Virus record (IMG/VR): IMGVR_UViG_3300044624_003061
Location: 1-33,698 of that record
Length of the DNA stretch: 33,698 bases
Strand: one strand, 5' to 3'
Source of the DNA: a virus
Shown here: in pieces, positions 1 through 33,698 of the stretch
Numbering within the stretch: position 1 is the stretch's first letter
Layout of the letters: each line of letters begins with the position of its first letter
Translations under genes and position numbers: made by a program
The notes under the pieces: model-generated
Database searches by the model: none
Told to the model about the DNA's origin: nothing
The model's input: only the letters and a program-made list of their open reading frames with translations

Positions 1-1
1 C

Positions 2-1525
2 AATATTGAGTTTGATCTTTACCTTGTTATTTTCTTTGCTGATGGTTCAGCCAACTTTTTGAAGCTAAACACTTCAAATGTTTTTGTCAGCGTTTATACT
101 TCGGTTGCTGGCACATTTGTTACAAACGGCTACGGCTCTTCAAACCCCATGGGACGACAGTGGGGTAATAAATATTTTGTGATTGTTGGAAATTCGTCTA
201 CTGGAAACGGTTATTGGATTTTTGACGGAACGCTGCTTTACGCGGCTGGCGGCGTTTCTCCGATCATCACGATTACAGATGTGGGCTCAGGTTACACCGG
301 CACGCCAGTTGTAACAGTTGGCACCAGCGGTGCGACGTTCACTGTTACTGTTGTAGGCGGGCAAGTCGTCAACATTGTTTGCACGAACCCAGGCTCAGGT
401 TTTACTGTAAGCTCGCCGCAGACGCAAACCTTGACTTTTACTGGCGGCACGCCTACTACGCCTGCAACCGGCACTATCGAGCTAATGCCTTTTGGCGTTG
501 TTGGTTCTTCTGTTGAACTCTACGAGCAGCGCGTCTGGATTGTTTACCAAGATCTGTTGATCTTTTCTGCGCCGTCTAGTCCGGTAGATTTCAGTTCTGC
601 TAGCGGCGCTGGAACAGTTGAGTCTACGTCCTCAAGCCTGCGCTTTTCGTATACGCAGTTGGTCGCGCAGGCAGGCTTTTTATATCTGATCGCAGATAGC
701 TCGGTTTCATATATTTCAGGCGTGCAGACGGGCGGAACGCCTCTTGTCACGACATTTGGCCTGACAGCGATTGACACTGAGTTTGGAACTGTCTGGCGCG
801 ACTCCGTGCAGGCGTTTGCCCGCGGCGTTGTCTTTGCCACCTACACTGGCGTTTACGTGATCTACGGCGGCACTGTCGAAAAGATTTCTTCGACTATCGA
901 CGATATGTTCCAAACTGATAACCTACTATTTGCTTCTTCGTTTGGTCCCTCGTCCGCGATTGTTGAGTTGTATGGTCGGCGCTATTACGCGTTGCTGCTA
1001 CCGATTATTGACGATCCAACAAACAAGCTTGCGAAGCGCATTCTGCTTTGGAATCGCGCAAGCTGGAGCACGGCTACGCAAGAGTATGATTTCAACAAAA
1101 TTAACTGGATCTTGAACTCTTCGGTTACGGTTGCGACTGCAAGTGACGGCTATCGCGTTTACGTGATGATGAACAATTACAGCGCAAATACTCTTCCGCG
1201 TGTTGTGAAGAGCAAGTTCTGGGATACGCCTGGATACTTCATCGAGAAGTCTGGTTGGCGCATGACCGGGCTTATGGTTGATGAAATTCTTTCCGACGTT
1301 TCTGCAACGTCTGAAATTTCAATCGACATTGAGAACGAAGCCAGCGCTTTCACGTATGAGCTTAACTACGTGACTGATCCGAAGTGGGCGACGACTGGCC
1401 AACGGCGGTTTGTGATTGCAGTTGAGCAAGCTGGGTATCTGCTTGGATTTACCCTTCGCACTTCGCAGCCGATTACAATTCAGTCTATCGCATTAGCTGT
1501 GCAGCAGTTTAGGATGGCACTGTGA
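2..1525 (+). CDS. Tail structural protein, nozzle/stabilisation-like (5' truncated)
   Basis: The reading frame is open from base 2 to a TGA at 1523-1525, so the gene starts before the window; a TTG at 59 is not convincing as the start. The visible 507 residues are Ser/Thr/Gly-rich and beta-rich. An early insert carries two copies of a GSG(Y/F)T motif typical of repeat domains in phage tail proteins. After it comes a stretch with the pattern LYEQRVWIV, LLIFSAPSSPVDF, which resembles beta-propeller tail nozzle or DNA-stabilisation proteins such as P22 gp10-like or T7 gp12-like proteins. Position just before ejection-type proteins fits a tail nozzle or hub. The assignment is by pattern and context only; another tail tube or hub protein is possible. 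Confidence 0.5.
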   Translation, partial: NIEFDLYLVIFFADGSANFLKLNTSNVFVSVYTSVAGTFVTNGYGSSNPMGRQWGNKYFVIVGNSSTGNGYWIFDGTLLYAAGGVSPIITITDVGSGYTGTPVVTVGTSGATFTVTVVGGQVVNIVCTNPGSGFTVSSPQTQTLTFTGGTPTTPATGTIELMPFGVVGSSVELYEQRVWIVYQDLLIFSAPSSPVDFSSASGAGTVESTSSSLRFSYTQLVAQAGFLYLIADSSVSYISGVQTGGTPLVTTFGLTAIDTEFGTVWRDSVQAFARGVVFATYTGVYVIYGGTVEKISSTIDDMFQTDNLLFASSFGPSSAIVELYGRRYYALLLPIIDDPTNKLAKRILLWNRASWSTATQEYDFNKINWILNSSVTVATASDGYRVYVMMNNYSANTLPRVVKSKFWDTPGYFIEKSGWRMTGLMVDEILSDVSATSEISIDIENEASAFTYELNYVTDPKWATTGQRRFVIAVEQAGYLLGFTLRTSQPITIQSIALAVQQFRMAL

Positions 1526-1545
1526 ACCCGCCGCGGCCGATTGAT

Positions 1546-1563
1546 CGGAGGGAAGATCCTCCG
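1546..1563 (+). other. Perfect 6-bp hairpin in an intergenic gap
   Basis: CGGAGG (1546-1551) pairs with CCTCCG (1558-1563) across the 6-base loop GAAGAT; T1545-A1564 adds a seventh pair. It lies between the tail gene stop (1525) and the next start (1586), ahead of that gene's ribosome binding site. No T-run follows, so it is not a standard intrinsic terminator. It could be an RNA processing or stabilising hairpin. Confidence 0.4.
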
Positions 1564-1585
1564 AAGCCAAAGAAAGGCAAATCCC

Positions 1586-1915
1586 ATGCTTATCACGCTG
1601 TTGGAAGTTCCTAAGACTCAAGAGCTTCTATTTTATTGGGCTGCGCAGCATCAAGATCAGCACCGGCTGATCAGGAACGCCCTGCTTGGGCAGGTAGATG
1701 TTCCAGACTATATCTTAGACCCGATTCCTAGAGATACAAAAGTTTGGGCTGAGCAGCACCAAGTGTTGCACTCAAAGATTTGCGCGGCTACCAACATTTC
1801 AACGCGAGATCTGAGGTCGGTAGATTTTTCCAATAAAGAACAACTAGAGTCGTGGATCGAGTTTCACTTCGATGAGCACCGTGAAATCGCGGAAGCTTTA
1901 GGAATCAACGGATGA
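1586..1915 (+). CDS. Conserved-looking hypothetical phage protein (109 aa)
   Basis: The ATG at 1586 is preceded by an AAAGG ribosome binding site 8 bases upstream and is preferred to a TTG at 1541 that lies next to a hairpin. The protein is soluble and rich in His, Gln and Trp, with repeated QH/DQH/EH pairs (YWAAQHQDQHRL, WAEQHQVLH, FHFDEHREI) that suggest a helical hairpin. It ends in an ATGA overlap with the GNAT-like gene, so the two are translationally coupled. It lies between tail and internal virion genes. I do not recognise a function. Confidence 0.75.
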   Translation: MLITLLEVPKTQELLFYWAAQHQDQHRLIRNALLGQVDVPDYILDPIPRDTKVWAEQHQVLHSKICAATNISTRDLRSVDFSNKEQLESWIEFHFDEHREIAEALGING

Positions 1916-2439
1916 CGATTGCATCGCCTGTGAAGCTGAAAACGGCCACGCCGATTCCGCTCGTTGCGCCCCGCATGGCGCGTATTGCTGAGATCCAGCA
2001 AGTTGCAATTCCGAAGGCGGAAGAAGGCCCTGTGCGCCGCGTGGTCCTGGCTGAGCTTGAAGGCTTGGTCTTGCAGTCGTTTGGTGCGTTTAAGGAGCGC
2101 TTTCCGCGCGCAACGGCTGAAGGCTGGTATCATTGGGTTGCACCGTTGCTCTCGGATAATCGGTTTCGCTTCGTGCGGACTGATAACGCCTGGGGAGCTG
2201 CTTCAGTTGTAAGCACTTTCTTTGAGCCGCTTGCGGTGCATGAGCTTTGGGTTTGCCGCCTGGAAAAGTCCTCGCACGATCCGATTTTGCTCTATCAGGA
2301 TTTTGAAACCTGGGGCAAAGGCTTGGGCGCGTATGAACTGAAGATCGGTTCTATGCAGGGCGATATTGCGGCTTTTGCGCAGCGGATTGGCGCTGATATT
2401 AAGATGACTTCGTACGCGAAGAGGCTCCGTGATGTGTGA
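1912..2439 (+). CDS. GNAT-like virion-associated protein
   Basis: 175 residues. The C-terminal half has the outline of a GNAT acyltransferase fold: a strand AVHELWVCRL, a helix starting at WGKGLGAYELKIG, then an Arg-Ile-Gly-Ala turn and a terminal MTSYAKRL. GNAT-fold proteins of this size sit at the same point in many podovirus virion modules. The usual acetyl-CoA loop (Q/RxxGxG/A) is not obvious, so the role may be structural rather than enzymatic. The start overlaps the preceding stop (ATGA) and the end overlaps the next gene by 8 bases. Confidence 0.55.
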   Translation: MTIASPVKLKTATPIPLVAPRMARIAEIQQVAIPKAEEGPVRRVVLAELEGLVLQSFGAFKERFPRATAEGWYHWVAPLLSDNRFRFVRTDNAWGAASVVSTFFEPLAVHELWVCRLEKSSHDPILLYQDFETWGKGLGAYELKIGSMQGDIAAFAQRIGADIKMTSYAKRLRDV

Positions 2440-3352
2440 TCCTAGCACCTGGTCTAGTTTTGGCTCCGCATTTAGTGATATTGGCAGCGCTGTTGGCGGC
2501 GCAGCTGAAAGCTTTGGTAGCGCGATTGGAAGTATTCCAGGTGCTGTAAGCGATTTTGGCTCGTCGCTTTACGATATGCTGGGCTCTGGCGCGCAAGACG
2601 CAAGCGCAAACGTCGGGGGTTTTCTAGGCGGCGGCGGACAGGAGTTTGCTGGGGCAGGATCAAATTTTACGCCGGGCATTCCCATACAGTCCGTATCTCC
2701 AATTTTTGATCCGTATGATCCTCTTGGTGCGCTGGGCGGTGGCGCAGCAGGTGCCGGGCAAGTGCTGCAAGGCGGGACAGCGCCGCTTATGCCAGTGCTG
2801 CAGTCTCCGCTGGGTCAGGCGTTAGGGCCGCTTCAAGGGCCAGTAGCACCTCCGACTGATCCCAGCCTTTTTAGTCAAGGCTCAGGCTTTCTAAAGGATA
2901 ACTACAAGTGGATGCTGCCGGCGCTTGGCATCGGGTATTCTGCGCTACGCTCTGACCGCGCAACTCCCGGCGAAGGCCAGCTAAACGCCTACGCGCAGCG
3001 CATGGGGCAGATGGGCAACCAGCTTACTGATCCGCTCATGACGGGCCAGCTTCCGCCGGGTTATCAGTCTGCGTTTGATCGTATGCAGCAAAGCGCTGAA
3101 GCCGCGATCAAGAGCAAATATGCAAAGATGGGTATTAGCGGCTCCTCGATGGAACGCTCGGAACTTGCCGCCGTGCCGCAGCAGCTTGAAACGCAGAAGC
3201 TTCAGCTTGCGCAGAGCCTTGCTTCCCAGGGAATGCAGGCTATGGGCTTGGGCAGCGCCGCGTATAATCAGATTGCGCAGAACACTATCGCGCAGGATAA
3301 AGAGCTGTCTAATGCTCTTGCTGCCTTTGGCGCTGCTGCAATTCGGGGTTAA
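2432..3352 (+). CDS. Gly/Ala-rich internal virion protein candidate
   Basis: 306 residues from ATG 2432, with GAGG 7 bases upstream; a GTG one codon earlier (2429) is less likely. The N-terminal 120 residues are rich in Gly, Ser, Ala and Pro and alternate small and hydrophobic residues, like membrane-inserting ejection proteins. A short hydrophobic patch (about 160-172) is followed by a Gln/Ala-rich helical C-terminus predicted to coil. Length, composition and position match the small internal virion proteins of podoviruses (T7 gp14-like role: channel formation during DNA ejection). No sequence motif proves it. Confidence 0.5.
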   Translation: MCDPSTWSSFGSAFSDIGSAVGGAAESFGSAIGSIPGAVSDFGSSLYDMLGSGAQDASANVGGFLGGGGQEFAGAGSNFTPGIPIQSVSPIFDPYDPLGALGGGAAGAGQVLQGGTAPLMPVLQSPLGQALGPLQGPVAPPTDPSLFSQGSGFLKDNYKWMLPALGIGYSALRSDRATPGEGQLNAYAQRMGQMGNQLTDPLMTGQLPPGYQSAFDRMQQSAEAAIKSKYAKMGISGSSMERSELAAVPQQLETQKLQLAQSLASQGMQAMGLGSAAYNQIAQNTIAQDKELSNALAAFGAAAIRG

Positions 3353-3354
3353 GC

Positions 3355-4503
3355 ATGAGCGAAACAACACAAAAGCCTTCTGGCCTTGCCGGTGTTGAGG
3401 CTAAGCTTGAAGAACGCATTAGCGGCTTCGATACTCAGCTTGCAGAATACCAAAAGCGTCATAGCGACCTTGAATCTTCGTACTCGAAGATGCAAGATTA
3501 TACGCGAGAAGTGCAGCAGGCGAAGCCTACTCCGCCGCCAAGCTTGAGCGATTGGGGTGGCCTTGCAGCTGCTGCGGCAATCTTCGCTGCGAGCGCTAGC
3601 AGCCGGCGCCCGCTTGTTGCTGGGTTGACCGCAGGTGCTGCAGCGCTTGAAGCGCAGCGCGCTAACAACCAAGAAGGTTATGCAGCCGCGCTTGAAGGCT
3701 GGTATAAGAATATGAACTTTGCGCTCAAGCAAGAAGAGCTTGCGGGCAAGACGATGGAGGGTATTCTTCGCGCGCAGAATACCACGACGCAGCAGCAGAT
3801 CGCCGCGCTACGCGCGCTTGGCACAAACGAGAACATGCAGCGGCGCATTGCTACAGGCGACATGCGCGTTATTGCGCAAGGGCTTGAGCAGCAACAGAAA
3901 GCAACGTTGAAGCTTGGGCAGCTGCAAAACACCATGCGAATGCAGGGCAGAACTTTTCTTGAAGGATTAATTAAATCTGGCCAGCTTCCGCAGGAGCAAT
4001 ACGCCGCTGCATACGACAGCTTAGAAGCTGCAATTAACCAGCTAGACATGGGAGATCCGATTCGCACTCCTTATGTTGATTGGTATAAAAGTATTGTTGC
4101 TGGTGGTGCTGTTCCGGGGGTTAGGACTAGCGCAGCAACCGCTACAGCAGAAGCGCAGAATGCGCTTGCTCGAAGCATCAACGATTGGTATAGTAGTGCG
4201 GACAGTAAAAAGTCTGGTGCAAAGTGGAAGCATCCCAATACAGGCGTAGAGTATACACGAAAGCAAGTTCAGCAGGCAAAAGAAAGTATGCCATCAACGT
4301 TGCCGACTGATCTTGCTGATCTTGCACGCGCAATGGGCTCGCGCGCTGTAGCCGCTCCAGCAGCGCCAGTCGCGCAGCAGCTTCCTCGCGCTCAAGCCGA
4401 AGGCGGACCTGCCCGGCCGAAGACTCAGGAAGAATACAACGCTCTTCCGAAGGGCGCGACGTTTATTGATCCTGAAGACGGTAAAACTTACAGGAAGCCC
4501 TGA
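3355..4503 (+). CDS. Virion-associated ejection protein candidate with C-terminal phage motif
   Basis: 382 residues. It begins with a charged coiled-coil (about 15-55), then a Pro-rich hinge and an Ala-rich hydrophobic segment (about 68-98, two short helices around SSRRP). A long Gln/Ala/Leu helical region and a Pro/Ala linker follow. The last 30 residues contain RPKTQEEYNALPKG followed by FIDPEDGKTYRKP, a short C-terminal module I recognise from many phage virion and ejection proteins. It ends in a TGATG overlap with the large internal protein, so both are made from one message. The exact role is inferred. Confidence 0.55.
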   Translation: MSETTQKPSGLAGVEAKLEERISGFDTQLAEYQKRHSDLESSYSKMQDYTREVQQAKPTPPPSLSDWGGLAAAAAIFAASASSRRPLVAGLTAGAAALEAQRANNQEGYAAALEGWYKNMNFALKQEELAGKTMEGILRAQNTTTQQQIAALRALGTNENMQRRIATGDMRVIAQGLEQQQKATLKLGQLQNTMRMQGRTFLEGLIKSGQLPQEQYAAAYDSLEAAINQLDMGDPIRTPYVDWYKSIVAGGAVPGVRTSAATATAEAQNALARSINDWYSSADSKKSGAKWKHPNTGVEYTRKQVQQAKESMPSTLPTDLADLARAMGSRAVAAPAAPVAQQLPRAQAEGGPARPKTQEEYNALPKGATFIDPEDGKTYRKP

Positions 4504-7500
4504 TGCCTCGATTTGAGGGTTTGCTTGTTGAAAGCCCTGCGGAAAAGCAGCCGCGCTTTGCAGGAGAGCTTTTAAGTGCGCCGAAGCCTCGTTTTGGCGG
4601 GGAACCTGTTGCGGCGGAGTCGAAGGGCTTCTTCAGCGACTTCGGGGAAAGCATTAAGAGCCCCTGGAAGCTTTGGACTGAAGAGTCGATCCCTGCGCTA
4701 ATCACGAAGGGCGTGCAGCGCATTGCTGCAGACCCCGCAAAAGCTAAGCAAGAACTGGCAGAGCTTAAAGTTCCAGAGTCTGGCGCGATCGTGCAGGGCT
4801 CAACGAAGCTGCTGACCGATCTTGCGGAATTTGCAGTTGAGCGCCCTGGTGCATTTACAGCTGAAACTGTAAACGCTCTTGTCGCCGATCCGTATTTGCT
4901 TTTTGCGCCGAACTTTTTGGCCGCCAAGCTCGCGTCGACTGGCGCGAAGATCGGCGCTAAAGCAGGCGCTGAAGCGGCAAAGTATGGGCCAAAGATCGGC
5001 TACGCTGCGGGCGCTATCGGCGGCGGTGCTGTGGCTGGTGCCTTGCCTGAAGCAGCGCGACAATTCAGCACTGGTCAATATGATAGCGCGGCAGTTGCAA
5101 ACGCTGCAAATCTTGGTGCGTTTCTTGGAGGCGCAAGCGAAGCGGGACTTGCATTGCTTCGTAAGGCTCGCGGTAAACCGCCTGCTGCTCCTGGTGCTTC
5201 ACAAGAAGCGCCGTTTGATTCTGCTGCTGCCGCACGCGCACAGCTTGGCCTTTTTGAGCAGACGCCTGGAGCTGCTGAAGCACCAGCCCCAGCGCCTGGA
5301 ACTACGCGATACTACGCACGAAGTGCAGGCACAAGGCGTGCAACTCTTACACCAGATCAAGCAAGCGTGAAGGCGCCAGCCGCTGCCCGGTTCGTAGATT
5401 TGACGCCGAACGAAGTTGCAGCGCTCAAACCAACTTCTCGCGCAAATGTAAAATATTCCACAGATCCGCAGATCATCAGCGCGCTGAAGCCGCTGCGCGA
5501 GATCAAGGATACCCTATCCCCTGGAATGATCCAAGGGACTTTTGGAGCAGGAGTTGAACCATGGCGTACAGCAATTCGAAGAGGGGCCAAGGCCGGAGCA
5601 CTCGGAGGTCTGGTCGGGGCTGCAATTAGTCTTGGCTTGAACAAGGACTCGCCGGATCACCACCTCGCTTATGGGCTGGTGTTCGGCGGGGCTGTTGGTT
5701 TGCTTAGAGTTCTGCCTCGCGCGCTTTCTGGTGACGCGGCTCCGCTGCTCAATTCGATGCACGGCTTGCAGAATGAAATGGCTTTCAATGTTACACGCTG
5801 GGCTTCGGCTGCACGGCAGCTTGTGCCTGATGCCGCTCGACGTGAAGCTATTACGCTAAGTTTTGAAAATCCCACCATTAAGCTTTCGCCTGATGAAACG
5901 CTGGTCAAGCGCTCGATTGAAAAGTTCAATCAAACGATTGGTAAGACCGCACAGCGCGAAGGAATCATGAATGGATTCCTTGATAATTATATCTCGCATC
6001 TAGTTGAAAGCGATACTGGCTGGCGTCCCCGGCCGGAACAGTTCCGAAAGTATAAAACGTTCCAAGACCTGAATAATGCTATTCAGGGATCTGGTATGCG
6101 AATTAAAACTACTGACGCTGTAGAAATTTCAAATATCTACGCGAACTCAATGTATCGCACACTGACGCGACATCGCGCAGGCGAAGCAATCAAAGCGTAT
6201 CAGTTACCAAATGGCGGCTCGCTGGTGAAGGATCTTCCTGGCCCAGACTATCGCGCTGTCGATTATGGGCCTCTGCGTGGAAAAGCAATCCACTACGATC
6301 TTATGCCTGCGTATGAGAATGCATTTAGATCTGTTGCTAAAGACTCGCTTTTGAATACGTATGCGCCGCTTGCTGTTGCGCTGAAGCGTGCGAGCGTCTT
6401 TGGTTCTATGTTCCATGCGATGAGCCTCAAGCAAGGCTTTATGGGAACTATGGGAATCAAGAAGGGGCTTTTCAGCTCAAAGAAGTTTGTTGAGGACGCC
6501 CGTAAGACTTTCGTAGGCAATGATCCGAACGCGCTAGAGCTTCTGCGTCAAGGTCTGATTCTTTCCCGTGAATACGACATTGACCCGAGCAAGATGAACA
6601 GCGCGCTTCAGCGCAGCGCAAGCTGGATTGACTCAAAAGTTCCTGGTGTTGGTGCAAGATCTAAGGTAGACTCGCTCGCACATTTTAATGAAGCACTGGA
6701 CCAGTTTACTTTCGGTTGGTTGCAGAACGGGTATAAGATGGCTGCAAGCTTGCACCTGATGGAGCAGGCGATGAACCCAACTGCCCGCGGTTTTCTTGCA
6801 AAGCGCATGTTTGGAAATCAAGTGCTGACAAGAGAACAGGCAGCTAAAGCAGCGGCAAGCTTTTCGAACGACAACTTTGGCTCGCTTGATTGGTTCCGTA
6901 TGGCAAGCGAATCACAAAGTGCTTTCATGAAGAATCTTGCGTATAAGCTGACAAGTCAGCCCGGCCGCGGCATGATGCAGGTGCTTATGTTCGCACCGGA
7001 CTGGACCTTTGCTACGTTCCGTGCGGCGTATAAAAGTTTGCCTGGGGCAACGGATACTCCAGGTCTTGCCGCGATGCACAGGCTCTATACGATCAAATCT
7101 GCGATGATTTATATGACCGTTGCAAATGCTGTGAACTACATGTTTACAGGCCATAGTATTTTTGAGAATAAGAATATTATGCGGGCTGATCTTGGTAATG
7201 GCCGCGAGATGCAGCTCTCGAAGCACTTTGTTGAGCCCTATGAATGGGCACTTCATGGAATGCAGACGGCACTGAATAAGGCGGGCGCTGTTGTGAAGAC
7301 ACCTGTCAGTATGTTGCTTAACAAGCAGTATCTTTCTACAACAGGTGCGCCAGATATTGTGCGGCCTTCTATGTCCTCTTGGGAAGGCGTCATGGCGTAT
7401 GCGATGCATCTCTTGAAGACGCTCCAACCGATTTCTTTGCAACAAAGCGGCGGCGTGCTTACGGGCGCTTCAAGCTGGTTCGGCTTCCCTGTTTACGGCA

Positions 7501-7637
7501 AGGAACTTGCGGAGAAGCAAAAGCTTGCGATAGAACGGGCGCAAGATAGAGCTGCATCACGCGAGAAGCGCGCCGAACAAGCTGGGACTCCTTGGCGCGT
7601 AAAAGCGATTGATGACTTTCTGGAAAGGTTTAAGTAA
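4503..7637 (+). CDS. Large internal virion (ejection) protein, 1044 aa
   Basis: The largest gene in the window. Residues 1-60 are basic and repetitive (PRF-G-E/L motifs three times). About 120-220 is Ala/Gly-rich with two hydrophobic helices (IGYAAGAIGGGAVAG, NLGAFLGGASEAG). A region near 265-300 (TRYYARSAGTRRATLTPDQA) looks like a small separate domain. About 360-405 is another Gly/Ala membrane-prone stretch. The C-terminal half is helical with a hydrophobic segment near 860-890 (KSAMIYMTVANAVNYMF) and an APDWTFATFR motif reminiscent of phage large polyvalent protein domains. Size, layout and neighbours fit a protein ejected into the cell envelope with the DNA. No lytic transglycosylase motif was found. 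Confidence 0.6.
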   Translation: MPRFEGLLVESPAEKQPRFAGELLSAPKPRFGGEPVAAESKGFFSDFGESIKSPWKLWTEESIPALITKGVQRIAADPAKAKQELAELKVPESGAIVQGSTKLLTDLAEFAVERPGAFTAETVNALVADPYLLFAPNFLAAKLASTGAKIGAKAGAEAAKYGPKIGYAAGAIGGGAVAGALPEAARQFSTGQYDSAAVANAANLGAFLGGASEAGLALLRKARGKPPAAPGASQEAPFDSAAAARAQLGLFEQTPGAAEAPAPAPGTTRYYARSAGTRRATLTPDQASVKAPAAARFVDLTPNEVAALKPTSRANVKYSTDPQIISALKPLREIKDTLSPGMIQGTFGAGVEPWRTAIRRGAKAGALGGLVGAAISLGLNKDSPDHHLAYGLVFGGAVGLLRVLPRALSGDAAPLLNSMHGLQNEMAFNVTRWASAARQLVPDAARREAITLSFENPTIKLSPDETLVKRSIEKFNQTIGKTAQREGIMNGFLDNYISHLVESDTGWRPRPEQFRKYKTFQDLNNAIQGSGMRIKTTDAVEISNIYANSMYRTLTRHRAGEAIKAYQLPNGGSLVKDLPGPDYRAVDYGPLRGKAIHYDLMPAYENAFRSVAKDSLLNTYAPLAVALKRASVFGSMFHAMSLKQGFMGTMGIKKGLFSSKKFVEDARKTFVGNDPNALELLRQGLILSREYDIDPSKMNSALQRSASWIDSKVPGVGARSKVDSLAHFNEALDQFTFGWLQNGYKMAASLHLMEQAMNPTARGFLAKRMFGNQVLTREQAAKAAASFSNDNFGSLDWFRMASESQSAFMKNLAYKLTSQPGRGMMQVLMFAPDWTFATFRAAYKSLPGATDTPGLAAMHRLYTIKSAMIYMTVANAVNYMFTGHSIFENKNIMRADLGNGREMQLSKHFVEPYEWALHGMQTALNKAGAVVKTPVSMLLNKQYLSTTGAPDIVRPSMSSWEGVMAYAMHLLKTLQPISLQQSGGVLTGASSWFGFPVYGKELAEKQKLAIERAQDRAASREKRAEQAGTPWRVKAIDDFLERFK

Positions 7638-8305
7638 TGGCTGAGCCCGGTGATGTGAATAACTTTCGCAGCAATTTTGAAAAGCTGTATCGGGAATACA
7701 TGCAGCAGCGTCCTGCCGCGCTGCCGGGTAGTGGGTCTGGCGGTCCGCCTGCACCTCCGGGCGGGCGTGATATGGCGCCGATGCCGGAAGGTCCTGGCGC
7801 GCAGCCGGGCGGCCGAACCTACTACAGCAATGTGCCCTCTACAAACGTGAGGCCTCCGATCGATCTTAATGAGGTTTCTCGTGCTCGATCTATGGGTGGT
7901 AATTTAGGCCCTTCAGCTTTGGCTGGACTAGGAGCCCTTGCGCAGTATCTACAGCAAGGTCCGAATCCTTTCAGTGCTACGCTGCTGCCTCAGATTCCTG
8001 GATTTTCTCGCAACACGCCTGCCCCTGTTAGCGGTTACGATATGCCTGAAACGCCTCTGGATATTTCGCCGATTCCAGAAGAGCGCGGCCGTGATACGGG
8101 GCAAAACTACGGCCCGGCTCGCCCGCAAGCTCGACCGCGCGGGCGTGCTGCGCAGCCGCAGATTGATCCCCGCTTTGCGCAGCTGCTGCAGACAATCCTT
8201 TCGCAGCCGCAAGCCCCGCAAGCAGCGCCTGCTCCGCGTGCTCCTGCTTCGCGTCCCGGTCCTGGCCTGATTCTTGATCCCATGATGGGTGGCGGCAACG
8301 CATGA
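7637..8305 (+). CDS. Pro/Gly/Ala-rich virion protein, hypothetical
   Basis: 222 residues, starting in a TAATG overlap with the large ejection protein. After a short charged N-terminus (FEKLYREYMQQR) the chain is Pro/Gly-rich and probably disordered, with one helical Ala/Leu patch (ALAGLGALAQYL) and a Pro/Arg/Gln-rich C-terminus. Such low-complexity proteins are common among podovirus internal or tail accessory proteins. No family recognised. Confidence 0.65.
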   Translation: MAEPGDVNNFRSNFEKLYREYMQQRPAALPGSGSGGPPAPPGGRDMAPMPEGPGAQPGGRTYYSNVPSTNVRPPIDLNEVSRARSMGGNLGPSALAGLGALAQYLQQGPNPFSATLLPQIPGFSRNTPAPVSGYDMPETPLDISPIPEERGRDTGQNYGPARPQARPRGRAAQPQIDPRFAQLLQTILSQPQAPQAAPAPRAPASRPGPGLILDPMMGGGNA

Positions 8306-9117
8306 ACTATCAAGCACTAGCTCAGATTCTTGGTGCACAAGGTCGCTACGGCGATACTGAGCTTGTGCATGTGACGCCGCGAGAAAAGCGGATGCTTCGG
8401 GAATCCGGCGGCTCTGGAACTACCAATCCGTTCACGGGGCTGGATGAATACTTCGAGGGCGAAGCTGCTTCAATGGGGGCAGTAGTAGATAACAACCAGG
8501 ACTCTTCTGGTTTAAGCGATGCACCAAGTGGAACAGACCCTTCTGCTGGTTACGGAGGTTACTCTATCGGTGTTGATGACACAGGCACTAGCGTAATTGG
8601 TGGCGGTCTTGCACCTCTCGGGCCTGATGTGGAGGTTGGACCAAGTGGATATGCGACAGGTCCAGATGTTGGAGTAGCAGCACCTGCTGGGTCTATTGCC
8701 GCGCCTGGTGTAAACGATGCGCTTCCATCTTTTTTCGATGCGTTCTCTTCCAGGCTAGGTGCGCTTTATGGGCACACTCCGACAAATCTAGCTTTAGGCG
8801 TAGCTAGTACAGTGGCGGGTCCGTTTGGTGCGCTAGCATCTCATGGAGGGCGGGTTGGATTAGCTGGTATTCAGGCTATTAGAGATACCCAAGGTTTGCC
8901 TGAACCAGCTCCAACTCCTACTATAGATATATCGCAATTTGCTGGTGGCGGACAGACGGACCTCAGTGAGGCTCTTCCCCAATATATGGGAATGAGCACT
9001 TCCCCGAGCACGTCTATGGCAATCCCTAATGCAAACACTACGCCTGCTTCGCAAACCTACAAGGGCCTTGAGCCCTACATGCGGGATCTTCTTCGCCGTC
9101 AGGGAATCTTCATATGA
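8302..9117 (+). CDS. Virion-associated protein with conserved phage N-terminal motif
   Basis: 271 residues; start in an ATGA overlap. Residues 18-50 carry the pattern GDTELVHVTPREKRML, then GGSGT-NP-TGLDEYF, a motif I recognise as recurring at the start of or inside phage virion proteins (GDT-hydrophobic-H-hydrophobic-P-E, GGSGT-NP-TGL). The middle is Gly/Ser/Asp-rich and probably flexible; a helical Ala/Gly patch lies near 165-190 and the C-terminus (YMRDLLRRQGIF) is amphipathic. It follows the ejection proteins and is coupled to both neighbours. Molecular role unknown. Confidence 0.6.
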   Translation: MNYQALAQILGAQGRYGDTELVHVTPREKRMLRESGGSGTTNPFTGLDEYFEGEAASMGAVVDNNQDSSGLSDAPSGTDPSAGYGGYSIGVDDTGTSVIGGGLAPLGPDVEVGPSGYATGPDVGVAAPAGSIAAPGVNDALPSFFDAFSSRLGALYGHTPTNLALGVASTVAGPFGALASHGGRVGLAGIQAIRDTQGLPEPAPTPTIDISQFAGGGQTDLSEALPQYMGMSTSPSTSMAIPNANTTPASQTYKGLEPYMRDLLRRQGIFI

Positions 9118-9572
9118 AAAACAAATTCACTGATCGCAATCCCGATGCAAAGCGCAGCACTACCGCCATCGCGAACAAGCTCGAAATCATTGCCTGTGGT
9201 ATCGCAGATGAATTGATTTCCGGCGCACAAGTTCTTCGAGGCAATCTTGACATTCAAGATAAAGTCAAGATTCTAGATTCACTTCGCAACTACTACGCGA
9301 CAGTGAATAAGCTGGATGCTCCCGAACACGCTGGAGGCGCTTTTGACAACTTCCGTAAGCAGATTGCGAATGGTGGAGGAGGAGGAGATCTCCCTTCCGG
9401 AGATGCCGGCGGAGAATCCGATGGAAGCCGTCGCCGTGCTGGAACGACAGCTCGCGGAGTTACGGTCATCCCACTCCATGGTTCTTCACGAGATGAAGAC
9501 GATGAAGATGGCGCTGGCGGAAATTCCGAAGACGCAGGAAGCGGTTACGAGCCTGGTGCTCGGGCTAGCTAA
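9114..9572 (+). CDS. Hypothetical phage protein with acidic low-complexity tail
   Basis: 152 residues; the start overlaps the previous stop (ATGA). Residues 1-85 look like a folded helical domain (AIANKLEIIACGIADELISG, KVKILDSLRNYYATVNKL). From about 86 the chain turns into Gly/Asp/Ser/Glu-rich low complexity. That is where a second gene (9421-9738) is read in another frame over 152 bases, which may explain the tail's composition. No family recognised; a small accessory virion or packaging protein is possible. Confidence 0.65.
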   Translation: MKNKFTDRNPDAKRSTTAIANKLEIIACGIADELISGAQVLRGNLDIQDKVKILDSLRNYYATVNKLDAPEHAGGAFDNFRKQIANGGGGGDLPSGDAGGESDGSRRRAGTTARGVTVIPLHGSSRDEDDEDGAGGNSEDAGSGYEPGARAS

Positions 9573-9738
9573 GGGCATCGGAAGCAAGCTCGGACATTTT
9601 GTTCTTCCGGCTGCCGCTACCGGCGGGGCGTTCTGGCTTTGGAATAACGCGCTGTCCGCGCCGGATCTTTTCAAGCTGGTAGGTCTTGGGCTTTACGGCG
9701 GACTGGTGCTGTTCCCGCTGATTTACTGGCGGAAGTAA
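9421..9738 (+). CDS. Coiled-coil membrane protein, holin or spanin candidate
   Basis: 105 residues from ATG 9421, which has GGAG 6 bases upstream; in-frame ATGs at 9316, 9370 and 9403 lack good spacing. The N-terminal half is a heptad-like helix (VLERQLAELRSSH through AEIPKTQEAV). Two hydrophobic segments follow (HFVLPAAATGGAFWLW and LVGLGLYGGLVLFPLIYW), then a short basic tail (RK). Small size, topology and place at the end of the virion genes suit a holin-like protein, but no lysis enzyme is adjacent. It is read in a different frame over the end of the preceding gene and ends in a TAATG overlap with the next. Confidence 0.5.
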   Translation: MEAVAVLERQLAELRSSHSMVLHEMKTMKMALAEIPKTQEAVTSLVLGLAKGIGSKLGHFVLPAAATGGAFWLWNNALSAPDLFKLVGLGLYGGLVLFPLIYWRK

Positions 9739-10121
9739 TGGCGCAGCCGCTGCCTTCCTTTGGTGCTCCCACCATGGGCGGGTATAGCCCACATCTGATC
9801 TACACTGTGCAATCGCTAGCGTCTGTCAACTCGACGCTAGTGCTTGCTCGGCCTGGAGTGCTCAGCCAGATTTCGCTTAGCAACCACGATGCTGCCCATC
9901 ACTTCATCAAGTTCTACAACAAGGCAACTGCGCCTGTTGTTGGAACAGACGTTCCGCTGGCAACACTGCAGATTCCGACCAAAGACACCATCGTTATTAC
10001 GCTACCGTTTGGGCTCAATTTTTCCAACGGCATCGGCTTTGGCCTGACGAAGAATCCAGAAATCTCTGATACGACTCCTATTCCGGCTAACGGCATTGTT
10101 GGCTTTTTTACTTACGTGTGA
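9738..10121 (+). CDS. Small beta-sandwich virion protein, decoration or tail type
   Basis: 127 residues. The run NSTLVLARPGVLSQISLSN, then FIKFYNKATAPVVGTDVPL, FGLNFSNGIGFGLT and a terminal GFFTYV matches a pattern I recognise from small phage structural proteins (NATxVKAxPG...LKLYNKAxAPTVGTDxP...GIxxAxT). It is all-beta with no catalytic motif. Neighbours 10403-10540 and 10537-10827 are also small beta proteins of phage surface type, so this may be a head decoration or tail accessory protein. Confidence 0.6.
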   Translation: MAQPLPSFGAPTMGGYSPHLIYTVQSLASVNSTLVLARPGVLSQISLSNHDAAHHFIKFYNKATAPVVGTDVPLATLQIPTKDTIVITLPFGLNFSNGIGFGLTKNPEISDTTPIPANGIVGFFTYV

Positions 10122-10124
10122 GCG

Positions 10125-10391
10125 ATGACGGAATTCGGCATAAATCCTGGGACGCTTGCTTTTATGGGTGTGCTGATCGGGCATATCGTAGCGATGGCAT
10201 GGTGGGGTTCAAGCATGAACTCTCGACTGAACGCGCTAGAAGATCACAAAGAAAGTTTCACCGAGCGTATGGATTTACTTGAGCAGCATATCAAAGAAAC
10301 GAAAGATATGCTGCACAAGATGGAAGTGCTGCTAGCTCGTATTGATGAACGGGTTGGGAGTAAGAAGGCACCTTTGGCGGATAGTCCGTAG
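10125..10391 (+). CDS. Holin-like small membrane protein (TM plus coiled coil)
   Basis: 88 residues beginning 3 bases after the previous stop. A single transmembrane helix (residues about 9-27, LAFMGVLIGHIVAMAWW) is followed by a long charged coiled coil (about 33-78). Many phage genomes carry one such gene in the virion/lysis region, often annotated as holin or haemolysin XhlA-like, although XhlA has the opposite domain order. Function not shown by any catalytic residue; it could also be a spanin-like or envelope-tethering protein. Confidence 0.5.
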   Translation: MTEFGINPGTLAFMGVLIGHIVAMAWWGSSMNSRLNALEDHKESFTERMDLLEQHIKETKDMLHKMEVLLARIDERVGSKKAPLADSP

Positions 10392-10402
10392 GAACCTTTT
10401 AT

Positions 10403-10540
10403 ATGTCTGGCACCGGCGTTCCTCTTTACCGCGAACTCTACATCGACCCTGACGTTCGAGATATTGACGTGCCTGCGGACACGCGAGATCTTCTGATCGA
10501 CGATGACATTCGAGAAATTTCTATAGGATCTGACGAATGA
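10403..10540 (+). CDS. 45-residue repeat protein, small virion component
   Basis: Short gene from ATG 10403 (AGGA 9 bases upstream) to TGA 10538-10540, which overlaps the next ATG (ATGA at 10537). The protein has three imperfect repeats about 9-11 residues long: DPDVRDIDVPA, DTRDLLIDD, DIREISIGS, each with an acidic-x-x-R-D/E-hydrophobic core that would make a beta strand. Similar tiny charged repeat proteins occur next to the beta-sandwich protein that follows here. Supported by good start context, tight coupling and composition; function unknown. Confidence 0.6.
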   Translation: MSGTGVPLYRELYIDPDVRDIDVPADTRDLLIDDDIREISIGSDE

Positions 10541-10827
10541 CCTCGAACGTCATCCGAAGCTTTTCTCCGAGCAACACTTCGGACACTGATAAGTATTCGT
10601 TTAATTGGGCGGCGAAGCTCGCACAAAGCGAAACCATTTCTTCTGCTACGCTTGCCGTAAGCCCAGCAGGTCCGACGTTAAGTGCCGCGACTATCGCTGG
10701 GCCGAAGGTGCTCTTCACGGTTGCAGGCGGCACTACCAACGTCACCTATACAATCTCGTGCACGATTGGAACGAGTGCTTCCCGCACGATCAAGCGTAGC
10801 GGGAAGCTGCAGGTTATTGCACTTTAG
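10537..10827 (+). CDS. Small Ig-like beta protein, fibre/tail-adaptor type
   Basis: 96 residues. The order KYSFNWAAKLAQSETISSATLAV, then VLFTVAGGTTNVTYTISCTI and SRTIKRSGKLQVI follows a family I recognise in many phages (DY-x-W...L..GDTI..sxwtV...GGTxGTTYtVtxxIxTsxGRtxxRSfxlxV), a small all-beta domain near tail or fibre genes. Last plus-strand gene of the virion module; its stop lies 14 bases inside the convergent helicase gene. Confidence 0.6.
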   Translation: MTSNVIRSFSPSNTSDTDKYSFNWAAKLAQSETISSATLAVSPAGPTLSAATIAGPKVLFTVAGGTTNVTYTISCTIGTSASRTIKRSGKLQVIAL

Positions 10828-12004
10828 GGATATAGGTTCGGGAAGAACCTTCTCCGACAAGCGTGAACATGCCGGTTTGAACTAGCTCTTGAATGCAAGA
10901 GTTCAAGTGCTGCGGCGCTACGTCTTGAAGCAGCTTGCGTTTAAGCGTAAGCTCTGAGAGGCCCTTCGGGTATTCTAGCTTCGCCCAAGACCATGCGTTC
11001 TGCAGCGCGCCGATCAGCGGGTTTGTCCCGAAGTGCTCGAATGCGCCCGCGGCAGATGCTTCGGAACCAAGCAGCAGCTCCTTTGCACGTTCCGCATGTG
11101 CGAGAGTAATCTCCTTACTTGAAGACTCACTTGCGGAAATAATCATCGCCAGCTTCGTAAGGTGGAACCAGCGCCGGGGGATATACTCCGCCATCTTTGC
11201 TTCCGACGGTATCGGCTTGATGCCTTCATCAATCCAGGTCTGGAACGCGCGCCCTGCATCTGCTGAGAACGTAAACGCGCCGGACAGGTTATGAATGTCC
11301 CGAAGATCAAAAAGCAGCGAAGCGTAATCCGGCGCTTCCCGCTGAAGCGGCACGCCATCAGCATCGAACAGCTTCGGCAGCCGAACCTCATCTGAATAAA
11401 TAATGTTCAGCCGTGCGGTAAAGCCAAGTCCGATCGCGGCGTTGCCGAAGTTTTCCGCCAGCGTCTTCGGGGTAATCCCGCCGATCATTGTAAGGCAAAG
11501 ATTTTCAATCTTGTCCTCATCGCGGGAAAGCGTCTGGTAGCTCCACTGCGACGCGCAATCATAGAAGTCCGTCAGAAGGATCGTGAAGTCTTTGTCGTTC
11601 GGGCGGACAAGCGTTGAAAGCTCCGAGATGAAAGCCGCGTACGCGCACTGCTTGTAGAACGCATCATGTGGAAGGGAGAACATTCGGTAGCTAAGCGAAA
11701 GGTTCTTGATGAAGCGTTCTGCGGTGCAGCGTGCTGGGGAAAGAAAAACATTCTCACCAAGCTGCGGAAGAAGATCCCGCGCAGGGGAAATAGAAATGCT
11801 TTTCCCAATGCCCGGCGGGCCAACGAGCGCCACGAAGAGATTCGGAAAGATCCTTGTGGAATTAAGATCAATCCAGCACTTCCGTTGAAGAGCAGAGCTT
11901 ACTGTTGCAAGGGCAGTCCACCGACGGTAGATCTCTGGGGCATTAGTCTTACTTCCCAGCGATGTGAAGCTTTCGATCCAAGAACGATGTTGGCGCGGGA
12001 GCAT
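10814..12004 (-). CDS. DUF3987-type P-loop helicase/primase-like ATPase
   Basis: 396 residues. N-terminal motif APEIYRRWTALATVSSALQRKCW then a strand PNLFVALV leading to Walker A GPPGIGKS (62-69). An acidic Walker B-like site is at AAFISELSTL (E128), a sensor-like strand at MIGGITP (173-179) and an Arg at 198 (FTARLNIIYSDE). This architecture is typical of the DUF3987 family found as replicative helicase or helicase-loader proteins in phages and plasmids. The C-terminal 70 residues look like a winged helix. It starts 56 bases inside the polymerase gene, so translation is probably coupled. Inferred to unwind DNA for the adjacent polymerase. Confidence 0.7.
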   Translation of the reverse strand: MLPRQHRSWIESFTSLGSKTNAPEIYRRWTALATVSSALQRKCWIDLNSTRIFPNLFVALVGPPGIGKSISISPARDLLPQLGENVFLSPARCTAERFIKNLSLSYRMFSLPHDAFYKQCAYAAFISELSTLVRPNDKDFTILLTDFYDCASQWSYQTLSRDEDKIENLCLTMIGGITPKTLAENFGNAAIGLGFTARLNIIYSDEVRLPKLFDADGVPLQREAPDYASLLFDLRDIHNLSGAFTFSADAGRAFQTWIDEGIKPIPSEAKMAEYIPRRWFHLTKLAMIISASESSSKEITLAHAERAKELLLGSEASAAGAFEHFGTNPLIGALQNAWSWAKLEYPKGLSELTLKRKLLQDVAPQHLNSCIQELVQTGMFTLVGEGSSRTYIPKVQ

Positions 12005-13505
12005 CTCGTGTATCAGAGCCTTTCCACTTCATAAGTCCGTGGGGATTTTCTTTCGAGTGGAACTTCCCCCAATTCCATCCGACGGCGGCTTCAGTGTTGA
12101 TTATGCATTCTCTGCCGTGGATGGTAACGGGGACTTTAAGAAGCTCTGCAACCTTTGGGATAAGCCAGGACTCGTCTTCGGGGCGGTATTGAAACTTGAT
12201 GGAGTCATGAACCTGAGTAAGCAGTTGTATTGGTCCAGCATCGCGCACGAAAGAGTCAAGGTTTTTCCAGACATTGTAAAAGCCTAGGTTAAGGATATCG
12301 CCGATGGAAGACTGCGGCGAGTAAGCAATCGCACTCTTTACCGTGTCGTTATCCCAAGGGCGGCCTGGGAAGAAGCACCGCCGACCAAGCGGAGTTGTAA
12401 TGCTTCGGTCTTTCGCGAGCGCCAGCCGCACGGAGTTCTGCCATTGGCGGATCTCTGGAAACGCTTTGAAGTAAGCGTGCTGGAAAGACTCTGCGCCTTC
12501 CCGCGGGATCTTGAGATGCATCGAAAGCACCGCAGGCGATCCGCCGTAGTTGCTTCCGTGGCCTCCCCGCTTCGCCATATCGCGGTAGGAGAAATGCCGG
12601 TAGAACGGCTGTTCCGCGATCTTGCGAGGTTCATTGGTTCCTGGGGGAAATCTATCGGGCCAGACGAGCATTGTTGGTGTAGTATGTAGATCGCTTGAAA
12701 GGCAAGCGCGTAGGTAATTGTCGCCCCAAAGGAGTGCCAAATACGCGACAAGCTTTGACTCCGCCTGCTCAAGATCGAATTGCGCGAACTTCAAACCTGC
12801 GTCAGGAACAAAGACTCGGCGCATCTCATCAGAGATATTCTGTAGGTTTGTCCCGCCTCCGAAGGCGGACTCGTTGCTTGACCAGCGACCTGAAAGCGTG
12901 CCCGCGACTTGATACGAGCAGTGCATCCGGTTAGAACCTTGCGACGCAAGCAGCACCTGGATTTGCTTATCGCAATCGCGGATTGAAAGAATAAGATCGC
13001 AGAACGGCTTTGCCTTGGGAAGCTTCTGAAGCTTTTCCAGCGCCTCTCGGTTCGTCGTGATCGTTTCTTCTTTAGTCTGCCGGTTGAAGTTTTTGATTGC
13101 CGGGATTGCAAGGTGCTCGTAGAAGAGCGCTTGAAGCTGCTGCGGGGAGTTCGGATTGATCCCGAAGTGTTTCTTGTGCTTCGGATCGAAGTATGGCTCG
13201 AGCCCAAGACCTTCAGTCGTCAAGCGGAAGAACGTCTGTTCGCATCGCGCACGCTCTTCGCGCAGATCAGCTAGCAACGAAAGCACACGATTAGAGTCAA
13301 GCCGCACGCCACGGTTCATCAGCGTGAACGCAGGCCCTTGCATCGTGCGAGACATGTCGTAGGCGAAGCCTGCTTCGGGGATCTTCGGGGCAAGCTTCTC
13401 AAAGACTTCTAAAGTGATGCAGCAATCGAGCGCGTTATACGCCCAATACTGCTGCATCGGGTTCAGCTTGCTTACGTCGAGAGACGCCGATTCAAGAACT
13501 CGCAT
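11949..13505 (-). CDS. Family A DNA polymerase, polymerase half with only Exo III motif
   Basis: 518 residues. Motif A is FAQFDLEQAE (D244, E249). Motif B is RDMAKRGGHGSNYGG (R308, K312, Y320). Motif C is QVHDSI (D434); the usual Glu after the catalytic Asp is Ser here. The N-terminus begins abruptly with QYWAYNALDCCITLE, which is the third motif (Y23, D27) of a 3'-5' exonuclease domain. Exo I and II are missing here but present at the end of the gene at 14069-15094, so the proofreading domain is split over two genes. Start is a TAATG overlap with the upstream gene. It should copy phage DNA in the cytoplasm with the helicase that follows. Confidence 0.9.
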   Translation of the reverse strand: MRVLESASLDVSKLNPMQQYWAYNALDCCITLEVFEKLAPKIPEAGFAYDMSRTMQGPAFTLMNRGVRLDSNRVLSLLADLREERARCEQTFFRLTTEGLGLEPYFDPKHKKHFGINPNSPQQLQALFYEHLAIPAIKNFNRQTKEETITTNREALEKLQKLPKAKPFCDLILSIRDCDKQIQVLLASQGSNRMHCSYQVAGTLSGRWSSNESAFGGGTNLQNISDEMRRVFVPDAGLKFAQFDLEQAESKLVAYLALLWGDNYLRACLSSDLHTTPTMLVWPDRFPPGTNEPRKIAEQPFYRHFSYRDMAKRGGHGSNYGGSPAVLSMHLKIPREGAESFQHAYFKAFPEIRQWQNSVRLALAKDRSITTPLGRRCFFPGRPWDNDTVKSAIAYSPQSSIGDILNLGFYNVWKNLDSFVRDAGPIQLLTQVHDSIKFQYRPEDESWLIPKVAELLKVPVTIHGRECIINTEAAVGWNWGKFHSKENPHGLMKWKGSDTRDAPAPTSFLDRKLHIAGK

Positions 13506-13834
13506 TATTTATAGATGGTCCTGCTAACGGCTTTGACTTGCCGATACTTTGCCCAGCGCCAAGCGAGTTGCATTCCCGGCGACATTCCGAAGTCCACGTA
13601 GAACGCGACAAGATCAGCGCGCTCGATCATGCGCTTGTTGACTTCGAGTCCTTCGGTGCGCTGCTCTTCGTCTTCTTCGTAGAGCGCTTCCGTCCAGGCT
13701 AGGATCGCGTGCGAAGCCCAAGGAATCTCATTCCGCGCAAGCGCGTCCCGAATACACGCGCGAAGATACTTCTTCGCTTTCTCTCCACCGCCCAGGCCAG
13801 CCCAGGGGCTTTCAACTACAACTAGGTTTGTCAT
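13505..13834 (-). CDS. DUF7768-like (deoxyribosyltransferase-like) protein
   Basis: 109 residues. The pattern VVVESPWAG, YLRACIRDALARNEIPWASH, an acidic-R-x-x-G-L step, then ADLVAFYVDFGMSPGMQLAW matches small Rossmann-like proteins related to nucleoside 2-deoxyribosyltransferases and often found in phages. No substrate is known from the sequence. It lies, with the next small gene, between the two halves of the split polymerase; start ATGA, end TAATG, so it is translationally coupled on both sides. Confidence 0.7.
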   Translation of the reverse strand: MTNLVVVESPWAGLGGGEKAKKYLRACIRDALARNEIPWASHAILAWTEALYEEDEEQRTEGLEVNKRMIERADLVAFYVDFGMSPGMQLAWRWAKYRQVKAVSRTIYK

Positions 13835-14067
13835 TCTGTCGCGAGCGCCTCTTCGATACCATCAGGAAGGGACTTGATATTCGGAAGCGCGGCCTGCGCA
13901 ATCCGAAGATACGTAGTCAAAGGAAGCGACAGCATGACGCTCCAATGGGAGGAGATCATATCTGCGAAGCGCTCGTGCACTTCAATAACCGTTCTTCCAT
14001 TCCACTGCGGATGATTCTTAATCAGATACGCGCGGAAGTGTCCGGTGTCGATCACAAGCTGCTTCAT
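13831..14067 (-). CDS. Hypothetical protein in the split polymerase locus (78 aa)
   Basis: ATG 14067 lies one base after the TGA of the UDG-like/exonuclease gene, with AAAAGG 9-10 bases upstream inside that gene; this is better than the longer frame starting at 14142. The protein is a mixed alpha/beta chain (KQLVIDTGHFRAYLI, TVIEVHERFADMISSHW) with no motif I recognise. It is not an intein, homing nuclease or exonuclease fragment by eye. Ends in an ATGA overlap with the DUF7768-like gene. Confidence 0.65.
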   Translation of the reverse strand: MKQLVIDTGHFRAYLIKNHPQWNGRTVIEVHERFADMISSHWSVMLSLPLTTYLRIAQAALPNIKSLPDGIEEALATE

Positions 14068-14068
14068 G

Positions 14069-15094
14069 TCATTCATCCCTTTTGAGGTCGTGGGTGTCAC
14101 CGCCACGGACACGCCAACGTTTCCAAGCCCTGTCATTGGCATAGATTGATCCTAAGAAGTCCAGCCCTTTCTGCAAAGCCGGATAAAGCGAGTGGTGGAG
14201 GAGCATCGTATCGTGCAGGAAGTTTACCACGGGGATTTGATACTTAAAGAGATATTGCACGTCATAGAGGCCGTTCTGCGCGATTTTTATCGCAGGCGAA
14301 GCGCAGATCTTCCTTACGCACTTGTAGGCGAATACCTCGTCTTCTTGGCTCCAGTAGTTTTCATTCCCGAACCAGAAGGGAATAACGAAGGACTCTTCCC
14401 GGTTCGGCGCGAAGCCGATGCAGGTGATTTGCTTCGCGCGAGTCTCGATATCGAACGCAAGAAACTCTTCCGCGCAAAGCCGTTCAGTCCAAAACTCCAT
14501 ATCGCGCCGAGTCGGTTCGATGTAGATTTTTCGGTTGATAAGATCTGCGAGAGGGGACTCAGCTTCGCGGACAGTCTTAAGGAAGTCCGCTACAACTGAA
14601 GGGCGCCATTCGTAATTTGCGAGCACGCCATTGATCGCGTAGGTCGGAATGACTTTTGTTGTCTTGTAGAAGTGCAGCGCGCCGCGGAGCTTGCCGATGC
14701 CGGAGACTCCGCAAAGCGACGCAAGCGGAATATTCCCAAGCGCCACGATCACATTCGGAGCGCACTTCGCAATCGTATTTGCAAGGCGCTCAAGCGCGGG
14801 CTGCACCAGCTTCGGATCAGCTACACCCTTCTTGCAAGGGATCGCACGCCAGGGGCGGAGCAAATCTACCGAAGCCTTGATGCTCTTTCGGTCAATTGCC
14901 CAGGCATTGATATCGCCATTTGGCGGGCGAGTCGTAAAAATAGAAGTGATCTCAACGTTGCTACGCGAAAGCCCCACGTCGGCAAGGATACTATCGAGTT
15001 CCTTGCCCGGCGCGGAGCCCATGCTTAGAAGAGTCCCCTGCCGAAGATCGGCCTCGGCAGGGAAGTCCACGACAAGAAGGATCTTAGCTGTCAT
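14069..15094 (-). CDS. Fusion: uracil-DNA-glycosylase-like domain + Exo I/II half of 3'-5' exonuclease
   Basis: 341 residues. Residues 1-180 follow the family 4/5 UDG plan as seen in phages: LLVVDFPAE, GKELDSILADVGLSRSNVEITS, RPPNGD, NVIVALGNIPLASLCG, GKLRG, VIPTY. The catalytic HP motif expected after PTY is replaced (PTYAINGVL), so glycosylase activity is doubtful. Residues about 205-320 are a DnaQ-like exonuclease: Exo I FLAFDIET (D215, E217), Exo II IAQNGLYDVQYL (N274, D278). The gene stops after the loop WKRWRV (324-329); the missing Exo III motif opens the polymerase gene 564 bases further on. UDG-exonuclease-polymerase fusions are known in phages; here the chain is cut. Confidence 0.8.
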   Translation of the reverse strand: MTAKILLVVDFPAEADLRQGTLLSMGSAPGKELDSILADVGLSRSNVEITSIFTTRPPNGDINAWAIDRKSIKASVDLLRPWRAIPCKKGVADPKLVQPALERLANTIAKCAPNVIVALGNIPLASLCGVSGIGKLRGALHFYKTTKVIPTYAINGVLANYEWRPSVVADFLKTVREAESPLADLINRKIYIEPTRRDMEFWTERLCAEEFLAFDIETRAKQITCIGFAPNREESFVIPFWFGNENYWSQEDEVFAYKCVRKICASPAIKIAQNGLYDVQYLFKYQIPVVNFLHDTMLLHHSLYPALQKGLDFLGSIYANDRAWKRWRVRGGDTHDLKRDE

Positions 15095-15284
15095 TCGCGT
15101 CGAGCTTATTAATTATCTTTTGCAGATATACCGCGAAGTCTAAGGCTTCTTCTTTTGCGTGCTGAAGCCACGCGCGGAGTGCAAGCGGACTGTCTGCAAC
15201 CGAAATGCCATACTTGAGCATACCCGCTTTTGCACGGGCGTCAAGCTCTGTTTGAAGCTGCGCCGTAATTGGATCAGTCGGCAT
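15084..15284 (-). CDS. MazG-like nucleotide pyrophosphohydrolase-type small protein
   Basis: 66 residues. Motif KYG (24-26), then WLQHAKEEALDFAVYLQKII, resembles the single-helix-pair core of small phage MazG-like/dNTP pyrophosphohydrolase proteins (KYG...HxxEExxDAxxYL). Here the usual E-D-A is E-D-F. Its start overlaps the end of the methyltransferase gene and its end overlaps the UDG-like gene, placing it in the replication operon. It may trim unusual nucleotides or affect host alarmones; activity not certain. Confidence 0.65.
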   Translation of the reverse strand: MPTDPITAQLQTELDARAKAGMLKYGISVADSPLALRAWLQHAKEEALDFAVYLQKIINKLDANDS

Positions 15285-16644
15285 CAGATTTCTCCAGTTG
15301 CTTGTTCACGTAGTCAACGTGCTGCTCTTGCACATCGAAGCCCAGGCCAAGAGCAGCGCCGAGGTTCTTCGCAACGCGAAGCGCTGTTCCGCTGCCGCAA
15401 GTCGGATCGAGAATTCGAGTCGTCGGATCGACTACCATCTCAAGGAAGTGCGCCAGCATCGGCGCGGGCTTTTCCGAAAGGTGATATTCGCCGGTCGAGT
15501 TTGCCGTCGGGCCGGAGAAGCTTGCAGCCTTTACCTTCACGATCCGGTTGTCTCCGCGAGAGGCAAAGACCGCCATCTCATATGTGCGCCGCGGCCAGCG
15601 CCGAACATCAGGCGCGATACCTGCGTTGTCGCTCTTGTGCCAGATCAGCGGGAACTCGCTTACAGCCCAGCCGTAATGCGCGAAGCGTGAAGCCAGCTTT
15701 CCGTAGTTTCGCGGCGTGAGCCAGAAGATGCAATGCGCCGCATCAGCAATGAAGCGATCCTGGTTATCGAAAAAAGCCCTGCAAAGCTTGTCAAAAAGCT
15801 CCGGCGAGTCCGGGTATCGCTTGTCGATCGTGTCCCAGCGCACGCCGGAGTTTTGCAGCGGCGCCTTGTCCATGTTGAGTCCGTAAGGGAAATCGCAATG
15901 GATGAGGTTGAAACGCATTCCGATATAGTTGGGCGCCCACTCGAGGAAGTCCTGGGCTACGGCACGGAAGGGGCGGGGTGCCGACATAGGGCGGGGCGCG
16001 GCAGGGAAGGGCGTGGGCGGCGCCGTGGTGCCGGGGGGTGCTACGGGTGCGGGCGGCGCGGGAAGCCCTAGGGCGGCGGCTACGGCGGCTATCGGGGGCG
16101 GTGCAGTAGGAGTCTCTCCCGCTCGCAACATTTCAAAAGCTGCAGAAGTCTTCCGCTGCACAACCGTCTGATACATCTGATAGGCAGAAGACCAAGAAGG
16201 TGCTTTTGCAAGATCAGAATTTACAAGTAGCGCTTCCGCAACGGTAATCATCCGGCTGACCGTCTGGCCGGGAAGACCAAGAGCCTTACCTACGGCTTCG
16301 TTCGGGGCTTTCAGCGTCTGCGCGTATTTCGCAACAGCGGCGACTTCTTCTTGCCACTCCAGCTGCTTCCGCCGAATGTTTTCTTCAAGCTCGATAAGGA
16401 CCAGCTCGGAGTCAGAAAGATCCGACTTGAAAACTGCGTCAATAGAAGGCCAGCCAAGCTTCTTTGCAGCAGTGAGGCGACGTTCACCTGCGATAAGGGT
16501 GAAGCGGCCTTCGGCTTCTGCGACGACAATCGGCGTGATCTGCCCAATCGAAGACGCAAGGCTATTCGCAAGAGAGTTGATATCGCCAAGGTCTTTCCGC
16601 TGGCGCTCGGGTGGAACGTCGATCAGCTCGATAGAGATTAGCAC
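15274..16644 (-). CDS. ParB-type N-terminal domain fused to DNA methyltransferase
   Basis: 456 residues from a GTG start with AAGG 8 bases upstream. Residues 1-100 are a ParB/sulfiredoxin-like nuclease or NTP-binding domain (IAGERRLTAAKKLGW, 51-65, and ELEENIRRKQL). An HTH follows (about 116-139, EAVGKALGLPGQTVSRMI). A Pro/Ala linker (180-225) leads to a beta-class amino-methyltransferase: motif IV IHCDFPYG (251-255, DFPY rather than DPPY) and motif I LDPTCGSGT (413-420). Probably methylates adenine or cytosine in phage DNA, with the ParB/HTH part setting target choice. Whether the DFPY variant is active cannot be told. Overlaps the MazG-like gene. Confidence 0.85.
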   Translation of the reverse strand: MLISIELIDVPPERQRKDLGDINSLANSLASSIGQITPIVVAEAEGRFTLIAGERRLTAAKKLGWPSIDAVFKSDLSDSELVLIELEENIRRKQLEWQEEVAAVAKYAQTLKAPNEAVGKALGLPGQTVSRMITVAEALLVNSDLAKAPSWSSAYQMYQTVVQRKTSAAFEMLRAGETPTAPPPIAAVAAALGLPAPPAPVAPPGTTAPPTPFPAAPRPMSAPRPFRAVAQDFLEWAPNYIGMRFNLIHCDFPYGLNMDKAPLQNSGVRWDTIDKRYPDSPELFDKLCRAFFDNQDRFIADAAHCIFWLTPRNYGKLASRFAHYGWAVSEFPLIWHKSDNAGIAPDVRRWPRRTYEMAVFASRGDNRIVKVKAASFSGPTANSTGEYHLSEKPAPMLAHFLEMVVDPTTRILDPTCGSGTALRVAKNLGAALGLGFDVQEQHVDYVNKQLEKSDAD

Positions 16645-16714
16645 CAGGAAAACCTTATTGTTGCTAGGGGTTGGGCCTTTTTATGGCGTGCCCAGGCCAG
16701 CGCGCAAGCGCGGT

Positions 16715-17161
16715 TTATTCAGCCGGGAACGTCTCACGCAGCGAAGCGTAGAGATTGTTGTTGCCCGGCTGGTTGCTTGCCTCATGCGTCACGGTGCCGC
16801 GAAAGAGCTTTCCGGTGGCGGTGCCGATGAGGTCAGCCAGCGAAGCGCCGTCCGCACCCTGGCGCAGATGATCCACGAGGAACGTCTGGAACCGGAAAGC
16901 GGTCTTCGGCGTCAGCGCGAAACGCAGCGGCATACGAATCGGGAACTCAATCCCGGTCAGGTCCGCATCCACGCTGATCGGCGACTCAGCCTGGCACTGA
17001 AAGACAACCATCTGGTTGCCAGTGGAGGACATGAGCGGGGAGCCGTCGGGCTTCTTCGTCTGACCTTCCAGCACGCGGAAGAGATACTGCCCAGGGGGCA
17101 GCTGCTTCGGCGCCTCGATCGAACCAGCGGGGCGGGAGAGGATATCGGTCATGTCGGTCAT
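16715..17161 (-). CDS. Possible ssDNA-binding protein (DUF669-like)
   Basis: 148 residues; the start overlaps the RecA-like ATPase stop (ATGA). The plan is LPPGQYLFRVLEG, then a core with MVVFQCQAESP and a helix pair (AFRFQTFLVDHL), then GKLFRGTVTHEASNQPGNNNLYA, similar to DUF669-type phage proteins that pair with RecA-like or Sak4 ATPases and are thought to bind ssDNA. Codons are more G/C-ending than in most neighbours, suggesting high expression. The assignment rests on pattern and neighbour. Confidence 0.5.
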   Translation of the reverse strand: MTDMTDILSRPAGSIEAPKQLPPGQYLFRVLEGQTKKPDGSPLMSSTGNQMVVFQCQAESPISVDADLTGIEFPIRMPLRFALTPKTAFRFQTFLVDHLRQGADGASLADLIGTATGKLFRGTVTHEASNQPGNNNLYASLRETFPAE

Positions 17162-17955
17162 GCTGTGCTCTTCAGTAGATTGAACAGGTTGCCCAAATCG
17201 GGCGGGATGATCGCAGGAACTTTTGATGGTTTAGTCGTTTTCAGTTCAGTGTTGCTTGTTGCTGTGGTGATGATTTCCCGTTTCACGTTGTTGCCGAAAC
17301 CAGACTTCTGCACGAGCACGACGTTATTGAAATATCGCCCGATGCGTTGCGCAGAGTTCTTGGTAATCCCGCTGGGAAAAAGCTTTTGAATGCCCCCAGC
17401 GGTTTCATCTCCAACAAGCCGAAGATGCGACGTGATGACCACGTTGCACTTCACCGCTGGGGAGAAAAGTGTTTCCAGCACAGCCTCTTGCGCGTCAACT
17501 GCAGCGCCCCAAAGCGTGAAGTCTGGCCGTTGGCCAAGCTTACCAGCGAGCTGCAAGATGCTGTTGAAAATTGCGTTGCCCATGAACGTAAGCGAGTCGA
17601 TCACGAACACGTCTGAAGCGGTCCAAGAATGGATCGAGCCTAGGGAATTGCCGGACTCCTTCCAATCACGAAGCGTCAGCACGAAGTTATTCCAGCCTTC
17701 TGCTGACGGAAGCAACCGCCCAGCAACGTCCGGCTTCACCGGATCGTAAAAGCTCTTGAAGTAGATGTTCTTACGGAGATCCTTCGCGAGAACTTTCTCG
17801 TCCATCAGGATCGGCAGGCCGTTATCGAAGTCAGCGATAAAGACTCGGTAGTCTTTCGCCAGGGTGGCAATCAGGCCGGTCTTTCCTGCACCGGAATTGC
17901 CAAGCACGAGCATCTTGATCGGATCATTTTGTGAGTAATCTTCGAGGGAAGCCAT
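17158..17955 (-). CDS. RecA-like/Sak4-type ATPase (AAA_24-like)
   Basis: 265 residues from the second of two adjacent ATGs (17955), with GAAGAG about 6 bases upstream; a longer frame from a TTG at 18048 would overlap the nuclease gene and has no support. Walker A is GNSGAGKT (residues 19-26), Walker B DVFVIDSLTF (D120), with a later sensor-like strand VVITSHLRL. Phage single-strand annealing proteins of Sak4 type and related RecA-like ATPases have this size and plan. It lies between a Cas4-like nuclease and a possible SSB, as expected for a recombination set. Confidence 0.75.
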   Translation of the reverse strand: MASLEDYSQNDPIKMLVLGNSGAGKTGLIATLAKDYRVFIADFDNGLPILMDEKVLAKDLRKNIYFKSFYDPVKPDVAGRLLPSAEGWNNFVLTLRDWKESGNSLGSIHSWTASDVFVIDSLTFMGNAIFNSILQLAGKLGQRPDFTLWGAAVDAQEAVLETLFSPAVKCNVVITSHLRLVGDETAGGIQKLFPSGITKNSAQRIGRYFNNVVLVQKSGFGNNVKREIITTATSNTELKTTKPSKVPAIIPPDLGNLFNLLKSTA

Positions 17956-18017
17956 CATTTGCTCTTCGTTGTTGTAGGCTATAGTAGCCGGGGAAGTTTT
18001 TTGAAGCAAGAGCTTTT

Positions 18018-18929
18018 TTAATCGCCTCGGGTTTCTAGCGGATTCCAATGCCGCACCGCAAATTCTGACTTAAGCACCAATTCGCGCACCGCAGGGTCTT
18101 TCCCGCAGACCTTACGGAACTGACAGCCGTTGTATTTGGAGCAGGATTCCGTGTTGCGCGGCCAATACTGGTGCGTTGCGCAATACTCAAGCTGGCGAGA
18201 CCAGTAATTGAGATCTTGTAGCCACTCTTCGAGGTGGGAATTGATCCGGTGGACGACTACTCTTCCGAAGCGCGAATAATTGGTAGCGACTTGAGTTGCT
18301 TCGATGATAGCCCCGACGACAGGAACATCGAATACGACCTTTCCTGCGTAGACGTATCCGCAAGTCTGACCAGAGAAAGTATATCGGTTGAAAAACTGAT
18401 CCCCAAGAGATGAGACCGTATGTTTCCGTTCGACTGCGTAGAGATCGCCGGAGTAGAGCGCGAGCTTGTCGATGTGCCCGGAGTAGATAAAGCTGTCGTT
18501 TGTGCCTGCGACTTTCCAAGGAAGTTCAAAGCTAAAGCTCATCTCAAGGCCAACGCGGCCATTTGCGAAAGTATGCGTGGAGAGCACGTCCGAAGCGTAT
18601 TGATCCGCATACCAGACCAGCGATCGAACAAGGCTGCTTCGCGTGCGGCGCTCATCATCGCCGAAATCTTCGAAGCTAAAAGCGTGCCGGATCGTATCGC
18701 GAAGAGCATCTTTCGGCGAAAGGCCCGAACAAAGTAGAGCGTCATAGCGCTCGAGGCAATCGTGATACGCGCCTCCGAAGACAAGCGGTGGAGCCGTGCC
18801 GGTGGAGCGCCAGCCGCAAATAATACTGTAGAAGTATTTCTGCGGGCAATCCTTGAAAGTAGAGATCGAGGTGTTATCGATTGCGAACTGCAGCTTGGGG
18901 TTAGTTGGGTGGAAAGGGGAAAGCGCCAT
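18018..18929 (-). CDS. Cas4/RecB-like PD-(D/E)XK nuclease with Fe-S cysteines
   Basis: 303 residues. N-terminal STFKDCPQKYFY (C28) and FGGAYHDCLERY (H56), then SGHIDKLA (D154) and YAVERKHT (E167, K169), and a C-terminal cysteine group C263, C269, C275. This is the order in Cas4 and AddB-type nucleases, where four cysteines hold a 4Fe-4S cluster and H/D/E/K form the metal site. Likely processes DNA ends for the RecA-like ATPase downstream. It begins 18 bases after the 3' end of the tRNA, so the tRNA must be cut from the message. Confidence 0.85.
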   Translation of the reverse strand: MALSPFHPTNPKLQFAIDNTSISTFKDCPQKYFYSIICGWRSTGTAPPLVFGGAYHDCLERYDALLCSGLSPKDALRDTIRHAFSFEDFGDDERRTRSSLVRSLVWYADQYASDVLSTHTFANGRVGLEMSFSFELPWKVAGTNDSFIYSGHIDKLALYSGDLYAVERKHTVSSLGDQFFNRYTFSGQTCGYVYAGKVVFDVPVVGAIIEATQVATNYSRFGRVVVHRINSHLEEWLQDLNYWSRQLEYCATHQYWPRNTESCSKYNGCQFRKVCGKDPAVRELVLKSEFAVRHWNPLETRGD

Positions 18930-18947
18930 TTATTGCTGCCTTTTTGT

Positions 18948-19031
18948 TGGTGCCCGCTGTCGGACTCGAACCGACACTCCGAAGGAAGCGGAGCTTAAAT
19001 CCGCTGCGTCTGCCAATTTCGCCAAGCGGGC
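18948..19031 (-). tRNA. tRNA-Leu(UAA), CCA encoded
   Basis: An 84-base class II tRNA on the minus strand. Acceptor stem GCCCGCT pairs fully with AGCGGGC, followed by A73 and an encoded CCA (18950-18948). D stem GCG/CGC, anticodon stem GCGGA/TCCGC with loop TTTAAGC (anticodon UAA), a short variable arm (TCC-TTC-GGA) and T stem GTCGG/CCGAC around TTCGAGT. It sits 6 bases after the stop of the 19038-19265 gene and 18 bases before the nuclease gene. It would read UUA (and UUG by wobble). Confidence 0.95.
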
Positions 19032-19037
19032 AAATGC

Positions 19038-19265
19038 TCAGGTCTTCTTAAGCCCGAGCATGTCAAGAGTAAGACTGGCGCCTTTTGCTTTGCGCTCCGC
19101 GTCGGAAATCGGAGAAGACTTCGCGCGCTTTCCAGCCGCTTCAGCGCTCAAGTAGCTTGCACGTTCCGCGCGGAAGCCTGCGATAAGCTGGTCGATCTCA
19201 GAGTCCGTAAGATCCTTGGCGTTCTTCTGCAGGATCTCGCTGAGCGCTAGCGGATTTAGTTCCAT
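19038..19265 (-). CDS. Conserved-looking small phage protein, helical (75 aa)
   Basis: Start ATG 19265 has AGGA 8 bases upstream. Sequence pattern LSEILQKNAKDLTDSEIDQLIAGFRAERASYL resembles small helical phage proteins that begin with an LxxEDLxxLTxxEIDxLIxxLRxER motif; the rest is basic. No enzymatic motif. It overlaps the end of the RHH gene by 68 bases in another frame and ends 6 bases before the tRNA. Confidence 0.6.
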   Translation of the reverse strand: MELNPLALSEILQKNAKDLTDSEIDQLIAGFRAERASYLSAEAAGKRAKSSPISDAERKAKGASLTLDMLGLKKT

Positions 19266-19437
19266 GGAGGGATTCCTCGATCTTTTTCAGCCGGTCGATA
19301 TGGTGAAGCATCGCTGTGCGGACAAACTTCGTGATGGCGCCGTGCTGCGGGTGGAAGCGCCGGAAGTCATCGAGAATATCACGGTCTATTCTAACGAGAA
19401 TGCGGTCTTGATCTGGATTCTGCTCGTCTTTAGCCAT
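19198..19437 (-). CDS. Ribbon-helix-helix (Arc/CopG-like) regulator candidate
   Basis: 79 residues. RILVRIDRDILDDFRRFHPQHGAITKFVRTAM has the RHH plan: a beta strand with alternating residues, a helix, a G-containing turn and a second helix. Such proteins bind operators as dimers; target not visible. Start ATG 19437 has AAGG followed by CCTT, 4 bases before the ATG block. The last 22 codons overlap the next gene. Confidence 0.6.
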   Translation of the reverse strand: MAKDEQNPDQDRILVRIDRDILDDFRRFHPQHGAITKFVRTAMLHHIDRLKKIEESLHGTKSASAQRDPAEERQGSYGL

Positions 19438-19506
19438 AATTAAGGTTCCTTTGGCGCAAGCGACATAGACACCATACTACTCGCCCCACGCTACACGCAA
19501 GAGCTT

Positions 19507-19764
19507 TCAAAGAAAGACCCCAGAAACAACGACAAGAGAATATTGCTCCGTCGGGGTAATGCCCGCAGGAAGAGTAAAATCTCCTTCATCGTAGATCGGA
19601 GTTTCCTTCGAAAGGATTTCCCAGAGTTCCTTTGCAGGCTCTTGCGCGCCCGAACCGAGATAGTGTCCGTGCGCTTGCGCTGCGATACGGTGGTTCTCTT
19701 CTGTCGAAGGAAGCAGGAAGAGCTTGATGTTTTCGGGAATCTCGGACCAGATGACTAGGATCAT
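19507..19764 (-). CDS. Hypothetical small phage protein (85 aa)
   Basis: ATG 19764 has AGGAG 5-7 bases upstream and begins just after a strong terminator, so it needs its own promoter or readthrough. The chain starts ILVIWSEIPENIKLFLLPS and ends YSLVVVSGVFL, an alpha/beta pattern around a helix (AKELWEILSKE). I do not recognise a family. Confidence 0.65.
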   Translation of the reverse strand: MILVIWSEIPENIKLFLLPSTEENHRIAAQAHGHYLGSGAQEPAKELWEILSKETPIYDEGDFTLPAGITPTEQYSLVVVSGVFL

Positions 19765-19790
19765 AAAGGCTCCTATTTTGATTAGAGCTG

Positions 19791-19819
19791 AAAAAAGCCG
19801 GAAGGTTTCCCCTCCGGCT
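19791..19819 (-). terminator. Strong intrinsic terminator
   Basis: On the minus strand, AGCCGGAGGG pairs with CCTTCCGGCT (19796-19819; 10 pairs including one G-U) around a GAAA tetraloop and is followed by TTTTTT (19796-19791). It lies 12 bases past the stop of the 160-residue gene, so it closes that transcript. On the other strand no T-run follows, so it works in one direction. Confidence 0.9.
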
Positions 19820-19830
19820 CTTTCTGCTGC

Positions 19831-20313
19831 TTAGGCTTCGGCCGCGGGCGCGGTAAAGGCGCTGAGGTCGAGAGACAGAGGGGTAGCAGCCAGCTTCTTC
19901 GCAGCGACGATCTGCTCCGCCTGACCACGGAAACGACCATCGTTGATGGAGTCCACGAACGCATCGAACTGCTCGTCCGGCACGTCCTTGAGACGCAGGC
20001 CCTGCGCGCGAATCGCTTCGGACACCGCGGCGCGAGCCAGACGACGCTCCTCGGCGGCAGTGGGATCCTTCGGCTCGCGGTTCACAAGCGAGCGAACGCC
20101 GAACTGGTATTCCTGCACGTAACGATCGAGATCGTCCTGCGAAAGCGTCTGGGAGTTTTCCGCAGCAGTCTTGATCCGCGAGGCCCAGTTGTTGCGGATA
20201 TTCTCGAAGAAGGTCTGGTTGAGGGCAGAAGCCTCGTTCTCGTTCAGCACGTGGCCGGTCGCGTAGCGCGGCTCGATGTTCCACTCGGCATGCTGGATGG
20301 TGATGGATGCCAT
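19831..20313 (-). CDS. Conserved-looking phage protein in its own transcription unit (160 aa)
   Basis: Helical, acidic protein: NENEASALNQTFFENIRNNW, then SQDDLDRYVQEYQFG, AEERRLARAAVSEAIRAQG and a disordered Ala/Pro-rich end. Codons are strongly biased to G/C endings (CTG, AAC, GAG) compared with neighbours, as in highly expressed genes. It has its own promoter (20359-20387), a leader with AGG-AAC-CCT as binding site and a strong terminator right after it. This points to an abundant phage protein, perhaps one that binds nucleic acid or a host factor, but no motif shows which. Confidence 0.75.
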   Translation of the reverse strand: MASITIQHAEWNIEPRYATGHVLNENEASALNQTFFENIRNNWASRIKTAAENSQTLSQDDLDRYVQEYQFGVRSLVNREPKDPTAAEERRLARAAVSEAIRAQGLRLKDVPDEQFDAFVDSINDGRFRGQAEQIVAAKKLAATPLSLDLSAFTAPAAEA

Positions 20314-20358
20314 AGAAGGGTTCCTCTTTGGGGGTTAGCCGGGATTGGCTATAGGGGG

Positions 20359-20387
20359 AATGTAGCCGAAAATCCCCGAAGTGGCAA
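20359..20387 (-). promoter_or_regulatory. Sigma70-type promoter for the 160-residue gene
   Basis: -35 TTGCCA (20387-20382), 17-base spacer, -10 TACATT (20364-20359). Expected start near 20352, about 39 bases before ATG 20313. Five of six and four of six consensus bases respectively. It overlaps a 6-bp hairpin described separately. Confidence 0.6.
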
Positions 20388-20400
20388 GAGTAAATCGGGG
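20374..20400 (-). terminator. Weak terminator-like hairpin overlapping a promoter
   Basis: CCCCGA (20400-20395) pairs with TCGGGG (20379-20374) across a 15-base loop and is followed by ATTTTC. It starts directly after the stop of the 20401-20604 gene and contains the -35 box of the next promoter, so it may end one transcript while the next begins. The long loop and short T-run make it a weak terminator. Confidence 0.35.
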
Positions 20401-20604
20401 CTAGACCGTAAAATAATCGCCAAGCGGGGGGCGGTCCCGCGGCATAGTCGCAAGCTCGCGCAAGCGGGCTTCAACCGCCACCGGAACGGAATGCTTAAGC
20501 TGGTTCCGTTGGGTCTGAATCGTCTCGATCAAGAAACGAATCTCCTCCTTCATCAGCGTCTCCGCCTTCAGCCAGATACCAAGTAGATCGTTGTCGAGTT
20601 GCAT
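20401..20604 (-). CDS. Hypothetical helical protein (67 aa)
   Basis: ATG 20604 is preceded at once by the palindrome AAGAAGCTTCTT. The chain is one long helix (LLGIWLKAETLMKEEIRFLIETIQTQRNQL) followed by a charged, Pro-rich end. It overlaps the acidic C-terminal tail of the 20495-20929 gene by 110 bases in another frame. No family recognised. Confidence 0.5.
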   Translation of the reverse strand: MQLDNDLLGIWLKAETLMKEEIRFLIETIQTQRNQLKHSVPVAVEARLRELATMPRDRPPLGDYFTV

Positions 20605-20929
20605 AAGAAGCTTCTTTCCATGTTTGCTGAATCGGGAAGCCTAAGCCAACACCGCGCTGCCGCACGACAACCCAAGGAATCTCTAACCGCGCTCCGATCC
20701 GCTTCCAAGACATAGGGTCAGGCCGTAGCCGCCAGCGGCGGATCTTCGCGTCGATCTCAGCAGTAAATGCTGGCTCCCAGCGGCGGCAATGCCGGAGAAG
20801 ATCCCACTCTTCTGACCGCGTTTTCCACGCGAAAGCTGGCGCTGCAGGATCGCTACGCGCTGCAAGCTGAGCGTAGATAAGCTTCCGTTTGTTCCAGAAG
20901 CGGCGCGCTTTTTCTTTATTTGTCAGCAT
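20495..20929 (-). CDS. HTH-like DNA-binding protein candidate (144 aa)
   Basis: ATG 20929 lies inside the last codons of the preceding gene (14-base overlap), suggesting coupling; an alternative TTG at 20965 is weaker. N-terminus is basic (KEKARRFWNKRKLIYAQLA). Residues about 75-105, MSWKRIGARLEIPWVVVRQRGVGLGFP, look like a helix-turn-helix of the kind seen in GcrA-like or phage regulatory proteins. The last 30 residues are acidic and low complexity, where another gene overlaps. Target unknown. Confidence 0.55.
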   Translation of the reverse strand: MLTNKEKARRFWNKRKLIYAQLAARSDPAAPAFAWKTRSEEWDLLRHCRRWEPAFTAEIDAKIRRWRLRPDPMSWKRIGARLEIPWVVVRQRGVGLGFPIQQTWKEASYATRQRSTWYLAEGGDADEGGDSFLDRDDSDPTEPA

Positions 20930-21197
20930 TGGTCCAGCGGTAGGCTCGAACGCGAGAAAAGCCAAGTGCTACGCAAATACTATGTGGAATTGGAGTTGAA
21001 AGCCCGTGTGTTTCGGGTAGGGCTGCGCGCCAAATAATCGTGGCAGAGGCGTCAGAGCGTAGCTTCAGATCGGTATGGCCTTCGGCTGTCTCGATATGCC
21101 TCCGAAGAATCTCCTTTGCCTGCTCTTCTGTAAGAAGCTTTGAAGGAGCTTTGATGTTGATTGAAAGGTCTGGCGCGATGCGTTTACGCGTTCGCAT
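20916..21197 (-). CDS. Hypothetical protein (93 aa)
   Basis: ATG 21197 follows AAGGA and GAAG-TT-CTTC. The chain begins with a basic stretch (MRTRKRIAPDL), then a helix (TEEQAKEILRRHIETAEG), then strands; WRAALPETHG and SICVALGFSRVRAYRW may form a small alpha/beta fold. No family recognised. It ends overlapping the HTH-like gene. Confidence 0.6.
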   Translation of the reverse strand: MRTRKRIAPDLSINIKAPSKLLTEEQAKEILRRHIETAEGHTDLKLRSDASATIIWRAALPETHGLSTPIPHSICVALGFSRVRAYRWTNADK

Positions 21198-21221
21198 TAG
21201 AAGAACTTCCTTTTAAGACCG

Positions 21222-21365
21222 TCATAGCGAAGAATCTTCAGCGGGCGGCTCCCACGTGTTGTTGATGGTGATTTGCACCAACAGGAACGGCTGCCAGTCC
21301 ATGCCCGCGCAAATGAAGCGATAGGCGACGAGGCACAGAAAAACCGTGATGATTGTTTCACTCAT
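21222..21365 (-). CDS. Small membrane protein (47 aa)
   Basis: From ATG 21365 (MSETIITVFLCLVAYRFICAG) one transmembrane helix covers residues 4-20, then a soluble tail ending in acidic residues. It overlaps the zinc-ribbon gene by 8 bases. Shorter than many gene callers accept, but the tight overlap and clean hydrophobic helix support it. A role at the host membrane is possible; no family. Confidence 0.5.
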   Translation of the reverse strand: MSETIITVFLCLVAYRFICAGMDWQPFLLVQITINNTWEPPAEDSSL

Positions 21366-21582
21366 CGGCGGGCGGCTCCGCGATGGCGGGGGGCTTATCC
21401 GGTTCGGCATAATACGTCACCGAATACTCCGTCCAATATTTGAACGTGCCGCCGCAGTTGTCGCATTTCATGTCGTCTGGATGGTCACGAACCCATTCCC
21501 AACAATCGCCGCTTTGTTTTTTACACCATGGGCAGATGACGTATTCATCATCGGCTTGTGTTTCGGGCTCGCATTCGCTCAC
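21358..21582 (-). CDS. Zinc-ribbon protein (74 aa)
   Basis: The GTG start at 21582 overlaps the previous stop (GTGA) and has GAGGG about 7 bases upstream. Two cysteine pairs, VICPWCKKQSGDCWEW and MKCDNCGGTFKYW, make a zinc ribbon, followed by TEYSVTYYAEP, a pattern I recognise from small phage zinc-ribbon proteins. May bind nucleic acid or a host protein. It is the first low-GC break after a run of GC-rich coupled genes. Confidence 0.7.
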   Translation of the reverse strand: MSECEPETQADDEYVICPWCKKQSGDCWEWVRDHPDDMKCDNCGGTFKYWTEYSVTYYAEPDKPPAIAEPPADE

Positions 21583-21824
21583 AGCGTCACCCTCCCCGCG
21601 AGCGTGGCAATGGCTGTATTCCACCCCTCGGCCCATATCTCGCGCTCACGCCACACGCAGTTGTCTGGCGCGGCGCTTTGGTCCGCTTCCTCCGCCACCG
21701 CGAGGGCGCGACGGATCACCGCCGCTGCAATTTGCTCATCGGTGGCGCCGTTCAAGCTATCAACGGCCTCGCGATACGCCCGCGCCACCTGTCGCCACTC
21801 ATCCCGCACATCCTCAACCTTCAT
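21579..21824 (-). CDS. Hypothetical protein (81 aa) in GC-rich cassette
   Basis: ATG 21824 has AAGGAG 7 bases upstream, so the longer frame from 21995 is unlikely. Chain: helical, Ala-rich (EWRQVARAYREAVDSL, EQIAAAVIRRALAVAEEAD), then WREREIWAEGWNTAIATL, a pattern often seen near the end of small phage proteins. Ends in a GTGA overlap with the zinc ribbon gene. No function known. Confidence 0.65.
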   Translation of the reverse strand: MKVEDVRDEWRQVARAYREAVDSLNGATDEQIAAAVIRRALAVAEEADQSAAPDNCVWREREIWAEGWNTAIATLAGRVTL

Positions 21825-22161
21825 CGCCCGGCTCCTTGTGTGCGAGGGCTGCGCAAATCGTGCTGCTCTGTTCCTTGTGTTGCAGGCGGCGCCAATCCCG
21901 ATCAGCGCCGGGTGGCTGTTTGGACAGCGCCTTTTCTTCCGCGTCGTGCCACCACTGCTGGGCCAATAATTGCTCCCGCAACCGCGCCACCTCACGCTTC
22001 AGCGCGGCGACCTCTGCGACGGTGGTGCGCAAATCCGACAAGCACAATTCGGCTTCCCATTGCGTGCCAGTGTGGATGCCGTGGATGCAGTCGTGCGCCT
22101 CCTGGAGAGGCATGGCATCCCGCATGGCGATGTAATGGGCAATTCGGTCGCACGCGCTCAT
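21814..22161 (-). CDS. Coiled-coil hypothetical protein (115 aa)
   Basis: The ATG overlaps the previous stop (ATGA, 22158-22161). Middle part forms a coiled coil (LRTTVAEVAALKREVARLREQLLAQQ) followed by a charged, probably disordered end. His/Cys residues in the first 35 positions (DCIHGIH) might bind a metal but the set is not a known motif. Member of the coupled GC-rich cassette. Confidence 0.6.
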   Translation of the reverse strand: MSACDRIAHYIAMRDAMPLQEAHDCIHGIHTGTQWEAELCLSDLRTTVAEVAALKREVARLREQLLAQQWWHDAEEKALSKQPPGADRDWRRLQHKEQSSTICAALAHKEPGDEG

Positions 22162-22460
22162 TCCTTCGTCTCCCCGGCTGCTGCGAGCATGGCGCGGTAG
22201 ATGGCGGCTTCAACCGCACACTCCGCGCGGACTTGCGCGTCAATGGTCATGCCTGAAACGGCAGGGCGGCGAGCCTTGCGCCCAGCCATCTGTCCGTCCT
22301 GAAGCATTCCCGTTGTCGGCTCCGCCGGCACCACCGCATAGCCAGCAGCCGCGAGGGCGGAGAGGATGCGCGCGGTGACGCTTTCGGCGTCGTATGCCGC
22401 GATCAAGTCCTGTTCGGCTTCAATGCGGATAGCATCGGCAATCACATCCCGCCCGCTCAT
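22158..22460 (-). CDS. Conserved phage protein with GYxVVPxEPT motif
   Basis: 100 residues. ILSALAAAGYAVVPAEPTTGMLQDG and, near the end, EAAIYRAMLAAAGE match a small protein pattern found widely in phages and prophages (AGYxVVPxEPTxxML...YRAMLAA). Function unknown. ATGA overlaps on both sides (22158-22161 and 22457-22460). Confidence 0.7.
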   Translation of the reverse strand: MSGRDVIADAIRIEAEQDLIAAYDAESVTARILSALAAAGYAVVPAEPTTGMLQDGQMAGRKARRPAVSGMTIDAQVRAECAVEAAIYRAMLAAAGETKE

Positions 22461-22783
22461 GCCACAATCCCCTTGACCCGGAGCACGCCATCCAAAAGCT
22501 GCATTGCCTCGTTCCAGAGCGTCGCGTCCGCGGCCTGGCCAGATGCCGTGGGAGCTACCTGCTTTTCGCCCCAGCGCCGCAGGACGCGGGCATGGCTGGG
22601 GTTGATGCTGCCTTCCCGGTAGAGCAAATCCAGCGCCCGGATCACGTCGTCAGGGCCGCAGGGGCGTGCGAGGTTGCGTTGGCTGGGGCGTTTGGCCATT
22701 CCGGTCACGCCATGCCGGATTGCCAGCGCAGTCACGGTCCAGAACCAGGCTTCGTCGGCGGATGCAAAGGGGGTGGTGTTCAT
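22457..22783 (-). CDS. Conserved protein of alphaproteobacterial phages/islands
   Basis: 108 residues. FASADEAWFWTVTAL, then ARPCGPDDVIRALDLLYREG, HARVLRRWGEKQVAPT, LWNEAMQLLDGVLRVKGIV match a family I recall from alphaproteobacterial (for example Acetobacteraceae) genomic islands and phages, without known function. It supports a host in that class, as an inference. Coupled by ATGA on both sides. Confidence 0.7.
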   Translation of the reverse strand: MNTTPFASADEAWFWTVTALAIRHGVTGMAKRPSQRNLARPCGPDDVIRALDLLYREGSINPSHARVLRRWGEKQVAPTASGQAADATLWNEAMQLLDGVLRVKGIVA

Positions 22784-23049
22784 GCCCCGCCTCCCGTCAG
22801 TTCTTCAGCGCATTTACCCCGGATAGTCCGTGCCTCGTCGTTGTCCCCGTAATCGTAATCTCCGCAGCTTTCGCACTTATGGACTGGCACGGAACAATGC
22901 CCGTTCCACTTCCCGCCGTCTGGATGCACGCCTTCGCATCCGCAGTTTGAACCTCCCGTAAACTGCCATTTGTGGCCGAGGATGGCGCATGGGTGCTTAC
23001 CACCGGCGAGCGTCGTTGCTTCGGCTATCAGGCGGATGAGTTCGATCAT
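22780..23049 (-). CDS. Cys/His-rich zinc-binding phage protein (89 aa)
   Basis: ATG 23049 overlaps the previous stop (ATGA). Pattern: CAILGHKWQFTGG, NCGCEG, HCSVPVHKCESCGDYDYGDN then a final Cys, at least six Cys plus His in zinc-finger spacing, matching a small protein family common in phages. Likely one or two zinc sites; partner unknown. The longer frame from 23178 is a read-through of the neighbouring gene. Confidence 0.7.
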   Translation of the reverse strand: MIELIRLIAEATTLAGGKHPCAILGHKWQFTGGSNCGCEGVHPDGGKWNGHCSVPVHKCESCGDYDYGDNDEARTIRGKCAEELTGGGA

Positions 23050-23363
23050 GCCCCGTCCCCCTTCCCCAGCGGGAGGCGGGTGGTGCCGAGGCGGGTCCAT
23101 CCACCAACGCCATCGGTGTAACCCTCGCCTTCTGTGTCGCAGCGCACCATTTGGATTTCGCCGTCGTTGTGTTCCCACACAGCCAACTCCACCACCTCCC
23201 CACGCGCGGGCTCGGGATCGGCGGGGAGGGCGTCGAGGGCGTCGACGGCTGCCTCCAGCCGGTAGGTTTCAGCCACGTAGTTGCGGACTGGCACAGCCGC
23301 GCGCGCCGCTTTAAACTGCCGCGCCGCCTCCGCCACGGCCTCCAACGCTTTCAAGCGGTTCAT
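23046..23363 (-). CDS. Hypothetical protein (105 aa) in GC-rich cassette
   Basis: ATG 23363 has GGAG 7 bases upstream and overlaps the previous stop (ATGA). The N-terminal 50 residues are a helix (ALEAVAEAARQFKAARAAV, YRLEAAVDALDALP); the C-terminal half is beta (VVELAVWEHNDGEIQMVR, YTDGVGGWTRLGTTRLPL). Similar helix-plus-strand small proteins occur in phages; no function known. Confidence 0.65.
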   Translation of the reverse strand: MNRLKALEAVAEAARQFKAARAAVPVRNYVAETYRLEAAVDALDALPADPEPARGEVVELAVWEHNDGEIQMVRCDTEGEGYTDGVGGWTRLGTTRLPLGKGDGA

Positions 23364-23587
23364 TCTTTCACTCCGTTCAAGCCGCAAGCGCGGCACCAGA
23401 TGATCCAGCGGTTTTGTTCCGCAGCTCGCAGCTTGCTTCCAGTTTCGTAGTGCTGCTCATTACAGGCGGGGCAGGCTACCCACCACTTTGCTTTTGAAGT
23501 GCCTGCCCCGACGCCGTAGGCGCGCTTAACGACAAACCACTCGTTAATGCTGCGCCCAGCCATGTCGATGACCTTGCCTGCGGTCAT
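23360..23587 (-). CDS. Zinc-ribbon protein, AP2/HNH-associated type (75 aa)
   Basis: DMAGRSINEWFVVKRAY, WWVACPACNEQHYETGSKL, WIIWCRACGLNG: a G-x-x-hydrophobic start, then CPxC and CxxC pairs, the plan of small phage zinc ribbons that resemble the N-terminal part of some homing (HNH/AP2) proteins. The gene at 29096-29452 has the same plan. No nuclease motif remains. Coupled on both sides (ATGA at 23584-23587). Confidence 0.6.
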   Translation of the reverse strand: MTAGKVIDMAGRSINEWFVVKRAYGVGAGTSKAKWWVACPACNEQHYETGSKLRAAEQNRWIIWCRACGLNGVKE

Positions 23588-23997
23588 GCAGCCCGCTTTT
23601 GCGCTTGAAGGTTTCCAGTGATGATATGGATTCCTTGCTCATGCCAGCGCTGAATTGCTTTATGGTCCGCGCCGAGTAAGGTGCCTATACGGCGCCAAGG
23701 AAAAAGATGCCTGCCTGTTCGCGGGCTCACCATCATGCGCGCGCAGACAATCCGGCGCAGCACGAATTTATCTAAAGGTATAAGCACCGGCCAGCGCAGC
23801 GCCTCGTCCATGCGGGAAACATCTTTCGGGCTTGGCGTTGGCTCAGACTTCCGGGGAAGCGCCATGCTGTGCACAGGCTCGCGCACGTATTCCCAGATGC
23901 TTGTGCGGCAATGGCCTGCTGCGCGCTCGGGCGGCAAGCTCAGCAGCGTGCGCCCAGCTTCTTCGAGTCGAGAAATGACCTCCTCGTGCGTGAACAT
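23584..23997 (-). CDS. DUF6362-like HTH protein (137 aa)
   Basis: The ATG overlaps the previous stop (TAATG at 23997). FTHEEVISRLEEAGRTLLSLPPE, SIWEYVREPV, RMDEALRWPVLIPLDKFVLRRIVCARMM, FPWRRIGTLLGADHKAIQRWHEQGIHII fit the DUF6362 phage family: a helical start and a helix-turn-helix near the C-terminus (WRRIGTLLGADHKAIQR). Probably DNA binding; regulated target unknown. Confidence 0.7.
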   Translation of the reverse strand: MFTHEEVISRLEEAGRTLLSLPPERAAGHCRTSIWEYVREPVHSMALPRKSEPTPSPKDVSRMDEALRWPVLIPLDKFVLRRIVCARMMVSPRTGRHLFPWRRIGTLLGADHKAIQRWHEQGIHIITGNLQAQKRAA

Positions 23998-24221
23998 TAG
24001 AGCAGCTTCTCCAAGATAACAGATGTTTCGGTGCAGGTCGCAACGTAGCGCTGCGCGACTCCGCGCTTTGCGCGAATAAGCATCAGGTCGTTTTCTTGCA
24101 GCATGTCGCAAGCGGAAAGGAAATAATCTGGCGCCAGCGCCTTGTCGAGGTCTTCGCAACGATAAGTCCAGATCGTGAAGCCCTGGGCGTAGCTTACGAC
24201 AGCAAGGTTTCGCATCAGCAT
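23997..24221 (-). CDS. Conserved small phage protein (74 aa)
   Basis: ATG 24221 has AGGAG 7 bases upstream; a second in-frame ATG follows at 24215. Pattern MRNLAVVSYAQGFTIWTYRCEDLDKAL, YFLSACDML-ENDLMLI resembles a small protein family frequent in phages (YAQGFTxWxYxxxxxxxxxxxYFxxAxDML). Function unknown. Confidence 0.7.
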   Translation of the reverse strand: MLMRNLAVVSYAQGFTIWTYRCEDLDKALAPDYFLSACDMLQENDLMLIRAKRGVAQRYVATCTETSVILEKLL

Positions 24222-24231
24222 TTTGTATCTC

Positions 24232-24627
24232 CTAGAGCGGAAGTTCATGCAGGGTCCAGCCGTCCTCGCGTGCGCGAGCCCAGCCGATGCTTGGCGCAGT
24301 ATAGTATTTGCCCAGCACAAGCAGCATTGCAGTAATCTTCGATTCCGCAAAGACCTCTACACCGTTGCGCTCAGCGCGCCAGCGCATAGGCGTCTCGAAA
24401 GAGTTTCGGCAGATCTCAAGCTCGTCGATGACTGCGGAGAGCGCTTCGTTAAGCGGCTCATTGCTTGCGACAAGCAGCAGTAGCTCGCGTTTGGCGCGTT
24501 CAAGCGTGCGCCAAGCAGAGTGCTCAAGCGCAATATCTTCGCGATCTTGCGCAAGCTCCGCTTCTGCGTCGTCGCGGCCTTGCGTCTCGTCGAAACGGCC
24601 AGCAGAAAAGTCATCCGGGAAAGGCAT
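24232..24627 (-). CDS. Hypothetical protein (131 aa)
   Basis: ATG 24627 with AAGG-AGC-CCTT upstream and a good promoter at 24656-24684; the longer frame from 24705 would lie over the promoter. The protein is acidic and helical (DAEAELAQDREDIALEHSAWRTL, LNEALSAVIDELEICRNSF), then beta (GVEVFAESKITAMLLVLG). No family recognised. First gene of a transcription unit running down through the GC-rich cassette. Confidence 0.65.
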   Translation of the reverse strand: MPFPDDFSAGRFDETQGRDDAEAELAQDREDIALEHSAWRTLERAKRELLLLVASNEPLNEALSAVIDELEICRNSFETPMRWRAERNGVEVFAESKITAMLLVLGKYYTAPSIGWARAREDGWTLHELPL

Positions 24628-24655
24628 GGAAGGGCTCCTTGTTCTTGTGGAAAAG

Positions 24656-24684
24656 ATTTTAACAAGGCGCGTGGTCGCGCGCAA
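24656..24684 (-). promoter_or_regulatory. Sigma70-type promoter with extended -10
   Basis: -35 TTGCGC (24684-24679), 17-base spacer, -10 TAAAAT (24661-24656) preceded by TGT, an extended -10. The -35 is weak (3 of 6) but the -10 is 5 of 6. Start expected near 24649, 22 bases before ATG 24627. Confidence 0.55.
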
Positions 24685-24689
24685 CAGGT

Positions 24690-24941
24690 TTATACTATCC
24701 GCCAAACACGAAGCCCGGTGACTCCACCAGAAGAAAGCCTGCGGGCGGTGAACTTGCGGCCGGGAAAGCGGAAGTTCAGCAGCGACATATTGAGCTGTTT
24801 ATGGTCTGCTGTAGTGCGCGTGCTGTAGCCTGGAAGAAAGAGGCTATCGCCTGGCTCAAGAAGTGCCCAAGGGATCGCGTTCTCCTTTGCCGGTCGTGTG
24901 ACCGGCTCAGGAATCGGAATGTTCTTCTCGATCTTATACAT
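24690..24941 (-). CDS. Conserved-looking small phage protein with IPIP motif (83 aa)
   Basis: YKIEKNIPIPEPVTRPAKE, then PWALLEPGDSLFLPGYS and a terminal GLRVWRI match a small phage protein pattern (IEKGIPIPP...W..L..GDSxxxP...RVWRI). ATG 24941 overlaps the previous stop by 8 bases; a GTG at 24956 is an alternative. Function unknown. Confidence 0.65.
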   Translation of the reverse strand: MYKIEKNIPIPEPVTRPAKENAIPWALLEPGDSLFLPGYSTRTTADHKQLNMSLLNFRFPGRKFTARRLSSGGVTGLRVWRIV

Positions 24942-25125
24942 GGAAGATCGCAGCACCGAGAAAGCAGATGATCGCGCCGACGCCGGATACGGCTGCGATC
25001 GCCCCGCAAGCGCCAGCAGAAGAATAATCTTCTAGCTCGTATTCAAAAAACGCTTTCTCAAGCGCGATATACGCGCACATAACGAGGGTAAACGCCGGGA
25101 TTAGCAGCACCAGGGGGATGCCCAC
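24934..25125 (-). CDS. Small two-TM membrane protein (63 aa)
   Basis: GTG 25125 follows AGGA-G-TCCT by 3 bases, two bases after the helicase stop. Two hydrophobic helices (IPLVLLIPAFTLVMCAYIAL and GAIAAVSGVGAIICFLGAAIF) flank an acidic loop (EYELEDYSSAG). Could act on the host membrane; no family. Confidence 0.6.
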   Translation of the reverse strand: MGIPLVLLIPAFTLVMCAYIALEKAFFEYELEDYSSAGACGAIAAVSGVGAIICFLGAAIFHV

Positions 25126-25126
25126 T

Positions 25127-26494
25127 TTAGGACTCCTTCATCTGAAGCGTGAGCGTGTCCTGCGCGCGGGTCACACCCACGTATTTGATATTGCTTTCTT
25201 GCGCGCCGTCCCAGACCTTATCGTAATCGAGATACGCAACGTTAGCCCACTCCAAGCCTTTCGCCTTATGGATGGTAGAGAGCGTCATCGCGCCGGTGGA
25301 AGTGTCGAAGAGCTGCTTGAACGCGGGCTCAAGCTTTTCCCCGAAGCGTTCGTGGAGAATGCACATCGACTCGTAGCGATCGGCGAGACGCGCGAGCGCG
25401 CCTTTCGACTTGGCCTTCGCTTTCTCGGCAGCATACCACGAGTCGAGCGCGCGTTGCGTGGGATACCGCTTGTGCAGCGCGCGAAGGCCGGAGAGAAAGT
25501 CCCTTCCGAGATAGTTTACCGGGATCGTTTCCCGGATCGCCTGGAACGCAAGCTTGATAAGCGGCGCGTTCGTGCGAGAAAGCACCGTGCGGTTGCGCTG
25601 CGGGGAGATCCCGCGGGCAATCACGACAGAACCGGGCTTCGCCGCGGAAGAGGCTTCGATATCAGGCACGTATTTTTGCGCCTCACCGATGATGCTTTGC
25701 GGGCAGCGGAAGGAAACCGTAAGCGGGAGCACGTCCAGGGCAAAGCTATCGCAAAGCTCGCTGAAGGAGTTCTCACTTGCGCCGCGGAAGCCGTAGATTG
25801 CCTGCGCGGGATCGCCCACGATCAAATGCTGGGCGCTTGCGCCGGAGAGGCGCCGAACCATCTCATGCTGCAGCGCGGAAAGGTCTTGTGCCTCGTCGGC
25901 GGCAATGCAGCGATACTTCGGAAAAGGCGCGTCATAGCGAACGCTCATGTAGATCTGATCATCGAAGTCGATCAGGCCGTTGAACGCGGTGCGGCAGGAC
26001 TCATCGAGAAGCCACTTTGCCGCCGGAACCAGCGCTTCGCCGTCGAGAATATCGAACCGATCCGCGAGGTCGATCCATGCGAAGTCGTCCTCGTGGGTGC
26101 TGCCGCCGAAGCCAGAGGTGAAGCCGTGGGACTTCGCAAGGGAGACAAGGCGGCAAACCGCAAGGCCTTCTTCTGGAAGCTCTTTCTTCCAGGGGGAAGT
26201 GTCCCAAAGAGAAAGGAGTTTCTTGGTATCGACGCGGAGCGTTTTGCGCAGCCGGTCGCCCCAGGCGCGGTGTCCGATGCCGTTCATTGTGCGGGACTCA
26301 ACATGCTTCGGCATTCGGATAGCAAGCTCTTCCGCGATGCGCTTGTTGAACGCGAGCGCGAGAGATCCTTCCGGCGCGCGCTGGAACGCCTCGACGAGCG
26401 TTGTGGTCTTGCCGGTGCCTGCGCGCGCGCGGACTGCGAAGGAAGCGCCAGAAGCGAAGCGGGAGATAATTGCGGACTGCTGCGGGGTGTTCAC
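25127..26494 (-). CDS. SF1A (UvrD/Rep-like) DNA helicase
   Basis: 455 residues. Motif I is ARAGTGKTTT (about 23-32), motif II ADEAQD (199-204), motif III GDPAQAIYGFRGA (227-239), motif IV LTVSFRCPQ, motif V LSTIHKAKGLEW and motif VI KYVGVTRAQDTL. Shorter than UvrD/PcrA (about 720 residues), with reduced accessory domains, as in phage Dda-like or F-box-like helicases. Likely 3'-5' translocation on ssDNA in recombination-linked replication. The ATGA overlap at 26491-26494 couples it to the upstream gene. Confidence 0.9.
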   Translation of the reverse strand: MNTPQQSAIISRFASGASFAVRARAGTGKTTTLVEAFQRAPEGSLALAFNKRIAEELAIRMPKHVESRTMNGIGHRAWGDRLRKTLRVDTKKLLSLWDTSPWKKELPEEGLAVCRLVSLAKSHGFTSGFGGSTHEDDFAWIDLADRFDILDGEALVPAAKWLLDESCRTAFNGLIDFDDQIYMSVRYDAPFPKYRCIAADEAQDLSALQHEMVRRLSGASAQHLIVGDPAQAIYGFRGASENSFSELCDSFALDVLPLTVSFRCPQSIIGEAQKYVPDIEASSAAKPGSVVIARGISPQRNRTVLSRTNAPLIKLAFQAIRETIPVNYLGRDFLSGLRALHKRYPTQRALDSWYAAEKAKAKSKGALARLADRYESMCILHERFGEKLEPAFKQLFDTSTGAMTLSTIHKAKGLEWANVAYLDYDKVWDGAQESNIKYVGVTRAQDTLTLQMKES

Positions 26495-26865
26495 CGGCGA
26501 TACTCCAAGGAGAAAGCTTTTGCGACAGCAAAAAGTCGCTCGCGCAAATCTGTAATGTCGAAAGCGTCTGTTGGTTCACGCCGGCAGGCGTCGTGGGCAA
26601 GCTGTAAGGCGTTGAGCAGATTAGTATGCTCGCGCCAATCCGCGAGGTCTGAGTCAAAAAGCTCTTGGATAAGCGTACTAGCCCTGGTATTCTCAAATGC
26701 CGGATCGTAGAGGTCGTCTGGGATCAGCACCCCTACGGCGCAGCGCAGGCCCCCTGCGGCGCGATACATGCAGCCGCTGATGCCGTCGTAGGCAGGGCGG
26801 CCTTGTGTGAAGAGGTGCTCTACGACGAGGTCGAAGACCTCTTGGGCGGGTGGTAGTTTGTGCAT
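26491..26865 (-). CDS. Conserved-looking phage protein with CxYRxxxGLxCAVG motif
   Basis: 124 residues. VFDLVVEHLFTQGRPAY, CMYRAAGGLRCAVGVLIPDDLYDP matches a small protein family I recognise from many phages; two conserved Cys and a helix with HL-QG are typical. The remainder is helical. Start has AAGG-AG-CCTT upstream. Function unknown. Confidence 0.7.
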   Translation of the reverse strand: MHKLPPAQEVFDLVVEHLFTQGRPAYDGISGCMYRAAGGLRCAVGVLIPDDLYDPAFENTRASTLIQELFDSDLADWREHTNLLNALQLAHDACRREPTDAFDITDLRERLFAVAKAFSLEYRR

Positions 26866-26916
26866 GGGAAGGCTCCTTGTTCGTGGAACGCTACAGATAG
26901 TTTTGGCGCAGTCTAG

Positions 26917-27228
26917 TTATTTTTCAATGAACCTATCGAAGCGGAGCGAGCTGATCTTGCCATCAGGATACATCGACAGCTGGATACCTGCGACACGAGA
27001 TGGATTAAATCTTGCAGTGTGCGTGGCAATCGCAACTAGCTCAGCAACTATCTGCAGCGGCTTGGGCTCGCGCTGCGCTTTTTCAAGCTGGGCTTCGGCT
27101 TGTGCTGCGCGGAGCTGCAAGAGCGCTGCATCTTTGCTTTCGAGTTCATGGGTAAGACCCTCGACTTGAGCTTCCAGCTCATAAACGCGCGGGTTCTTGC
27201 GAGGAGCGCGAGGCTTTTTCGGTTCCAT
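26917..27228 (-). CDS. Coiled-coil hypothetical protein (103 aa)
   Basis: Basic start (MEPKKPRAPRKNPR), then a coiled coil (VYELEAQVEGLTHELESKD to about residue 55), then a beta-like end (GIQLSMYPDGKISSLRF). First gene after a consensus-like promoter (27255-27283). Could bind DNA through the Lys/Arg/Pro tail; no family. Confidence 0.6.
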   Translation of the reverse strand: MEPKKPRAPRKNPRVYELEAQVEGLTHELESKDAALLQLRAAQAEAQLEKAQREPKPLQIVAELVAIATHTARFNPSRVAGIQLSMYPDGKISSLRFDRFIEK

Positions 27229-27254
27229 GGGAAGACCTTTTTGTTACGAGGATT

Positions 27255-27283
27255 ATTATATAACGGGGCGAATGCCCCGGCAA
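27255..27283 (-). promoter_or_regulatory. Sigma70-type promoter with a dyad in its spacer
   Basis: -35 TTGCCG (27283-27278), 17-base spacer, -10 TATAAT (27260-27255, perfect). The spacer is mostly a perfect dyad CGGGGC-GAAT-GCCCCG (27264-27279), which could be an operator or a terminator stem for readthrough from upstream. Start expected near 27248, 20 bases before ATG 27228. Confidence 0.75.
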
Positions 27284-27290
27284 GAGGAAT

Positions 27291-27324
27291 TAGACACCTA
27301 CGGACTAAGCGCCATAGGCACCTA
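27291..27324 (-). repeat. Hairpin element copy A
   Basis: Two 13-base arms (27291-27303 and 27312-27324) and an 8-base loop; pairs in the minus-strand RNA throughout, counting G-U pairs. It begins at the stop codon of the 27322-27828 gene and is followed by AATTCCT. The arms nearest the loop (CCTACGG, CCATAGG on the plus strand) are identical to those of copy B at 31841-31874. Terminator-like in position, without a proper T-run. Confidence 0.7.
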
Positions 27325-27828
27325 ATAGAGCTTCACACTTTTAATAACCCGTTGAAGCTCCCGCTGCGCTGCAACCCAGTCCGGGTTCGCAAGAAGCTCT
27401 TCCGGCGAGCACTTCGCCCGGTTCGCAGCGAAGCGCGCGGCGCGCTGAAGAATCCGATCTTCTTCAGACCCTTGCACTTTCGCGTCGGATTCCCGGACTC
27501 GGCGCTCCATCTCTTGCCGCTCCGCGGGGTTCTGCGCGGGGTAGAGTTCCCAGATCATGCGCTCCGGTGTGCCGCGGTTCCGCATTCCGACGCGGGAAAA
27601 CTCCCAGGTATTCCCAACCGGCCTGTCGGGCCAAGTCGGAATCTTCGGCACCGTCGGGATGATCTCCTTGGCGACGCCTCCAGGTCCGCCCGCACAGCCG
27701 AAGAAGTAATACTCAAAGATATCATGCGTGACGCGATCCTTGAGCGGGATATCCTTCGTAAGAGTGTTCAGCTCCTTCAGAAGGCGTTCCACGTCTTTGA
27801 TGATTTCAACTGCGCGGGCGGAAGACAT
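27322..27828 (-). CDS. Hypothetical phage protein (168 aa)
   Basis: TAATG overlap with the upstream gene. Helical N-terminus (VEIIKDVERLLKELNTL), a middle rich in Pro, Gly and aromatic residues (FEYYFFGCAGGPGG, PTWPDRPVGNTWEF), then a charged helical C-terminus (ERQEMERRVRESDA, RAARFAANRAKC). No motif recognised. Confidence 0.6.
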   Translation of the reverse strand: MSSARAVEIIKDVERLLKELNTLTKDIPLKDRVTHDIFEYYFFGCAGGPGGVAKEIIPTVPKIPTWPDRPVGNTWEFSRVGMRNRGTPERMIWELYPAQNPAERQEMERRVRESDAKVQGSEEDRILQRAARFAANRAKCSPEELLANPDWVAAQRELQRVIKSVKLY

Positions 27829-28076
27829 TACTCTTCTCCTACGGCTGCGTCGATCGCGTCGATTACTTCAGCGATCGAGGCGCTATCATCGAAGATGCAA
27901 TCCCAGACGGCGGCGGCGTCGGCAGTCTCTTCGTCGTCGGGGTCTTCTGCCGCGTCAATGAACTCGTTATAGCCGGTCTCGAAGAGTTCATTCACCTGTT
28001 CGATGATGCTATCGAATTGCTCCCGCAGCGGGGCAAGCCGCCCGCGGAGAAGCTTGAGCTGTTCTTCTGTTGTCAT
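27828..28076 (-). CDS. Acidic hypothetical protein (82 aa)
   Basis: Helix-rich and strongly acidic, with an EDPDDEETADAAA stretch and SIAEVIDAIDAAVGEE at the end. Acidic small phage proteins often mimic DNA or bind host enzymes, but nothing here proves that. ATG 28076 has GGA-AC-TCC before it; ends in a TAATG overlap. Confidence 0.6.
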   Translation of the reverse strand: MTTEEQLKLLRGRLAPLREQFDSIIEQVNELFETGYNEFIDAAEDPDDEETADAAAVWDCIFDDSASIAEVIDAIDAAVGEE

Positions 28077-28119
28077 GGGAGTTCCTTACGTAAGGGCTGC
28101 GGCAATCGCGATCGCGAGA

Positions 28120-28551
28120 CTAATCGCGAGAAGAACTTCTTGAATAGTAAAGCTCCTTTGCTTGTTGGTGGTAGTCTCCCGGACCGAAGCGTGAAGCAAG
28201 ATCAAGCTCAAGCGCGAAGATTTGCTCCTCTGCTTCAGGGGATTGCTTCGTCGGAGGGGAAAGCAAGAACGCTTCACCGGCTCCGTTGACGATTTCTAGC
28301 GTGGAAAGCGCGCTTCCTTGCGGATAAAGCTGCAGCTCGCTTTCGCGTATTGCTAGCTCGATCTCAAAAAGTGGGGACGAAGTATCTCCGCGTTCCGCAA
28401 GGTGCTTCCGCGCGGAATAGATTTGCTGGCGAAGCCGCTTTGCATCGCCGGGATTCGCAAGCTTGATCGTCAAGCTGCCTGTGCGAAGGGCTTCAGTTGC
28501 AAGCTTGGAAAGCTGAGCAAGAAGTGTTGCTTTAGGGATCGGGATGGGCAA
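28120..28551 (-). CDS. Hypothetical protein (143 aa), TTG start
   Basis: TTG 28551 has AAGGAG 8 bases upstream and there is no in-frame ATG later, so a TTG start is well supported. Starts PIPIPKATLLAQLSKLATEALRTG, then a basic region (DAKRLRQQIYSARKHLAERG), then acidic helices (AEEQIFALELDLASRFG). No family. It is the first gene downstream of the minus-strand promoter of the control region. Confidence 0.65.
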   Translation of the reverse strand: MPIPIPKATLLAQLSKLATEALRTGSLTIKLANPGDAKRLRQQIYSARKHLAERGDTSSPLFEIELAIRESELQLYPQGSALSTLEIVNGAGEAFLLSPPTKQSPEAEEQIFALELDLASRFGPGDYHQQAKELYYSRSSSRD

Positions 28552-28581
28552 AAGCGATGCTCCTTGTTGGGAATTGTAGGG

Positions 28582-28610
28582 AGAATACCAGGAGTCTAGG
28601 CAAAGATCAA
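28582..28610 (-). promoter_or_regulatory. Sigma70-type promoter, leftward
   Basis: -35 TTGATC (28610-28605), 17-base spacer, -10 TATTCT (28587-28582) preceded by TGG (extended -10). It fires leftward into the 28120-28551 gene and the long minus-strand gene run. With the rightward promoter at 29032-29060 it flanks the inverted-repeat region. Confidence 0.65.
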
Positions 28611-28632
28611 GAGGTTATTCGTTGGTGTATGT

Positions 28633-28876
28633 GATATCTTATCGAAAACCCCCCATATAGACGATATTCGGTATATATGGGTTGTGGCAAGGAGTTTGGG
28701 GGTCCAGCTCGGGGGTGGTGCTTATATCGTTTTGTTTTTTTATTTTTTTTTTTCTAGTAATGAAGAGGGGGCTAACACCTGTTAGTGTCTAGCCTAACCA
28801 CCTTCACCCCCTTCTGGGTTTCCACAACCCATATCTAGACAATATGCGCGATATGGGGGGTTTTTCGAAAGATATC
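28633..28876. repeat. 55-base inverted repeat pair around a T-tract (control region, origin candidate)
   Basis: Arms 28633-28687 and 28822-28876 are the same length and match at 43 of 55 positions without gaps. Each arm holds its own 8-bp dyad with a 14-base loop: 28652-28659 with 28674-28681, and 28828-28835 with 28850-28857. The central 134 bases contain G-runs, a tract with 22 T in 24 bases (28730-28753) and a nested hairpin (28770-28778 with 28785-28794). No open reading frame of substance. The layout suits a replication origin, a regulator-binding region or a short inverted-repeat element; function is inferred. Confidence 0.8.
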
Positions 28877-28903
28877 AAAGGCACGTGCGGATAAGCCTTT
28901 GAT
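28874..28903. other. 9-bp hairpin at the edge of the inverted repeat
   Basis: ATCAAAGGC (28874-28882) and GCCTTTGAT (28895-28903) are perfect complements around a 12-base loop. It shares three bases with the right arm of the large inverted repeat. The following bases 28904-29031 are GC-rich and hold no gene I can support. Confidence 0.6.
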
Positions 28904-29031
28904 TTGTGCTGGAGCCCCTGGCTGGCGGTGCCGCGGGCTAGGCGGGCGGGAGCGTAAGGCGGACGATAGGGCCGGATTCCGGGGCGTGGGAAGGCCGTGG
29001 GTGATCGCTGGTATCCGTATGCGGCAAAGGG

Positions 29032-29060
29032 TTGACAATGCGAAGGCGCCCCGGTATGCT
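29032..29060 (+). promoter_or_regulatory. Near-consensus sigma70 promoter, rightward
   Basis: -35 TTGACA (29032-29037, perfect), 17-base spacer, -10 TATGCT (29055-29060). Start expected near 29067, about 29 bases before ATG 29096. The strongest promoter-like sequence in the window; drives the two zinc-ribbon genes. Confidence 0.85.
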
Positions 29061-29095
29061 TTAAAAGTCACCTAGTTGACCCAAGGGAGCACTCC

Positions 29096-29452
29096 ATGCC
29101 GAAACTTACTGACTTCCATATCGGGCAACGTTTTGGAAAACTCGTTATTATGAATGCAGGGCAGCTAGGGAGAAGAGCAGATGGTAAAACTTTTCGCACC
29201 TGGATTTGCCTTTGCGATTGTGGGGGCAAAGCGGTTATCTCCACGCAAGTTCTTGTTGCTGGAAAGAAGCAAGTCTGTGGAAGCTGTCCGAAAAGTGCGG
29301 TAAAAAAAGAATACACTAAAGCGGATAGAGCCAAAAGATTACTAAAACGGGATTTGCGGGAAAAGCAGCAAGCGCAAACGAAAAAGCTGCGACAAGAAGC
29401 ACTGCGGAATTACTTCGCGCAAAAGGAGAGCGCGAATGTCGAAGTTTCTTAA
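29096..29452 (+). CDS. Zinc-ribbon DNA-binding-like protein (118 aa)
   Basis: HIGQRFGKLVIMNAGQ, TWICLCDCGGKAVIST, GKKQVCGSCPKS: the G-x-x-F-G-x-L start and two cysteine pairs seen in phage zinc-ribbon proteins related to AP2/HNH homing proteins. From residue 66 it is a basic helix (KRLLKRDLREKQQAQTKK), well suited to bind DNA or RNA. No nuclease residues. It is transcribed from a near-consensus promoter beside the control region, so it may be an early regulator. GGAG-CA-CTCC lies just before the ATG. Confidence 0.7.
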   Translation: MPKLTDFHIGQRFGKLVIMNAGQLGRRADGKTFRTWICLCDCGGKAVISTQVLVAGKKQVCGSCPKSAVKKEYTKADRAKRLLKRDLREKQQAQTKKLRQEALRNYFAQKESANVEVS

Positions 29453-29648
29453 CGGAACGAAAGAGCGCGTAGACACAAAGCGCAGCCTTGCAAGATTCCA
29501 GCAGGAATATTCTTGCGGGGAATGCGCGACGGTTTTCTGGAGTTCGCGTAGCTGGGCGAAGTTCTGCTCAAAAGAATGTCGAATGCGAGCGGCATACACG
29601 AAGCGGAAAGCGCCTGGCACTTGTGCCGGATGGAAAAGCTCGATCTAA
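29436..29648 (+). CDS. FCS-like zinc-finger protein (70 aa)
   Basis: ATG 29436 is 17 bases inside the previous gene, with AAAGGAG 7 bases upstream. YSCGECATVFWSSRSWAKFCSKECRMRAAYTKRK: CxxC, then WAKFCSxECR, a zinc-ribbon pattern common in small phage proteins, with a basic tail. Probably binds nucleic acid with the product of the preceding gene. Confidence 0.65.
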   Translation: MSKFLNGTKERVDTKRSLARFQQEYSCGECATVFWSSRSWAKFCSKECRMRAAYTKRKAPGTCAGWKSSI

Positions 29649-29692
29649 GCATCTCTACTGCCCGGAAGAAGTTTCTAGCTTCGCTTCGCGAA

Positions 29693-29723
29693 GGCTCCGC
29701 GCCTGAAGCGGTAGCGCGGAGCC
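29693..29723. other. Strong 10-bp hairpin between converging genes
   Basis: GGCTCCGCGC (29693-29702) pairs perfectly with GCGCGGAGCC (29714-29723) around an 11-base loop, in the 81-base gap between a plus-strand gene and a minus-strand gene that face each other. No T-run follows in either direction, so it may stop transcription only with help or protect 3' ends. Confidence 0.5.
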
Positions 29724-29729
29724 CGGCAG

Positions 29730-30203
29730 CTAAAGCGACAGCGCGGCTACCGCCGCTTTCCACTCTGAATATTCTTTCTCGTCCTTGAAGCGCTCCACGA
29801 CTGCAAGAAGCTCTTGCCGCAAGTGACGTTTTGCGGTAGAGTCGATCAGTTGGTCGATTAGGCGCTCGCACTCGTCCCGAACGTAGAGGACTGTTCGGTA
29901 GGCTCCGCAGGTGGAATTGTTGGGGGAAAAGTCTCCGCTGTGCGCGCAATCAAAGCCGATCCAGTAGCCGCTGAAGGGCTCTTCTGCTTCGCTAGAGACG
30001 GTAAGCCCTCCATGGACGGAAACCTCAAAATCGTCATAATGGCGCAGGTAAAGCGGATGCTCTTTCGGCACCTGGACGTATCCGCAGAGGTGCAGAGCTT
30101 CTGTTCGGATAATCGCCCAGGAGTATCCGCGGTGGACTCCAGCGAGAACGTTGGGCTCGCCTGCGTAGGTTTCAGTAAGCGGCTTCGGGAGATACGGTAG
30201 CAT
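29730..30203 (-). CDS. Conserved-looking phage protein with WIGFDCAHxGD motif
   Basis: 157 residues. GYVQVPKEHPLY, VHGGLTVSSEAE and YWIGFDCAHSGDFSP followed by YVRDECERLIDQL match a family I recognise in many phages, of unknown function; the His/Asp/Cys cluster (FDCAHSGD) might bind a metal or nucleotide. Its start codon shares the CATG of the divergent nuclease gene. Confidence 0.7.
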   Translation of the reverse strand: MLPYLPKPLTETYAGEPNVLAGVHRGYSWAIIRTEALHLCGYVQVPKEHPLYLRHYDDFEVSVHGGLTVSSEAEEPFSGYWIGFDCAHSGDFSPNNSTCGAYRTVLYVRDECERLIDQLIDSTAKRHLRQELLAVVERFKDEKEYSEWKAAVAALSL

Positions 30204-30645
30204 GGGAAGTTCCTATCGAGAGGTTGTTGGGTTACGCTGGGTGGAAGCTCGCGAAGCGGGACCGTTTTCGGCTTCACCTCGCGGGCGGTTGCAACGAGCG
30301 GGGATACGATATGAGAGCGTCATAGCGAAATCGCTTAAACGGGAATACCCGAATGCTCGGGTGATCTCTGGCCTTTGGCTCCGGTTTGAAGATGCGAACG
30401 GCCTGGGCTGGGCGCAGCCAGACCTTCTTGTGCCGGAAGAAAACCTTCTAGTAGAATGTAAGCTTTCTTTCACGCGCGAAGCCGAAGGCCAGATCTCCAA
30501 GCTGTATGCCCCGCTCGTAGAGCGGCTTTGGGGGCGAAGCCCGAGGCTAGTCTGCTGCTGCAAGTTTGCTCGGGCGGAAGGGCCGGAGGCGCCCATCGCA
30601 GACTGGTCTCAGGCGCGAAGCGGGCTTAGCTGGTTGCTTCGCTGA
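30202..30645 (+). CDS. PD-(D/E)XK nuclease-like protein (147 aa)
   Basis: GWAQPDLLV (PD) followed by LLVECKLSFT (E-C-K) and AEGQISKLYAPLVERLWG is the catalytic strand-turn-strand of PD-(D/E)XK nucleases, with a Gln-containing helix after it. An upstream helix GIRYESVIAKSLKREYPNA starts the fold. Similar stand-alone proteins occur in phages and may cut branched or host DNA. ATG 30202 overlaps the opposite-strand start; GGGAG 10 bases upstream. Lone plus-strand gene inside a minus-strand block; its end overlaps the next gene by 20 bases. Confidence 0.75.
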   Translation: MGSSYREVVGLRWVEAREAGPFSASPRGRLQRAGIRYESVIAKSLKREYPNARVISGLWLRFEDANGLGWAQPDLLVPEENLLVECKLSFTREAEGQISKLYAPLVERLWGRSPRLVCCCKFARAEGPEAPIADWSQARSGLSWLLR

Positions 30646-30874
30646 AGAGGCTCGCGGAGACGGAGATCTTGAAGGCGAAGCCGCCAGCAGGCTTCTCGTA
30701 GCGCGTGATGACGAAGCCTGCGGTGGAGCAGTAGGTGCCCTGCTCGCGGTGAAGAAGGCTCATATTCGAGTGAATGAGTCCTTCGATGAAATCTCTATCG
30801 CTGCCGCTGAAGAACGGATTGTGTTTCTCAATCGCGTTGAGCGCGCCGGTGAGTTCGCGGGGATCGTAGTCCAT
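30626..30874 (-). CDS. Hypothetical small phage protein (82 aa)
   Basis: ELTGALNAIEKHNPFFSGSDRDFIEGLIHSN, then LHREQGTYCSTAGFVITRYE: resembles small proteins around host-interaction regions with a DRxFIxxLL...LxxxQ pattern. AAGG-AG-CCTT before ATG 30874. Convergent with the nuclease-like gene over 20 bases. No proven role. Confidence 0.6.
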   Translation of the reverse strand: MDYDPRELTGALNAIEKHNPFFSGSDRDFIEGLIHSNMSLLHREQGTYCSTAGFVITRYEKPAGGFAFKISVSASLFSEATS

Positions 30875-30885
30875 GGGAAGGCTCC

Positions 30886-31071
30886 TTAACCCTTAGGGCT
30901 TAGCTTGATGTGGATTGCGTCTAGCGCTGCACGGAACTTAACCTCGTTGAAGTTCGGCTCCGCGCGTAGCGCAGCGATGAGCAGCTCTGCGAAGCGGTTG
31001 CCTGCAGCGGGATACTCCAGCTTGGCCTGCCGGAGCACCAGGACGAGCGCGTTGTAGTGCTTTTTTGTCAT
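30886..31071 (-). CDS. Small helical phage protein (61 aa)
   Basis: ATG 31071 lies one base after the previous stop, with AAAG-AG-CTTT upstream. TKKHYNALVLVLRQAKLEYPAAG, RFAELLIAALRAEPNFNEVKF is a helical pattern seen in small proteins of many phages that begin MTxxHYxAIAxxL. The longer frame from 31179 reads through the neighbouring gene. Confidence 0.65.
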   Translation of the reverse strand: MTKKHYNALVLVLRQAKLEYPAAGNRFAELLIAALRAEPNFNEVKFRAALDAIHIKLSPKG

Positions 31072-31072
31072 G

Positions 31073-31252
31073 TTAAAGCTCTTTCGAGACAGCCCAGTTT
31101 CCCTGCAGCGGAAGAGCGTAGTCCTCCGGCACTGCCTTGTGCTTGTCGCAGGAGTCGAAGCCGACCCAGCCAAGAGCATCGGACCAGTAGAGGCTCTCTG
31201 CTCTGCGGTAGTTCTCGCTTAGCGCGATAACCCAGACGACTTCGTCGTTCAT
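31073..31252 (-). CDS. Small conserved-looking phage protein (59 aa)
   Basis: ATG 31252 overlaps the preceding stop (ATGA), TAA at 31075-31073. WVIALSENYRRAESLYWSDALGWVGF then YALPLQGNW follows a short protein pattern seen in many phages (x-Y-W-S/N-x-x-x-G-W-...-L-P-x-x-G-x-W). It is just below usual length limits, and a longer opposite-phase frame (31068-31271) over the same bases has no such support. Confidence 0.75.
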   Translation of the reverse strand: MNDEVVWVIALSENYRRAESLYWSDALGWVGFDSCDKHKAVPEDYALPLQGNWAVSKEL

Positions 31253-31812
31253 TTGGTTTTCCTTTTTTCATCGTAGAGCGGAAACGCTTCTAACATCTCC
31301 AATGATATATCGGGCGTTGCCCCTTGCCAAAGAGTATTCTTCGGCTTTGGCGGAGCAATATCGAGGCGCTTTGCGATAACCTTCTCTCTTCCTTCGTCGA
31401 TGAGCTTTCGGCGGTTCTCCACCAGCAGGAAGATCTCATCGTTTAGCTTCTGGTGCTCGATTCGTTCGGCTAGGCTTCTTAGGTCGAATGCGAGCTTGGT
31501 GATTTCGCTGTGGCGTTTTTGCCGCCAGAACTCTACCTTGCGCTTGGTTCGCGCGATGATGCGCTCCGCAGCGCGGTCGATCTCTCGCTTCCGGGTGATC
31601 TCGGTCTCTGCAAGCGCGAGCAGGTGCTCTCGCCGGAGCTGCCTTCCGGTCTGGAAGATATGCCGTTCTTGCTGCTGCGGAATGCCAAGGAGTTGCAGGG
31701 TCTTTTTATTCGCCTGCCCGGTGAACCACTTCCGCATGATAGCGCGGAGCGCTTTCGCGTTGTTCCGCGCCTTTCGAAGGTATTCCGCGTAGAATACAAA
31801 GCTGTTTCCCAT
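31249..31812 (-). CDS. Charged coiled-coil hypothetical protein (187 aa)
   Basis: ATG 31812 chosen over a TTG at 31824. The chain is basic and helical for most of its length (AEYLRKARNNAKALRAIMRKW, EIDRAAERIIARTKRKVEFWRQ), then acidic at the end. Might bind DNA; no family. ATGA overlap at 31249-31252. The hairpin element B lies just upstream. Confidence 0.55.
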   Translation of the reverse strand: MGNSFVFYAEYLRKARNNAKALRAIMRKWFTGQANKKTLQLLGIPQQQERHIFQTGRQLRREHLLALAETEITRKREIDRAAERIIARTKRKVEFWRQKRHSEITKLAFDLRSLAERIEHQKLNDEIFLLVENRRKLIDEGREKVIAKRLDIAPPKPKNTLWQGATPDISLEMLEAFPLYDEKRKTK

Positions 31813-31840
31813 TGGGGCTCGCAAAGCTGGAGGAAGAAAT

Positions 31841-31874
31841 TAGGCGCCTACGGCTTATAGTCCATAGGCGCCTA
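31841..31874 (-). repeat. Hairpin element copy B
   Basis: Same design and size as copy A (27291-27324): arms 31841-31853 and 31862-31874, 8-base loop. All 13 positions pair in the minus-strand RNA, with one G-U. It lies in the gap between the 31916-32113 gene stop and the 31812 start and is followed by AATTTCTT. Arms hold the palindrome TAGGCGCCTA twice. Confidence 0.7.
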
Positions 31875-31915
31875 TACGCTCGACTATTCCTTCCTTCTAT
31901 CTAATCCTGTTCTCG

Positions 31916-32113
31916 TTACTTCTTAGAGGGCTCCATATCGCAAAGCGCAACGCCACCGCGCGCGTAGTATCGCTTCGCGCTTTCTCGGGTATTCGCGTTG
32001 TGCCGCTCGCGATTATTAATCTGCCAAGCCTTCCCAAGCGGAAGCTCAAGCAGGAAATCAATCTCGCGGTAGCTCTTGCCTTGGCGCCGAAGCGCTGCAA
32101 CCTTATCCTTCAT
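31916..32113 (-). CDS. HTH-like protein, homing-endonuclease-associated type (65 aa)
   Basis: KVAALRRQGKSYREIDFLLELPLGKAWQINNRERHNANTRESAKRY: a short helix-turn-helix (LRRQGKSYREIDFLL) followed by a basic stretch, similar to DNA-binding tails of phage HNH proteins, without nuclease motif. GGAGG-AA-CCTCC before ATG 32113; overlaps the previous gene by 11 bases. Confidence 0.6.
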   Translation of the reverse strand: MKDKVAALRRQGKSYREIDFLLELPLGKAWQINNRERHNANTRESAKRYYARGGVALCDMEPSKK

Positions 32114-32495
32114 AGGGAGGTTCCTCCGCGTTGAGCGCCTCTGCGTAGATGTCGAGCACGTAGTCGATGGTCTCCTCGTCCGGGTGCTCGTAGAGGCTAT
32201 CTACGTCCCAAGGCTGGCACAGGTCAGCCACAGCGTAGACTCTTATCGTGAAGTCTACCCAGCCGACGTAGCATCCGTGCTCGTCCATCTTGTGATATGA
32301 GCCAACGATGAGGTATTCAGCTCTTGGATTAAGCTCTTCGTTTTGCCTTGGCTCGGGCTTGAGGTCGAAGCCGCTTCCGTTCGGCAGCGCCTCGATGCAG
32401 CGGTTGAGTCGCGCTTGAATGCGCTCGTGCACTTCCGCATTTGGCTGGCGACATAGCGAATTGAGACAGTTTGCGATTGCTGCGTAGAGTTTCAT
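32103..32495 (-). CDS. Conserved phage protein with GSGFD and YHxMDExGxYxGW motifs
   Basis: 130 residues. YAAIANCLNSL, ARLNRCIEALPNGSGFDLKPE, YLIVGSYHKMDEHGCYVGWVDFTIRVYAV, TIDYVLDIYAEAL match a family I recognise from many phages; function unknown. TAATG overlap with the upstream gene at 32495. Confidence 0.75.
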   Translation of the reverse strand: MKLYAAIANCLNSLCRQPNAEVHERIQARLNRCIEALPNGSGFDLKPEPRQNEELNPRAEYLIVGSYHKMDEHGCYVGWVDFTIRVYAVADLCQPWDVDSLYEHPDEETIDYVLDIYAEALNAEEPPYEG

Positions 32496-32728
32496 TAGGT
32501 TTGGCTCCAGTATGGGTTGAGACGTTCAGCGATAACTTTGCCTTGAAGCGTGATAAGGCGCCAGCGCTCAACGCGCTCCCATTTCGGGCGGGTAGGCGAA
32601 GCTGGCTGAAACAGCCGTGTCCAGGCCTTGCAACGGATTGGCTGCAGGGCCTTGAGCGAGCTTTGCCCATCCATGTTTCCAAGGATGGGCTCGCCCGAGG
32701 CGTCAAGCGCCTCGATGAAGTATCTCAC
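32495..32728 (-). CDS. Small conserved-looking phage protein (77 aa)
   Basis: GTG 32728 overlaps the previous stop (GTGA), so the longer frame from 32791 is not needed. RYFIEALDASGEPILGNMDGQS, CKAWTRLFQ, VERWRLITLQGKVIAE matches a short beta-rich phage protein pattern. Function unknown; translation depends on the upstream gene as no binding site is visible. Confidence 0.65.
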   Translation of the reverse strand: MRYFIEALDASGEPILGNMDGQSSLKALQPIRCKAWTRLFQPASPTRPKWERVERWRLITLQGKVIAERLNPYWSQT

Positions 32729-32943
32729 GTGTGCTGCTGCAGGTATGTGTTGGTTATCTCTGCGATAGCTGAGAAGTGCGGCATTGCCCAAGGCTCATGC
32801 AGCCCGCGGGCTTTAAGCTCTTGAAGAATTTCGCTTCGCAGCGCGTTATATTGTTTCCATTCCTCTCGACTAGCGAACGCGCAGGCTAACGTATCGGCTC
32901 CTGCGAAGGCGAGAAGCAGTCTATGCGTGGACATCTCTTGCAT
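32725..32943 (-). CDS. Hypothetical protein (72 aa)
   Basis: TAATG overlap with the upstream gene. FASREEWKQYNALRSEILQELKARGL is helical; the end HFSAIAEITNTYLQQH is a second helix. No family recognised. Confidence 0.55.
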   Translation of the reverse strand: MQEMSTHRLLLAFAGADTLACAFASREEWKQYNALRSEILQELKARGLHEPWAMPHFSAIAEITNTYLQQHT

Positions 32944-33185
32944 TAGAAGGGCACTTTCGCATTAGGGTTGCGCGTTTGCGCAAAGCGCAGCCAGACTGCG
33001 CGAAACGAGTTGTGAGCCTGTTGCGCGCACCGACGATCCGCGGTTGCTTCCGCCGCTAGAGTGCGGAACGCAACGGCGATATCCTGCGTTGGCGCGAAGT
33101 CCGCCAGTAGCCGAAGCGCCTCAATGTCCTCTCTTATCGGCCCTGCGTAGGGGCTGCCGGAAACCTGCTCGCGAAAGTTCGGCAT
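32943..33185 (-). CDS. Hypothetical protein (80 aa)
   Basis: ATG 33185 in a TAATG overlap with the upstream stop. SGSPYAGPIREDIEALRLLADF followed by a helical, Ala-rich C-terminus (AFRTLAAEATADRRCAQQAH). No family recognised. Confidence 0.55.
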   Translation of the reverse strand: MPNFREQVSGSPYAGPIREDIEALRLLADFAPTQDIAVAFRTLAAEATADRRCAQQAHNSFRAVWLRFAQTRNPNAKVPF

Positions 33186-33475
33186 TAGAAGTAGCTCCCG
33201 AAGTCGCGGCGGTTGACTCTGAGTGCGATTGTAAGCCAGTCCGGCAGCATAGTGTTTGGCTTCCAAGTCGGAAGGCTGCCATGCGCGAGTATGTGCTGAC
33301 GGCAGGCAAGGCGCACATACTCGTAGTTATTCGCCTCGTGCTGGCGGCGCGGCCGGTCGTAATTCGGGCGCATACCGAGAGCAACCTCGGTATAGGCTGC
33401 GCGGGCCGCTAGTATGTGCGGATTGTTTGGCCCGAGGTTGTGCCCGCAGATGTTTTTGGTTTGGACTCTGTTCAT
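33185..33475 (-). CDS. Hypothetical protein (96 aa) downstream of the hammerhead
   Basis: ATG 33475 has GGAG 10 bases upstream, within the 56-base leader left by ribozyme cleavage (after 33532). NRVQTKNICGHNLGPNNPHILAARAAYTEV, PRRQHEANNYEYVRLACRQHI; rich in Asn, His, Arg. No family recognised. The longer frame from 33556 would translate the ribozyme itself and is not supported. Confidence 0.6.
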   Translation of the reverse strand: MNRVQTKNICGHNLGPNNPHILAARAAYTEVALGMRPNYDRPRRQHEANNYEYVRLACRQHILAHGSLPTWKPNTMLPDWLTIALRVNRRDFGSYF

Positions 33476-33497
33476 TAGGGAAAGGCTCCGTGTCGGG

Positions 33498-33555
33498 CGG
33501 CTCATCAGCCGGGCTTGCCCAGGGCTTCCGGGACAGGCTTTCGCCTGTTTCGCCA
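33498..33555 (-). ncRNA. Type II hammerhead ribozyme
   Basis: All core bases are present on the minus strand. C3-A9 is CTGATGA (33508-33502). G12-A14 is GAA (33551-33549), followed by A15.1 (33548). Stem III is ACAGGC/GCCTGT (33548-33543 with 33538-33533) closed by a GAAA loop, ending in U16.1 (33533) and C17 (33532): a GUC cleavage triplet. Stem I is CCGG (33531-33528) with CCGG (33512-33509), with an inner GCC/GGC stem (33525-33523 with 33519-33517). Stem II is GCCG (33501-33498) with TGGC (33555-33552), including the conserved G10.1-C11.1 pair. Stem II is the open stem, hence type II. Predicted cut between 33532 and 33531, in the leader of the 33185-33475 gene. Confidence 0.88.
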
Positions 33556-33569
33556 TGCGTCATAGCGCG

Positions 33570-33695
33570 TTAGGTGCTTTTGTATTCCAAGGCAATCAGG
33601 CGAAAGTCATCCCAGGTAGTAGGAAAGGACTTTTCTAGTTTGCGCTCAGCGTTATCTATATCCACTCTGCACAAGCTGAAGCTGCGTGTTTGCAT
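33570..33695 (-). CDS. Short ORF before the ribozyme, possibly 5' truncated
   Basis: ATG 33695 to TAA 33572-33570 gives 41 residues (CRVDIDNAERKLEKSFPTTWDD, then FRLIALEYKST). The frame is open to the window edge, so the true start may lie outside. It ends 15 bases before the hammerhead stem II. Composition is protein-like but no family is recognised. Confidence 0.4.
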   Translation of the reverse strand: MQTRSFSLCRVDIDNAERKLEKSFPTTWDDFRLIALEYKST

Positions 33696-33698
33696 ATA

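Follow-up and report, generated by a model that had tools for sequence, protein, structure and literature searches.

Proofreading exonuclease residues of a phage family A DNA polymerase are divided between two genes

Introduction

In the bacterial Pol III core, proofreading is carried out by a separate epsilon (DnaQ) exonuclease, with the whole exonuclease domain in one protein. The phage locus described here is similar in that proofreading would come from another polypeptide, but differs in that the exonuclease site itself is divided over two proteins. Its closest relatives of known architecture are phage fusions of a uracil-DNA glycosylase (UDG)-like domain, an exonuclease and PolA, such as those of MW202489, Microcystis phage Mel-JY34 (PP438425) and Desulfofustis phage OP947158, with the phiLo polymerase (9QHS) as a solved relative. 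These fusions share the domain order, the profile family (phrog_17) and the five exonuclease residues with the split locus, yet they are single polypeptides, lack its KRDE tail and have a shorter stretch ahead of Exo III.

Split polymerases as such are known. OM43 phages MEP401 and MEP402 (PMC10580990) and Vibrio phage VS-ABTNL-3 have PolA spread over two open reading frames (ORFs) that are separated by a small unknown gene; in contrast to the present case, the cut falls within the polymerase domain and the exonuclease domain is complete in the first ORF. Aeromonas phages 25 and 44RR also encode a polymerase as two polypeptides, gp43A and gp43B, which are reported to co-purify with polymerase activity (PMC2988022); they differ in belonging to family B, and their split is associated with a seg homing endonuclease or with an insert that is not translated. 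The nearest cultured counterpart is Caulobacter phage Kuura, whose genes 026 and 029 (OQ067476) have the same split in the same order with two small genes between. The upstream one is annotated there as 'hypothetical protein', and the part of the Kuura paper text available to us (PMC9959647) mentions a DNA polymerase and not the split. Our literature search found no published split polymerase in which the cut separates Exo II from Exo III.

Results

The source locus is a window of 33,698 nucleotides (IMG/VR virus record IMGVR_UViG_3300044624_003061, positions 1 to 33,698), in which a four-gene cluster occupies 11949-15094 on the minus strand. The first gene (half1; 14069..15094, 341 aa) encodes a UDG-like domain followed by the exonuclease core with Exo I and Exo II, and the last (half2; 11949..13505, 518 aa) encodes Exo III and a family A DNA polymerase. 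Between them lie interposed gene 1 (13831..14067) and interposed gene 2 (13505..13834, 109 aa), all on the same strand. The initial annotation described the former as an unknown 78-residue protein; a mechanical ORF list starts it at an ATG further upstream and makes it 103 aa long, and this longer ORF had no family match. The latter, described as DUF7768-like, does match this nucleoside-deoxyribosyltransferase-like family (PF24963, E 1.2e-16). The tight coupling that had been noted is likewise present in the sequence, where the junctions read, 5' to 3' along the cluster, TGA-c-ATG (a 1-base gap), an ATGA overlap and a TAATG overlap. An assembly error at these junctions had been raised as a concern, and none is seen in contigs that four further metagenomes yielded for this phage, all of which align with 0 gaps. 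Two of them span all of 11949-15094 (98.9% and 97.6% identity), the third covers 13033-15094 (99.2%) and the fourth 11949-13955 (98.6%).

Pfam profile searches identified a UDG domain in half1 of the window (PF03167, E 7e-10), as in all 40 diverse split half1 proteins compared. The catalytic motifs of family 4 uracil-DNA glycosylase are GE.PG and HP; the window protein departs from both, with D10 in place of E and A153 in place of H (loss of the motif B His), while the relatives mostly keep these residues (E in 36/40, H in 33/40). The fold is that of family 4, matching 1ui1 with a Z score of 18.1 and an rmsd of 1.8 over 151 residues, and the TIGR00758 score is 46.5 bits against a cut-off of 125.3. 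The exonuclease profile DNA_pol_A_exo1 (PF01612) gives half1 a sub-threshold match (16.5 bits, cut-off 23.6) which stops at profile position 125 of 173; just 27 of the 40 half1 proteins reach an E-value of 0.01. At an abutting locus, L035, the match continues through a TAG stop to profile position 173. Half2 matches the polymerase family (DNA_pol_A PF00476, E 7.6e-37), and its motif A and motif C aspartates, D244 and D434, are invariant in 40/40.

The motif assignments of the initial annotation were borne out at residue level. Exo I (D215, E217) and Exo II (N274, D278) close the UDG-like gene (14261..14452, minus strand), Exo III (Y23 to D27) lies near the start of half2 (13425..13439, minus strand), and each of these six residues is invariant in the 40 split relatives. 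Thus the family A exonuclease residues (Exo I D/E, Exo II D, Exo III Y/D) are all five kept in 40/40, divided over two proteins. Alignment with intact UDG-exonuclease-PolA fusions, as had been proposed, found the same five in 28/28 fused rows. Purifying selection acts on the two halves alike: in a set of 17 pairs, each half gave dN/dS values of about 0.02 to 0.2 wherever these could be computed; three pairs lacked a value for at least one half.

Two traits are specific to the split form. Half1 ends in a K-R/K-D/E-D/E tail (DLKRDE in the window; 14072..14089, minus strand). Among 93 clade-A loci, 80 have K at -4 and 85 have D or E at -2. This conserved tail is predicted to be disordered (pLDDT under 50), both alone and in the joined model described below; in the AlphaFold model of half1 (pLDDT 88.6) the disordered residues are 324-341. 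Kuura half1 departs from the tail motif, ending in EFKQGN. Half2, whose fold alignment was made with fused relatives as anchors, carries an extra N-terminal strand where the linker of the fused relatives is shorter. The corresponding element of the window is MRVLESA (13485..13505, minus strand), its counterpart being a beta strand in the L266 model.

As a proxy for the assembled enzyme we used not the window's own pair but the abutting pair L266, joined by translating the stop as Q and reading on through 8 intergenic codons. The read-through model (pLDDT 95.2, pTM 0.92) matches Klenow 1kfs_A with a Z score of 31.4 and an rmsd of 4.0 over 554 residues (model 175-825). The joined pair is thus predicted to fold like an intact Klenow-like enzyme, a result that speaks for the fit of the pieces and not for their meeting.

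The same cut recurs in 100 non-redundant loci including that of Kuura, a set derived from 159 rows by leaving out 21 in which the Exo III pattern was unmatched and then removing redundant rows. Across the redundant set of 162 split loci, half1 is always upstream of half2 on the same strand, and no protein with exonuclease and polymerase in one chain was found in the window or the other loci. A fused form was also absent among the best 80 of 555 and the best 80 of 537 relatives, a search with patterns from the query family and not a census. Gaps between the halves in the 100 loci range from -4 to 1797 nt. In 15 loci the halves abut (at most 30 nt), five of these with ATGA overlaps and five with 1-nt overlaps. 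The split is clade-wide (ultrafast bootstrap 100, SH-aLRT 99) and apparently arose at least twice, the second time in another lineage: an approximately unbiased (AU) test, framed after a quick tree had hinted at two clades, favours two lineages with p = 5e-5 on a tree in which the PolA rows L188 and L195 were counted as fused and L201 was left out.

The interposed genes are very varied, with 142 called ORFs in 92 sequence clusters. We scanned 116 of the proteins against Pfam (114 of the 142 ORFs, plus the 103-aa ORF of the window and a corrected L009 frame; those left out were mostly short). Deoxyribosyltransferase-like families recur among them (17 matches to DUF7768, 13 to DUF1937 and 2 to Nuc_deoxyrib_tr), along with 8 matches to DUF4406, probably their kin. 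Because the halves abut in 15 of 100 loci, we regard the interposed genes as passengers and not the cause of the split.

Discussion

We consider it highly likely that this locus encodes a two-subunit proofreading phage DNA polymerase whose exonuclease site would be completed by assembly: two separately made proteins very probably must join to build one proofreading site. Subunit 1, with the UDG-like domain and the Exo I/II core, and subunit 2, in which the Exo III helix runs on into the polymerase, would be expressed from one operon, in which stop and start codons of neighbouring genes often overlap, and together would form an enzyme resembling Klenow. With its Tyr and Asp, the Exo III helix in subunit 2 would complete a two-metal exonuclease site whose other acidic residues lie in subunit 1, and subunit 2 by itself would presumably be an exonuclease-deficient polymerase. 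The initial annotation had offered two alternatives, a working split enzyme or an ancestral gene opened by insertion. The former gains from about 100 divergent lineages, gapless loci among them, with the five residues kept and low dN/dS; insertion as the cause does not stand. The view that inserted genes recently disrupted the locus, or that the assembly is faulty, suggested by the two genes in the window gap, is refuted by the gapless contigs of other assemblies, the clade-wide split and the close kin L304 and L307, whose proteins are 76% identical and cut identically with gaps of -4 and 901 nt; we give it practically no credence.

Could the halves be joined before acting, by RNA splicing or a split intein, as in a fractured gene? 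There are precedents, since an intein splits the PolB of jumbo phage MIJ3, where an HNH gene lies in the gap (PMC6892783), and the OM43 phage authors suspected an intron in their split PolA (PMC10580990). For the present loci this is very improbable. Spliced halves, a concern of the initial annotation, were checked at the sequence level, and nothing reached the Rfam gathering score for an intron in the window and 7 other loci. The window gap has no homing endonuclease gene, and the homing-type HNH_3 occurs in just one of the 116 interposed proteins. Beyond the conserved exonuclease there are only about 16 residues at the half1 end and about 22 at the half2 start, too few for intein halves, and the -4 or -1 nt overlap in 10 of 100 loci leaves no sequence for splicing. 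A somewhat less remote reading, though still unlikely, is that the proteins no longer assemble, half1 keeping only a vestige of its exonuclease and acting alone as a UDG-like or uracil-binding protein, and half2 being a non-proofreading polymerase. Split proteins are free to diverge, and viral PolA enzymes in one in vitro study are reported to have had no detectable exonuclease (PMC9069017). However, invariant Exo I, II and III residues across deep divergence and low dN/dS in both halves argue against it, as does the fact that half2 retains the Exo III helix, a part with no evident role unless half1 is present. Half1 was also found alone only where the contig ends (12 loci, each ending within 733 nt of half1). 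Nor did the phages prove to hold the second intact exonuclease that had been considered: the DnaQ-like RNase_T (PF00929) is absent from all 30 phage records searched, and PF01612 occurs in 23 of them, never more than once per record.

An extension of the two-subunit reading rather than a denial of it is that half1 is chiefly a regulatory subunit, a reader of uracil or modified bases that switches proofreading on and off, with the nucleoside-metabolism genes of the gap tied to it. We hold this possible but doubtful. The universal UDG domain, the recurrent deoxyribosyltransferase-like families and the conserved though disordered tail are in its favour, whereas the interposed genes are missing in 15 of 100 loci and very varied elsewhere, and the motif B His is lost in the window and kept in 33 of 40 relatives. 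Equally tentative is the idea that proofreading by assembly evolved twice, the polymerase being exonuclease-deficient until the UDG/exonuclease subunit supplies what the site lacks, such that subunit ratio or state may set fidelity and the disordered K-R-D-E tail may act as a docking or control handle.

Proofreading is usually ascribed to a single folded exonuclease domain, while here the active site is shared between two genes. This divided site spans a large, old lineage of uncultured bacterial viruses and apparently a second lineage. The 'hypothetical protein' label on Kuura half1 implies that such polymerases may be mistaken for non-proofreading ones. With Kuura in culture, it can be tested what allows a cut in the loop joining Exo II to Exo III, and gain or loss of proofreading by subunit assembly would be directly testable in a replicative polymerase.

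Organization of the divided polymerase locus

The window (33,698 bases, an IMG/VR virus record) encodes on its minus strand, in transcription order, half1 (UDG-like domain with Exo I and Exo II; 14069–15094, 341 aa), a gene of 78 aa (13831–14067), a DUF7768 gene (13505–13834) and half2 (Exo III and family A polymerase; 11949–13505, 518 aa). The initial annotation described a proofreading domain split over two genes with two others between them, and the gene anatomy, junctions and profile matches bear this out; the window sequence also confirms its 1-base gap (TGA-c-ATG), ATGA and TAATG as the three successive junctions from half1 through half2. In Pfam, half1 matches UDG (PF03167) and, weakly, the start of DNA_pol_A_exo1 (PF01612; 16.5 bits versus a cut-off of 23.6), and half2 matches DNA_pol_A (PF00476). 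Because a single PHROG profile, phrog_17 ‘DNA polymerase’, covers both half1 (profile 480–798) and half2 (801–1234), the two are neighbouring pieces of one known enzyme. Glycosylase activity of the UDG-like domain appears doubtful in the window, given that A153 replaces the motif B His and D10 stands in place of E, both of which most relatives retain. Upstream of the polymerase operon lies a ParB N-terminal domain fused to an N6/N4 DNA methylase (15274–16644), and similar-looking frames sit upstream of half1 in loci L009 and L010. The window also holds a tRNA gene (18951–19031, minus strand; Rfam RF00005, 54.6 bits).

Distribution and gap content of split loci

The cultured Caulobacter phage Kuura (PMC9959647) has the identical split, but two different small genes fill its gap. 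When viral contigs were profile-scanned with four half1 proteins, 73 of the best 80 of 555 loci were split, seven had half1 alone at a contig end, and none was fused. Scans seeded with the odd member L094 and the bacterial-genome locus L181 listed 80 further best matches, with 75 split, five partial (one of them, L335, a weak match at best) and again none fused. Among the best matches listed for fused-protein queries, all 80 loci were continuous across Exo II–III. A set of 80 loci from bacterial and archaeal genome assemblies comprised 75 fused PolA, four split and one partial; all these scans cover best matches and their counts are not a census. Across all sets, the 162 split loci (a redundant count that includes copies of the window's phage) have both halves on the same strand with half1 always upstream, and in each of the 12 half1-only loci the contig ends ≤733 nt from half1. 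The split is old and maintained.

Gap length ranges from -4 to 1797 nt in 100 non-redundant split loci, with 15 at ≤30 nt, five showing the ATGA overlap and five a 1-nt overlap; locus L304 (overlap -4) and locus L307 (901 nt gap) encode proteins 76% identical. The 142 interposed ORFs form 92 sequence clusters, and Pfam matches among 116 interposed proteins include DUF7768 (17), DUF1937 (13), DUF4406 (8), Nuc_deoxyrib_tr (2) and HNH_3 (1). Since gap lengths and gap proteins vary in this way, the cut is constant while the passenger genes change. Deoxyribosyltransferase-like families of several kinds (DUF7768, DUF1937, DUF4406, Nuc_deoxyrib_tr) recur in these gaps.

Split forms fall into two clades in a tree carefully built from 47 polymerase parts. 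The window clade has 24 rows (ultrafast bootstrap/SH-aLRT 100/99); the L181 clade, with six, is sister to a fused Desulfofustis phage enzyme (100/97). A single grouping of both was rejected by an AU test framed after a quick tree (p = 4.8e-5). Two independent splits are the simplest reading, with the direction, splitting or re-fusion, not readable from counts.

Known work and other interruptions

We found no published split that separates Exo II from Exo III in the open-access papers searched, subscription papers lying mostly outside the search. Published work describes PolA split within the polymerase domain (PMC10580990), a DnaJ part between domains of a single protein in HMO-2011-type phages (PMC9038755), jumbo phages with a separate exonuclease and split Pol III (PMC7824862), gp43A/B co-purifying with activity (PMC2988022) and PolB with a split intein (PMC6892783); further papers on known work are PMC12195039, PMC9069017 and PMC6302109. 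Unlike the window, OM43 phage MEP401 and Vibrio phage VS-ABTNL-3 (MF497422) have PolA cut elsewhere, in the latter inside the polymerase domain after ..NLQNLPKGDG; a gene of ~184 aa lies between the parts with tight overlaps, an arrangement similar to that of OM43 phages MEP401/402. In L115 and L161, which belong to the fused clade, the open frame is interrupted at a different point, after the UDG domain and ahead of the exonuclease domain. One fused UDG-exo-PolA (L182:5935-9201) carries a long insert after ..KRITHG, beginning CLLPEAEVLTPGGW and intein-like in appearance, and half2 of L094, L264, L293 and L314 has long inserts in the polymerase domain, with two profile pieces per long ORF.

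Predicted structure and probable retained function

Modelled alone, half1 of the window reached pLDDT 88.6, with disorder at residues 324–341; it matched UDG 1ui1 (Z 18.1), and its exonuclease part (184–331) matched apPol 9qu8 (Z 11.8, 136 residues). As a proxy for the assembled enzyme we used L266, a locus with abutting halves, reading through its TGA. Klenow 1kfs_A and M. smegmatis Pol1 6vdd both aligned end to end with this model (pLDDT 95.2, pTM 0.92). For 1kfs_A, model residues 175–825 pair with 324–928 at Z 31.4 and rmsd 4.0 over 554 residues; for 6vdd, Z is 32.7 and rmsd 3.4 over 536 residues. So in the model the cut sits in a loop and the pieces, while tethered, fit as in the intact enzyme.

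Some ends are peculiar to the split proteins. In 93 loci from the window's clade, half1 has a basic-acidic C-terminal tail (K at -4 in 80, D/E at -2 in 85, D/E at -1 in 72), and half2 mostly starts 20–26 residues ahead of the Exo III Tyr, often with M-(K/R)-I-I-x-T; the linker is shorter in fused relatives than in split forms. The half2 element forms a strand at 346–349 of the L266 model and the half1 tail is disordered there. A tail both conserved and disordered suggests a possible docking motif.

Residues D215, E217, N274 and D278 (half1) and Y23 and D27 (half2), as well as polymerase residues D244 and D434 (half2), are each unchanged in 40/40 diverse split proteins, and fused relatives retain the five exonuclease residues (28/28). 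Estimated dN/dS is ~0.02–0.2 for both halves (17 pairs; values absent in 3). An intact exonuclease elsewhere would speak against a divided enzyme, and no RNase_T (PF00929) was detected in 30 phage records (control positive in 10/14 genomes). PF01612 occurs once in each of 23 of these records, and in the two compared by coordinates, the window and the record carrying locus L035, its single place is half1; in L035 the match continues through the stop codon up to the profile end. The divided exonuclease thus looks functional from its sequence, and the annotation's working split enzyme, well supported by the conserved residues, dN/dS and recurrence, is very probably the correct reading. Kuura would make an experiment on the split enzyme simple.

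Follow-up and report, generated by a model that had tools for sequence, protein, structure and literature searches.

A complete type II hammerhead ribozyme with a full consensus core lies at positions 33498–33555 on the minus strand of IMG/VR record IMGVR_UViG_3300044624_003061, a virus record of 33,698 bases that makes up, in full, the stretch of DNA analyzed here and called the window. The ribozyme sits on the sense strand between two co-directional genes of a double-stranded DNA phage, with an upstream stop codon at 33570, the ribozyme at 33555–33498, and a downstream ATG at 33475. We consider it likely that it splits the polycistronic transcript of this operon and at the same time provides a standard leader for the downstream gene.

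In the window phage, the plus strand carries genes of late type and the minus strand those for replication, the latter comprising a DNA polymerase in two open reading frames (ORFs), a primase, a helicase, a Sak4-like annealing protein, and an exonuclease. None of the named phages is closely related to it. Its DNA polymerase is best matched in Caulobacter phage Kuura (36% identity), which has the same gene layout and in which the phage-built covariance model described below finds no hammerhead. A search among named phages gave no match to the hammerhead region at the DNA level. The two DNA polymerase ORFs (11949–13505 and 14069–15094, minus strand) match consecutive parts of phrog_17 and are separated by two small ORFs, an arrangement similar to that in Kuura. 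Elsewhere on the minus strand, a single ORF at 15274–16644 joins a ParB-like domain to a DNA methyltransferase domain, a tRNA gene with a long variable arm (18951–19031, 54.6 bits in Rfam) appears leucine-like by eye, and the palindrome TAGGCGCCTA occurs twice at 31838–31880, in a gap between small genes, where it may form a hairpin or a protein site.

The hammerhead is located near the right end of the record, where small minus-strand genes follow one another, most of them with overlaps of a few bases. The 94-base gap between the stop codon and the ATG is unusually large for this gene run, and most of it is occupied by the hammerhead. The upstream gene (33570–33698), of which only the 3′ part is present, open at the record end, terminates at 33572–33570, 14 bases ahead of the ribozyme. 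The downstream gene (33185–33475) encodes 96 amino acids with no family found, its ATG starting 56 bases past the predicted cut and 10 bases after GGAG (33486–33489), a likely ribosome-binding site judging from the sequence. The first-pass annotation, made from the letters alone, had given the same stop and start coordinates and had described a 56-base leader that retains its ribosome-binding site after cleavage, as it does here; it had also placed the motif between small early genes, which are indeed small and co-directional, while we infer "early" from gene order and the comparison with Kuura. Neither the 96-aa protein nor the product of a 130-aa gene at 32103–32495 has relatives in the collections searched; the sole weak match of the former is to a distant record (G017; E = 0.003, 30% over 40 amino acids) that lacks a hammerhead.

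Read 5′ to 3′ on the minus strand, the motif opens with the stem II 5′ strand UGGC (33555–33552) and GAAA from G12 to A15.1 (33551–33548), continues into a 6-bp stem III, ACAGGC/GCCUGU (33548–33543 with 33538–33533), which includes the A15.1–U16.1 pair and is closed by a GAAA tetraloop (33542–33539), and then reaches the predicted cleavage site between C17 (33532) and 33531, placed by the core register of GUC followed by C. Beyond this site are the stem I hairpin CCGG/CCGG (33531–33528 with 33512–33509), the core CUGAUGA (33508–33502), and the stem II 3′ strand GCCG (33501–33498). Every base of the consensus core is present (C3 U4 G5 A6 N7 G8 A9, G12 A13 A14, A15.1–U16.1, and H17), and the order of GAAA, stem III, GUC, stem I, CUGAUGA, and stem II, with loops capping stems I and III and stem II left open, is the type II permutation. 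All three stems have their core-adjacent pairs (G10.1–C11.1, C1.1–G2.1, and A15.1–U16.1), with lengths of 4, 4, and 6 bp for stems II, I, and III, respectively. The first-pass annotation had reported all core bases in permuted order at this site and a cut after C17 leaving a new 5′ end at 33531; the former is borne out by the sequence, the structural descriptor, and the phage-built model, and the predicted position of the latter agrees with the core register.

To place this copy among its kind, we compared it with two sets of phage hammerheads, both of which are samples: 194 non-redundant hammerheads, the window's included (set 1), and 139 that carry an additional U ahead of stem II, retrieved with a second pattern (set 2). 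The triplet GUC occurs in 179 of the 194 listed hammerheads of set 1, in which stem III is typically a hairpin with a median of 7 bp and a 4-base loop. Stem I of the window copy, at 4 bp, is short relative to the median of 7 bp in this set, and two inner G–C pairs are possible beyond an AA bulge, leaving the loop CCUGGGCAA. Nearly the same loop I is found in two other listed hammerheads, L087 (CCAGGGCAA) and L152 (CCTGGGCAA).

Several lines of detection converge on this site. A core pattern with flexible loops matched once in the window and in none of 100 shuffles, and a structural descriptor scan likewise returned a single site, with 500 dinucleotide-preserving shuffles yielding three loose matches, none as good. 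A covariance model trained on 65 phage hammerheads, the window's own excluded, scored the site at 45.2 bits (E = 3.8 × 10−10), and the runner-up at 10.6 bits, above which the window holds no further hammerhead. The seed sequences of this model were gathered with a pattern modelled on the core of the window site, so part of the 45.2-bit score reflects that core, while the contribution of the stems and spacing does not depend on the pattern. A significant covariance score, on which the first-pass annotation had staked its claim, was thus obtained with this model. The Rfam scan it had proposed gave a mixed outcome: Hammerhead_II (RF02276) did match, at 28.9 bits (E = 3 × 10−4, searching 211 bases against 4227 families), but under the 37-bit gathering score, and filters dropped the hammerhead from the whole-window scan. 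A routine scan therefore misses it. The gathering score is a bookkeeping threshold and not a structural criterion, and other listed hammerheads whose cores are intact, L218 (31.7 bits) being one, are likewise under it. Rfam matches to HCV_SL1412 and c-di-GMP-I-GGC on the same bases were far under their cut-offs and were rejected as chance.

A tertiary contact between loop I and the tail is predicted in the window hammerhead. Loop I contains UGGGC (33517–33521), complementary to GCCCG (33494–33498) directly after stem II, and the two would form a pseudoknot of 4 bp (GGGC:GCCC), or of 5 bp including a U–G pair, which the first-pass annotation missed. Most type II hammerheads have such a loop I:tail pseudoknot (Perreault et al. 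2011, PMC3088659). Of the 194 listed phage hammerheads, 61% show loop I and tail complementary over at least 4 bp, compared with 17–32% at shifted control places; a 4-base match on its own is a weak criterion, expected in ~20–30% of cases by chance. The first-pass annotation had instead used part of this tail for an outward extension of stem II past a 2 × 2 internal loop. The extension is formally possible, but it draws on the pseudoknot bases CCCG (33497–33494), for which pairing with UGGGC of loop I is more plausible, and we set it aside.

We asked how the position of the window hammerhead compares with that of other phage hammerheads, assigning gene starts by a simple score and not by a gene finder. 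Across set 1, 70% of the 194 listed hammerheads had an upstream stop codon between −10 and +12 relative to the ribozyme (control: 14%), and the first start with a ribosome-binding site fell 50–60 bases past the cut in 43% (control: 3%). A start codon followed within 130 bases in 191 of the 194, and the best-scored starts lay 50–65 bases past the cut in 128 of these 191, the value for the window being 56. Related sequences inflate these counts, and the peak persists when one hammerhead is taken per locus. Set 2 replicates the layout among its 139 listed hammerheads, with 104 of 135 starts at 50–70 bases and 81% of stops abutting. Among the 39 loci of the listed set with several hammerheads, none mixes strands. 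The 135 nearby downstream proteins of set 1 form 88 sequence clusters, and the layout is therefore not inherited along with one gene. An upstream stop against the ribozyme and a start mostly 45–70 bases past the cut is the rule, shared with more than 300 other phage hammerheads. The tight spacing could alternatively result from compact phage genomes that offer no other free room, with no need for a processing or leader role.

Under the reading we favor, the RNA would fold during transcription and cut itself once, after C17 (33532/33531). Hammerhead cleavage leaves a 2′,3′-cyclic phosphate on one product and a 5′-OH on the other. The upstream message would end in the GNRA-capped stem III hairpin (33533–33548) plus one base bearing the cyclic phosphate, and the downstream message would begin with a 5′-OH at the stem I hairpin, in which the loop I:tail pseudoknot could persist; GGAG would come next and, 56 bases past the cut, the ATG. 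Since both ends would be structured, this arrangement suits the splitting of an operon message into stable pieces together with a standard downstream leader. The most likely purpose would be to divide the polycistronic transcript into individual messages whose ends are structured, and the leader provided to the downstream gene would be comparable to that of the engineered RiboJ insulator.

Whether the RNA adopts the hammerhead fold is the main source of doubt. In the energy calculation, the minimum-energy fold is a competing pair of hairpins at 33498–33532 on the minus strand (CCCGG-AAGCC-CUGGG and CGGCU-GAUG-AGCCG) that buries the cleavage site and the core, and the hammerhead fold lies 5.8 kcal/mol above it with the pseudoknot left out of the energy. 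For members of the listed phage set, the lowest-energy fold is usually the hammerhead; the median gap is 0.1 kcal/mol, and only 2.6% reach 5.8. The element may thus be a real ribozyme that rests mostly in the two-hairpin fold and is slow, decaying, or a switch tipped by another factor or by a ribosome ending at 33570, which could cover stem II given that the stop lies so close ahead of the motif; the short stem I would fit this account as well. We regard it as unlikely, although it is the most serious of the alternatives: the calculation omits the pseudoknot and the stacked core, both of which favor the hammerhead, the core is perfect where neglect would erode it, and no relative is near enough to show that the competing fold is conserved. 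Self-cleavage of the window copy is, on balance of these predictions, likely but not assured.

Two further alternatives concern what the element is for, or whether it is a ribozyme at all. Stop codons are placed as tightly relative to the ribozyme as the start codons downstream of it, and the stem III hairpin typical of the listed set, together with the cyclic phosphate, could furnish the upstream gene with a protected 3′ end as a terminator substitute, the leader being a by-product. We hold this to be improbable, as the near-universal presence of a start codon within 130 bases indicates that these hammerheads are not placed at operon ends. It is very hard to credit that the site is a chance match or a piece of coding sequence without ribozyme function. 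The Rfam score under the cut-off and an ATG at 33556, whose frame is open through the motif and could lengthen the downstream ORF across the ribozyme, point that way; yet no ribosome-binding site precedes 33556, the descriptor, the core-pattern shuffles, and the phage-built model all single out this site, and the motif takes up a gap among closely packed genes, in exactly the position that its homologues have. Processing of the operon transcript remains the reading we prefer.

The window hammerhead adds one member to a type that has been known in phages since 2011, the year from which the processing idea also dates. Type II hammerheads are abundant in phages and prophages and cluster around single genes (2011, PMC3088659); for prophage copies that border single genes, Perreault et al. 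(2011, PMC3088659) proposed a role in transcript processing. When transcribed in vitro, tandem phage-type hammerheads cleave, and the A. tumefaciens set does so also in E. coli (PMC3088659). The first-pass annotation had singled out the placement as being of special interest; the hammerhead does lie between genes, but that precedent exists and the layout is the rule in the listed sets. As in the clustered phage and prophage hammerheads (PMC3088659, Figure 3), it sits between co-directional phage genes whose function is unknown and not constant, although only one copy occurs in the genome portion present here, whereas other phages have up to 11. HHphage of haloviruses HF1/HF2 (PMC3088659) similarly lies just upstream of a start codon in an early region, but it has core insertions and precedes a helicase, in contrast to the consensus core and uncharacterized 96-aa gene of the window. 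With RF02276 the window copy shares the permuted order, the full core, GUC, the A15.1–U16.1 and G10.1–C11.1 pairs, closed stems I and III, an open stem II, and the loop I:tail pseudoknot (predicted in the window). It differs in scoring 28.9 bits against the cut-off of 37, in its short stem I with an AA bulge, and in the junction of stem II and the pseudoknot, which either lacks a spacer base (stem II then being 3 bp) or has a G in place of the usual A or U, and for which L113 provides precedent.

Hammerheads also occur among phages related through the helicase. The phage-built model found a clear hammerhead in 6 of 80 records sharing this gene (26.5–38.4 bits), all on the helicase strand and 1.1–5.5 kb upstream of the helicase (7.0 kb in the window). 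The two canonical ones have start codons 54 and 58 bases past the cut, compared with 56 in the window. By this model, no hammerhead is seen in G003, the closest helicase relative (46% identity), or in most of the other records, many of which are fragments. An extra-U form, CUGAUGA-U-GGC, is present in three helicase relatives (L204, L206, and L207) and in L215 onwards; it is very common and often accompanied by pseudoknots of 5–7 bp. We considered and rejected a new core class for these variants, many of which Rfam Hammerhead_II scores above its cut-off. Separately, five ~50-kb records, from R4-like Streptomyces phages or similar to them (L101, which is Streptomyces phage Hank144, L154, L114, L174, and L193) each carry 9–11 type II hammerheads on one strand within ~8 kb of small genes; a short search of the open-access literature found no publication on hammerheads in Streptomyces phages.

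The function of hammerheads in bacteria and phages was still listed as open in a 2017 review (PMC6155905), and our short search of open-access papers found none stating the positional rule that we quantify. The engineered RiboJ ribozyme, used as an insulator, raises transcript and protein levels (PMC6206723). By analogy, it shares with the window element a self-cleaving ribozyme ahead of the ribosome-binding site, giving a fixed leader whatever lies upstream, with which the window is compatible by position; RiboJ is engineered, has a different structure, and is the one for which expression effects were measured. The window copy adds one more example, from a phage group that lacks near relatives among named phages, that a routine Rfam scan misses. 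More speculatively, and with considerable doubt, phage type II hammerheads including this one may be natural leader insulators, set after a stop codon and ahead of a ribosome-binding site at a near-fixed distance from unrelated genes and cutting compact operons into single-gene messages capped by hairpins at both ends, the bistable window copy being perhaps tunable. The positional survey, with a stop against the ribozyme, a start usually 50–60 bases past the cut, and 88 downstream protein clusters, makes the question of their function concretely testable.
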